The position numbers were made by a program, and so were the translations under genes. From Branchiostoma floridae (Eukaryota > Chordata > Leptocardii > Amphioxiformes > Branchiostomatidae): a DNA stretch of 64,000 nucleotides. Of the stretch, positions 1 through 64,000 are shown one piece after another. Each line of letters begins with the position of its first letter. Position 1 is the stretch's first letter. The stretch lies in contig NC_049982.1 in assembly GCF_000003815.2 (NCBI RefSeq), forward strand, positions 8,366,542-8,430,541. Reading direction: 5' to 3'. The notes under the pieces are model-generated. The model did no database searches. It was not told the origin of the DNA and saw only the letters and a list, made by a program, of their open reading frames with translations.

Positions 1-123
1 TTGAAACTTTATTGGGGACTTAAATGGATGGAAGAAACTTGCTCTTTCAGTTGTACTTTATGACCTAGTATTCTTGCAATGCTAGAAAGATTTGAGTGGT
101 GGCTTTTTGTTTTCAACAATCAG

Positions 124-3100
124 GCATTTATGGCAGAAAACCCAATCCTGTCTGAGTTCGTAGCAGAGATGCTGAGGTTTGAGGAGATGCAACTGGAAAT
201 TCAGGAGATCGTACCGTCCATCAAGGTTGGAGCCATCCAACTGATCACAGGTGAGGTGCCGGGACACTACAAAAATGTGATTTAATTCATGGAGGCAACA
301 AAACAGAAAAAGTGACAGAAATTGAACTATTATGATTTCCTTCCATTTTGTTAATTGATATAATTCTTTTGGTTACATTATTGTCTAATGTATAATTTTT
401 ACACATCTATCCAATTCAGCTTATGAATTGTAAAATTGTATCATTATTTGTTACTTTGGAGGAAGACTATGTATAAGCCACGAGGCTTTTTTCTTCCCCC
501 CTGCATGTACTTTCATCCGTTAATTTGTTTTATGTTATCTTTTTTAAAGGTTGTGCAAAAATAAATCAAAATCAAATTATATCCCACAAACTCTGTGCCT
601 GACCTTGGTGCTGAATCCACTATGGTTAGTTTCACTGACAATCCAGTGTATTCAACAATCACATTTCTAATGAATAGTTACTTATACCATTTATGTTACA
701 TGTTTCATACTTCTGTTACAAGGTTAAGGTTGAAAATAGTACATTTAAGGAGCTAAATAAGTGTACGTTGAGTGGAAATTCATCTGACCTATTTTTGGAC
801 ATTTTGATTTCGGAAAAAGATTGGCAATCGACATTTGCAAGTGACAACCCAAAGTTGCTCATATTGTGATTTACTTTGCATAACACCTTTTTTTTACTCT
901 GTTCACTTATTGAAACCTTGACCTTCTTTCTCTCAGACCCCCTGAAGACAGCCATGCAGGTGGAGACCAAGAGCTGGAAGATGATCTATGGCAAGAAGCT
1001 GAATGAGGACTACAAGCAGAAGATGGAAGAGATCTTCAACTATGTGACTGACTTCAGCAGGAAGCTTGCCCATCCTATCAAGGTACACAAGACTAAACAT
1101 TACCCCAATGTTATCATTTTTGTCTTTATGTTGTGTGCTGTCTAGTTTTACATAGCAGAATCACTCACATGGATTCGTTCTTGCTCAGGACCTGGAAGAT
1201 GTGAGGTTTGCAATGGAAGCACTGGAGGACGTCCGACACAACATGATCAGGATTGACATGGCACTCGGTCCTATTGAGGTGGGTGCTGCAACTTATTGTT
1301 TCTCTATTAAGCTCCTGCTGCAACCATCATGCAACAAATGGTATTCTAATGTCCAGAAATGAGTCATACCCTCATGAACAATGCGCATTAAATTGTAGTA
1401 GTGTATCTTGTAATGGTCAGTTTGTCAACACTGACTTTTTTGTCACTGATTCTGCACTGAATGTTTGTAGACATTTATCAATAACATATACTAGTAATTG
1501 TGCATGTTACTTTACAGTTTAATATAATTATTTGAGACAGGCAGCCTCAACAACACGTAAATATTCACTCCCCTCTTCTTCACCCTTGCAGGAAGCCTAT
1601 GCCATGCTACAGAAGTATGATGTCAGTGTTGCCAAGGAGGAGGCAGACAGAGCGGACACCCTTCGCTACTCCTTCCAGAAACTGCTGTCTATCTCTGTAA
1701 GGAACCATACAAAACATATTACTAAACTTCTCAGAAAGAAAAACACTATCTTTTCCTTCTGTGAGTTTATGTGATTCAGAGTTAGGACCACTGAACTTGA
1801 ACCTGCTACATTATCTTTGCTCTTCCCCACCCGTAGGCTGATGTGCAGACAGAGTTAGTGATTGTACAGCCCAAGTTCAAGTCTGATCTCCTGGAGTCAG
1901 TCGGTATCTTCCATCATGACATGGAGCATTATGCAGGAGACTATGACACTGTAAGTTTACTTATAGTTAACAGGGGGCCGTTTTAATTTAATTGTCATGC
2001 AAGAGTTCTAGTTGTAGTTTATGACATGAATTTGGCCCTGCTAAGCCAAGGTATTTTACAGTGGTTCTTACTACAGCTTTATATAATACATGGAAAACTG
2101 GAACAGAACATTGTCTTTGAATTAATCACCATTGTTATTCAAATATCCACAGGAAGGTCCAATGGTGGATGGCATTGCTCCAATTGAAGCCAGTGATAGA
2201 CTTTCAGTGTTTGTGGTAAGTAAAAGCAAAACTCAATTCAATCCATTTACATTATCACAAAATGGGTTTTGCGTCTCCATCGTATTGCATGAAAGAAGCT
2301 TCATTCCTTGTACAACTGTGTGTGTTTTCCTTACAGAGTCGGTTTGATGAACTCTGGCGGAAGTTCAACACTTACTCAGCGGGTGAGCAGCTCTTTGGCC
2401 TGACTGTGACGGAGTACCCTGTGCTACAGAAGATCCGTAAGGAGCTGAACCTTCTCCAGAAGCTGTATGGTCTGTACAATGCTGTGCTGAACGGCATCAA
2501 TGGCTACTATGACATTCTGTGGACTGAGGTGGACATTGAGAAGATTAACAATGAACTACTGGACTTCCAAAACAGGTAAAAAAAAACATTCTAAGGACTA
2601 GTTATGATATTGTAATATTGTATCCAAAACTTCTTCTTTCAAAAGTATTGCTTTTCACTCTGTATATGTAATTCAACCTCAAGTTTATCGTAATTCTTGT
2701 AAACCTTTTCCCAAGTCACTCAGGCTGCTGCCAATAGACACTATTGTATTCCATAATCAATTGGAATGCACACCATGACAAATTGTACTAGGTTCTATTG
2801 GGTTTTGTAGTATCTATAGCGTTTTCAAATCAAACCAAATACATGTACTGATGTACAGGTACTGGAGTTGTGTACTGGATAAAGATGTGTCATGTTTCTC
2901 CTAGGTGTCGGAAGCTGCCCAAGGCACTGAAGGAGTGGCAGGCATTCTTAGATCTAAAGAAGAAAATTGATGACTTTAACGAGAGTTGTCCACTGCTGGA
3001 GATGATGGCTAACAAGGCCATGAAGCAGCGACACTGGGACAGGATAGCAACCACTACAGGCTAGTGTAGTCTCAAACTAATCTTGTGTTAAAGATTAATT

Positions 3101-6100
3101 AACTTTAATCTTGATTAAAGTTAATTAAGCAACTGGGTAGATGGTGCAAACAATCAGACATTTTTGGTAGCATCTTTCTTTTTTAGTCATTGATGAAAGA
3201 TAGTGGATTTTACCTGAAACGTACAATTACCATAACTTTTGTATTGTGTATAATGTCTAACTTCTTAATGTTATCTAGAGTCTGTTATAATCAAACTGTT
3301 GACAGCAGTTTGACAGCGGTTTGAATACGAGTTAGTCTTATCTTCTGCTCTTTGTCTCTTTTAGGCGTAACATTTGATGTTGAGTCAGAGTCCTTCTGTC
3401 TCCGAAATATCATGGAAGCCGACTTGCTCGCTTTCAAGGAAGACATTGAGGTAAATCTCTCAGTCTTTATGTACATTTGTAAGCTCCAATAATACATTTC
3501 CATCTCTACTTGCCAAAAGTACGGTGATAGACAGGATGGATGCTGGTATACAACAAAACACAATTTTCTTACTGGAGAAGTCAATAATGAAACAAATGAA
3601 ATTATAGAAAATATCATGAACTCTGTCCTTGGTGCTGAATCTAATGTGGTTGGTTTCACCTAGAGTCAAGTCACTCCAGTTGTACATTTTCAACTCTACA
3701 TGCCAAGAATACATTACTGCAAAAGTTTTATCTGTCCAACTAAATGTAGATCAATCAATCACTTTTTATGTTTAATCCAAAAATGTGACATTTGTTTATC
3801 TGTTAATCACAGGTGTTTGATTTATCTTTTCCTTAGGACATCTGTATCTCTGCTGTGAAAGAAAAGGACATTGAGGCCAAACTAGCACAGGTGGTGGCTG
3901 ACTGGAGCTTGCAGGAGTTCCAGTTTGCTGGCTTCAAGGCTCGTGGGGAGCTCCTCCTGAAGGGTGGTGAGACGTCAGAAATCGTGGCCCTGATGGAAGA
4001 TTCTCTCATGATCCTGGGCTCACTCCTCAGTAATAGGTCAGTCAAGATTGTTGGTAATTGCCCAGAGCTGTTTTACTTAGACCCATTTCACAGCAGTTTG
4101 ATGAGTAATGTGATGCCTTTTTCCTAGAAGGGATAAAGTCTTTGTCCTTGCTTGCATGACTGAACTTAGTGCAATCGGTGCACAGTGTTAAAATGACCTG
4201 AAGTATTCATACAAAGACAAAGAGATAACAAGTCAGTGCCATGATAAGTTTGGGAAAACTGTAAACTTTTGTTTTGCATTTTTTAAGAAATGTTTTGATT
4301 GAATAAAATATCTTTCCCTCAGGTACAATGCCCCGTTTAAGAAGGACATTCAGTCCTGGGTGCAGAAGCTGTCCAACAGTTCAGACATCATTGAGAACTG
4401 GCTGGTGGTACAGAACCTGTGGGTGTACCTGGAGGCTGTGTTCGTGGGAGGAGACATCGCAAAACAGCTGCCTCAGGTGAGCAATTGTAGCAGTTAGAGT
4501 TATGAGGAAACTCTTTTCTCATGCATTATAAAAACAAGGACAAACACTTTGCTCTGAATGAAGTAAAAAAGTGTTGAGTTTAAAGTTACCAAAAGCACTT
4601 CTTCCATCTTCCTTAGAAAGAACAACAGAAAATACCATGCTAATCAATTTGCTGACCTTCATCACCAGAACAGGTCTTCTTTAACTTCTCTAACAATCTC
4701 CAACTCTCCAGGAAGCCAAGCGGTTCCAGAACATCGACAAGTCGTGGGTGAAGATCATGACCCGTGCTCACGAGACGCCCAACGTGGTTAATTGCTGCGT
4801 GGGAGATGAGACGCTTGGACAGCTACTGCCACATCTGCTGGAGCAACTGGAGCTCTGCCAGAAATCTCTCACTGGGTCAGTCTAGCAGTACAGTCAAGCC
4901 TATAGATACTAGTGGACACTTTTGCAAAAGACCACAGGTCCCTTTGAATATTGTTTTCATTGATCAAAGAATGGAGAATCCTGTCTATGGTGGCCACCCA
5001 TCTACCCATTTTCCTCAAGTCCTTTGGGTGGTTGAAACAAATCACATGCAAATCTGTTTTCATTGATTGATTATCATCAATCATTGAGGCAAAGCAGTGT
5101 CAAGATGAAGAAGCTTGTTGATTTACTGGTTTGTTTTTATCGTAGGTATTTGGAGAAGAAACGTCTGGTGTTTCCACGGTTCTTTTTCATCTCTGACCCT
5201 GCACTTCTGGAGATTCTTGGTCAGGCCAGCGACTCTCATACTATCCAGGTTAGGTTCTTCATATTTGTAAAAGATGATAAGGAGAAACTAGTATAAGGCA
5301 AAATGTCATGTATGAAAGCCTTAAACTACATCTTTAGTACTTGCTAAGGCTCAAAATATGATATTTGATGCCTTCTTGCTCCATCTATATCATAGGACAG
5401 ATTTTAATCACATTTTGTTGAACATCTAGATAATGGCTAGTATTGCACTTCTTATTTGTTTTACATTTTCATAATGTCAATGTGTTAAGCAAGAAGTGAA
5501 TCATATTCATGTGTTTCCTTCCAGTCCCACCTGCTGGGTGTGTTTGAGAATGTGAACGAGGTGACATTTCACGAGAAAGACTATGACAGGATGTTGGCCT
5601 TTGTCTCCAGGGAGGGTGAGAGTGTCAATGTAAGTATAGAAAGATTGAAGTTCATACAGTCCTTTGTGTGTTGATGTGAGGTCTGTGTGGCGCAACGGTG
5701 AGAGCGTTTGACTTAGAACTAATAGGACCTGGGTTCAACACTTGCATTGCCCTGACTTTGTGCCCTTGGAAAAGGCAATTTATAAGATAAACAAGATAAG
5801 AGATCAGGCAAAGAGGCTCGGTTGGCTATGCCCAAAACACACACACAGATTTGGTGTGCCAGTGTTCTAACACACAGTGTCACAGATTTGGTGTGCCAGT
5901 GTTCCAACATCTGCACATTTGCCACCAAGAGCTGTAAATTTGTGTGTTGCTCTTCTTATGCATCCAGAACTAGAAGTATAATCTAACTTAATGTGTATCC
6001 ATACCTTCCCAGCTTGATAACCCTGTGATAGCCAAAGGTAATGTGGAGATCTGGTTAGGAGACCTACTCAGGGAGCAGCAGTCTTCACTGAAGGGAGTCA

Positions 6101-9100
6101 TCAGGGAGGCTTCTGCTAATATCAACGATGCATCCTTCCAATCCTGGCATTTCTGGCTAACTACCCAGCACAGGTCAGTGGTTGGATATCCAGGACATCT
6201 ACAGTACAGTTTTATAACATGTCAAACTTTTGTCAGTATGTCTTAAGCTTTTGAATAATGTATACCAAAGAAATATTAAGCTGCAACAAATAAGTCAGTG
6301 TTGAAACTTGAGGTACAGTTTGGACTACTGAATAATAGTAATGGGCCTTGTTCAGAGAGGTAACATATATGGGCTCATAGTTGGATTGAACCATGCAATG
6401 TATTGCAACCTCCTTTATTTTATTTGTTATTATTGGGTTGGCCCACTACTCTCTCTACGCAGCCAGGGGCTGAATTGTGAGGAGCTTACAATAGGCAGGG
6501 CTAAGTCCCAAAGGTCTGGAGTGGCTGCCTTTCGTCTCTAACTTGGGTGACCTCAATACAAAAGTAATTACCCATGTGTGGCCAAAGTTTTGTAGGTTTC
6601 AAATTTTGGTTCAAAGGGATTTGTTTTTGCGGTGTTTTTTGTACAGGTTGGCTTGCTGGGTATCCAGATGATCTGGACCAGGGATGCTGAGGAGGCACTG
6701 GCAGCTGCACGGTCCGACAAGAAGATCATGCAGATGACCAACCAGAAGTTCCTTGACCTGCTGAACAAGCTGATCGACCAGACGACCCTCGACCTGACAA
6801 AGTTTGAGCGAGTGAAGTTTGAGACCCTGGTGACCATCCACGTTCACCAGAGGGATATCTTTGATGACCTGGTAAATGCTTGCAAATTACAGAATAAGTC
6901 ATTGATGCAGGTTTGAGAGACATATACATTATAGGTAATAAGATACACCATACAAAAGGTACTCAAGAAAGGATCTACTATCATCAAGCATCCACTATAG
7001 TCCACAAACTTGCACAACTGTAATAATGTTTTTTCTTACTAACTTTGAGTTTTAGTCATAGTTAACAAAATTCTTTAGCTCTTGACTTCAACTGCAGGGT
7101 TTGACGGGAGCATATGACTCCTGTTGAAGACAAGTGTCTTCTAATTGGAATCAATGAGCAAGGTTTGATTTTCAGAATGCTAGATTAGAGAATTTAACAT
7201 GTTATCTGTTCTTTTTCTTCAGGTGCGCATGCACATCAAGAATGTGAATGACTTTGAGTGGTTGAAGCAGTCACGCTTCTACTGGAAGGAGGACATTGAT
7301 GACTGCATCGTGTCCATCACAGACGTGGACTTCAGCTACCAGAATGAGTTTCTGGGCTGTACTGACAGGCTTGTTATCACTCCTCTAACTGACAGGTCTG
7401 CCCTTCTCTTTATTCAATCAGTTCCCTATCACTGGATTTCTTATTTTGTGCCATACTACTTGATGTCAGTCCTGCGATAAAACAAGGAAAAAGTAAATTA
7501 ATTCATTGAGATTTTGACGAACTGATGACAAGTCATCCTTGCTCCAGATCCACCACATTCATGTAGCAAGTGAAAAGAGAAGATGTCTTGACTGTATAGA
7601 GCAATCTCCCTTTGCCCCTGCCTTCTTTGATTGTATATTTGATTACTTGGCTTGGCATCATTAATGGTAACTTAAGCCCAATTAGACAATAGATTATTTC
7701 ATGTTTAGGTTGTTTTCCTGTTTTTGCCATGACAAGGTGCTATATCACACTGGGACAAGCCCTGGGCATGAGCATGGGAGGAGCTCCTGCTGGGCCGGCC
7801 GGTACTGGGAAGACAGAGACCACCAAGGACATGGGGAAGGCCCTGGGCAAGTACGTGGTGGTGTTCAACTGTTCTGATCAGATGGACTACAGAGGCCTGG
7901 GGAGGATCTACAAGGGTGAGAGGACACATTCATTTTCTGTTTGTTTTGTTTATTCTCTTCTTGACTTTATTAATTTCAACATGTTAGAGGATTGTTCAGC
8001 AAAATACAAAAACTTTCAATGAGCTGTCATAGAAGCTTTGAAAGCATATCAGCCTGTTTTATGTGTATTCTTAGCTTTAGTTTTCTGCTTTTTTATTTGA
8101 GACAGTATCTCATCTTGAAAGTATGGTCTGGACAAATTGATCACCTATTTAGGTAATTAGTATTTACCATATTAGCTTGACATATGTTTCAGTGTAGAAA
8201 TGTCAACCCTCCAAAGATTCATTATGATCGTTTTTATCACAAGTCATATTCTAATGATAATTGCATTTCTTTCTCCGCAGGTCTTGCCCAGTCCGGAAGC
8301 TGGGGCTGTTTTGATGAGTTTAACAGGATCGACCTGCCGGTGTTATCTGTGGCAGCTCAGCAGATCTACATTGTCCTGATGGCCAGGAAGGAGAGGAAGA
8401 CCCAGTTTGTCTTCACAGACGGAGATGTGGTGGACCTGAACCCTGAGTTTGGCCTCTTCATCACCATGGTAAGGAGACTGTCCTTGCTTCTGTCTTAGTT
8501 GAATTTCCTAACCTTTTCTATAAGAGAGACAATACTTGAGGGATTTCCTGTGATAACTGAGACCTGAAAGTCAACAATACTACTGTACATGGTATCAGGA
8601 CCAAAACTTTTTTTACTAAAGACAGTCATTGTGTTTCTGTGCAGTCATTCTAAACAAAAAGAGGACCGATGTCACATATTAAACAAAACTCAATGCTTTT
8701 TTTCCATGTCACAGAACCCTGGCTATGCCGGCCGACAGGAGCTGCCTGAGAACCTGAAGATTCAGTTCAGAACAGTCGCCATGATGGTGCCAGACAGACA
8801 GGTGAATGTCTTCCTGCTTCTCTGCTGACCTAAGACCTCCTACTGTTGGTTCATTATAGTAAATGGTCAAAGACAGACATATCATCCTGAGTGTGATTAT
8901 TGGACACACAGGTTGTGGACAACAGTGATATTGAATTGGAAGTCGGTAGCATACTCATAGATGATACTTAGGTTACAGTGTTGCTATCAGTAGAAAGAGC
9001 TGTAGATGATGACTGAAAACTTTTGAATTCCTGACTTAGAATTCATCATCTTTTTACAGAAGCTTACTGACAACATGTAGACTATTAGCAGAGTCAGTTA

Positions 9101-12100
9101 ACCAATTGGCTTTCCTGTACAGATCATTATGAGAGTGAAGCTGGCCAGCTGTGGTTTCCAGGAGAACATCATCCTGGCTCAGAAGTTCTACACACTATAC
9201 AAACTGTGTGAGGAACAGCTCTCAAAGCAGGTACAGACTTTGTTAGGGGGTTGGTAAATCTCATCATCTCTAGGTTAAATGCAACTGCCTGGAAGGACCT
9301 TATATTGTGAGAATTCTTTGACATGTGGGAGGAATTTTTGCATGGCAAATAAACTGGAGTCTTATTTTTTATGCAGACTTGGAAACATGTGTCTATGGTA
9401 TAAGATTTGTAGCTTAAAGCTGATATAATTCACGACCCAAAAACGCTACAGGACTGGATAAATGTGTGTTTTAGGTGCATTATGACTTTGGTCTGAGGAA
9501 CATCCTGTCAGTGCTGCGTACTTTGGGAGCCAACAAGCGTGCTCGACCAGAGGAGACAGAGTCAACCATTGTCATGAGAGTTCTGAGGGACATGAATCTT
9601 TCCAAGCTGGTAAGGACATGCTATACTTTGTTCATAACTGTGATTTTTTGGGCAATATGGAACAGGAGTCCTGTAGTTAAAAAAGGCTTCTAAATATATC
9701 TACAGGAGGCAACAATGATTGAACATCTGTTGTATCATGTTTTATCATTTTCTGAGATAGACAACGAGAATCATACTATTTGCTCCTTAACATCACAGAC
9801 AAATTTGGACATTCACAGCAATTGCATTGCATTGCTACATTGCATTGATTTAGTCATATCTGATATCCCTGAATCTGACTGGCCTGTTGTTTGTTGTCAT
9901 GACAACAGGTGGATGAAGATGAGCCCCTGTTTCTGAGTCTGATTGGTGACCTGTTCCCTGGCATCGTCCTGGATACGGCGACCTACGAGGACCTGCAGGC
10001 AGCCATCACCCACCAGGTGGACGAGTCGCCCGACCTCATCAACCACCCCAACTGGAACCTCAAACTTGTGCAGGCATGTTTTTGTTTGTTCGTTTGTTTG
10101 TTTATTTCTATTTTACCAGGGGTGACATATCGCCTTATCTGCACTTTTTCTGCATCAAGACTATAATCAGACCTATATTTCAACATCAGGACCACTTGGC
10201 CAATGTGACCACTTTTTGCTGGCCACTTAGACAATTTTTCTCCATTGACAAAAGTATCGATGATCCTGTCTATAATAACCACCTGTCCACATCAACAAGA
10301 CTTCATTGATCTCACGAGTGGTCTTCTTAGACAGTTCGACTCTACCTATTGATTCTGTCACCAGATATACAGGAACTTAAGTTGACATTTATCATTATAG
10401 TGGATGGCGATGTATTTGCGGGCAGTTTTCCTCTTAAGAGTTGTGAATTTTTTGCCAAGGGTGTAAAACTTTGACTAACTGAAAAACTGAGGAGGGTTGA
10501 TAAAACTGGTTGCCAGATCTTATGTTAAGGTCCAACAGCCAAATAGTTAGATAAGGAATGAGATGAGATGATTACACATCTCCCCTTTCCTCCCATAGTT
10601 GTTTGAGACCCAGCGTGTACGTTGGGGCATGATGACCTTGGGTCCGAGCGGAGCCGGGAAGACGGAGTGTATCCACACCCTGATGAAGTCCATGACAGAG
10701 TGTGGCGCCCCTCACAGGGAGATGAAGATGAACCCCAAGGCCATCACGGCGCCTCAGATGTTTGGCAGGCTGGACGTTGCCACCAACGACTGGACAGATG
10801 GGATCTTCTCTACCCTGTGGAGGAGGACTCACAAGGCCAAGAAAGGTGAAGGTTTACATTCTATCCCCATAAATCTTGATACCCTGCAGTAATTTTGAAT
10901 ATGTGCCATGAAAAGATAGAGTCAAATTGATGACAAAATTTTTGTATGGAGAGTGTCATTAAGAAGAAATTGAATTCAATTGCAAAGGAAATGGTGAGAT
11001 TAAGAAGTTAAGAAGACTAGTTTGTCACTTAGATGTTTTTTTCCATACAGAAAATATTGCTAGACAGTAACACTTAGAGTGAGAATTCAGAACAATTCTT
11101 AATGCTTCTCTTTGCTGTCTTGCACGGATATTGATAATGTATTATGCTGTAGTCCACAACTTGAACTTGAGTCCACAGAAGGAAGAAAGCTATTAAGTAA
11201 TGTTCTGATGCATTGAGTGTAACCTCACTGTTTTTCCACCAACAGGAGAGAACATCTGGATTGTGCTGGATGGTCCTGTAGATGCCATCTGGATTGAGAA
11301 CTTGAACTCTGTGCTGGACGACAACAGAACCCTGACCCTCGCTAACGGAGACCGTATTCCCATGTCTCCTGCCTGCAAGGTTGTGTTTGAGGTGCACAAC
11401 ATCGACAACGCCTCACCAGCCACTGTTTCACGCAACGGCATGGTCTTCATGAGCTCCTCTGTGCTGGACTTCAGGCCCATACTTGGTGTAAGTTTTGTGG
11501 AGCCATTCCTTAATCAATGAATTGCAAATGATATGAATAATGACATACATGTATATTGAAACCTATAGGAGGTAGAGTTGCTTCATAGGGCAAGGGGAAG
11601 GTGGCATTGTTCTTTCAGGCCAACAGTATGGGCATGTGTAGCGACATGTATTCTTGACACCCGACATCTGATTGTAGATTGTTGTGTTGATAGGGAGGCG
11701 AAAACAAGAATTAAGATTGACCAAAAATTTTTACGTTTCTCCTGATGCCATGCAGGGCTGGCTGCGTAAGAGGCAGCCCCAGGAGGCAGACATCCTGCAG
11801 GCCCTGTATGATAAGGTGTTCGACGACCTGTACCACTTCATGGCACAGAACCTCTGGCCAAAGATGGTGCTGCTGGAATGTAACTACATTGCTCAGGTAA
11901 CCACCAGATTATTACAATCCCTGAAATCTAATGTATAAGACAACTTGAATCCTACAAAATATGACTCATAACCGTAATAGTATAACAAGAAATGAGACAT
12001 TGCAGCAATGTATAGAGAACAAAAATATCTGATTAGAGTGGATTTACAGTTGTCAGCAAAATCCCAAAGGAGGTACAGGCATGCGATTGAGATTTTTGAT

Positions 12101-15100
12101 AACAATTTTTTATTATTATTAGTTATTTGTTGTATTAAACAAAGTGTTCGAAAAACTTATAATCTACATCACATTACATTCATATCTTCATGTGCAAGAG
12201 TGTTTCTCTGCAGTGTGATTTTTCTGTTGATTTCGTATACAATTCTCCTTCTAGTCTTTGAACCTACTGGAGGGCCTGATACCTAGTAAGGAGGAGGCAG
12301 GTGTCCTACCTGCTCAGCATCTCGAAAGGATCTTCATCTTTGCTCTCATGTGGAGCATCGGTCAGTAGGACCTCCTATGACATTTTTAAGGACCTAAATT
12401 TTGAGAATTTGTATCCCACTTATGTGCAATTGTGTCCTAGTTTAATGGAACAAATATCACAGTAATCTAACTAACCGGCTGCTGTTACATGATCAGGTGC
12501 CATCTTGGAGTTGGAGGACCGAGCCAAGTTGGAAGAGTTTTTGAGGGGCCACGAGAGTGCCTTGGACCTGCCCACATGTGACGCTGATGCAGGTCAAACC
12601 ATCTTTGAGTTTGTGGTGGACTCAAATGGTGAGATGCAAACCATTTTTTGTTCAATCGACAGCTTTTAATGATGTGGAATAACACAATGTATTGTTTTTT
12701 TTAACATATGCACAACAAAATAGGCAAGTCCGGTTGGATCAAGTAATCAGTTTGACCTAATCTCATCTATAACGATCATTTTGTATTCAGGACAACACCT
12801 TTGGAACAACCGTGCAACATTTTTTTATTTGCATGCAAGTGCTGACTCTGTAGTTTATATTATAATACATTTCATGTCCATTGTAGGAAACTGGCAGCAC
12901 TGGAGTGAACGTGTGGAGGACTTTATCTACCCAACCGACTCAGTCCTGGAATACTCCTCCATCCTGGTCCCCAACGTGGACAATGTCAGGACATCCTTCC
13001 TCATTGATACAATTGCGAAACAGTCTAAGGTTGGTGTTGGATATTGGAAGTGCACCAAAAACATGTTCATGGCTTCTGTATGCGTGTGAATTATGTCTGA
13101 GTGGTAGCCATATCGGTTGGCGAGTACATTAATATGTAATGCTATAGCAGTAATCAACTCAAATCCTAATAAACTCAAATTTCAAAGTGTATTGTAATCT
13201 ATGAACATCATTCTGGTAGGAAATTAATCCCTAACAGACTTTGGAGCTCCAAACCATTGCATAACTTGCCTACTGTGACAGTCTCACTGGCAGTAGTAAG
13301 AACATTGTCATTTGTCCTTGGTGCTGAAAAACTATCACCACACATTCTGCTCTTACAGAGTGACCAAATGACAACTTTTTACTTGTCAAATAATCAGAAC
13401 CACATGACAAACTAACCATCATGATTTCAACTTGTTTGAAGACAGTTGTCCCTTGAAATGAGCAATTTCCTATATATACAGATACACAGCTTAGTACATG
13501 TACCTAGTTCGTACCTGACAGTATATATTCTGATTACTTGTGTTACATTGAGCTGTGTAATTTTCCTTCAAATAAAGACAAAAGAGCTTGATGTTTCTAT
13601 GTAAGGAAGGATCTTTCATGTAAAAGGTCATGTCTCACTTTCCAGGCTGTACTGCTGATTGGTGAACAGGGTACAGCCAAGACTGTGATGATTAAGGGCT
13701 ACATGTCCAAGTACGATGCTGATGTGCACATGGGCAAGAGCCTCAACTTCTCCTCAGCCACGGTGCCACTCATGTTCCAGGTACTTCAATCTGCATACTT
13801 TACTGCATTACTTTTATGTACTGTAGTACCAGCAACAAAGACCAAAAGAGCCAGAACCCAGTGTGTTAGAACCCAGTTCACAAATTGCATAAGCTCAATC
13901 AATGAGCCTGAATCAGATGGCAAGGCTGTGGACCAGCTAATGTTTTGTATTTATTTCAATGGAACATTAACTGCTCCAGTTGTAGTCTCTTTTACCTGCA
14001 ATTTATTGTAATATCCACATAGAGAAAGAATAGTATTAAAGATCAAGTCTTGTTCATCTCATAACACCTCAATTCTACAGGTCGGGGCAGAGCAGCTACA
14101 TTGTAAGTCCACTCACAATACATGTATATGAGATTTAACATGATTCTGTATACCTTTCATTAAAAGCAAATGTGTTGATCGTGTATGTTACATTCTTAGC
14201 GCACCATTGAGAGCTATGTCGACAAGCGCATGGGCACCACCTACGGCCCACCAGCTGGAAGAAAGATGACTGTGTTCGTGGACGACATCAACATGCCCAT
14301 CATCAATGAGTGGGGAGACCAGGTAACATTGCCATTCAACAGTTACTGTATATAACTTATAAGTGTTAAGCAGTGCAGCATGCAGAAACGTGTTCCTACA
14401 TTGTCGGTTTTTGATGAACACTCTCACTCACACTCACTCCAGCAAGCTCGCTCGGAGTCTCCACATGAAAAGAAATGAAAATGCAACCAGTTCAGTTCAT
14501 CCTGTTAGGCAAGAGCAAATAAACGTCATTGATAGTATATTTTCTGTATTTCTGTACTTATTCTTGCTATTGAATTGATGCCATTTGAATGGTATAATTA
14601 TATTGCAGCAGTGAATCAGGTATAGCTTTTTAAAAGTCTTCAACATTGTCTTGCAGGTTACAAACGAGATTGTCCGCCAGACGATGGAAATGCAAGGTTT
14701 CTACAACCTGGAGAAGCCAGGAGAGTTCACCCACATCGTGGACATCCAGTTCCTGGCTGCCATGATCCACCCAGGAGGGGGCAGGAACGACATACCGGAG
14801 AGGCTCAAGAGGCAGTTCTGTGTCTTCAACTGCACCCTGCCTTCTAACAACTCTATGGACCACATCTTCCGTGAGTCATTCTTAGCTAGGAAGGCTGGTT
14901 TGTTAGTTGTTGATTTGGGATCATTACATTATGGCTGATGCCATTCTGATTGGATCAATGATGTCAGAAGAAAAAAAAAACGAAATGGTAGACACATCAG
15001 TAGGCACGTTTGATGATGATGATGATGCCATTGTAGCAACCTTCAGCCAGGATGAATAGCCACACAAGGCTTCTACTGCTTTTCCTAGAGATACTACACA

Positions 15101-18100
15101 AGAAAGCCACCAAGTCTTTGTTGTAAGTACCAGAGGTATCGGGTAACAGGTCCAGGAGTATCTGAACAGTGTAGCTTGTTTGCCTTCAAACAACTATGAC
15201 AATCTCTCCTGCAGGTATCATTGGGCTGGGGTACTTCTGTGTGGAGAGAGGGTTCAATGAAGATGTTGTTGACATGGTGAAGAAGCTGGTGCCTGCCACC
15301 AGAGTCCTGTGGCAGATGACCAAGGTTGGGCTTACTACCTCCACTATGGAACATATTAGATATGTATTTCTCAGTCAGTAATAGCTCTACAGGGCCAAAG
15401 CTGCACAGGGGCAGTTATCAGGTTATGTAACTTATGACTGTTAATTTTGTTGGTTGGTTGTAGGGTAAATGATATAAATGTAGGATACAGGAATCTTCAA
15501 GAATTTTTTGCATATTGCAAGCATGCAAAACCTATCAACAAAATTGTTACAATGGTATAAACTTTCCTTGGAACATGTGTCAAGTTGTTCTTTTGCTTCC
15601 TTTCATCCATTCAGATGGATATAAACAGACTGTCCAAAAGAAGGTCCAAAACAGTCTGAAAAATCTAGGGTTCTTGTGCACACTTCAGGTGAAGATGCTT
15701 CCCACCCCAGCCAAGTTCCACTACATCTTCAACCTGCGTGACTTGAGCCGTATCTGGGAGGGGATGCTGAAGGTGCTGTCTGACGAGTGCCAGTCTGTGC
15801 AGTACATCCTGTCTCTGTGGGAGCACGAGTGTGTCAGGGTCATCGTAGACAGGTGGGCTACAAGTCACATGAACTGTGGAGAGTCTAAAGGAAATTGTGT
15901 GAGTCTGAGCAGTACCTCCTGGCTCTCTGGGAGCACGAGTGTGTCAGGGTCATCGTAGACAGGTGGGCTACAAGTCACATGAACTGTGGAGAGTCTAAAG
16001 GAAATTGTGTGAGTCTGAGCAGTACCTCCTGGCTCTCTGGGAGCACGAGTGTGTCAGGGTCATCGTAGACAGGTGGGCTACAAGTCACATGAACTATGGA
16101 GTGTCTAAGGGAAGTCACAAACGACCAAAAGATTCTACTGACATAAATGAACTTTCAAGCTAAGATAGCTGTGCAGTGTTTTGAATATCTAGCAAACTAT
16201 AGGCAACTCGGTATCTGCAAAGTGTGTGTTGCTATACACAGATAATTCGACTGTGTTGCTCTGGGTTGAGATGCAAAGTGAGATTGATCAGGCAGGTACT
16301 TTCAGATCAGCTTTTTCTGTGTATCTAATTAGAGACCAAGGGTCAAGAAGTGATACACCCTCAGCAGAACTGAGGCTTGTAGAGTGAGCTAGAAGCTCTG
16401 TCAAGCCAACCTAAATTCTGTTGGACATTTTCATCATAATGTCTGTGATTAACTGTATTTGATCTCCCTGTGATTCAGAAAACTTTAACACAAGCCTTAC
16501 ATTCTCCTACAGATTTACCAACTCAGAAGATAAGGACTGGTTCTTCAAGGCCATCATCAGAGTTGTAGGAGAAAACATTGGTACAGAGTACCTGGAAGAG
16601 CTGGACCCAGAGCCGTACTTTGTGGACTTCCTCCGAGATGCACCTGAGCCGACTGGAGAGGAGCCGGAGGATGCTGACCTGGACGCACCCAAAATCTATG
16701 AGAAGGTGAGGAAAACACCTGACTGTGTTGTTGGCTTGTTGCAGTTGGTTTACTTTGTTTCATGCACCTGTATCTGCCTTTGACCAAGAAGTCATCTTGC
16801 TGTAGCCATTATGTGATTATTCTGCAGCGTCTTTGTTAATTTGTAACATAAAGGTATTGTCATTAAGTTAGTAATTTGCATGCCAGTCTTTGTTGGCAAT
16901 TGGTATACTCACATGTCTGTCATAGCATTGCATGTAAAACTGAATGTCATTCTCAGTTTTATTTAGGTACAATTTCCATATCTCCAAACCTTTTGTCATG
17001 GATACTAGTGATAACTCTAATTTATCTATTCATAAGCAGTAATGATTTATTCATTAGCAGCCATATTTCTTGGATCTACATTTTGAGGCTATGTACAGCC
17101 TACAGTGCTAACTTGAAAAGTGACTGTCAAACTTTTGTCCAGATCCCGAGCTTCCAGGCTCTGAGTGATCGTCTGCAGATGTTCATGGCCTCTTACAACG
17201 ACACTGTGCGGGGAGCTCACATGGGTCTGGTCTTCTTCAAGGATGCCATGACTCACTTGGTCAAGGTGAAAAAACAACATCCAATCCTTAGTGATAATAC
17301 ACAAACACACACACTCACACACACATTATGCATTGTGATAAAAAGGCAACTTGCGGCATTCAGCTATTAATGAGAATTATTAATTTTCACTGAGTATCCA
17401 TTTTAAAATGTGGCAAACCATAGGGGCTAAGCAATATCTTGTGCTTTCTAAATGACTACAGTGCAAGTGTTGCTTTGAATTTGTAACTTTTTAATGGTCA
17501 GTGACTACATACTGCAATACAAAGTGAAATTTAGCATGGTACACAGAATTTACAATAAAGAATTGTACGACTTGACTGTTTTGTAGATCTCTCGTGTGAT
17601 CCGTACCCCTCGAGGAAACTCCCTGCTGGTTGGAGTGGGTGGTTCTGGTAAACAGTCCCTTACACGGCTGGCCTCTTTCATTGCTGGCTACAAGATATTC
17701 CAGATCACTCTCACCAGGTGGGTAGTTCAGGACAGTGGCACATGTATGACAGAAGAATAAGAGAGGAACAGGACATGCTATTTGCATAAAGTGTATTGCA
17801 ATTTGATAGTATTCAATGTCTTTTTATTAGCATTGGGCAGGAATACTTGTATTTGAGATAAAAGCTTTAGGTTGATTCCATGAAAGTAAACTTGAATGAA
17901 AATGTGACCAATGATAATGTCACACTTGAAATTGGCATAACAAACAAACAAGTTGCTGTAGAGTGAAAGAAATATAAACAACAGTGCTTTATTGTCCAAC
18001 ATCATATGCTAACGTGCTTTTTTTGTTTTTTTTTTAACCCTCCTCCCAAACCTAACCAATTCTTGACCTTTCCATCACCTTCAAACCAAAACTCCCTTAT

Positions 18101-21100
18101 CACATCCCCACATCACCCACTGCCCCTCATACACAGAGAACCAGTCTTGTTCCTCAACAAACTTGGGAATTGGAATGGTAAAGGTGAGCTACAGGTAAAA
18201 ATCATGGGCATGTATCGCATGTAGCTTTCCAGACAATTGAGTAATATGTAATGTATAGTAAATGCATGGCAAGCTGAGGATCTCTATAAGCATACTGTCC
18301 AATGCTTGTTAAACATAATTTATGTGAATGAAAATAAAACATTAAGTGCATGGTAAAATGCAGAAAATGCATGCAATTTCTGCTGTCTTTTTTACATGTC
18401 CAGTACAACAACGGCAACGGAAAGGGACGACTAATAATCACATGAAAAGAGTGCATGCATTAAATCAATGACCGATGAAGATCCTACAACATGATAAAAC
18501 ATATAAAACAAAAATGTGAGCTGCTGGTAGCTGTGGCGCAACTTACTTCTTCTCTCCCCTGTAGCAGAATGAGCAATGAAATAACAAATCAATTTTGCTA
18601 TTCCTATTCCTCTGTTTAGATCCTACAACCAGAGTAACCTTATGGACGACCTGAAGTACCTGTATCGTGTGGCAGGTGGGGAGGGGAACGGCATCACCTT
18701 CATCTTCACAGACAACGAGATCAAGGATGAGGCCTTCTTGGAATACCTCAACAATCTACTCAGCTCTGGAGAGGTAAAAGACTATGTTACAATAATATTT
18801 ACTGTCACAGTGTAGAACTTTTTAAAGTTTTCTTCAAAGCCATTGTCTGCAACATCTACTATGTGCTTGAATTCAAACGAATTCCCTGTCAGGAGTAATA
18901 CATTGATAGTGGCATTTTTAGCATCCTATTAAAGAGGTCATTCCTGACCAAAGCCAGGTACTCATTTTTGCTTTGAGTGAGTAAATAGGTGCGAAGTGCC
19001 TTTCCTTACGGGGACAAAATCATCTCCTGCTAGTGACTCGAACCCAGAACATTTAGATTCAAAGCCGTCAACCGTAGTCAACTTAGTCCACATTGCTATT
19101 GTTGAGTCATTCTATGCTCCCATATTTCCAGGTGTCCAACCTGTTTGCTCGTGATGAGCTGGATGAGATCACCCAGGAACTCATCCCTGTCATGAAGAAG
19201 GAGTTCCCACGCCGAGCTCCGACCCAGGACAACCTGTACGATTACTTCATCTCCCGAGCACGGGACAACCTTCACGTGGTACTCTGCTTCTCACCTGTAA
19301 GTACCAAGTTCATTTTGCTCAAGGTGCTTTGTCACAGGTTTATACAATTTAAACTACTTTACAAGAAGTGTGCTTGTCAATGAGGAAAACCTGTTTAAGT
19401 TTCTCATCACACTTTTGCTTCATTGTCCCATTTGTTCTAAAGCTTATTCTTAATGGTTACTTAGCATGCATTTGTTCTGGGAATGTACTGAAACTTGGTG
19501 GATTAAAAGCTTAAGAAAAATGTTGTCGCAAATAATGCAGATACAGTCAAACCTGTATTAGCGGCCACCTTTGCATAGCGACCACCTGCCCATAGTGGCC
19601 ACTTTTTGTCGGTCCCTTGGATTCGTAATGATTAAGAGATAGGCTTAGCGGCCACCTGTCCAACGCGGCCACGGCCACACGATTTCCGGTCCCGCAGATA
19701 CAAAAACACTGCCGATTACGGCCACGCGGACCGCTGGTCTATGTTTTGGCACGCGTTCGGCCATATGCAGCGGCCGTATCGTCACCCTACGCCGGATTTA
19801 AAACCTCTGTGATTTATTTTCAAAACAAAACTTCGTAAACTGGCGCTACCCATACCCGCTGACAAACGAGGTCATAAGGTTAATAGACGACACCAATATT
19901 ACGGAGGTAAATTGTGTTAAAGTTACGTTCTAATACACTATCGCTTAGGTTAATTTACATCACAAAAACTTTCTAAATAAATTGTTACTAAGACAAAATG
20001 ATATGAACTTCAGACTATGGTGCATTTTACTCTTACATTTATAAAGAGATAAGTCTAAAATGACGAGACTTTTCTCGTGAGTACCACATTAGCATAATGG
20101 GTGAATCTGACGTGTGAACGCGAGCGGGAACACACGGACGGCGAAGTATCAAAGGATACAAGACGAAAGATCAAAGAAATATGACGATACCGGTCTCTTC
20201 ACACAATATTAACTGTAGAACATTAAAAATTTTTTATAGCTTTTGTTTTCTTAATACATATAGTGTAAAAATCATCGCAGTATATGTACAGTACTGTATT
20301 ATGTGAATATAAATCAGTGGGTACTAAAACCATGTGTAACTTATTGCTTGTGGTCAATTAATTAGCATATTCTCTATAGTGGCCACCTCTCTATAGTGGT
20401 CAATTTCGACCAGTCCCTTGAATGGCCGCTATAGACAGGTTTGACTGTAGTTAGAAGCAAAATGTTTGTGGATTTCTACAAGTTAAGAACTTAAGTACTT
20501 CAATTCGACTTAATTTACTTGTCTTTGTGTCTGGAAGGTTGGTGAAAAGTTCCGTAACAGATCGCTGAAGTTCCCGGGGCTGATCTCTGGCTGCACCATG
20601 GACTGGTTCCTGGGGTGGCCGAAGGACGCGCTGGTGGCTGTGGCGGACAGTTTTCTGGCCAGCTACGAGATGGTGTGCTCTGCCGAGGTGAAGATGGGCG
20701 TGGTGGAGACCATGGGCATCTTCCACGACAAAGTGGCTGATGCTTGTGTCAAATACTTTGACAGGTGTGTTGCAAAATTTAGCAAGATAAGAATGCAATA
20801 TTCTAGAAAGACCTTCTGGTACAAACATTCAACATTTTTGCTTGCTGGTTATTTTTCCATGTGATTACTTCTATGTGTAAAAAAAAAATTTTATTTGGCC
20901 GTTTCTTTCATGCTATATAATTGTAGATGGATTATGGATGGAAAAGGTCTTTACTGTCAGTAGAAACAGATACGTGCCAGCAATTTTCATTTGATTTGAT
21001 GTACTAAGTTTGTACCAACATCTGTCCTTGGTGCTGATAAATTGCTGCTGAAGTTTTAGCACATCTCAGTAACCCTGTTGTTCTCACAGTAAATTTCTCT

Positions 21101-24100
21101 GTAATGTGCATAGTATTGTTAACTTTGTATTAGCTCAAAATACCTTTTTAGGAAGCCTTTGAATTTTCAATCAAGTGTAACAAGCTCAAACTTGACAAGA
21201 TCTATTGATGAACATTCTCATACAGGTACCGACGTCAGACCCACGTGACACCCAAGTCCTACCTGTCCTTCATTGATGGCTACAAGAGCATCTACTCTGA
21301 GAAGTATGCACATATTGGGGAGCTGTCCCGCCGCATGAACACTGGTATGATATGAACACTGTTGTATCTGATTGAAAGTGTCATGACGGAGGAATTTGGG
21401 AGGACCAAACAGATTGTATGATGAGAATTTTTCAAAATGTTAGAGCTGTGATTTGAAACTTATGAGAGCACACAAAGGAATCCATGCTCTCATAAAACTC
21501 ATGTCATATCAAGATGAAGATCAAGATGTATAAACACATGTCTTCCAGGCAGGTTGAGGTGCACTTATCTTTCCTTACCCTAACATAGGTCTGGAGAAGC
21601 TGATAGAAGCTGGAGAATCTGTGGCTGAACTGTCAAAGGAGTTGGTTGTTAAAGAGAAGGACCTTGCAGTTGCCTCTGCTAAAGCAGACAAGGTTTGTCA
21701 CACCTAATAATACTTCTGTGTTCTTCATGTTCAAAAAGGATCAAATATCAACATCTACCAAAACTATTGTATGGTAGAAATTTTCTATCTTATCTATTTT
21801 TATTTACAATCTGGGCATAAGCCAACAAGCAAAATCTCAACAAGCAGAACAATGGTCACATATCTTATTGCATACATTATATTCTTTTGCATTGTGTAAG
21901 GCCTTGAGACTTATCCCCTTGGATCACCAATCCTGCTTTTTCTAATTGAACTGAATATGTGGAGTGTGTCTAGCATGTTAGAGATTAATCAGTAAGACTA
22001 AATAAAGTCATTTGACAGAGGGAAAAACTTGAAACACCTAGAAGATTTGAATTCACCCTTACTTGTAGGTGTTAGCTGAGGTGACAGTGAGTGCCCAGGC
22101 TGCTGAGAAAGTGAAGAACGAGGTACAGAAGGTGAAGGATGCGGCTCAGCACATTGTGGACGACATCGCTGTAGAGAAGGCTGTCGCAGAGGAGAAACTG
22201 GAAGCAGCAAAACCAGCCTTAGCTGAGGCAGAGGCTGCCCTACAGGTAAAACTGCCTTATCAACCAAAAATGCTGTTTTCTCTAGCTATGCAAGAAATGA
22301 GGAATGGTGTTGAAAAACAGTTGTGCAGAATTATGTATTTCCAATATTAAGAAAACATAATTTTATAAGAACAAATCAATTTTGATATCCCTAGGTTTTC
22401 ATTTGCTGAAAATGAGTCAAATATGCAGTATCAAGTTTGACCTCATCACAACTTCACAGCCACTAGAGGTTAATGGTTAGATTTAACATGAAAATATCCA
22501 GAGAGCAGAAAGGGAAGAGAAATGAAAAGATGAACTTTATCATACAATCTTACAGCTCCTCTGCCAAGAATTTTTAAACTGAAAACTCAAAATGTTTCCC
22601 TCCAGACCATCAAAGCTGCGGATATTGGCACAGTGAGAAAGCTGGCCAAACCTCCTCACCTGATCATGCGCATCATGGACTGTGCCGGCATCCTGTTCCG
22701 CCGCAGACTGGACATCGTGACACTGGACCCTGACAGGCCCTGTCCCAAACCTTCCTGGTCAGAGTCGCTAAAGGTGGGCAGCATTGATGTGGAAATTTTT
22801 CATGAAACATTTTCTCTGAACACAATTTGTATACAATGTTCAATGTACCAGGGCAATAGACAAGTTTACACTTCCACTTGTGTCTTGGAGTAATTACTGT
22901 AACATCATTTCCTCCAACATTTGAATGCACTCAAAGTACCCAGATGTGAACACATTCAAATATTGGCTGATCTCCCCTGTGAGGCGAGCAATTTTCATTG
23001 TTACTGGAAGGAAAAATTTTGTCCCAATCCTTTTCAATCAGTGCAATGAGCAGTGAACCATGATTAACAACATCCTGTTGTATGGAGTCATTCCAGTCCT
23101 GGAAGTGTACAAGTACAATTCTTGACTTTCTCACCCAGAAACACAGGTTGTTGAACCATGCATTATCCTTTGGTGGACAGTTTAGACTAACACTGCTTCC
23201 AGACCCTTCCCGATTCTTGCTAACCCCATCTTCTCCTTTTTCTCAACAGTTAATGTCGGCTAGCGGGTTCCTGTCGATGCTACAGAACTTTGCCAAAGAC
23301 ACCATCACAGAGGAGATGGTGGAGCTGATGCAGCCGTACCTCACCATGGAGGACTACACCTTAGAGAATGCCAAGAAAGTCTGTGGCAACGTCGCAGGCC
23401 TGCTGGCCTGGACACGTGCCATGGCTGTGTTCTATGGCATCAACAAGGAAGTGTTGCCCCTCAAGGTACTGCAAAAATGTTCCACAATTATAGCAGAAAT
23501 AATAGATAGCAAGGAGTTGGTGCTATGCAAATTTGTCTTAAGTATGCAGAAATTCCTGTCATTTCTTTTCAGCTGGATCAATCAAGTGGTACTCTTTGCC
23601 TTCAAATACTGTAGGAGCATCCTCACTGAATAGCTAGATAAACAACGCTTGCAGCGAGAAGGTGTAACAGACAAACATAACCAGCTGCACCGTGTACCTG
23701 ACAAAGGCTTTGTTGGTTGTGGATACCAGTATAGATACAAAATTTTCAGTGCACAAGCAAGCCATGCAGCTCATCAAATAGCAGCTTCTTGATTTTGCAC
23801 CCAGAACAGGACAATAAGAAAGTTTTGTGTTGTTGCACCCACATAGGCAAACCTGGCTGTCCAGGAGGCCCATTTGCACAAAGCCATGGATCAGCTAAAC
23901 AAAGCCCAGGCCCAGCTGGATGCCAAGCAGGCAGAACTGGACGAAGTGCAGGCAAAGTTTGATGCTGCCATGAAGGAGAAACAGGTGAGCAGCCTGAGAT
24001 GATACTATTGGTTGATTTATCATATACTTCATATCAGAAATTGCTGTACAGGATGTAGATGATGTGTAATAATAAAAGAATTATACTGGTTACATCAGCT

Positions 24101-27100
24101 CCAAATACTACACTTGGAAGGACTCAACTCAATCCCTGAAAATAAAGGGTATGAGCAAGGAGTACTCTGGCTCAATCTTAACAAAGATTGAAATGTTAAG
24201 ATTTGGAATAAAAAAATGCAAAGATTTGTAGGTACACAGACTGTTATTCATGATGTGTTTGTAGGATCTGTTGGATGATGCTGAAGCCTGCAAGAAAAAG
24301 ATGGACGCAGCCTCTGCTTTGATTGGTGGGCTGGCAGGAGAGAAAACCAGATGGACACAACAGAGCAAGGAATTCAAGGCTCAGATTGACAGGTGAAAAA
24401 GCATGAGAGGAAAAATTAATCCCCTTCCTCCTGCATCTGATTCTATTACTGCTGTCTTTTTATCAGCACTCCAGACTTCATCATAAGAATATCCTGATCA
24501 TCCCCTATACAATAGTCTCAAAATTCTAGTCCATAATTATATGAAATGTCCATAGTTGATGCTTCATGGAATATCTTTAGCAGTGATGAAAGGATTGAAG
24601 TTTGTTCCCTCCAGGCTGGTGGGAGACTCCCTCCTGTGCACAGCCTTCCTGTCGTACTCTGGTCCCTTCAACCAGGAGTTCCGCACCTACCTGCTAAAGG
24701 ATGTGTGGGAGAAGGAGCTGTATGTTCGACACATCCCCTTCACCAAGGAGCTCAACATCACGTCTGAACTGGTGGACCAGGCCACGGTAAGACAGGCCTC
24801 TGATCTCCTGAACAGTTCTTTCATCATGCTGTACTTGTCAGAAATAATTGTGTTTATTGTAACAGTACTGGCCTGAAGTTATATAACAAGTGTGAGACTC
24901 TTCGCAAGCCTAGGATGATTTTACCATGTTGTTTTGATGCATTAAGCACAGAAGTAATTCTATATAGTCTGCTACATGTCTGGAACTCTGACAGTTTCTT
25001 TCATCAGACTTGAGGTACCACTTGTCTCACACAGCAAGAAACACAATTCTATGATAAAAGTTAGGATGTTAATAAGTGGAAAGTCCTATGAAATTAATGT
25101 TTTGTAACTTTGTATCCTGCCTAATGTGTTTAGGTTGGAGAGTGGAACCTACAGGGCCTGCCTAACGACGACCTGTCTGTTCAAAACGGCATAATCGTCA
25201 CCAAGGCAACCCGCTACCCCCTCCTGATTGACCCGCAAGGTCAAGGCAAGATCTGGATCAAGAACAAGGAGAAGGATCATGAGTTACAGGTCAGGAGCCA
25301 TCAGGACCAACAAATGTTTTGGGCACAATCTTTATCAATCTATGCCACATTTTTTGTTGAAATGTGTACACACAGTATCAAGGCCTTTGACCTCAGGATG
25401 TCACTGACGTACCTCGATTAATTCGCAGTTCTGTCTCAAATATGTAACAATCTTTACCAATCTATTTTTGTTCAGGACAGTTCTGTTTGAAACTTACATG
25501 CAGTATCAAGGTCTTGGACCATGGGCTGTCGCTGAAATGGTCCAATACCTTGTGCTCAATATGCAGCTCTGTCTCAAACACCCTTAATATTTGTAAAGTG
25601 AGCCGTAAAATCATTTAATCCACAAACCAAATAGTGCTGATAACAAATCCCCTCCTTAACAGAAGTAATGACACATTGTGTTGCTATGAGGATGGACTTA
25701 CATTATCTGTATCTTCAGGTGACGTCTCTGAACCACAAGTACTTCCGGACCCACCTGGAAGATGCCCTGTCCTTGGGTAGACCCCTGCTGATTGAGGACA
25801 TCAATGAAGAACTGGACCCAGCCCTGGACAACGTCCTGGAGAAAAACTTCATTAAGTCTGGCTCAACTTTCAAGGTTTGCCCTTCAGTTGCTCTCAGAAA
25901 TGGTTACAAAACAGTTGGTTGGGAATGACCAATGCATGTAGGAAGTCGCACAAAAACCTATTAGCCAGAAAGTTGGATTATTTTCATTTTAAATTTATGC
26001 CTTACAATTTGAAGCAAATGTAATGTGTTGACTCTAGTGGCCTTGAATTATATTACCTTTCTTTTGATTCATGTAACTGAAAACTTTTTGTCACGTTTCA
26101 CTGTGAAACACTAGTTTTTGCATGAATATGACAGTAAATTTGCGGTAAATGTATTAGTTTGAAAGCATTTGTTTTCCTCTTCCTCAGGTGAAAGTTGGAG
26201 ATAAGGAGTGTGACGTGATGTCTGGCTTTACCCTGTACATCACCACCAAGCTTCCCAACCCTGCATATACTCCCGAGGTAGGTTTTGAATAGTTTGTGTC
26301 AAATAGTTCAAGCGTTGTATCACAATAACTTAAAGTATTTTTTTTGCCTTTAAGCCAATACTGGTGATTTTAGATAGGTAAAAATATATATGGTAACGTA
26401 TTACATGTACTTGAAACACTAGTCAAAAGTGGGATTATGTAACAGATTCAGTGATGTTGTACCTCTGGTTTATTTTGCAACATCACAACTATAAGTCAGA
26501 CCAATAGAAACCATTACAAAAGATACTGCTGTTGACATGACACTTTACAATGCAAACGTTCTGAAGTTTGTCAGTGAGATCTCTCCTTGGTACTGAAAGT
26601 ATAGTCATGGTGCCCTCTCCCAATGCTATTCCATTGTATGTCATGACTATATTTTATTAGTTCAATGTTTGAAATGTAGCCTTGTCCTAAATAGCATCAC
26701 TGAGTGAATCTAAATGGCCCAAATGCTGCTTTTCTACAGATTAGTGCCCGTACCTCCATCATTGACTTCACAGTGACCATGAAGGGTCTGGAAGACCAGC
26801 TGCTAGGAAGGGTGATCCTTGCTGAGAAAGCTGTAAGTTTTACCAGGTTATCAACTCAACCTATATATTATTAAACAGTTAATTCAACTGTCAAGAGCCA
26901 TCTGATTGAATTTAGCAAACTTAAAGTCACTTCACTTCAGAAACCTAGTTTGCTCACTGTTTCTTTTCAAACTCATGACCTGTGTACATGTGATAGTGAT
27001 TTGTAAAGAAAATCTGTCTCACAGGGTCCTGAGGTGGGGTTGGTAGAGAGAGAATAACAAAAGAATGGCTGACCGTGCTAAAGTGACTAAAACGCTTCCT

Positions 27101-30100
27101 TCTTCCCCAGGAACTTGAGTCAGAGCGGACCAAACTGATGGAAGACGTGACGGCCAACAAAAGGAAGATGCAGGAACTGGAGGATAACCTTCTCTACAAG
27201 CTCACCAGCACTCAGGTTGGTCTGGATCTTCAGCCAGATATCTGGTGTTGTTTGATAGAAGATAGTATTATTACATTCATTTTGGTAATTGGGGCTTTGA
27301 GCTGCAAGTTGCAGGTATGTTATCAAAGTCAATGGCTTGTTTTGGTCCAGATGCAATGTTACAAGCTTCTGCACCACCATATAGTGTTTGGTTCTCTTGT
27401 TCTCAAGTACTTCAATGATTGCTTTCCTCCTACAGGGCTCCCTTGTTGAAGATGAGTCCCTCATCACAGTGCTGGCTGTCACCAAGGAAACAGCAGCTGA
27501 GGTCAGTGAAAAGCTGATTGTCGCAGCAGACACGGAGATCAAGATCAACGAGGCCAGAGAGGAGTATCGACCTGGTATGGTTTAGCCCTCTGTAACGTAA
27601 CTTGCAAACATGATTTACTACTGATACTGATTGCTACTGATTTATATAGCGGTGCTTTGGCATGACACACCAGCTTGAAAATTTCCTCCAGCACTGACTG
27701 AAGAACTTTGCTGTATTTCTGCTCAGTTGCCACCCAAGGTAGCATCCTGTACTTCCTGATCACGGAGATGAGCATGGTGAACTGTATGTACCAGACCTCC
27801 CTCAGGCAGTTCCTGGGCATCTTTGATCTCTCCCTGCATAGGTAAGATCACAGTCATGGAATACAATTGAAACTACAGTGTTAAACACAAAAGCATGATA
27901 CTGGCCCAGGGGGATGCTGGATACCTAGCGAGATGGTAAATGTTGTAAAAGATGAAACATATCCATACTAGAAAGGCAACATTTTTGCAAAAATGCATCT
28001 GTTTTCCCTGTTGCCTTTTGTCAAGCTACTCGCACACAATATCATACTATTATTTATGCTTGCCCTAGAGTATTGTGTATAAAGAAAAAATTGCCCATAT
28101 TTTCTGAACAGCTAATATTTAACATTAAAGCTCTGATTGGCTACTGACAGAAGAAGAAAGGAAAAAAACACATGCAAAACAATACATTTGTCCCTACTGG
28201 GGAAAACATATTAATAATAATGATTAATGTTTTTCATCTTCAGCAAATGCCATGCTTGTCAGGATATAGACAATCTCCCTGATAACTAGAACTTTTAATT
28301 GTTAAGTTCTGTAGCAGGCAATTGCTTGCAAACAACTGTATTAGTCTTGCTGCCTTGTCTCTTCAATCACTCTAACCTAAGTCTCTGTCGATCTTTTCCA
28401 ACAGGTCAGACAAGTCTCCAATCCCCGCCAAGCGGATCCACAACGTGATAGACTACCTGTCATTTGCAGTGTTCAGGTACTCGTGCCGGGGTCTGTACGA
28501 GACTCACAAGTTCCTCTTCACGCTGCTGCTGGCTCTGAAGATTGACCTGCAACGTGCTTCCATCTCTCACGATGAGTTCCAGGTTCTCATTAAAGGTGGG
28601 AAATGATGGTGGTACTTGTAGTTACTGAATCAGATACACCATATCTGTGTCCTTGTAGTATTTCATTGTCCTTTTAGTATTTCATAGTTTGATAGTGTGG
28701 ATGAGTTTACCATGCAAGTGTCTGTGTCATTTTTTGCATCCATAGGCAAGTTTGGGTCAATATCCAAAGAAAGCATGACCGAAATTCTTATGTGCGGTAT
28801 ATATATTAAATTCTAAAGGTAAAAAGCTTATTGAGTTCAATTTTGTTTTAAGCAAAATGCCAAAAAGGCTTGAAGAAGGTACTGGTACACAAAGAATATG
28901 TGTTAGATACAGCTGGATATTGTTTGTACATATATATGATGAACATACCTCCTCTTCTCCACCCGTAGGTGGTGCTGCCCTGGACCTGAATGCCGTGCAG
29001 CCCAAGCCGTGCAAGTGGATCCTGGACATGACCTGGCTCAACCTGGTGGAGCTCAGCAAGCTGCCAAAGTTCTCTGACGTACTCAACCAGGTAAGAAATA
29101 TGGGTCTCCATAAAGTTCTCTCAGTCCACATGGTGACTGATTGACATTGCAGAATTTGTTGTTACATTCAAATCAACATGTCTTCATAACCCTGTCCAAG
29201 ACCATATGGATCATCATGTTTAGATAGTCCCTATCTTGACCTTGACTACTGTAGTCCATTTCTACACATCAAGGAAATGTATGTAAGTTAAAATTAGATT
29301 GTATCATTGCTGTTTCATTGTATCAGAGCTGTTTCATTGAAGGGACACAAACTGTCATCCTTCTCAAAGTTTATGATGGCCACTTTGTTGAAGTCAACTG
29401 ATATTTATACCACAACAATTGATGCTTTTAATCTTGCTTTGCAACAGATCCCTCGTAACGAGAAGGGGTGGAAGGTCTGGTTTGACAAGGATGCTCCCGA
29501 GGAGGAAACCCTCCCAGATGGCTACGAGGTCTCCCTCAACACCTTTCAGAAACTGCTCATTGTCAGGTATGAGAGGAGATTTGCACCAATCTGCTTAACA
29601 GCACCTTTCACAAAATATAATGAGGAGGCATTAATTCTTCAATATTTATGCTCATACAATTCTGTTTGGCAGTTTGCCTACAGATTTCCTGATACAGTGT
29701 TAATGCTTTGATGTCAAGGCCGATAGACCGTTGAGGTGAGGTGAGGTCAAGGCCTCTTGTGTACAGTACTTTGCCATAACTTTTTGATGGGATGGCAAAA
29801 ACTACACCTGTGGATACACCACAATACATAGACTGGGTACTTTGTGAGAAAAGGTATCAAAGTAATAGTTGTTAATGCTCTTGAAAATGTAACACAAAAT
29901 CAAAACTTCAATCCTTCCCACAGATGCTGGTGCCCTGACCGTACCCTCCCCCAGGCCCGTAAGTACATTGCTGACTCCATGGGAGCTCGGTACGCCGAGC
30001 CTGTCATCCTGAACCTGAAGGAGACCTGGGAGGAGAGCGACAACCGTGTGCCACTCGTGTGCTTTCTGTCCATGGGCTCCGACCCAACCAACCAGATCGA

Positions 30101-33100
30101 GGCCCTGGCTAAACAACTCAAGCTCAGTATGTCTTCCAATGCATTGCTTTCATCACCATGAAAAAACTTATATAAAGATATAAATACATTATTAAGATAC
30201 AAATACGTTCTTAAGATATAAATAGACTAAAGGAGCCCTGATGGGGTTTCTTGTACTGCATAGGTTTTTCAGTTTCTGAGATTAAAAGGTGATAAAATTG
30301 TAATCATCGCCTGTTCAATTTTCATATCAAGAACTTTGTGTCCTATTTTGCAGGTTGCCAGGCCATCTCTATGGGCCAGGGCCAGGAGGTCCATGCCCGT
30401 CGACTGTTGAACCAGTGCATGGCGCAGGGCGGCTGGGTGCTGCTGCAGAACTGCCATCTGGGTCTGGAGTTCATGGACGAGCTGCTGGAGACCATCACCA
30501 CCCACGAGCCCATCCACGAGGCCTGCCGGGTCTGGATCACCACAGAGGTCCACCCCAAGTTCCCCATCAGCCTGCTGCAGGTAGGCACTACCACAGGGAC
30601 AATACCTTTTCTTTTATGCTAAGTGCTTTATTTCATATCAGGTATCATTGAGAGGGAGATACATTGATCTCTAGTCTAGTTCCAAGAGCATTCATTTAGC
30701 AGCTAAAATATGTAATATACAGGAGTATAACAAACAAAACAATTTTACAGTCCTGGAAAACACAGTAATATCTTTGTTGCCAAACATATTCTACTTTCCC
30801 TTAGTTATTGTAAGTTATACTATTGTCCTTGACAATTATGTATATTTGGATTTTGTGAGATGAAAAAGTTACCTGAAACAGATGTGTACATTTCATCCAG
30901 TGAAATTACTAATCTAAACCTACTGGTCCACTAATGTCATAATGACTTTGTCACAAATGTACCTTCAGTGAATCAAGTACCAACAAACATGTTCCAGCAG
31001 ATACACAGGTGCATCCTGATTGTTCTCCCTCTTTGACTTTCTTTAGGCATCAATCAAGTTCACCAACGAGCCCCCTCAGGGTCAGAGGGCAGGCTTGAAG
31101 AGGACCTATGTCGGCCTGTCCCAGGACCAGCTGGACATCAGCAATGCCCCCCAGTGGAAGCCCATGCTGTATGGAGTGGCCTTCCTACACTCTGTGGTGC
31201 AGGTCAGGAAGCTCTGTTTGTCAGCTACCTGTTTTGTTGGAAAATATCTTAAGTCCTGTTATTGGTTTTGCATAGTAGAGTAATGATAAGGGACAGGAGA
31301 CCAAAAAATAGCTGTTGAATTTATATAAGCATTACTAAGCTACACTGATGTTTCATCGTCACAAAGGCAGGACTGTGAAATGTAACAATGCTTATTAGAC
31401 TCAATGATATATAAAACGGCTGTGTTCCATTACTGACTCTATGCATCTCTTAGGAACGCCGTAAATATGGCCCCCTGGGATGGAACATCCCGTACGAGTT
31501 CAACCAGGCAGACTTCACAGCCAGTGTCCAGTTCGTCCAGAACCACCTGGATGACATGGATCCCAAAAGGGTACTCCAACATCTTTATTTGGCCCAGTTG
31601 TTCTAAGTAATCTTGGCAGTGGCAGTAATCCTGACTATTTGATATATTCAAGTTGAATTTCAAGATTAAGAATAAAAATGTAGAAATTGACACAATTTTG
31701 TCTCTCAATGTTGACTTGGTAAACAGATTTCATAATTGTCATATATGTTTCATTTGACTCTTTTAAGCTGAAGCATCTCATTTGGCTGCTGACATGACAT
31801 GTTTTTTGTCCCCACTTCAGGGTGTATCCTGGAACACTGTGCGCTACATGCTTGGGGAGGTGCAGTATGGTGGCAGGGTCACTGATGACTTTGACAAGCG
31901 TCTTCTCAACACTTATGCTAAGGTATTTGCAGGTCACAACAAGCAGTCTCCTTTCTGACAGGACTTGTTTCGATTGCAAACTGAGCACATTTCAGGGGTT
32001 GGTGTGCATGTGTCGTAGAAAGGTCAGCTGTCTTTTTACCAAAAAGCCTGTCATAAAGCCTTGTCGGTAGGTCGCCACAACCTGTTTGAAAATACTACCA
32101 AAAAATCCTGTGACCAAGCCTTTAACAACTGTTTATGCCAATAATTCTTTCCACAGGTGTGGTTCAATGAGGCCATGTTTGCCGACAGTTTCCAGTACTA
32201 CATCGGCTATAAGATTCCCAAGTGTAAGACTCTGAAGGAGTGTCTGGAGTTCATAGAGGCCCTGCCAGCCGTGGACTCACCAGAGGTGTTCGGACTGCAC
32301 CCAAATGCAGACATCACGTAAGATGCACCAATCCTACATTCTCCCTATCAAAATTACTGGCTGAGATTCTAAATAAGCGTGGAAAGATATGTAAAGAAGT
32401 TAGATCATATCCAAGGGACCATGGTGCTTGGAAGGTACATGAATCAGGTTAAGAAAATGGTGAAATGATGGCAGCACTGTAATTCTGAGTGGATAAAAGG
32501 TGACCAAGTTCAACTTAAGCTGAAGATGACTCATCATTTAAATTCACTCCAGGTACCAGAGTAACACAGCGAAGGACGTACTGGACACCATCATGAGTAT
32601 CCAGCCCAAAGACTCGGGAGGAGGAGGCGGGGAAACCAGGGAGAGCGTGGTGTACCGTCTCGCTGAGGACATGTTGGAGAAAGTGCCTCCTGACTATGTC
32701 CCTCACGAGGTATGAGTTTTAGGACCTGTCTAAAGTAGATAAAATTTTCACCAGTGTTGTTTGGTTTGGTTGTGTTTTGAAGAGTTGTTTTCTTCTTTCC
32801 TTGTCGAGTTGGAAGGTCATTCTCCAGTATTTCTTGACATATACATGTATCGTATCAAAAAGACATTGGACTGTCAGGGTCTGCTCTTATGTCATGAAGG
32901 ACAGGTCATACTGGAAAAGCTATACCTAATGCTAACCTCACTGGTGAATTCCAGATACACAAGGATGATGTGATATGATTATATCAATCTTTCCACACAT
33001 GTTCAATGAGAAAGTGGTGCTTATTGTCACAAATCTTAAAACAGAAGTTCCTAAAGGGTTCTTAAGCAGTAGTGTCTCCTTGCAGGTGAAAGCCCGGCTG

Positions 33101-35174
33101 CAGAAGATGGGAGCCCTGAACTCCATGAACATCTTCCTGCGGCAGGAGATTGACCGCATGCAGCGTGTCATCACGCTCGTCCGCATCACCCTGACCGACC
33201 TGAAGCTGGCTATTGAGGGCACCATCATCATGAGCGAGGTATAAACTAAAGCTGCAAGAGAACCATGTTTCACTTCTTTTTCTTTTCATAATCATCAATA
33301 GAGACAGTGGTTTTAATGTAAAAAAACCTTAATGTAAAAACATTTTTGCCAGAAATGAAAATCAAGGACTGCAACATACTGATAAATACATCTTATATAG
33401 TGTATAAAGAAGACTATTCAATCTCTACAACTGGATAACATTGGGAGATAACTTCCAGACGCTTAGAAGTAACCCGGAATTTTATCCACTCACAGAGATT
33501 GAGTCATCGTTAGATATTGTAATGTCTAACCTTCATCAACTTTCATAAATGTTTCTGACTGCAGAACCTCCGTGATGCCCTTGACAACATGTTTGACGCC
33601 CGTGTGCCAGCCCTGTGGAGGAAGGTGTCCTGGGAGTCCAGCACCCTGGGATTCTGGTTCACCGAGCTGCTGGAGAGGAACGCACAGTTCTCATCATGGC
33701 TGTTCGACGGACGACCTAACACCTTCTGGATGACTGGCTTCTTCAACCCACAAGGTCTGGGAAACGTGTCAATGAATTCTTTAAAAACAAAATCCTCTTT
33801 CAGTACGGTACCTAGATGTTCACAAAAGAAGTGAAATTAAAGTGATAAAGGAGAGCACTAGTTGATTATCCACAAAATGTAGCACAATGATTCAATATTA
33901 GGAAACTAGAATGTCTTGAGTCAAGACAAATCAGAAATTTCATATACTAAGTACATGCTTTTGATGTTCTTTTGGAATTTTGATTCCTGTGCGTCAACAG
34001 GCAGATTCTGTCCTTGAGCTACAAATCCTGACCCTGTTGCTGCCTGTTTTTAATCCACAGGTTTCCTGACTGCTATGAGACAGGAGGTGACCCGAGCCCA
34101 CAAGGGCTGGGCCCTGGATGGCGTCACACTGCATAACGAGATCCTCAAGCAGATGAAGGAGGACATCACCTCCTCTCCTGCGGTGAGTGAAGAAAAAGCC
34201 CTGCTCGGGCTTTAAAATGGAATAGTCCTAAAATGTCTATTTGCCTGGTCTGCAAAATTACTTGCTACTGTATTGTGTTCAAATACAATATCCACCAAGG
34301 GTTTGACAATGTTAGTGTTAAAATACGTCGATAAAGATTAGACATCCAGGTGTATTAGTAAAATAGGCTACATATAAAGCATATAAAGCTCTGTATAGGA
34401 AACCAAATCAGTGGCTCGCAGCTGCCAAGTTTTGAGTTTTTGCAACTAAACGACATCGTTTGAAGAAGGTGTTGGGCATCTGTCTTAAAGGACATAATTC
34501 TGAAAAGCTCCATGCTCATGTCTGTTTGTCCCGTGCTGATGTCAGTGGTTGGTATGTTCGCAGGAGGGTGTGTACATCTACGGGCTGTTCCTGGATGGAG
34601 CCAGTTGGGACCGTAAGAACTGCCGTCTGGCCGAGCCCCAACCTAAGGTGCTGTTCACCCTGCTCCCTGTGGTGCACATGTTTGCTGTCAACTCCACAGC
34701 TCCCAAGGTAAGGTTACAAACCTCAACTAAGGGTCCTGGGTTCAAGTCTTATCTGTATGGGTTCAAGTCTTATCTGTATAAAATAAGTATACATGATGGT
34801 CTCCAGTCAACATGAAAGCTCCCANNNNNNNNNNNNNNNNNNNNNNNNNNNNNNNNNNNNNNNNNNNNNNNNNNNNNNNNNNNNNNNNNNNNNNNNNNNN
34901 NNNNNNNNNNNNNNNNNNNNNNNNCATTGGGCACACAGGATCCCAACCTATACCAGTTTCCAACCTGTATGGTTTATCCTATGTAAACAAAGGTTATTGA
35001 TCGATGGTACATGCGTTATGGTGCACACAGGACCCCAAGCTGTACCAGTGCCCGACCTACAAGAAGCCATGCCGCACAGACCTGACCTACATCACAGTCA
35101 TCCTGATGAGGACAGTCCAGAGCCCGGACCACTGGATCCTCAGGGGAGTCGCTGCTCTGTGTGACATCAAATAA
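124..35174 (+). CDS. DNAH8: Axonemal dynein heavy chain, DNAH5/DNAH8 type (outer arm), 5'-partial, 70 exons in window
   Basis: This gene encodes the motor subunit of the ciliary outer dynein arm. ATP hydrolysis in a ring of six AAA modules drives sliding of axonemal doublets. Seventy exons join in consistent phase to about 3,468 residues ending in CDIK* at 35174. Human DNAH8/DNAH5 are about 4,500-4,700 residues, so roughly the first thousand lie left of the window. Four P-loops are seen: GPAGTGKTE (AAA1, about 7792), GPSGAGKTE (AAA2, about 10641), GEQGTAKT (AAA3, about 13661) and GVGGSGKQS (AAA4, about 17632). The C-terminus ([17 protein letters not shown], then [13 protein letters not shown] and DHWILRG) is diagnostic of the DNAH5/8 class. 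DNAH5 and DNAH8 are vertebrate duplicates, so this may be their single pre-duplication ortholog. Oddities: one base missing in exon 15, and GC donors after exons 8 and 23. Exon coordinates are given in the domain entries. Confidence 0.95.
3095..3128. repeat. Perfect 16-bp inverted repeat with 2-base loop
   Basis: TTAATTAACTTTAATC (3095-3110) is followed by two bases and its exact reverse complement (3113-3128). It lies 35 bases inside dynein intron 8, next to the GC splice donor at 3060. Confidence 0.9.
4886..5060 (+). mobile_element. Degenerate relic of the CAGTCAAACCTGT element family
   Basis: CAGTCAAGCCTATAGATA at about 4892 resembles the terminus CAGTCAAACCTGTCTATAG of the full elements. 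It is followed by GTGGACACTTTTGCAAAAG, GGTGGCCACC and CAAGTCCTTTGGGTGG, decayed versions of the subterminal GCGGCCACC and GTCCCTTG motifs. It lies in dynein intron 12. Confidence 0.45.
5682..5800 (+). mobile_element. tRNA-derived SINE
   Basis: A pol III A-box-like stretch (TGTGGCGCAACGGTGAGAGC) and a B box (GGGTTCAACAC) have tRNA spacing. They are followed by TTGTGCCCTTGGAAAAGGCA, the conserved core found in many deuterostome SINEs. The tRNA part is too degenerate to be functional. It lies in dynein intron 14 in the sense orientation. Confidence 0.65.
7737..12360 (+). other. Dynein AAA1 and AAA2 exons 18-27
   Basis: AAA1 is the main ATPase site. It has Walker [10 protein letters not shown] in exon 18, Walker B within GCFDEFNR in exon 19, and the sensor-I region ITMNPGYAGR across exons 19-20. 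AAA2 has GPSGAGKTE in exon 24 and the acidic segment [17 protein letters not shown] in exon 25. Both P-loops look intact. Exons: 7737-7915, 8281-8468, 8715-8801, 9123-9230, 9475-9609, 9909-10073, 10599-10845, 11246-11487, 11756-11896, 12255-12360. The intron after 10073 begins with GC. Confidence 0.93.
10185..10350 (+). mobile_element. Second degenerate relic of the CAGTCAAACCTGT element family
   Basis: GACCACTTGGCCAATGTGAC, CCACTTTTTGCTGGCCACTT and AATAACCACCTGTCCA echo the subterminal repeats of the 900-bp elements at 19544 and 36558. Termini are not preserved. It lies in dynein intron 23, the intron with a GC donor. Confidence 0.4.
14081..14102 (+). other. Candidate 22-nt micro-exon
   Basis: Inside dynein intron 30, a good acceptor (CAATTCTACAG ending 14080) is followed after 22 bases by a consensus donor GTAAGT at 14103. 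Inclusion would shift the frame, since 22 is not a multiple of three. The constitutive product joins MFQ directly to [10 protein letters not shown] as in vertebrate DNAH5/8. Confidence 0.3.
15791..16120 (+). repeat. Three tandem 110-bp units duplicating the end of a dynein exon and its donor
   Basis: CATCGTAGACAGGTGGGC occurs at 15841, 15951 and 16061, a period of exactly 110. Unit 1 is the real 3' end of exon 34 (exon end 15852). Units 2 and 3 lie in the intron; they match each other over the inner part, and unit 3 diverges at its right end. Each copy keeps the GACAG|GTGGGC donor. Confidence 0.92.
17299..17327 (+). repeat. Interrupted (CA)n microsatellite
   Basis: An imperfect ACACAAACACACACACTCAC run lies in dynein intron 36. 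It has no other apparent content. Confidence 0.85.
18955..19105 (-). mobile_element. tRNA-derived SINE, reverse orientation
   Basis: On the minus strand this reads as a tRNA-like head with B box GGGTTCGAGTC (plus-strand GACTCGAACCC at about 19032), followed by GGAAAGGCACTTCGCACC, a SINE core of the same general type as at 5682. It lies in dynein intron 38. It is old and degenerate. Confidence 0.6.
19544..20447 (+). mobile_element. Non-autonomous TA-flanked DNA transposon, copy A (904 bp)
   Basis: The ends are perfect inverted repeats: CAGTCAAACCTGT at 19544 and ACAGGTTTGACTG ending 20447. Inverted similarity extends to about 27 bp (ATTAGCGGCCAC against CTATAGCGGCCA). It is flanked by TA on both sides (19542-19543, 20448-20449). 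Clusters of GCGGCCACC/GTGGCCAC lie inside both ends. No transposase frame was found. TIR and TA target fit the Tc1/mariner-pogo (Tigger-like) group, but this assignment is inferred. It lies in dynein intron 39. Confidence 0.85.
21226..24392 (+). other. Dynein stalk coiled coil and microtubule-binding domain, exons 41-47
   Basis: Exons 42-43 are Lys/Glu/Ala-rich heptads ([18 protein letters not shown] and following), the outgoing stalk helix. Exons 44-45 hold the microtubule-binding tip, with [19 protein letters not shown], an expected position for DNAH5/8-class stalk heads. Exons 46-47 are the return helix ([20 protein letters not shown]). The stalk carries the doublet-binding site and signals nucleotide state. 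Exons: 21226-21344, 21589-21692, 22069-22245, 22606-22773, 23250-23465, 23847-23984, 24265-24392. Confidence 0.9.
25374..25610 (+). repeat. Two imperfect tandem ~127-bp units
   Basis: CAGTATCAAGGCCTTTGACC at about 25374 recurs as CAGTATCAAGGTCTTGGACC at about 25501, and both units continue to a GCAG(T/C)TCTGTCTCAAA block. The repeat lies in dynein intron 49. Origin unknown. Confidence 0.6.
34825..34924. other. Assembly gap (100 N)
   Basis: A run of exactly 100 N lies in the last intron of the dynein gene, which suggests a placeholder of unknown true length. Just left of it, at 34736-34778, a 21-base segment beginning GGGTTCAAGTC is repeated twice in direct tandem. Just right of it is a copy of the next exon's start. 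Both suggest a collapsed or haplotype-mixed repeat. Confidence 0.97.
34939..34986 (+). pseudogene. Degenerate copy of the start of the last dynein exon
   Basis: Right after the N gap, CACACAG|GATCCCAACCTATACC reads DPNLYQFPT, then stops at TAA 34984-34986. The true last exon at 35031 has the same acceptor (CACACAG) and reads DPKLYQCPT. The copy therefore keeps acceptor, phase and about nine codons. It could be a decayed exon duplication, an alternative truncating last exon, or an assembly artefact at the gap. Confidence 0.6.
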
Positions 35175-36065
35175 AGCAGCCGCCAGCAGTCTACCATTGC
35201 TTCTGTCATGAAATTCACTGGTTTTGGTCTGATTATACAAATTCCCCAAAATGTGTCATTTATCCACAAGTTCTCATGTTATTTCGTTGATGTTACATGA
35301 TATTTTTAACCTCCCAATTCACAGTTCTACTTTGCACTGTTCAGTGAACTGGGTTCTGGGGATGGCCATCCTCTTGCAGTTTATACCATTGCAAAAATGC
35401 TGCTTTGTGCCAAATGTACATGTGATACCTAAGCCATATGAAATGTTTTCATAAAAGTTCTAGTGCTGCAAATATGTTACCCATTTGTGACTACTGTGAC
35501 AAAATTACTTTTCCAGAGAACATATCTACATACGTCTACATACATAAAAGATAGTTGAGATATTCACATGTTTCTAAAAATGGTTCACTATGTACAAGGG
35601 AACACTGCTTTGTACATGAATTACAAAACTGTGACTTTCCATTCTTCATCACATTGCAATAAAAAAAGCATTGTTTTAAAACCCAACAGAACAATGTTGA
35701 TGGTCTGTATTCTGACTCAAAATTTAATGTTCCACTGGTAAAAAATACTAATATCTGTTTTTAGGTAAGACAAAATTCTGAAGTCAGTTCACTTTTAAGT
35801 TAAGACACCTTGATAAACTACATCAATGCTATGAAAAGAAGGCAAGCCACCTAGAAAACAAACTTACAATTCTTTTAGAGGTGGTACGGCCTTTGTAGCA
35901 GGTAGCAGATCTGTCCTGCTTCCAAGCCAAACTGGTCTGTAACCATTTAGCCTGAAAAACTCTTCACATGCTGGGCAGTCAGTACAATCTTAGTTCCAAC
36001 CATAGCTGTCCTTGGTACTGATATGTTACCCTTAAGTGTCCCCTTTTTGTTTGGGTGTACTATGA
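35170..36065 (+). other. Dynein 3' UTR and convergent intergenic space
   Basis: About 0.9 kb separates the dynein stop codon (35172-35174) from the SERGEF stop on the other strand (36066). An AATAAA hexamer at 35658-35663 is the best plus-strand poly(A) signal candidate. Another AATAAA overlaps the stop codon itself and is too close to be the likely signal. No coding segment was recognised. A copy of a dispersed 15-mer (TGTCCTTGGTACTGA) lies at about 36007-36021. Confidence 0.6.
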
Positions 36066-39000
36066 TCATGAGTTGTTACTCCTCTCCATCCCCACCATGG
36101 TGTGGCCTGCCCCAGTACTGACCCACACTGGTGTGTAACCCTGGAATGCCTCCACAGCTTTGGGTACCAACACATCCTCTTCGCCTCCATCTCCACACAT
36201 CCCATGTTCATTCCATCCCCAGCACACAACCTGGTCATCTGAGGAGGAAGCAAGGAGTCCTTTCAACATCTTTAACATACAAAGATGCAAAAACAAACAT
36301 TTCATTACCTGTCCTTGGATGTGCAAGTTTACCTAGAACAAAGGGAATGCATCAGTGATTCCACAGTGCATTCAACACAAATTCAGGGTGCCTAACTCAT
36401 CCAGTCACACTAAATAAGCAACGGCCTGTGTACGTCCACAAATTTGCAACCAGTAGGAAAAGTATCTTACCTATTATTGCCACATTATGCTCTGATCCAC
36501 ACTGCAGCTGTAGGGACAAAGTAGGAATTATAATTAGAGGAAGGAAGCTAATAAGTACAGTCAAACCTGTATTAGCGGCCACCTTTGCATAACGGCCACC
36601 TGCCCATAGTGGCCACTTTTTGTCGGTCCCTTGGATTCGTAATGATTAAGAAATAGGCTTAGCGGCCACCTGTCCAACGCGGCCACGGCCACACGATTTC
36701 CGGTCCCGCAGGTACAAAAACACTGCCGATTACGGCCACGCGGACCGCTGATCTATGTTTCGGCACGCGTTCGGCCATATACAGCTGCCGTATCATCACC
36801 CTACGCCGGATTTAAAACCTCTTTGATTTATTTTCAAAACAAAACTTCGTAAACTGGCGCTACCCATACCCGCCGACAAGCGAGGTCATATAAGGTCAAT
36901 AGACGACACCAATATTACAGAGGTAAATTGCGTTAAAGTTACGTTCTAATACACTATCGCTTAGGTTAATTTTTATCACAAAAACTTTCTAAATGAATTG
37001 TTACAAAGACAAAATGATATGAACTTCAGACTATGGTGGATTTTATTCTTACATTTATTAAGAGATAAGTCTAAAATGACGAGACTTTTCTTGTGAGTAC
37101 CACATTAGCGAACCTGACGTGTGAACGCGGGAGGGAACACACGGACGGCGAAGTATCAAAGGATACAAGACGAAAGATCAAAGAAATATGACGATACCGG
37201 TCTCTTCAGACAATATCAACTGTAGAACATTTAAAACTTTTTATAGCTTTTGTTTTCTTAATACATATAGTGTAAAATCATTGCAGTACATGTACAGTAC
37301 TGTATTATGTGAATAAAGATCAGTGGGTACTAAAACCATGTGTAACTTATTGCTTGTGGTCAATTAATTAGCATATTCTCTATAGTGGCCACCTCTCTAT
37401 AGTGGCCAATTTTGACCAGTCCCTTGAGTGGCCGCTATAGACAGGTTTGACTGTATAAGTGAGATATTTCTGCAGTCTGATTTACTTTGCAATATCAAAG
37501 ACCCCTACAAACATGGTGCATCTGTTTCTGATCCCTGGCTACTGTAATGGCTTGTTTAAATTCCTGACTAGTCTGCTGCAAAGTTATCACCATGAAGTTC
37601 ACCAGGACAGCAGGAATGGTACCCACTTGTTTCACTCCGTACAGTGAGGACAGCTCTGCAGGCTTTGAACAGCTGTGTGGCAGTGCTGTTCTGTCCCCAA
37701 ATCTACCCAGCTGTCCGTAGTCAGCTCTTCCCCATGTCCAAACTCTCCTGTCCTCTGAAACAATATTTTTCTTTTGTTTTCAATAACTCTTTCATGACAA
37801 TGGACAATAGCAATGGGATGGGGTTCTCTTCATTACAATGTTTCACATTGATAAAAAGCCTTCGAATCTTTTAATCAACAATCATCATTCCACCAGGTAA
37901 ATGATTTAGGATCATTACAGCAGAGATGATGTGAAATGCTGCTTTCAGTCGACCTGACAACAGAATTCCTGTTAGTTATTAGATACACATGGCATAATAG
38001 AAAAGAAAAGCCTACCTGTTATCACTGCAAGATGAGTCCATCCACTGTTGATTTGTACAACTTTCTTCCCATTGAATAGAGTTGAATCCAATCTGACAGG
38101 CAGTTGAACAATGTCCACAGAGCTTGTAGCAGAAGTTTTGTGAGGTACACATTTCAAAGTAGGGTCTGAAACAGTTTCCTGGGAAGTACCAGATTCAAGT
38201 TGATTGATGGATGAAGATGCTGCTGAGGTGGATTTAGTTGAATCTTGCATGTGATTGGTTGAAGCAGGTGATGATGTGTCATGACCTGTGTGATTGGATG
38301 TTTTGGCACTACTTTCATCATTGTTTCTGTTTGTCAGTTGGCCTTTGTCATTTCTTCCCCAGACATACAAGTCTCCAGAACCTGGAAAACAAAAAAGTTA
38401 CAGAAAGATGCAAGATAAGTGTACCTGATTGTAAGCTTATGCTGATAGTTACACATTTGGGAGAGTATCAAGAATTCTGTGAAGCCTTCAAAGGTACTAT
38501 TTGTATCTAGTATTTCTTATCAACTTACCAGTAAGAGCTATACTGTGGTAGGATCCTGCCTTGACAGCAACAATGGAGGACTCTGCATCAAGTTGTACTG
38601 TAAGTGGCAAACATGAGGCATTTATGAGCAAGCAGAATGTATTTAAAAGTTGGCTGAAAAACCCAAAGTCAACAAATATGCTACCATGACACTGCAAGTT
38701 CATGTACAAGACCCACTGCCATCTAAATGGTTCTGTGAATAAGATTACTATCACCATTTCATAATGCTACCTTTGCCAGGTTGTTTGGAGACTGTTGGCC
38801 TTCCTCCAATCGTCCCAGCTGACCTCTCTTTCCTGCACCCCATGTCCAGACTGAACCTGTATCTATAACACAAACAGCCAGACACTGTTTACCAAGTGTA
38901 CTCACTAGGGACAGGAAACAATGTCGTTGATCTTTATCAGCAATTAAGATTAAGTGCCAAGAAGGAAGACCACCCAAGCAGCATACATTTTACTTGTGCA

Positions 39001-41208
39001 AGATACAGTTCACTTGTGTTTCATCATAATAAATAAAGTTTTTGTAACTTACCATCCAGTGCCACTGCATGTCTCAGCCCAGCTGCAACACTTACTATTC
39101 TCACACCTTGTAAAGTCTGCCGGGACAACAAGCATAAGCATGTCTGCATACAAAATTTTGAAAACTGTTGTTTTCAGATCAGTAACTCGGTGACCGCTCT
39201 CACCGGTAACATAGACATGTAACCCAGTAACTCCATCAATACAACATTCAGTATGCTTGAATTTCAAACAATGTCTACTCAACATGTGTGTGGAAGTGCA
39301 CATCATGCTATTTATAGGACAAACATCTGCAACTACTACAACTAGGACAAACATCTGCAACTTCTTGGAATGTGTAATTTGGAGAACATTACCCTCAACC
39401 CATCTTACCTGTACAGGAGTTGGCGTTGAGGCGTGACCTTTCACCTCTGGAACACCAAGCTGACCAAAAGCATTGGAGCCCCAGGAGAACAGTTGTCTAC
39501 CTTCTGTAAAATACATGGATTACATCTATTATTATCCACACCAAATGTTTAATGTTTGTTCATCGTCGTACATAAAAGACCTTGGCTTCAGTTTCCACTA
39601 TGAGTCCGGCAATGGCCAGTCAATCCAAATCTGGCTCAAATTACCAATAAACCCACTAAAACATCCTGCCACCTCCTCAACAGCTTGTTGAGTGGAAAAG
39701 TCAGTGTAAGATGTGCTGGTTCCCACCTGTAACAGCAAGAGTGAAGTCCCATCCACATGATACAGTATCCATGGGTGCAGTCAGGGCGGTGACCTGGGTC
39801 AGGACTGACACGTCCTCCCTGTGTCCCAGCCCCAGCTGACCCTTCTGGTTCCACCCACACACAAACAACTTGCCTTCAGCTGAAAAAAAGTCAACATAGC
39901 ATCTAATGAGTCCACACATGCAGTCTTTTGTCTCTGTTTTATTATTGCTGCTTTTCTGCCGGCGGATCCTTAGAAATCCCCTGGCAGTGCTTGCCGTATT
40001 GGCCCACCTTGTGACAGGACAGCGGTTCGCCACAACCGGAGCACTTCTTCACTCTTTTCGGGGTCCTCCCCATGATTAAGGTGGAAGGAGGAATGGAAGA
40101 ACGGAGGAGACGGAGAAAGAAATGCAGAGACTCTGTGATGCAGCTTGAGATCTGATGGCGGGAGTGAGTGGGGATCCCACGTGTAGGTTAGACCCTGGGA
40201 GCGACTGCATCCAATTAACAACTTTGATCCCCAGGGGGCCCAAAGATCCACTATTACCCGGTAAAGCTAGTTGGAAGCATTTGCCTTCACAGTGCAGTAC
40301 TGTCCAATTACACACAGACAGATTTCCATTATGTTTTGATAGCCAGGCAAACTACATACATGGTTCATCTAGGTGATCCCATAACTCTTACTTAGGATAC
40401 ATCAATGTGCTGGTTTAAAGATATCAAGGTTGCTGGTATAGAGGCATTTCATTGATGACGTGATAATCATGATTTGTATTGGCTGGCGACTGATGTTGGC
40501 AACTAATTGGATCAGCAGCAGCATGTACACTGAAATCTAACATGGTGCAAATAATGTCATATGCAAAGCCTGTATATATATTATATACACACAGACATTC
40601 ACCAACAAGGTTGCGTTACCAGAGATAAAGACTGTGTGACCTCCGCCCCCTGTCACAGCCTTGACCCTGAAGTTGACCCCCTCCAGCTGCTGTGGGGAGT
40701 GGCGGTCGTCACGGTGACCCACGCCCAGTTGGCCATAGCTGTTGGCCCCCTATAGCAGGAAAAGGTTTCAGGAATATCGAATTACATTTTATGACCTACA
40801 CACATTTGTAGAGTAGTAGAGTAGATTTCTTCGGCCAGGGAGGTTTCGTCTTGCTCCAGCCTAGGTCGTTTATTGAGTTTATTATTGAGTTTATTGTGAT
40901 ACCCTTTAGCTCATTTCTCATCTAATTGTCATTAGTGGGTGGTCCAACGCCTTACTACAAACACGTTTTGAAACCATTGATACGGGTTGATATGGGGCAA
41001 GTAACAGTGTTTGAGTTCGTTTTCCAAACTGAACTGAACTGAACTTCCCACTATACACACTATCATTTAAAGTATCAACAAGCACATCACACATCACATG
41101 TGCAAACGTCGTCTGCTCTCAGCATAAAACACTTGTCAAATGTCATAAGCAAACAATAAAAAAAGACTAGGCAATACTCACCCATGAGAAAATGAGCTGT
41201 TCTTCCAT
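36066..41208 (-). CDS. SERGEF: SERGEF-like RCC1-repeat protein, 11 coding exons
   Basis: This is a seven-blade RCC1 propeller, related to human secretion-regulating guanine nucleotide exchange factor (458 aa), reported to bind the exocyst protein SEC5. The model gives 438-444 aa. Coding exons from the start: 41182-41208 (MEEQLIFSW), 40620-40749, 39727-39879, 39409-39503, 39053-39116, 38771-38862, 38529-38580 or 38597, 38016-38381, 37627-37754, 36471-36507, 36066-36238. Repeat signatures in order: GANSYGQLG, GWNQKGQLGLG, GSNAFGQLG, GAGKRGQLG, GRNDKGQL, GRADYGQLG, GWNEHGMCGDG. CGWDF, AAGLRHAVA, SGWTHLA and CGSEHNVAIIG match SERGEF positions. Exon 8 adds a long Ser/Thr-rich insert. Exon 7 does not keep frame from its best acceptor. 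Intron 9 holds a ~900-bp transposon. GEF activity is family-based and cannot be seen here. Confidence 0.9.
36558..37453 (+). mobile_element. Non-autonomous TA-flanked DNA transposon, copy B (896 bp)
   Basis: This copy is nearly identical to the one at 19544-20447, in the same orientation, with only scattered substitutions and small indels. It has the same CAGTCAAACCTGT termini and flanking TA (36556-36557, 37454-37455). It lies in SERGEF intron 9, antisense to that gene. Like copy A it has no coding frame. Confidence 0.85.
39942..40073 (-). other. 43-codon zinc-knuckle-like ORF, probable retroelement remnant
   Basis: Minus-strand ATG at 40073 to TAA at 39942 encodes MGRTPKRVKKCSGCGEPLSC and continues HKVGQYGKHCQG. 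The CxxC...H...C arrangement after a basic stretch resembles short Cys/His gag-type modules in invertebrate retroelements. It lies in SERGEF intron 2 with locally higher GC than the rest of the intron. No neighbouring pol sequence was recognised. Confidence 0.4.
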
Positions 41209-41509
41209 CTAGCATTGAGCAATAAGCTTAGAAACCTTCCTGTTCATTAAAATTCGTCAAAATTTCACAAAAACTTTCATTTTTCTTGCCACTATCCCTC
41301 CATTTTGGGTCAAAGTGTCATTTCCGGGGAGGAAACCTTACTTCCGGTCAGCTGATACCACATGCCCAGACGATCACGTGATACTAATCCAGCTCTGTGA
41401 TTGGCTGAGGTGCAGGTGAAGCTACCTGGCTGTGGTTTGCTGTGGCGAGTGGTCGATTTCCTATTCGCTACAAGGGGAGACGCGACCAATCACAGGATAT
41501 CAGACCTAT
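41209..41509. promoter_or_regulatory. Probable bidirectional SERGEF/NFYA promoter
   Basis: The SERGEF start codon (41208) and the probable NFYA upstream exon are head to head within about 300 bp. The interval holds two ETS-like sites (TTTCCGG about 41322, CTTCCGG 41341), a palindromic E-box ATCACGTGAT (41373-41382), an inverted CCAAT box (ATTGG, 41400-41404) and a direct CCAAT box (41486-41490). Sequence to the right (about 41590-41680) is CpG-rich. These are typical of housekeeping bidirectional promoters. Transcription start sites are not visible. Confidence 0.55.
41405..41509 (+). other. NFYA: Possible non-coding first exon of NFYA
   Basis: A strong splice donor (CCTAT|GTAAGT, intron from 41510) lies downstream of the promoter elements, and the first NFYA coding exon opens with a splice acceptor (GCAG, 42761-42764) six bases before its ATG. 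So at least one upstream non-coding exon is expected, and this is the best candidate. Its left end is arbitrary. Confidence 0.35.
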
Positions 41510-41896
41510 GTAAGTCCTCCAATTTTCTATTTTCAAAGCCAGTTTTGCCTTGGATTTGTCAGGGAAACATCAGGCGGGAAGATCATGTCTTATTTTGCCC
41601 CGGTTCGCGCGCGATCGCCTTCCAAGCGAACCTCGGTCACCGCCGGCTTGGCGGGACTGTGCAGTGTACCCGCCGCGCCACAAAGCCCCAACCTGCAAGC
41701 TGTCATCGCAGCTCTCTTCTGCTCAAAATTTACGACGGAACTTTCGTCCCACTGTTTATGGAGATGTCTATCAGTCCGTAGACAAACCCCAGAGGCCATG
41801 TCTTACCCTTGAACCCTGCGATCGCGGCTTTTAGCAGCCGTATACAACAAGTTATGATCGGAATTTGGTACATGGGGGATGATGCACACGGTACCC

Positions 41897-42018
41897 TCCA
41901 AGCAGAGGTTGATGGGGAAAATCGTGACATTTTTCTTATATGTGTCAGGGGTTAGTTGACAGAAAAAGATGGCATATAAGAAAAGGGTCACGATTTCCCC
42001 CATCAACTTCTGCTTGGA
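41897..42018. repeat. Foldback element with ~46-bp arms
   Basis: TCCAAGCAGAGGTTGATGGG (41897) is mirrored by CCCATCAACTTCTGCTTGGA ending 42018. The inner arms pair through AAATCGTGAC and TTCTTATATG, leaving a ~30-base loop. It lies in the probable first intron of NFYA. The structure suggests a foldback MITE, but no target duplication was identified. Confidence 0.75.
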
Positions 42019-42770
42019 AGTTGGAGAGTACCTGAAGGCTATGATCTGCGGTTTTGTCTGTATAGTACCAAGATGGTTGATAGTACTACTGAACAGCCTA
42101 ACACAATGTACTACGTAGTGCATTGAACTTGAGCACCATATACACCAAAGATGGCTGGGACTAGGTAACGAATTATCTTCAGATCTTCTCACTACGTCAC
42201 AAGTATACATGATTACACGAAAATTATCCGGCGGCGTGTAACCTTGACAGGTCAAGGGGTTCAACCGTTGGTGCTGCTCACCTTGGCTTGACTTCTAACT
42301 CAGTAACTTGCATGTTGAAGTCACTGAAATTTATTGATTGCAATGATACTGCAAGTCTCTTCGTAAAGAAAAAACACTTTTACTACAACATGCGGATGTT
42401 GGCGTACATTTTCATGGAATGATGGAAATCCTACTGACATCATGTAAGATCAGCTAGTGTCTCAACTAGTCTGTAACGCAAAGTCCGCTGTGCAGGGCTG
42501 ATTGGCCCCTCCCTGTGGCAATATTTCAGTAGGACAGGCCAATAAGAAGCGCAATTAAATCAGGCTTGTGTCTCAACTATTTTGATAAAATGATTTCTAG
42601 TCGGACAACTTTTATCATCATCGTTATTTGCAGAGAATAAAATTGCCCTAAGTTAAAAAGAGTAGAGTAGGGACAGGAGAACCAAACAAAGATTTTAGAT
42701 AATAGATAAACCAAGGAGGTTGGATAAACTGACTAAATAGCTCTTGTCTTGACTTGTCTTGCAGTGAGGC

Positions 42771-45700
42771 ATGATGGAACAGTTCCAGGGGAATGTGGTG
42801 TCAACTGTCAATCAAACCATCACAACAGACCAGATCGCTGCCATCCAGAGTCAGCTGCAACAGAGAACTCAAGCTCAGGTACGCTCATTCTCACAGTCTC
42901 TTGTCTAATACAAATCTCTTCAATATTTTATTTATCCCTTCATTGGTTTATTATGAAAGAAGTGAAACATTCTCAACAGCCCCAGTTCTCTACCAAGGAC
43001 CAAGTGTTGGTGTATTTTGGTCAGTGTGTCTTTCCATTCGGCCTTTCTAAGTACTTTACTGCTGTTCTGTGAATGACATTAACAAGATGTGAAATGACTT
43101 GTAGGTGAAAACAGAAGCAAAAGCAGCTGGTATTTTTCTTCTGGAGTCAACATGTGTCCCAATTGTAAGAATTTTCATTTATTTTTCATCTGCTTTGTTC
43201 TTTTCTGAAAGCATAGTGAAGAGTAAGATATTTTTCCCCATCCTCTCAGGTGACAGTGCAGGCTGCCCAGCAGACATCGGTCAGCGGGGCGCTGACGGTG
43301 ACCAGTCCCAGCACACCCGTCAGTCTGACACAGGCAGGGCAGCCGCAGCAGCTGCAGCTACAGCTGGGAGGTCAGCAGGTGCCAGGACAGGTGGTACAGG
43401 TAGGACACTTGTATCCTGATGGAACCTGCCTTTACACGACTTTTCAAATGACAGATTCAGCTGGAGATGCACACCGGCCAAGCGGCTAAAATTAAGAGAA
43501 AAAAAGCAGATCCAGAGAACTTCACAACAGGCCTGAGTCAACCTACAAATGTTGCAACTTCAGCCATAGCCATAGGCCTGATATCAGTTTTAACTGAAAA
43601 ATTCTTGTTATTATTATAAAAGATATTTGTTAACATTATACATGTACTTGTTTTAAAAGCTATTTGTTCACAGGTTTCAGGTGCGCAGGGCCAGCAGGCT
43701 GTGACAGCAGGACAGCAGATCATGGTACAGCTGCCTCAACAGGGTGGACAGCAACCCCAGACCATCACCATCCCCGTGTCGGGCACCAACCAGCTGCAGC
43801 AGATCCAGGTGCTGCAGCCGCAACAGCTGCAGGTGCAGCAGTCGGGACAGCAGCAGCAACAGCAGGTGCAACAAGGTGAGGTGGTATGGTCTAAGCAGAG
43901 TGGGTTTTGTGAAGCCCTTTTCCAAATTTTAGGTGCACCATATTGAAAGACATACATTGTACTTGACAGTACTTCTCTTCTGGATGTTCAGTGCAGTAAA
44001 ACTTTCACAATTATTCTTGGAAAGAGCATTCCCTCCTAAATCAGGGTATCATTGTTTCCATGTACTTCTCAAGCTTATTTAACATCTAATATTTTTCCAA
44101 CTGTCTGCAAGTAATCATAGACAATTGGTAGCCGAATGGCTTCTTAAGTGTGCTAAATGGTAAGATGTTACTTATGAATCTTTGTTAACAATGCTACTTC
44201 TGTTCTCTCCTGATTCCTTCCTCACTTCTGTCCATCCAGTCGGCCTTATCCAGAATGCCCAGGGGCAGATCATCATCCAGCAGCCTGTACAGGGAGGACT
44301 GGTTGCTGGGCAACAGTTGGGCACCACGCCCGACGGCCAGGCCATCTTCTACCAACCCGTGGCTGGGAATGATGGTACGATCCAAGTGCAGCAGGGACAG
44401 GCACAGACACCACAGAGTGGTAGGTCATGGTTATCAGGGTGTTCAGGTTCTTTAGGAGATTCTGATTCTTCTTTGTATCAATATTTCAACAACATGAATG
44501 AATGAATGAAAATTTAAAACATTATATTGTATGTCATGCTTAAGAGTTGTTTTACTAACTTAAGTCTGATCATATGCTACTGCAAAACTTTTGTTGTGTT
44601 TCATTTTTGCAGTTTTCAAAGTAACTAATCCGCCAGTACTTCACTGTGAAATGTGTCCCTTGTTTAGCTACTGTACCACAGAATTGTCTCACTTTCAGCC
44701 GTGAATTTCAAACACTGCAAAAACCATCCATTTTCATCCTACCACGAAACAAAACCACTGCAAAACTAAATTAATTTAAAGTTCTGTCACTATGAACCGC
44801 TGTTACAGTTTTTTTTCACATTTCTCATAATATCCCAACTCCTCCAGGTGTTGTACAGGTGCCCACAGCTGTGAACTTGAACCAGAGCCAGGTGCTGTCC
44901 TCCCCGACAGTGGCTGCAGCTGCCACCACCACGCAGCTGCCCCAGCCCATGACTATCCAGACGGTACCTGCTGTAGCTGGGACCACACTCAACACCTCGG
45001 GAGGGCAGGTGGTCATGGTGGGTACACTCAAGGGTTTGCTTTTCTTTACAGTCTTCTCTACAATTCATCAATTGGTACATATTGTGGAAAAACTGAAGTT
45101 TTTTTTTTACAATTATCTTTACAATTCCTGGTAGAAAGAGTATACAACATTGTTTATAGAATTAACATCTGTGTCGGGTTAGAAGTAAGATGGTCAGAAC
45201 TACCAATTTCTCTCCATCACCAGTAATACATACTCACCCCAAATTTTACTCGCCAGTGCTGCCCTTCTCAGAAAAACTGAAGCACTCAAATCAGTGTACA
45301 TAAATGTACATTGTATGACGACCTATTCTTTCGAGCGTGGCCTCCATATGGTGCAGTGCAATTTACTTTGCTTCAGGGTTTGGGAGAAAGTTGAAACTTT
45401 GCTGAACCATTGTTCTCCCCTCTCCAGATGGTGCCGGGTGCAGGCGGTGTGCCCACCATGCAGAGAATACCCCTGCCTGGTGCAGAGCTGCTGGAGGAAG
45501 AGCCGCTGTACGTCAATGCCAAACAGTACCACCGCATCCTGAAGAGGAGGCAGGCACGCGCCAAACTGGAGGCAGAGGGCAAGATCCCTAAGGAGAGAAG
45601 GGTGAGTGGCACATGTGGAACGGACAGTGTTGATAGAACAGTAGAACGTAACAGGGGTGGAACTTTTGCATTATCTCGAACAGGTGAAGTTGTCATTGTT

Positions 45701-46591
45701 TGCTCCTTTGCTCGAGGGGTGATCTAAAACTGTTTGAGGGAAGGTGTTCTAGAATCGACAGTTATCGACGTCATCTTCAAATTAAACTTCAGTTATGTTC
45801 TTCTTGTCTTGAAGTACAGACATGCGTTTCGTTCTTGCATCTCTGGTCTCTTCTTGTGTACCACATCTTAAAATCTGTCTTTTTGAATTTCTTTGTATGC
45901 AGGAAGCCCTCACATTATGTTTATGTCATAACATGTTGCTTATGCAAATGTCTGTTTTCCAGAAATATCTTCACGAGTCCAGGCATCGGCATGCCATGAA
46001 CAGGCAGCGCGGGGAGGGGGGCCGCTTCCACTCGATAGAAGGCTTTGAAGACGAGCCTCATCATGGGGTAAGGGGACAGCCGCCATCTTTCTTGTCTCTT
46101 TTCTGTATATCTTTGGTTTTGTGCCTTTCAGTTTGATTTTATTTCAAGAGGAAGGTCAATGTCATAAAGAATTCTGCAGATATTATATCTACACAATCTT
46201 GTCCTATCTGTTAGCATATCATCCAAATGCATGTAGAAAAACATGTTTATGAATTATGGCAAAAAGCAGTCACTCAAGCAACTGGATATGTTTTTTGGAT
46301 TTAGGATTTTTCATCAATGTATGAATTGTGTATTGATGCAGCCCACAAATGAACGACAAAGCACAACCTAACCAGTTATTCTTACTCAAGGGCCTCTTTT
46401 CACAGACGTCGCTGAACGGCAGCCTGACCACGACCTCCAGCAGTTCCTTCAGCACGATACCGGAGATGCTCCACACGACCACGTCCACCGCGGCCGCCAT
46501 GATGCAGACTCCCATACTCCTGGAGGGGGGGCAGACAGCCAACATGGTGGGCCTGCCTGCTGGAGTCCTGGACACCGCTCAGCCTCAGTGA
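42771..46591 (+). CDS. NFYA: Nuclear transcription factor Y subunit alpha, 8 coding exons
   Basis: This is the sequence-specific subunit of the CCAAT-binding trimer. It docks on the NF-YB/NF-YC histone-fold dimer and inserts into the minor groove. Exons: 42765-42878 (ATG at 42771), 43250-43399, 43674-43875, 44240-44419, 44848-45017, 45428-45601, 45963-46067, 46406-46591. They join in phase to 424 aa (human 347). Exons 2-5 are Gln/hydrophobic-rich activation domain (for example QQLQVQQSGQQQQQQ). Exon 6 starts MVPGAGGVPTMQRIPLPGAE and encodes the subunit-interaction helix EEPLYVNAKQYHRILKRRQA. Exon 7 begins KYLHESRHRHAMNRQRGEGG, the DNA-contacting helix and loop. The RR|KYLHESR junction splits the domain between exons 6 and 7. 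The Ser/Thr-rich last exon does not resemble the human C-terminus. Neighbouring CCAAT boxes suggest autoregulation. Confidence 0.95.
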
Positions 46592-49536
46592 TGGGAACAG
46601 AGTCTAGTTTGATCAAGTTTTTTATCAAAAGAATATAGACCCAGTCGTTTAGATAACTTGCTCTCTACTTTAGACAGGTGAGACCAGTGATAAGTGAAAG
46701 GTTCCTTGGAGTGTGTAGGGTATCACACAAAGAACTTTGACCCATTGCTGGAGGTATGCACCCACAAGGTCACTTGTCAAAAGATGTGAATCACAGAAGG
46801 GATGGCCAAAAATTTGTAATTAAAAATTTAAGCTGATCATACTGAAATACACAAGCACATTTTACTTTCATGCTAGAAGTTATGTTTGGTGTTGCTGATT
46901 TTAATTGTTATTTTCTTGTCATTTTGAAGTTGCTACTACTAAGTTACTTAAGGACTTTTGTGCACCAGATTTTGCCTTAAAATATTGAACTCTGTATAAG
47001 AATACTTTTCTCTTTTAAATGCTGATAGACTCATGTTCAGAAAATTTTTCGCAATCTTTGTTGATAGATTACCAGCAAATATTATAGACAGTCCTAGAAT
47101 GAAAAGATTCCAGAATGCTGTTAGGTTGATGCTGCTGTATCTGAGAGCTAGAATTTAGTTTTGAGGTAGGGTAGATATCAACATATTAGTTATTCTGAAT
47201 TGAACACTCATCGGAAACATGTCCAACTTAAAAGGCTGTTAAAGTTAATACTAACAGGTAAAAGTCTAACAGTTTCTTTTTGAGAATGCAGGGCTGTATT
47301 CAGGTTTGATTCCAACCCACTCTTGTTTGGGAGCCCGACTTGTTGATCTTTGTTGTTAGATTGTCCCGTTAAGCTTACAAAAATACATTTTAATCACATG
47401 TCATGAAATTTGGGTTGGATGGCTTTCCCAACAAGCATGTTTCTGTACTGTGGCCAAGGGATGGATCCTAAAGACAGCCCTTTAACAAGTCAATACACAT
47501 GTAGTACATTTTGTGATAGGCAACTGCATATCTGTCAATTGGTTTTATACTGTAAATAGTATCAATGTGTTTAGAATTGCATTAACAATCTAGTGTAGTA
47601 TAGAATGTGGTCACTGAAAATTTGTGTAAATAACATTAGAGAAATTGTTTTCATTCGTCTCCTTACTCCATTATTTTATTATTGAGGACATTATGAGTGA
47701 CATTTGTTTTTCTGGTGTCTGCAATTTTACATTGTGTAACAGATAGTGTGTAACAGATACTAAAACACCTTTTTGAGGTGTAAAATTCTGTCTCTCCACA
47801 TACCTTGCTGCAGACTTCAGGCAATAATCTGAAAAAAATTCCCACTCTACATGTACTATTATAATTTGTATTTTGCACTGCACATTACAGCTGCATTGAA
47901 CTGCAGTATTTGTATCATATTTCCACACTGCTTTCAATCAGTAAAGTCTTTGTACTCCAGACATGAGTGAGTGACCGTTGTCTGCATGTTTCATTGGAAT
48001 GTGTCATGGCTCGAAAAGTTACCTGAAACACAAGCTAATATTCTACTTAGTCTGTAATATGAGGTCTAGCAGTCAGAGTCAGAGGACCAACTTGTCAAAG
48101 GATAGTGATGAACAGGATACCGTCCTTTGTGAGGCAGGCTTTAAAGATACCATGTTATTGTTAACATTAGTTTTTCTCTACCCACTCTTCACTTGTGACT
48201 CTTGCCAATGTAAACCTAACTCAACCCCGCAAAGATTTCCCAGCCTCCAGTACTGTGGCTGGTACGCAAGCTGAACAAATGGAATAGTTTTGTTGCAGAA
48301 GTGGGATACTGTTACTTTTATCCATTAACGTTATAGCTACATAAGGGAGAAATACTTTGAAATTAGTTGAGGAGGTTGAAAATTGCCCTAAGTAATGTTA
48401 CATCAGGAAGTTCGCCGATAACATTGCCATTAGATCTGATCTAAATCACTAGTTGTTGAAATGATACCTCCAAATATTGTACATATTTCTATGGGATTTG
48501 TTCATACATGTTACTCTACTAAAAGACTTCTATTTTTATCTAATATTTACTTTAACTCCCCTAAGATTTTAATGGTTTGAGCCATTCTGAAGAGCTGGTG
48601 ATCTTGTTCCCAGAAAAATTGTATTTTTGTCCTGACATATTTGGTCTTATTTTCAGGATCTTGCTCAATTTATTTGCTTACTCAATGTTATTTGATATTG
48701 TTTGATTAGATAGATATCGTATGTGACAGATATTGTGTCATTGGACCTTCGTCCACTAACAGACCTGGGAACAAGATCACAAAAAGGTCAAAGGTAACGT
48801 TCTTCGTGGCGCCATTTTTGGAGACCGGTAAAAAAACTCCCAGCTGTCAGCAAAAGGTGAGGGAATATTTTCTGGGTTTTCGTTGATTTGTACCACTTAA
48901 GATGGTAATTTACAGATAGGGTTATAAAAGCAGCATCCAAGAACATTACCAAATGTTCAGGTATCATCGGATCGACACCGTTCCGCGAAGCAAGAAAGAA
49001 AGAAAGCACAGAATTCATAAAGTTTCGATTCCGCGGCAGTGGGGAGGGGGGCACTATCAAGTTGTCTACCACGTAGAAATTTTGTTGCAAAAATGGCTGG
49101 GACCACTTGCCAATATCTAGATCAGTCAACATTTGTCTCCATAAAATTCTGGTCAAAATAAGTTGGGAAGAGTCAGAAAAAATATACCATTCCATGAATA
49201 GAATTATTTTAGCAAAACTGTCAAACTCAAAATTCTGACGTGGGATATACCGCACTTATAGCATCACGCAGAGACTCACTATGGAGACACACAATTATCA
49301 AAAATTAGATCCATATAACTTTAATAAATGTTACAAGAGACTTTACAATTGAATTGGTATCGTTTCTGCTTGTGTTCTTATGGGTTTATAGAAAAAGCAG
49401 GGCTGTCCATTAGGTTAGGCTACTCTGCATGGCAACCATTTCTGGGCCTGGGAGTATGGATGGTTGCATGACTTGAAATTTCATTGAGGAAAATCTGTGT
49501 CAATTATCTTCTTTTTTTCTTCATTGCTGTCGTTAG
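46592..49536 (+). other. NFYA 3' UTR and intergenic space
   Basis: About 2.9 kb of AT-rich sequence follows the NFYA stop. ATTAAA at 46819-46824 is a possible weak poly(A) signal; no AATAAA was found near the stop. Its right part (from about 48.8 kb) includes GCGCCATTTTTGGAGACC, which could lie near a start site of the following gene, whose first coding exon opens with an acceptor. No conserved coding sequence was recognised. A long minus-strand open frame at 48788-49255 is listed separately. Confidence 0.5.
48788..49255 (-). other. Unassigned open frame, ~135-155 codons
   Basis: A minus-strand frame is open for 155 codons; the first ATG (MEWYIFSDSSQL) gives about 135 residues. The predicted peptide is hydrophobic and aromatic with one possible membrane stretch (HLVMFLDAAFITLSVNY). 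I recognise no domain, and no flanking splice structure was found. It may be a chance frame in AT-rich DNA or decayed element sequence. Confidence 0.12.
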
Positions 49537-49540
49537 TATC

Positions 49541-52500
49541 ATGGGGAAGAAGACCCAAACACAGACTTCTCCAGTCACCTCTGCAGCTGGTACCTCCCCA
49601 CCCACTATGCCTGGCGCTGGTCGTAACGGTCCAGACATGGCCAATTTGTCTCGGAGTGGACGTGAGAAGCGGCATCCTTCCCCACGTGGGAGAGAACACC
49701 AGAGGAGACAGGAGAGAAACAACGTAACCCAACAAGAACAAAGCACACCCAGGAGAAGAAAAGCATCATCAAGTGTAGTTAAGGAAGAGAGGAGGGGATT
49801 GGCTGAGATGGACACTTCCAATGGTACAGGGTCTGACAGTGCAGCTGGGAGAGCACAGAGGAAAAGGAGGGAGGCAGGATCTGGAGAACATGGTCAAGGG
49901 GACAAAGGTAATGGTATATCCAATACATGTTACATTCAATAATCCAAACAATGACCAGTAATAACAAAAGATATTTAAAAGAGTTTATATCTTGGCCCCA
50001 CTGAATTGTTTTTTCTTTCTTTCTATCAATAATGGCTACACTACCTTGGTGATGTAGTTTTTGTTACGACTTTCAGGTGAGAACAATGGTGCAGTTGAAA
50101 AACGGCATCCTCACAAGACTGGACAGAAAAGCCCAAAGAAGGAAGTAAAAACTGTGCACCAACCAACACCAACATCTCCAGGTGCCCAAGGTCATCACAA
50201 GGGCAAGAAGAGGAAAGCCCCACTTCGCAACGAAGCTAGGCAAAGTGTAAATGATAGCTCTGGACCAAAACCATCACCAAAGAAAAGACGTCACAGCAGA
50301 GAATCAGTACCTGCTTCTGCCGAGGGGCATGCATTGACAGAGGGTGCAAGTAGTTCGTCTAAGAAACCGGACTCAGGTGCTACAGCACAGGACTCTGAAG
50401 CTACCACAAGGAGTAAATTAAAAGAAAAGAAAAAAGGAACAAAAAGACAACAGGAATCTTCTCTTGAAACAGGCACTCATACGGGTAACAGAAGAGCAGA
50501 CAAGGTGACAGATGAGGATAGTGGTGCAGCAGGGAGTAGCTCAAGTGCCAAAGGACAGAAGAGGAAAAAGAAGAGGAAGAAGGAATCAGAACCAAAACTG
50601 AAGACAGAGGGGGCTGGGGCCTCAAGGACAGAAACTGCAGGTACAGTAAACATAAGAAGTACTCCAAATTCCCTTCAAATTGTATAGGTAAACATTTACA
50701 TCTAATCTTGTAAGATACTATAATGTTAGTTTGTTTCATCAAAAAGTAATACAAGTAGTACATGTGATGTCACTGTGATGCACTGGCAGGCAGAAAGCAG
50801 GTGGAAGACAAAAGATTAATTTACATATTGATATGCTAATCAAAATTAGATATCAACTAGTTATATAATCTGCTGTCCTGTTAAGCACCAGTCATAGAAT
50901 ACCCTGGATGTAAACAAAAACAGTAATCACTTTTATTACATACATGAGTATTGCATCTTCTCTTCCTCAGAGGCTGAGGCTGAGAAGTGTGCCATCTGTC
51001 TGGAGGAGCTGACAGACCAGCGTGTGGGGACTCCTGCCTGCTGTCGGCACTCCTACTGTCTGGACTGTATACAGACATGGGCACAGGTAAGCACTTATGG
51101 CTCTCTTTTTTCATTGTCTTAGGGGATCTGTTTGGGTATAGGATGCACGTGACAGAATAGATTTATCAATATTCATAAGGTTTTATGTAGCATTTGCCAC
51201 AACAAAGCAGCAGTTTTGTTTTGTATAAGACAAGGATTGTAAGGATAAGATAGGTGACATGAAGTAAGAAATAGTGACTAATGCATCATGACTGAAATAC
51301 AATGTACTTTTTCTACTTGGATTTAGCTGATGATAATGATAGCTTGAATGTTTCCTGCTCTGTATGGTAATGATCCCAGAGAGACTTGTTTCTTCCTGTA
51401 ATGCGTCTTCTTATTCTTATTCCCCAGAGGAAAAATAAATGCCCGGTTGACAACAAAACGTTCCATGAGATTGTTGCCCGAGAGAAACTGGGAGGTGCCG
51501 TCACCAACAGGGTAGGTAGTCTGTCCTCACTTCTTGTAGCTTTTGAGAACTAAACTGCAGCCCAAAACTGCTGGGATAGCTGGAATGTATCTCAAAAAAT
51601 AGATGTTGGGTGTGATTGATTTTCTAGTTACCTCTACCAAGAAAGTTCAGGTTTCATAATTGTCTTTTTGTGTGCTTTTTATTGTTTTTCAAGTAAATAA
51701 TTTGAATTATGTAATGATTTAGCATACAAGAAGTGATACAAAACATACACTGTCTGTATGTTTGTGCACTGGATTAGATAATTTTGTCCTGTGTCGTCAT
51801 CAGTACCTATTCATCATAATTGCCCTCTGACCCCACAGATAGCAGTTCCTGACAGGAACGAGGTCCATGCTGAAGACGAGGATGACCTGTTCACCATCAA
51901 CATCGACGGGGAGGAGGTGAACATCCTGGAACAGCTGAACGGGTACTTCCTGAGGAACCAGCAGGGGTGGGATGATGATGATGATGATGATGGCTGGGTG
52001 ACATTTGATGAAGATAGTGATGACAGTGACAATGATGAGGTATGTATATACTGACATGTACATAAAAGTGACATTTATCATCCCATATTACAGTACTAGT
52101 ATCTGCATCTGCTGCAGCCGCATCACACGTTGCATACAGTTGCCCCTGTGAGACTTAGTGCTCCAATAGATGAGAGGGTGGAGAAGGAATTGCACACCCC
52201 TCCTTCACCATTAAAGTCATGTGCAGGTCCGGCAAAGAGGCAAATGCCTGTATGCCTGCTCATCTGTCGAATCGACAGGAGAATCCAAAAAAAAAAAAGT
52301 ATTGTATGTACATTAAGTGTGTATATACAACAAGGTGTATTCCGTATCACCCAAGGTACCAGCCCAAACGCGGGAAGGATTGCCTGAAGGCCGGAGGGTG
52401 ATCCGACCCGCGGGAGGGCTGGGACCGAGGGTGATGTGGAATACACCGTGTTGTATTTTATTTATGTCATACCCACCTGAGAAACCCATGTTTTTATACG

Positions 52501-54109
52501 AAATGCGCCAGAAGTTGAACAGATTTGGTGCCTTTGAACAAAAGGTGTTACAACCGCAATGTTCCAACGTCCGAATCAGGTCTTCGAATTGCCAACCGTG
52601 GCGCACTCGGCCCGCTCGAAATGGTTCGATTTACTCGAAGGAAGCCTGTATGATACAAACTTCGAGCCTGTGTGATACGGAAAGTTATCACACGTATCGA
52701 ACGTTTTCGCGTCACAGGTATGACATAGGTACAAACTAAGCTACATTGTTTGATCATGTTTTACAAAAAAGCCTTGAGCCTGGGTACCATGCTGGTTTAA
52801 TGTATGCTTGCAACTGGTGGGTGCTGAGACTAGTTGAGCCAACTTGCACACAAACAAGTATGGTACCAAGGCTACAAAGTTGCAAGATGTATATATCAAA
52901 GAACTAGGTTAAGGAGGCCAGATCATCATCAAGGACATTCTTTTAGAGATATTCCATGATAACCTCAGAACAGCAACAACTGGGGCTGATCTAGTGCTGA
53001 GACATGAGATATTGCCGCTGCAGCCACAGATTCCATGATCAATAACAGTGTAACACATGTTGTCAGATGAAGGGTTGGAGAGAGTCCAAACAGAAGAGTG
53101 CCTGGCTCCCCCAGTTTCGGTTCAATTACCATCTACCTTGCATGAAGCATCCACAGTTTCTGGTTGTGTCTTCTATATACTAGTAAATAGCTGGAAAGTC
53201 AGGAATAATTTCCTTTCCTTGTATCTGTTGTGTCAGGATGAATATGACAGCGATGAGGATTCCTACACAGATGGGGATGACAGCAGTGAGGAGGAGGATG
53301 ACACCAGTGACCCTGAAGCTGGCAGCTTGAATGGATCTGAGGGTGTAAGCATGATTTCGTTGTCTTGTCACAGTTTGATTTCTACACTGCCACACTTGTT
53401 TTTAAACCCAAAAGGGGAGTGTAGACCTTCAAGTTTTTTATGCATGTCCAAGCTTCATGTCCAATCTGCTGCCTTCTTCACAAGAATGCAGGACAGTGGA
53501 GAGTTGGCAGCACTCATTTTTGTCTTTGATCAAACTTTAAAACTCTTTACAACATTAACTAACAACACAGATGAACTCTTGGTATGTGGTGACTGGTAAC
53601 ATCAATTAATGTTTTAAAAAAGACCACCATTGTCTGTTTTTCAGGACTGGGAGACCTTTTATGCTGACCAGTCTGACTACTATGATGACAGCGATGACGG
53701 TAGTGATGGTGGAGGTAGTCCTGATGAGGCTGATAGTGGCAGTGATGACTACAGTGATAGTCATGACGACAGTGGTGAGGATGGTAATGAGGATGACAAC
53801 TTCTATAGTGGTCATAATGATGATTATGGACCAGAGGCCGACAGCAGCGATGGTAGTTCTCACACTGACCAGGATGGCTCTGAGGAAGGTTCAGGTTATG
53901 ATGACCAAAGTGGATATGATGAAAACGGGGATAATTACGATGATGGCTACAACAATGAATACGGTAATGACGGTTATGATGGCTATGGTTATGATGGATA
54001 CAATGAAGATACCTATGATGATGGTTATGACAATGGGTATGGTGATGATTACAATGATAGCAATGACCAGAGTTCTGATGCAGACAGTGATACCGGTAGC
54101 GACTGGTGA
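49541..54109 (+). CDS. RING-finger protein with acidic repetitive tail (PHRF1/SCAF11-type RING), 7 exons
   Basis: Seven exons give 634 aa: 49537-49907 (ATG 49541, after acceptor TTAG), 50077-50640, 50971-51086, 51428-51511, 51839-52039, 53237-53344, 53645-54109. Exons 1-2 are disordered, Lys/Arg/Ser-rich, with nuclear-localisation-like KGKKRKAP and KRKKKRKKE. Exons 3-4 encode the RING: CAIC, ACCRHSYC, LDC and KCPVD, a C3HC3D ligand set as in PHRF1 and SCAF11. The tail NKTFHEIVAREKLGG...IAV also resembles the region after the PHRF1 RING. No PHD finger or SRI domain is seen. Exons 5-7 are extremely Asp/Glu/Ser/Tyr/Gly-rich (a run of seven Asp, then YDGYGYDGY-like repeats), ending GSDW*. A nuclear E3 ubiquitin ligase is the inferred role. 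A divergent paralog lies on the opposite strand at 56793-60998. The gene has no vertebrate name I can assign. Confidence 0.82.
52325..52735. repeat. Nested foldback element in RING gene intron 5
   Basis: TACAACAAGGTGTATTCC (52326) pairs with GGAATACACCGTGTTGTA (ending about 52456). Inside, GGTACCAGCCC pairs with GGGCTGGGACC, a GC-rich stem unlike its AT-rich surroundings. A second inverted pair, TATGTCATACC (about 52464) and GGTATGACATA (ending about 52728), follows. This is probably a mobile element with complex termini; the family is not recognised. Confidence 0.55.
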
Positions 54110-56792
54110 TGCCGATGTTGACATCCTGCCAACTGACAACATTTTCCTCTGATTTCCTGAATAGATGGGAAACTATACAACCATTGATCTCCAGCTACTG
54201 TTGGTTGTTTTTCTTCATCTTTTCTGGAACAGTCATTGTAAAAAGCTTCATGAGTGCATCATAGAATTTTGTTGGCAAAATTGAATGGTTGCAAAGTACA
54301 GTGTATCTCACATTTTCTGTGTACATGAGCTTGGTGATTCAGTCGAGGTTATGAAAGTAAAACTAGAAGATTGTTTGTTTCTAAACTCAGAAGATATAGA
54401 AATGTATATTGCTTTAAGTTTATGAGCATGTTACCAACGTTAGTGCTATTACAACTATGTTCCATAAAACTTGTCCATCTGTCAGCATTCTTTCATGCAA
54501 TGGATTGAAATGTTCTATGATTGATTCATATCTTTGTCTGGTCAGCTATTTGCTCTCATGTTTACAAAGTGACAGGAAAGAAAATGTCATACCATTACAA
54601 TGACTTCTCAATATAAGTTGCACTCTTATTACAACAAAAGTTAAACTTTTATGCAAAAACAAAATAAAGTTGTTAAAGTTGCAAAATTGCTCTTGATGAT
54701 TGACCTTGAATCTTTTTCATATTACCCTGACAGGATAATGGTTTTCATTGTAACAACATGTACTTGTATATTATATTGTCACCACACAGGTGCTTACAGT
54801 ATGTTGTACAGTACAGGCACTTAGGCCTTGGGGTTACAGTTTTATACTTGTGTGTGATCAAACCAGTCATCTTCTCCCACCTGTTTATATCCCAAGTATT
54901 AAAATGTAACATGTAGAAATACCTGCTGTTAGCTTTGGAACAAACACTAATATCAAAAAGTAACAAGACACAATCACCGAACATCAGATCATACTTTTTA
55001 ATGCAACAAAACTGGATAATTGTACATATTGTAATCCCGTGAACAGTTTCGTGTAGCATTGATAACATTGCGATAGTTTTACTGTATAAGTCGGCGCAGT
55101 TCAGTTTTTACTGCAAAGCAGATGTTTTTATCAATAATAAACCAATTACTACATAAACCAATTACTACATAATGTATACATGTTTGCTGTAAACTTTCCA
55201 TTGCTCAGACTACAGCTGTTGTTTGTTAAATTTAATAATACACATGTACTACAGTTCAGTGTTACCAAGAGATACGATCCTGTAGGATAATAGAGAAACC
55301 AGGAGGGATTGGTTGTGTCTTATGAAGGCAATTTAATGGTACAAATTAATTTCCAGCACAAATGTTCATATTTCACTCAGTCTTTTATGTTACTTTTTTT
55401 CTCAACTTCTTTTCCTTTTAGTATATTGTCCCTTCAGCACTTTATTTATTTTCACAACACAATTCAGGTATATTTTTCTGTCAACTATATTCTTTGCTTC
55501 TCTACATATAATAATATATCCAGAACATTTGAATGCTCCACAAAAGGTTCCAACATAAACTAACATCTTTTATATCATCTCACAGGCTGTCCTTACTTAT
55601 ATTCTGCAAAATAACATGAACAGTGTCAGTTTCTACTTTTCATCCAACAACTGGAACATTCTTACTTAATATTTGGCAAGTTCTGTTCTGTTTAACAAAC
55701 TTGTGGTGCCCTTTCAACACTCCACACTAGATCTGGATCTCAAACTCTAGTGCCAAGTCAACATTAACTAATTGATAAATAATATGACAAAAAAAAGTAA
55801 ATACACATTCATTCACTCTAGTTTCAATATACATGTGTACTTTTTTGGCATATTAACTTGTAAAGAGGGAAGTCCCCTCTTATCTAGCATCTATGCACAT
55901 TAGAGTAAGAATTTGGCACTTTCAACATAGCCCTTTACTAGTGAAAACATATTTTTCACATCAAGCTGAACCATCTTTCCACCATCACTGCATGATCAAT
56001 CCAGGCACACCATATTGTGGGAGTCATGTCAGAACAGAAGACTACATCAAGGAGCTTTTATAGAAGCTACTTAGTTACATGGAAGGGCTGCTAGACAAGT
56101 CACAATGAGAGTGCAGGGTCAGAAAACAATGGAACTACTGAGATGTACATGTCTCAACATACATGTGATAATACATTGTACTGGCATTTTAAATGCATTA
56201 TCTGCAAACCATTTTTCTCTGTTGGAAATCTACAACTCACCTAAACATTACTTTTGTCTTAAACAAAATAGCATATATCTGATTCAGTACTGGCATATTG
56301 CCACAAACTCAGACTTCCATTTGCAAGAAAAACATTATCTAATAGCACGTACATATATATAGACTATATCGACATTTCTTGAAATACATTTGAAATCTGG
56401 ATTACTGGATCACTATTTTTAACAAATTATTTGTCATTACCTTAATATTTTTCAAATGATTAGGAGAGTATTTCAACCGACAGGGTTCAGTTTTACACAA
56501 CGGGTTATAGGCCTAAGGTTTCATCTCAGTTAAATTAGACCACCAATTCTGACTCATAACTTGAAAAGTCGTGTGTTGGTATAAGTCAATCTTGATCAAA
56601 GCTGAAATTATATTTCCAACACAAAAACCAGAAAATTTGGGCAATTTTTGTGTTGGTAGTTACAATTTAACTTTGATCTAGAATCATGTTAACATGTAAA
56701 GAACCAAGAACCCATGTACTAGAGCATATAATGTCAACAAGAACTGATGTATTCCAGCTTCCTTGTTTTCCTCACAACATAGTTCACTGTGC
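54110..56792. other. Convergent 3' UTRs of the two RING genes
   Basis: This 2.7-kb interval separates the stop codons of the tail-to-tail RING genes. AATAAA at 54663-54668 is a good poly(A) signal for the plus-strand gene, about 555 bases after its stop. No clear minus-strand AATAAA was seen near 56793; TTTATTTATT at about 55441 (AATAAA on minus) is a distant candidate. The sequence is AT-rich and nothing coding was recognised. Confidence 0.55.
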
Positions 56793-59700
56793 CTAGTTTT
56801 CATCAGAACTACTTGAATCACTCCACCAACGGGGCCATTGCCAATGCGCCTGCTGGTGGTAACCACTTCCATAGTCATAGCCATTCCAGATCTGTGACTG
56901 TTGATAGGCCCACATATCGTAACGACGGGCCCAATCTGGCTGTGCATCACCCGACTGCCTCTGTCCATTGGACCAATGTGCAGAGCCAGCACCCCAGTGT
57001 GCAAAGTGGGCGCCCTGGTAAGGATGTGCGATACGTGACCTTTCATCATCATAATCCCAACTATCTTCCCCATCATCCTGCTCTTCTTGCTCATCGTCCC
57101 AATTCCCTTCCTCAGCACCCCAGTCCCCATGGTAATCATCCCTACTTCCATGCCCATCATCCCAATCTTCTTGGTGGGAGTTATCCCACTCTTCTGGTGC
57201 ACGTGTGAAATCGCAGCCTACTACCCAATCCCCCTGGTCAGAGTCGGAATTCCCTTCCTCAGTACCCCAGTCCCCATGGTAATCATCCCCACTTCCATGC
57301 CCATCATTCCTATCTTCCTGGTGGGAGTTATCCCTCTCTTCTGGTGCACGTCTGTAACGGCAGGCTATTACCCAATCCCCCTGATCAGAGTGTTCAGAGC
57401 CACCATTTACATTGGTGTCCCGACGTTCTGAGTCACTACTTATTGGGATAACAGTGCTATCATCATCATCATCAGATGGGTAATCGTCAAAAGCAGGCGG
57501 TGGCTCAATAGAGGGCATATCATACCAACCACGCTGGTCATCCCGCCAATTCTCTGGATCATCATATGTATCATCCTCAAATATAGAGGCAAATGTGGGC
57601 AGATATTCTTCATCATCCGGAAGACTAGAACTGTCATCCCAACCCCTTTCATCATAACCCCAGTTCCCTGGACCAGCGTAACCTCTCTGATCATTGTTGT
57701 GATCCATCTGACCCCTGGCGTCACTTCTGTTCTCTGTTACCGGTAACAGACTGTTAGGCTGGTTGCCGGCCGGTACTACTCCGTTTCTATTGTTCTGGTT
57801 CTGATGGTGAAGACAACGGGGGGAAGGTAAATCAATACATAGACATTAGAGCACTTTTGAGGGGATGGTTTTACATTGAAAGTTTTTACAAGCATGAAAT
57901 TCAAGCTGTCTTGATCATATCACCATGCAATCCTTCAGTCATTCTCTTCCAACACAAAGGATGTAAGTCACCACCTTTCAGTCATCTCTATGTTTTGCTG
58001 GAGAGAGTTTAACTTGGTTGACATGATAATGATACATTTTTAAGTACAGAGTACAAGCCCTCTAAAACACAAGTCTTTTATATCTTTGAACTAATCATCC
58101 ATGTCTGGTGACACTTGTTCCTGCTAGGTACAATATATTATGTCAGTAATAGTAATACTGGTGACTTAGGTCAGTAGGACTTGTGAACATACCACACTTG
58201 ACCATGAACAATACAGTACAATAGTACTGGGTAACATAGTAGAAATACAGGGAACAGGAAATGTGATAGAATGACAAAACCAATCTAACAGAGGGTCTGT
58301 TATTGGATAACAACTTCAGTAACAGGTGCAGTGATTGGCTAATAAAATAAATTTCTTGAATGGCTTACACAGTGCTGAACATGAACTTAATACTCAAATA
58401 CTGCAATAAACTTCTGAGGTTAATAACAGGGACATCTTTACATTAAATTACATAAAACATTAATAAGTAATGTGTTAAATAAGTGGGCATCATTGGCATC
58501 AATAACAAAGGTGATGGGTTAGGACTGACAGGTATGACAAGTATGTAGCACCAAACACTAAATCTGATACATCCGTGCAGTGCCAGTGAGGTGATCTTCT
58601 TCACTATTTCAGAGGTGTGATGATCAACAGATGTGGAGATGTTATTGACACAACATTTGCCCCGCTCCAGTTAAGTGCATGTTTAGTACCAGCGTCACTT
58701 TACCACAGGGCAGTTACCTCAACCACTGGCATCTGGTCCTTCCCATCTAGGCCACACAGTACAAGTGTCTGGAACTGTTTGTTGTCGATTGGGCAGGTGT
58801 TCCTCCTCTGTGGAAAACATCACGACAGAACAACATGAGACACAGGCAAGCAACAAATCAAACCTGTCCTGCACCATCATCAAAGTTTGTACAGGCATTC
58901 CTGACTTTCTACAGCACTAGAAGAACAGTACTGTTTGATGTTTTATTGGGATCTTATTAGGTTATTTTTGGTATTACCAAAAAATAACCTAACAAGATCC
59001 CAAGGACACTTCAAGGTGTGACCCAAAGGCCACTCCAAGGAAGGGTTACAAACAATGTAGGACTGCCTAGTCAGAAATATCACAGCTCACTAAGTGTGAG
59101 GACTACCTGACCCAACAGAAGCTGCAGTTAGGAAGGCTGCTAAGGTAAAATCAGGAAGAGTACCATACTCTTTTCAATTGTTTGAAAATAGTGAAATCTG
59201 TGTGTGGAAGAACCTTTGCTATCAAGTGAAAATGAGCACATAATCACATGTATGAGCATCACTTGCATAACTTCCCAATTAGTTCCAAAAATTAAAGTCT
59301 ATATTTACAAGGGAAAACTCAAGAAAACGCTGCTTTTTTTTTTTTATTGTTGCTCAGTGGTTGTGTGTACCTGTTGCCAGGTCTGCAGACATCCCAGACA
59401 GAAGACATGGCGGCAGACGTCAGGGTGTGCTAGCTGCTGGGTCGTCAGCTCAGACAGACAGATGGGACAACAGTCAGGCTCCGCTGCTGGGAAATAAACA
59501 CATGGAAACATTAAAGTAATCCAACTGTTTGTATATAATGCATACTGATGATATGTTCAGATGGCTTTGATGTATCCTTCAGTTCAGAAATGGAGAAGTT
59601 ATGACAGACTACTACACACAATAAAAAAAATCTTATTGAAACTGACTTGTGAAAGACTCTCAGCATCTTGGCAACGAAAAAAATAAAGTTCAAGATGGTA

Positions 59701-60998
59701 TAGAAATGTGGACTACAAAATGACTGAAATTTCAATTCCCAATTACTGCATTTACCTATCTTCTGCTTCTTGGTTGCTTCTGCTGTTGTAGGACTTTCAT
59801 TTTGTTTCTTAGCTGATTTGACTGTTCCTGTCTGCTTGATCCCTTTCACAGCTATGCCTGCTTCTGCTGTTGCCTGGCTGCCCTGGCTACCAAATGCCTG
59901 GCTGCCTGTTCTTTTCTTCCCTTTGGTTTGAGTTGCCACCTTAGTTTGCTTAACTCCACGCTTTCTCTCACCAGACTGTGCTGTTCCTCCCCTTGGAGTG
60001 GCTGTCGTCCCATTGGCTTTCCTACCTGTCTTCCTCTCAGCTGGTCGAGCTTTCCCCCGAGTTGGCACTGCTGTTTTTCTGTTACCTTGACGTGCCCCAG
60101 ATGACTTTTGGGGCCTTGAGGAAGTTGGGCGCGTGCTTTGTGCTGTTCCTGGTCTCTGCCTCACGGCAGTTCCCCGAATAGTGCCTGCCTGGCTGACATT
60201 AACGGATACCTGCTTGCTGCTGTTTTTCTTCCGTTGTGCTGCTTTGGCTCTTGGTTGCAGCTGTGTGGATTGCTGTCTATTTGTAGCCTGTGCATAACTA
60301 CCCTGTGAGTGTGAGCGTGAGCTTGACCTGGTCTGTATCGGTGATCGCCTGTGGGGAGCTCTCCTTGTTGTTTCGCCAGTTATCCCACTGTGTGAAGCAC
60401 TTTGCCAAAGGCGTGGATGTTTGATACTGCTCCTTGTATTGTGATTTGTTCCATGTTGTAATGTGCTTATCCCAGCATCTTGATCCCTTCTACCGTTGCC
60501 ATGGTGCTCTCCAGCCTGGCTGGTTGTGGCCTCCTCTGCCCTCTCTCTGCTGTCACTCCTGCTCTGAGATGCGGAGGGAGGATGTCTGGATGTCCTCCGG
60601 CCGCTCCTTGTCTGTACAGGACTTGTTCTCCAGTAACCTCCCCTCCCTCTCCCCTCACTGCCGGCACTCCTGCTCTGGGCTGTAGAGGCTGGATGTTTTG
60701 GTATGTCCCCCACACCACTTCTTGTCTTCACAGGACTTCTTCTAAAATAACCAACCCTCTCCCTTTGTTGGACTCTTTCTCCTTCATCTTGCTCTTCATA
60801 GAACCTCCTTCTCATTGGCTGTGCAGTGAACCCTGCTGTCAATTCAGTGTTGTGTTGGGATCTTGATGAGCATGATGACTTCGATCTTGGACCTTTCCTG
60901 CTGGTGTTGCTTGTGCTGGTACAAGCATTCCATGAGTGATATTGTTTTTGTCCATTTTGCTTTCTGTGCTGCTTTGACTGAGCAACTGCTTTAGGCAT
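56793..60998 (-). CDS. RING-finger protein with basic N-terminus and acidic Trp/Asp-rich tail, 4 coding exons
   Basis: Four coding exons give 818 aa. They are 59756-60998 (first in-frame ATG at 60998, MPKAVAQSKQH; acceptor at 61015), 59371-59486, 58718-58807 and 56793-57800. Exon 1 is Arg/Ser/Thr/Lys-rich and disordered, with three copies of a short motif (SPVKTRSG, SPVQTRSG, SPIQTRSS). Exons 2-3 form the RING: CPIC, VCRHVFC, LGC and TCPID, the C3HC3D set. The first break is at TWQQ|RRN, the same place as in the plus-strand paralog. Exon 4 is Asp/Trp/Gly/Tyr-rich and contains a 49-residue tandem duplication (GDWVIACRYRRAPEERDN and GDWVVGCDFTRAPEEWDN units), ending SSSSDEN*. The role is inferred as a nuclear RING-type ubiquitin ligase. 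No PHD or SRI domain is seen. The first non-coding exon was not located. Confidence 0.8.
58946..59003. repeat. Near-perfect 28-bp hairpin
   Basis: TTGGGATCTTATTAGGTTAT and the following bases pair with the strand ending 59003, with one substitution, one indel and almost no loop (centre about 58974). It lies in intron 2 of the minus-strand RING gene. It could be a tiny palindromic element. Confidence 0.8.
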
Positions 60999-61245
60999 CT
61001 TGCTTTCTATGAACCTGAATGTAACAGTCAATCAATGCAATGGTGTTTTCCATGAAAGTACCTGAAACAAAATAAGGACATTGATAAGAAAAAGTTTGCA
61101 GTGCTGTCACAGGGTATTGTTACCACAGAAAGAATGGTCAATGGTGAATAAAATACTTGGCAACTCTAGAATACACTCTGGTAGTGCGAACAGGGACACA
61201 TCATCAGTGATGAACCCGGGGTCATTGGGTGTTTCGGGTCTTTAA

Positions 61246-61437
61246 TCACCATACACCCTCACCCGGGCGACCCAGTCGAGGTTGATCATTCCCCGACCTG
61301 TGTCCGTGTGGCTTCCACGGTTCCCCCCTACGGAACCACAACCAACCTGAGGCTTTCTCAGCAGCCTCTAGAATATCCCTGATGGATTTCCGAAGACGGA
61401 AACCTCTTACTCCAAGGAGTTTTAACACATAAGCCAA
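61246..61437 (-). mobile_element. Possible LINE ORF fragment
   Basis: An open minus-strand frame reads SIRDILEAAEKASGWLWFRR and continues GEPWKPHGHRS, resembling the region after the reverse transcriptase core in invertebrate LINEs. Its GC content is higher than the flanks and no intact ends are seen. Assignment rests on remembered similarity only. Confidence 0.35.
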
Positions 61438-61462
61438 AGACTGCCCTGCGAAACCCCAACTA

Positions 61463-61704
61463 CTGTAAAATGCAGAAATCTTTGCGATGGTTTTATGTTT
61501 GTGGTGGCCACTTCACCGCAAATTTAAAACCACCGCAAACATTTTTTCATGGCAGTAAGAGAGTACAGTGCATGGTGCTACCGCGAACTTAAAACCACCG
61601 CGACAAGTCCTTTTTCCCGCTACAGTGAAATTAATAAATTCCCAGGAACTTATGCATTTACAGTACTGTACATTAAACCACCGCGAACATTTCTGCATTT
61701 ACAG
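61463..61704. mobile_element. Short TA-flanked MITE (~242 bp)
   Basis: CTGTAAAATGCAGAAATCTT at 61463 is the inverted counterpart of the end at 61704 (reverse complement CTGTAAATGCAGAAATGTTC), with similarity through the CGATGG/CGGTGG and TTTA positions (~32 bp). TA flanks both ends (61461-61462, 61705-61706). Internal copies of ACCACCGCGA repeat the terminal motif. It is non-coding. Confidence 0.75.
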
Positions 61705-62053
61705 TATACTGCATACATCTGGTTTCCATTAGGACTTCTCATTGATAAATTACAGGGGCATGAGGCAAGCCCTTCTGTGATACATTACTCTACAGAACCT
61801 TCTGGCTATTTCCAAGCATTTAAAGTGTCTAAAAAGACACTAACAACAAGTAAAAAGGCAACAGTATAAGGGAAACTAAATTGTGCCAGTACCATATAAA
61901 TTTGTGGAAGACTGGAAAGAGTTCACCTCAAAAATGGACGAACATCATGCATCACCATCATAATTTGTTAGGTGAACATGTGGCTTCAGAAAGAGACTTT
62001 TTCACGATCAACTTTTGTCAGAATTACCGGTAAATCATGGCCAAACGGATAAC

Positions 62054-62287
62054 ATGCAGTCACTAACGTCCATGCTCAGAGAGATACTCACGGGCTATCT
62101 GAGGGACGGGAGGAACCAACGGACTAGGACGGTCGTCTGGAGAAAATATGGGACGACCAGGATTTCATGTCGAGAAAAATTGGCGCGAAAAAATATACCC
62201 TTTGACATTAGGACTAACCCAAATGGAGACTTTGTTTTTAGTTCAATGAATAAAAAGATAAAAGCTGCAATGGGAACGGCCGCATAG
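62054..62287 (+). CDS. Small hypothetical ORF, 77 codons
   Basis: A single-exon frame starts at ATG 62054 (MQSLTSMLREILTGYLRDG) and ends at TAG 62287; a second ATG at codon 7 is also possible. The peptide is basic (TRTVVWRKYGTTRISCREKL, then MNKKIKAAMGTAA). I do not recognise it. It sits in a CpG-richer stretch just upstream of the SR gene, so it could be a promoter-region transcript, a small conserved gene or chance. Confidence 0.2.
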   Translation: MQSLTSMLREILTGYLRDGRNQRTRTVVWRKYGTTRISCREKLARKNIPFDIRTNPNGDFVFSSMNKKIKAAMGTAA

Positions 62288-62436
62288 CTTAATCATATAG
62301 TTGTGATTGAAGGTTCTCTAATTATTGAGGTTCTTTGGTTTCTTGTTGTATTTTGCCAACTTAGGTACAAAATTTCTCCCTATGACGTAGTAGCATGATC
62401 CAAAGAAGCTTTCGTGCCGCGTGCAAATAGCAGGTG

Positions 62437-62496
62437 CATTTTGGGAAGAAGCATGACGTGTGCATCAACCAACGCTTGGCCGCCATCTTTGGCTTG
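62437..62496 (+). promoter_or_regulatory. Probable SRSF promoter and non-coding first exon end
   Basis: A GCCGCCATCTT motif (62479-62489, the YY1 consensus common at housekeeping start sites) is followed directly by a strong donor, GGCTTG|GTAAGT (intron from 62497). A TGACGTG CRE-like element lies at about 62453. The next SR exon opens with an acceptor at 63326, so this fits a short non-coding exon 1 spliced over an 830-bp intron. The left limit is arbitrary. Confidence 0.5.
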
Positions 62497-63332
62497 GTAA
62501 GTGAATTTACGGAAATTAAATTCTAGTAAACGCCTGTATTATACAATAAATCCACATTATAGGTATGTTTTGATGCAACGAGTAATTTCGACACATCCTG
62601 TAGCACATTATTCCGTTGAAGCGTGTGGCTTTTTTTCCCGGATTGTTGCGATGTTTACCCGATTGTGTTCCTTGTTATGGACGCCACAAGCCATCCTTCC
62701 TCATGGCACGGACCTGACTGTTTATTTGCCCAAAACCGAAAATGAATTAAACCAAGGGATTTCGTGTTGTTCTCGTCTTTTGCTGAAGTACTGGAAGCAC
62801 AGTTTGCGGGATGCACGGTAGACTATATTAGATCTGACATGTTTTTGTGTCTTCTTGTTATCAAATAATTTGCCCCCCTCCCCATTCATTGTTGTCACGC
62901 AAATGAGATCAATTACTGCGGTTTGCCAGCTAGGACTGTAGACAAGGCGTGTCAGGGCCCAGGGACATCGTGTTTGTAACGTAAGCTTGCTCTGAGCAGT
63001 TCATTGACCTCATGTACCACGTGTCCATGCAAACTGCTTGAAACTGATAGTGTGCTCTGGGTTGAAAATAAAAGAGAAGTTCTGTATCTGTGTTGTTTCC
63101 TGGTGTTAAAAAGCGCAAGGCTGCATGACGCAAGCTGAAAATTGATTGTCTGTACAAACTGTTTAATTTTTCAACGTGCCACAATCTGTAGCAGTTTATT
63201 TTGAGCGAAATGGTATTTGTGTCAAAGGTTTATAATTTGACTTTTGGGACATGGGCACAGTTTAATCTGTCAGTGTTGTATGAGAAATGCATTTATACTG
63301 TAGCATTTATTTGCCCTTTGCTCCAGATCATC

Positions 63333-63871
63333 ATGTCGAGGTATGGGAGAGATCCGCGGGACCAGTGTCCCCTGGACTGCAAGGTCTACGTGGGGGACCT
63401 CGGCACACGCGGTAACGAACGGGAGCTTCGAGACATCTTCAGCTACTACGGCCCCTTGAGAAACGTCTGGGTGGCTCGCAACCCTCCAGGCTTCGCGTTT
63501 GTGGAGTTCGAGGACCCCCGTGATGCTAAGGATGCCGTCAAGCACCTGGACAGAAGGTGATCCTAAACAGGATTTCACATAATCATAATCTTTTCTTTAG
63601 ATGAGTGATTTACCATTACATCTGTACAATCTGTTTCATTTACCAAGAGATGAGCTTGATCAGTTCTAATGATTGTTCTAGAGGGGGTCACAGGCTGTAA
63701 AGAAGAGTGGATGTCAGCCTGGCCCTCTAAATTGTTTTGTACATACATATAGTATGCATTATTTTGTAACCTAACTTCTAGAGGTTTTGAGGAAGATAAT
63801 CGTTGTAACTGACTGTTTTTTCCCCTCCAGAGAGATCTGTGGAGCGCCAGCTCGTGTGGAGATGTCCACAG
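63333..63871 (+). CDS. SRSF3: SR splicing factor, SRSF3/SRSF7 type, 3'-partial
   Basis: Two exons are in the window: 63327-63556 (ATG at 63333) and 63831-63871; the gene continues to the right. The start MSRYGRDP is followed by one RRM with RNP2 VYVGDL and RNP1 [18 protein letters not shown] and [18 protein letters not shown] match the SRSF3/SRSF7 RRM almost exactly, and [14 protein letters not shown] is the usual RRM end. The RS domain, and any CCHC knuckle that would mark SRSF7, lie outside the window, so SRSF3 and SRSF7 cannot be separated here. Genomic linkage with DNAH8 and NFYA favours SRSF3. The role is exon-enhancer binding, splice-site choice and mRNA export. Confidence 0.88.
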
Positions 63872-64000
63872 GTATGCATGTCTATTAGAATATCCTGTGT
63901 TTTTCTGCTTACTGTCTGATGATTTAAAAGTATAATTTGCAGTCAACTTTCAGACAATTGACATAAGGATTACAGAGGGTTAATGATCTTTCTTTTTTCC

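Follow-up and report, generated by a model that had tools for sequence, protein, structure and literature searches.

Two convergent RING genes of Branchiostoma floridae, probable truncated paralogues of PHRF1

Introduction

Among the RING proteins that resemble the genes described here, Topors typically carries a C3HC4 RING with a Cys as the last zinc ligand, and RBX1, a small protein that partners cullins, has an additional zinc site. SCAF11, which we take to be a PHD-less relative of PHRF1, presumably combines a CPxD RING with a SCAF11-like_C domain. The C3HC3D arrangement is a recognised RING type in the portion of PMC3166285 cited here, and PHRF1 is described, in the sections drawn upon, as binding H3K36me2/3 and having RING E3 activity (PMC4650548). 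In the part of PMC12326332 that deals with RBX1 and UBE2D2, activity was stimulated by the N98R substitution and inhibited by N98A.

Genes A and B lie in a 64,000-nucleotide stretch of the Branchiostoma floridae genome (the window; NC_049982.1, positions 8,366,542 to 8,430,541). Like PHRF1, they have a C3HC3D RING with CP[VI]D and introns in phases 1-0-0 within and flanking the RING; A alone also shares an exon of 84 nt and the linker leading to the PHD. PHRF1 differs in its PHD and SCAF11-like_C domains, its acidic N-terminus and the Arg at its linchpin position (the residue after the last zinc ligand), whereas A and B have an acidic tail after the RING. The pair resembles SCAF11 in the CPxD RING and the presumed lack of a PHD, and differs from it by the lack of SCAF11-like_C. 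With RBX1 it shares an Asp in the last ligand position and an Asn directly after it (CPLDN in RBX1); RBX1 is presumably without such charged arms. A titles-level search of the literature on PHRF1 with amphioxus returned dopamine-receptor work only.

Gene models

The splice models (Table 1) predict a gene A of 634 residues and a gene B of 818 residues on opposite strands, with GT-AG borders at 6/6 and 3/3 introns, respectively. The 3′ ends of the models face each other 2.7 kb apart, so that the arrangement had been correctly called convergent in an earlier sequence-only reading of this DNA, and an AATAAA-type signal is found at 54663, on the side of gene A. Frames of 506 and 350 codons without a stop at the A/B locus, as against at most 189 codons in positions 1–49000 of the window, together with the reciprocal genome-wide matches of A and B (see below), indicate a gene pair that exceeds chance.

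Table 1. Predicted features of genes A and B, in window coordinates
Feature	Position	Strand	Basis or content
Gene A, coding exons	49541-49907, 50077-50640, 50971-51086, 51428-51511, 51839-52039, 53237-53344, 53645-54109	+	splice model
Gene A exons 1-2, polybasic Ser-rich N-terminus	49541-49907, 50077-50640	+	splice model, charge profile
Gene A exon 3 (RING), 116 nt, phase 1 to 0	50971-51086	+	ligands 1-6, C-C-C-H-C-C
Gene A exon 4, exactly 84 nt, phase 0 to 0	51428-51511	+	ligands 7-8, C and D (CPVDN), then ...REKLGGAVTNR
Gene A exon 5	51839-52039	+	start IAVPDRNEVHAEDEDD aligns with PHRF1 until the residue preceding the PHD
Gene A exons 6-7, D/E/G/Y/S-rich acidic tail	53237-53344, 53645-54109	+	stop codon ends at 54109
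Gene B, coding exons	60998-59756, 59486-59371, 58807-58718, 57800-56793	-	splice model
Gene B exon 1, basic Ser-rich N-terminus	59756-60998	-	[RT]SP[VI][KQ]TRS motif, three times
Gene B RING exon, 116 or 113 nt, phase 1 to 0	59371-59486	-	acceptor CAGCAG
Gene B exon 3, 90 nt, phase 0 to 0	58718-58807	-	ligands 7-8, C and D (CPIDN)
Gene B exon 4, acidic Trp-rich tail	56793-57800	-	tandemly duplicated 147-nt segment in frame, reported at 57088-57381

The basic, Ser-rich N-terminus, C3HC3D RING and acidic C-terminus attributed to both genes were confirmed by composition and ligand order. In A, Lys and Arg account for 22% and Ser for 12% of the N-terminus, which shows basic clusters in the charge profile (e.g. 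KKRRHSR and KRKKKRKK) and is probably disordered, and Asp and Glu account for 37% of the C-terminus; the corresponding values in B are 20%, 13% and 24%, and its tail contains 21 Trp. The RING is the sole domain above the Pfam cut-off in either protein (zf-RING_2, 34.3 bits in A and 32.0 bits in B; cut-off 27.3), and an NCBIfam scan gave two matches below cut-off for A and none for B. The RING exon lies where it was originally placed and runs from phase 1 to 0 in both genes; the identical length claimed for it is uncertain, because the acceptor in B can be read in two ways.

The RINGs of A and B are identical at 30 of 58 aligned positions, and the full proteins align with 82.4 bits (BLASTP, E 2e-20, 28% over 226 residues) in a match driven by the RING. 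At the codon level 28/56 RING codons are identical, with dN 0.43 and dS 0.85 (dN/dS ~0.5). The tails match weakly (BLASTP, E 0.34), and between the two copies of the repeat in the tail of B there are 14.5 nonsynonymous and 2.5 synonymous changes (dN 0.13, dS 0.10), which makes the proposed rapid evolution of the tails plausible.

Relationship to PHRF1

The lancelet PHRF1 gene is found on the same contig as A and B (C4), ~1.35 Mb away, from C4:9787205 down to about 9776777 on the reverse strand, and has a RING (4e-12), a PHD (7e-13) and a SCAF11-like_C domain (7e-14). From strand, order and a span of 8-10 kb we infer that the RING-PHD exons and the SCAF11-like_C exons form one gene. SCAF11-like_C (PF23030) has a single match in the genome, at PHRF1, one candidate having been scored in a count that an intron-split copy could escape.

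A aligns with PHRF1 over three exons (38/89 identical, 85.5 bits), ending at the residue that precedes the PHD, a similarity about equal to that between A and B; beyond the PHRF1-like start of its exon 5, acidic sequence takes the place of the PHD. The alignment of B (23/54 identical, 64.3 bits) stops inside exon 3. The RING exon and the next one measure 146 and 84 nt in PHRF1, 116 and 84 nt in A, and 116 or 113 and 90 nt in B; the second of these exons in PHRF1 (C4:9785841-9785758) has the length and phase of exon 4 of A. RING dS is 1.26 between A and PHRF1 and 1.49 between B and PHRF1, and, over 58 aligned positions, letters common to two sequences against the third number 11 for A and B, 8 for A and PHRF1 and 4 for B and PHRF1.

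Neither a PHD nor SCAF11-like_C was found in A and B with Pfam; in tblastn against the window the lancelet PHRF1 PHD reached a best E of 9.3, with no PHD relic, and SCAF11-like_C a best E of 2.3. The reported absence of the PHD is thus borne out, and SCAF11-like_C is likewise not found by these searches. When the genome was searched with A, 14 matches were obtained: three to A itself, two to PHRF1 exons (E 1.7e-7 and 0.059), one to B (3.8e-7) and eight to other RINGs (from 4.7e-5). B gave six, namely three to itself, A (1.8e-6), PHRF1 (0.0024) and one other (0.065), and PHRF1 gave 40, comprising three to itself, 35 others (from 6e-4), and A (1.5e-7) and B (5e-5) as its first and second best non-self matches. 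These mutual matches and the kindred RINGs uphold A and B as paralogues, and the matches to PHRF1, the shared phases and the exon lengths point to derivation from PHRF1 without the PHD and the C-terminal domain. What had been suggested to be a ligase family not yet described would accordingly be two truncated PHRF1 paralogues, a less novel finding.

The intron inside the RING

The RING is interrupted at the same codon in A (TWAQ|R), B (TWQQ|R) and PHRF1 (EWSK|N). A GT donor at this codon, with a fitting downstream exon, is also present in a gene on contig C15 that we take to be Topors-like (its long frame matched no family in a Pfam scan) and in a RING-H2 gene on C4, and five further RING loci have the GT one codon later. 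Eight RING loci had been fetched on the ground that their match ended before the seventh ligand, a selection that gives no frequency: the donor occurs at the exact codon in L044 and L045, both followed by a fitting exon, one codon later in L043 and L047-L050, and at neither place in L046. L048 and L050 are near-copies. Fifteen outgroup RINGs and two of locus L051 are unbroken up to the seventh ligand, as found by a six-frame search that favours such exons. The intron had been regarded as strong evidence of local duplication; since the PHRF1, Topors-like and RING-H2 genes are cut there too, it is weak proof, and with 2/8 fetched loci sharing the codon this argument was discarded. Caution is advisable wherever a shared RING intron is read as proof of recent duplication, given that further RING genes in this genome are cut at that place.

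RING phylogeny

In a tree of 18 RINGs, A, B and PHRF1 were grouped with a support of 96/98, and A and B with 94/90, in agreement with the proposed likeness to PHRF1. The grouping of A with PHRF1 was not rejected (p-AU 0.316, and 0.313 in a tree of 23 rows). Inclusion of the Topors-like RING in this larger tree gave a best tree without the A+B+PHRF1 clade, which lies 1.5 log units lower when enforced (p-AU 0.425); the Topors-like RING joined A, B and PHRF1 with 94/99, and a B+Topors-like grouping had a p-AU of 0.398. One tree also contained provisional sequences of the human PHRF1 and SCAF11 RINGs. With these, A+B was absent from the best tree (0.49 lower when enforced, p-AU 0.36), A+B+SCAF11 exceeded the free tree by 0.41 log units (p-AU 0.56), and A was identical to the provisional human PHRF1 RING at 28/56 positions, equal to A and B. 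RING genes at 16.08, 16.11 and 17.40 Mb of C4, which have frames that we take to be macro-domain-like and which A matched at E values between 4.7e-5 and 0.038, were discarded as relatives, their last ligand being Cys and their position outside the A/B/PHRF1 group.

Zinc ligands and linchpin

All eight zinc ligands are intact and properly spaced in A and B, and the E2-facing positions are kept, with the Ile after the first Cys, the Trp in the helix and the Pro after the seventh ligand, residues that presumably contact the E2. The linchpin residue is Asn in A (CPVDN) and in B (CPIDN), and Arg in lancelet PHRF1 (CPVDR), where we read it as defining the PHRF1 family. The loss of this Arg in both genes means that ligase activity is not assured; as in RBX1, the Asn predicts a slower or E2-selective transfer of ubiquitin.

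Origin and predicted function

A and B are probably PHRF1 paralogues, a 5′ copy of PHRF1 having become a separate gene that was then duplicated in inverted, convergent orientation. The copy would have spanned the region from the pre-RING intron to the acidic linker ahead of the PHD, and the new gene would have been located probably on the chromosome of PHRF1. Its duplication would have given the present pair, in a lineage that would have lost the PHD and the C-terminal domain and acquired a polybasic N-terminus where PHRF1 is acidic and an acidic tail at the position of the PHD. We infer this order of events, and likewise the nature of A and B as nuclear RING E3 ligases. For the pair itself, local duplication is the best reading of the sequences.

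Two separate PHRF1-derived events, with A closer to PHRF1 and the vicinity of A and B not due to local duplication, seem unlikely. Such an origin would suit the alignment of A with PHRF1 past the RING, through an LGG.V motif into the acidic linker, which B lacks, as well as the non-rejection of A+PHRF1 and the eight letters, VGT among them, shared by these two against B. However, the 11 letters that A and B share against PHRF1 include QT, QR and the Asn linchpin, their dS is the lowest of the three, they are grouped together in the 18-RING tree, B matches A better than PHRF1, and both have the basic-RING-acidic layout at close distance. Descent from an old PHRF1 sister of the SCAF11 type, with the C-terminal domain lost in lancelets, is quite improbable: the presumed lack of a PHD in SCAF11 and the p-AU of A+B+SCAF11 agree with it, but that value depends on a provisional SCAF11 sequence, the one SCAF11-like_C match lies at PHRF1 (save for an intron-split copy), the pair is on the PHRF1 contig, and A retains both the 84-nt exon and the pre-PHD linker, which would be expected for a copy of a PHD-bearing gene.

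The Topors line, instead of PHRF1, is a highly improbable source. The Topors-like gene has its donor at the RING codon of A and B, appears among the 40 PHRF1 RING matches (E 0.0046) and is, with PHRF1, the nearest RING to the pair in the 23-row tree; against this, its RING is C3HC4 and ends in Cys (CPLCK), where A and B end in CPVD and CPID, its next exon lacks a GT donor at 84 nt, and it is outside the 14 matches of A and the six of B. Loss of ligase function, A and B being scaffolds or decaying copies that retain the RING for partner binding only, is rather unlikely. The missing linchpin Arg and the dN and dS of the repeat in the tail of B would fit such a loss, but the zinc ligands, E2-facing positions, model splice sites and frames are intact, the RING dN/dS is ~0.5, and XIAP still ubiquitinates SMAC with a Tyr as its linchpin residue, according to the cited part of PMC12326332.

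As PHRF1-derived ligases, A and B should recruit E2~ubiquitin through the RING. The basic arm may provide nuclear or nucleic-acid anchoring, and the acidic tail, which would replace the PHD reading H3K36 methylation, may bind histones or other basic partners, or may fold back onto the basic arm; nuclear site and partners are suggested by charge alone. A PHRF1 RING freed from its reader and C-terminal domain and turned into a charge-polar pair of nuclear ligases, its Asn linchpin predating the split of the copies, is a tentative proposal to which we give less than even weight. If true, the pair would be a small natural experiment in which a RING ligase was retuned through one residue and the targeting arms evolved freely. 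On the probable derivation from PHRF1, the genes are a clean domain loss after duplication with legible exon boundaries, one enzyme remaining whole and two copies keeping the RING only; overall, a known enzyme has been modestly reshuffled. The shared Arg-to-Asn change makes the role of the linchpin testable in natural paralogues. Sequence searches of the PDB returned general RINGs only, the best being an equine herpesvirus RING, LNX2 and RNF4.

Gene models of the RING pair

The window corresponds to C4:8366542-8430541. The models of the two neighbouring RING-protein genes, A and B, have GT-AG borders at all introns and open reading frames. The sequence-only reading had described a real pair, and described it well: the genes are convergent, A on the plus and B on the minus strand, 2.7 kb apart, and the RING exons of both had been placed correctly. 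Its common exon length of 116 nt is less secure, since the acceptor of the B exon reads CAGCAG and makes 113 nt as possible as 116 nt. Only RING models exceeded the Pfam cut-offs in A and B (zf-RING_2, 34.3 and 32.0 bits, respectively; cut-off 27.3 bits). The N-terminal arms contain 22% (A) and 20% (B) K+R, and the C-terminal arms 37% and 24% D+E.

Coordinates (window positions) of genes A and B and of the duplication in the B tail
Feature	Position	Strand	Description
Gene A	49541-54109	+	7 coding exons, 634 aa
Gene B	60998-56793	-	4 coding exons, 818 aa
Tandem duplication in B acidic tail	57088-57381	-	in-frame, 147 nt, 49 aa, DNA 88% identical, DQGDWV...DYHGDWG

Relationship with lancelet PHRF1

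A genome search with the A RING and its downstream sequence returned 14 matches: three to A, one to B, two to consecutive exons at C4:9785.8-9786.1 kb, on the same contig, and eight to other RINGs, with E-values of 4.7e-5 or worse. The first exons of the gene at 9.786 Mb read as an acidic N-terminus, then CPICLNEFELQEVGTPVNCQHNFCIDCILEWSK and NTNSCPVDRKQFNTVLVRPKLGGKVIKK, then a PHD; SCAF11-like_C exons, presumably of the same gene, lie about 8 kb beyond the RING-PHD exons on the same strand, with the stop near 9776777. The Pfam E-values are 4e-12 (RING), 7e-13 (PHD) and 7e-14 (SCAF11-like_C), and the last domain matched the whole genome once, at this gene (one candidate scored). We take this combination to be the PHRF1 architecture. 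In human PHRF1 the RING is reported at aa 106-150 and the PHD at aa 185-233 (PMC4650548).

The PHRF1 RING as query gave 40 matches, three of them to itself; the best others were A (1.5e-7) and B (5e-5), and the remaining 35 began at 6e-4. With B there were six, three to itself, followed by A (1.8e-6), PHRF1 (0.0024) and another RING (0.065). The resemblance to PHRF1 noted earlier for the RING and the following segment was borne out: A shares 38/89 residues (85.5 bits) from the RING through an 84-nt exon into the linker, ending at residue 210 just before the PHD match, and B shares 23/54 (64.3 bits). All three genes have the phases 1, 0, 0 at the exons around the RING. The exon that follows the RING-internal intron is of equal length in PHRF1 and A (84 nt) and slightly longer in B (90 nt). 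Thus, judged from searches, alignments and exon phases, A and B qualify as PHRF1 paralogues. The proposed lineage-specific ligase family is a real RING pair but a less unusual one, consisting of two PHD-less lancelet offshoots of PHRF1. No third copy beside A and B stood out in genome searches up to E 0.1; the search works exon by exon and scores only the best candidates, so that copies of greater divergence, or broken into smaller pieces, may have been overlooked.

The RING-internal intron had been read as strong evidence of local duplication. It carries no such weight, because PHRF1 is interrupted at the same codon and a predicted donor at this place, followed by an exon that fits, also occurs in two other genes, one Topors-like (on C15) and one of RING-H2 type (on C4). 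At five more RING loci a GT that could serve as donor stands one codon further on.

Phylogeny of the RINGs

Phylogeny supported the claimed pairing in part. Among 18 RINGs, all from this genome, support was 94/90 for A+B and 96/98 for A+B+PHRF1, but joining A with PHRF1 costs 1.69 log units and was not rejected (p-AU 0.316). After addition of the Topors-like, two CPLD and two RING-H2 RINGs, A+B received 94/76 and a group of A, B, PHRF1 and Topors-like 94/99; A+B+PHRF1 is absent from the best tree (p-AU 0.425 when held), and A+PHRF1 (0.313), B+PHRF1 (0.269) and B+Topors-like (0.398) were not rejected. A tree with two provisional human RING sequences does not decide between the groupings: its best topology lacks A+B (p-AU 0.36 under constraint), and A+B+SCAF11 lay 0.41 log units above the free tree. 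Over 58 positions, 11 letters join A and B against PHRF1, eight A and PHRF1 against B, and four B and PHRF1 against A. The dS over 56 codons, near saturation, is 0.85 for A-B and 1.26 and 1.49 for the comparisons with PHRF1. The letters moderately favour A and B as a pair.

Linchpin residue and possible function

The eight zinc ligands are present in both RINGs, together with the Ile, Trp and Pro that presumably face the E2. The linchpin, the residue right after the last ligand, is Arg in lancelet PHRF1 but Asn in A and B, and this common change is an interesting feature of the pair. RBX1 likewise reads CPLDN in the alignment. The C3HC3D arrangement is a known RING type, reported for 5/139 in fly (PMC3166285), and in RBX1 the changes N98R and N98A are described as raising and lowering activity with UBE2D2, respectively (PMC12326332). 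Given the Asn linchpin and these data, A and B would be expected to be weaker ligases than PHRF1, or choosy about the E2.

A and B are basic before the RING and acidic after it, whereas PHRF1 is acidic before; the acidic tail of A begins at the PHRF1 acidic linker and continues where the PHD would stand. Targeting must differ from that of PHRF1, because without a PHD the known route for reading H3K36 methylation is missing. The basic arm may provide nuclear anchoring, and the acidic tail could contact basic partners.

Rates and repeats

The RING looks constrained between A and B (dN 0.43, dS 0.85). Comparison of the two copies of the B-tail duplication gave a count of 14.5 for nonsynonymous and 2.5 for synonymous changes (dN 0.13, dS 0.10); these 17 changes would fit weak constraint. 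The motif [RT]SP[VI][KQ]TRS occurs three times in the B basic arm (60310-60760, minus strand), twice inside a degenerate 114-nt tandem repeat (60533-60759). An inverted repeat in the second intron of B (58935-59014; 35 nt, 10-nt loop, 86% complementary) could be a small mobile element.

Other loci

The Topors-like name of the C15 gene (L052) is our assumption; the Pfam scan of this locus returned mainly RING models and none for Topors. A long ..STGVTQQLHTGEYRTGV.. repeat array lies downstream of its RING exons (minus strand, ~3300-4600 from the start). L051 (C8:12447500-12451500) has two tandem RINGs in one open frame, both ending CPLDG with Asp as last ligand. Three RING genes (L026, L027, L028) lie at C4:16.07, 16.10 and 17.39 Mb, two of them clearly related; we take the frames beside their RINGs to be macro-domain-like.

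Among 57 open frames of the window scanned for domains, one matched RRM (2.9e-16), two NF-YA (CBFB_NFYA, 1.8e-13) and five RCC1 repeats (best 2.3e-11). The NF-YA-like motif EPLYVNAKQYHRILKR lies at 45500-45547 (plus strand). The frame 39049-39519 (minus strand) reads like an RCC1 repeat, and a gene of the RCC1 type stands to the left of the A/B pair, at about 37500-40750 on the minus strand.
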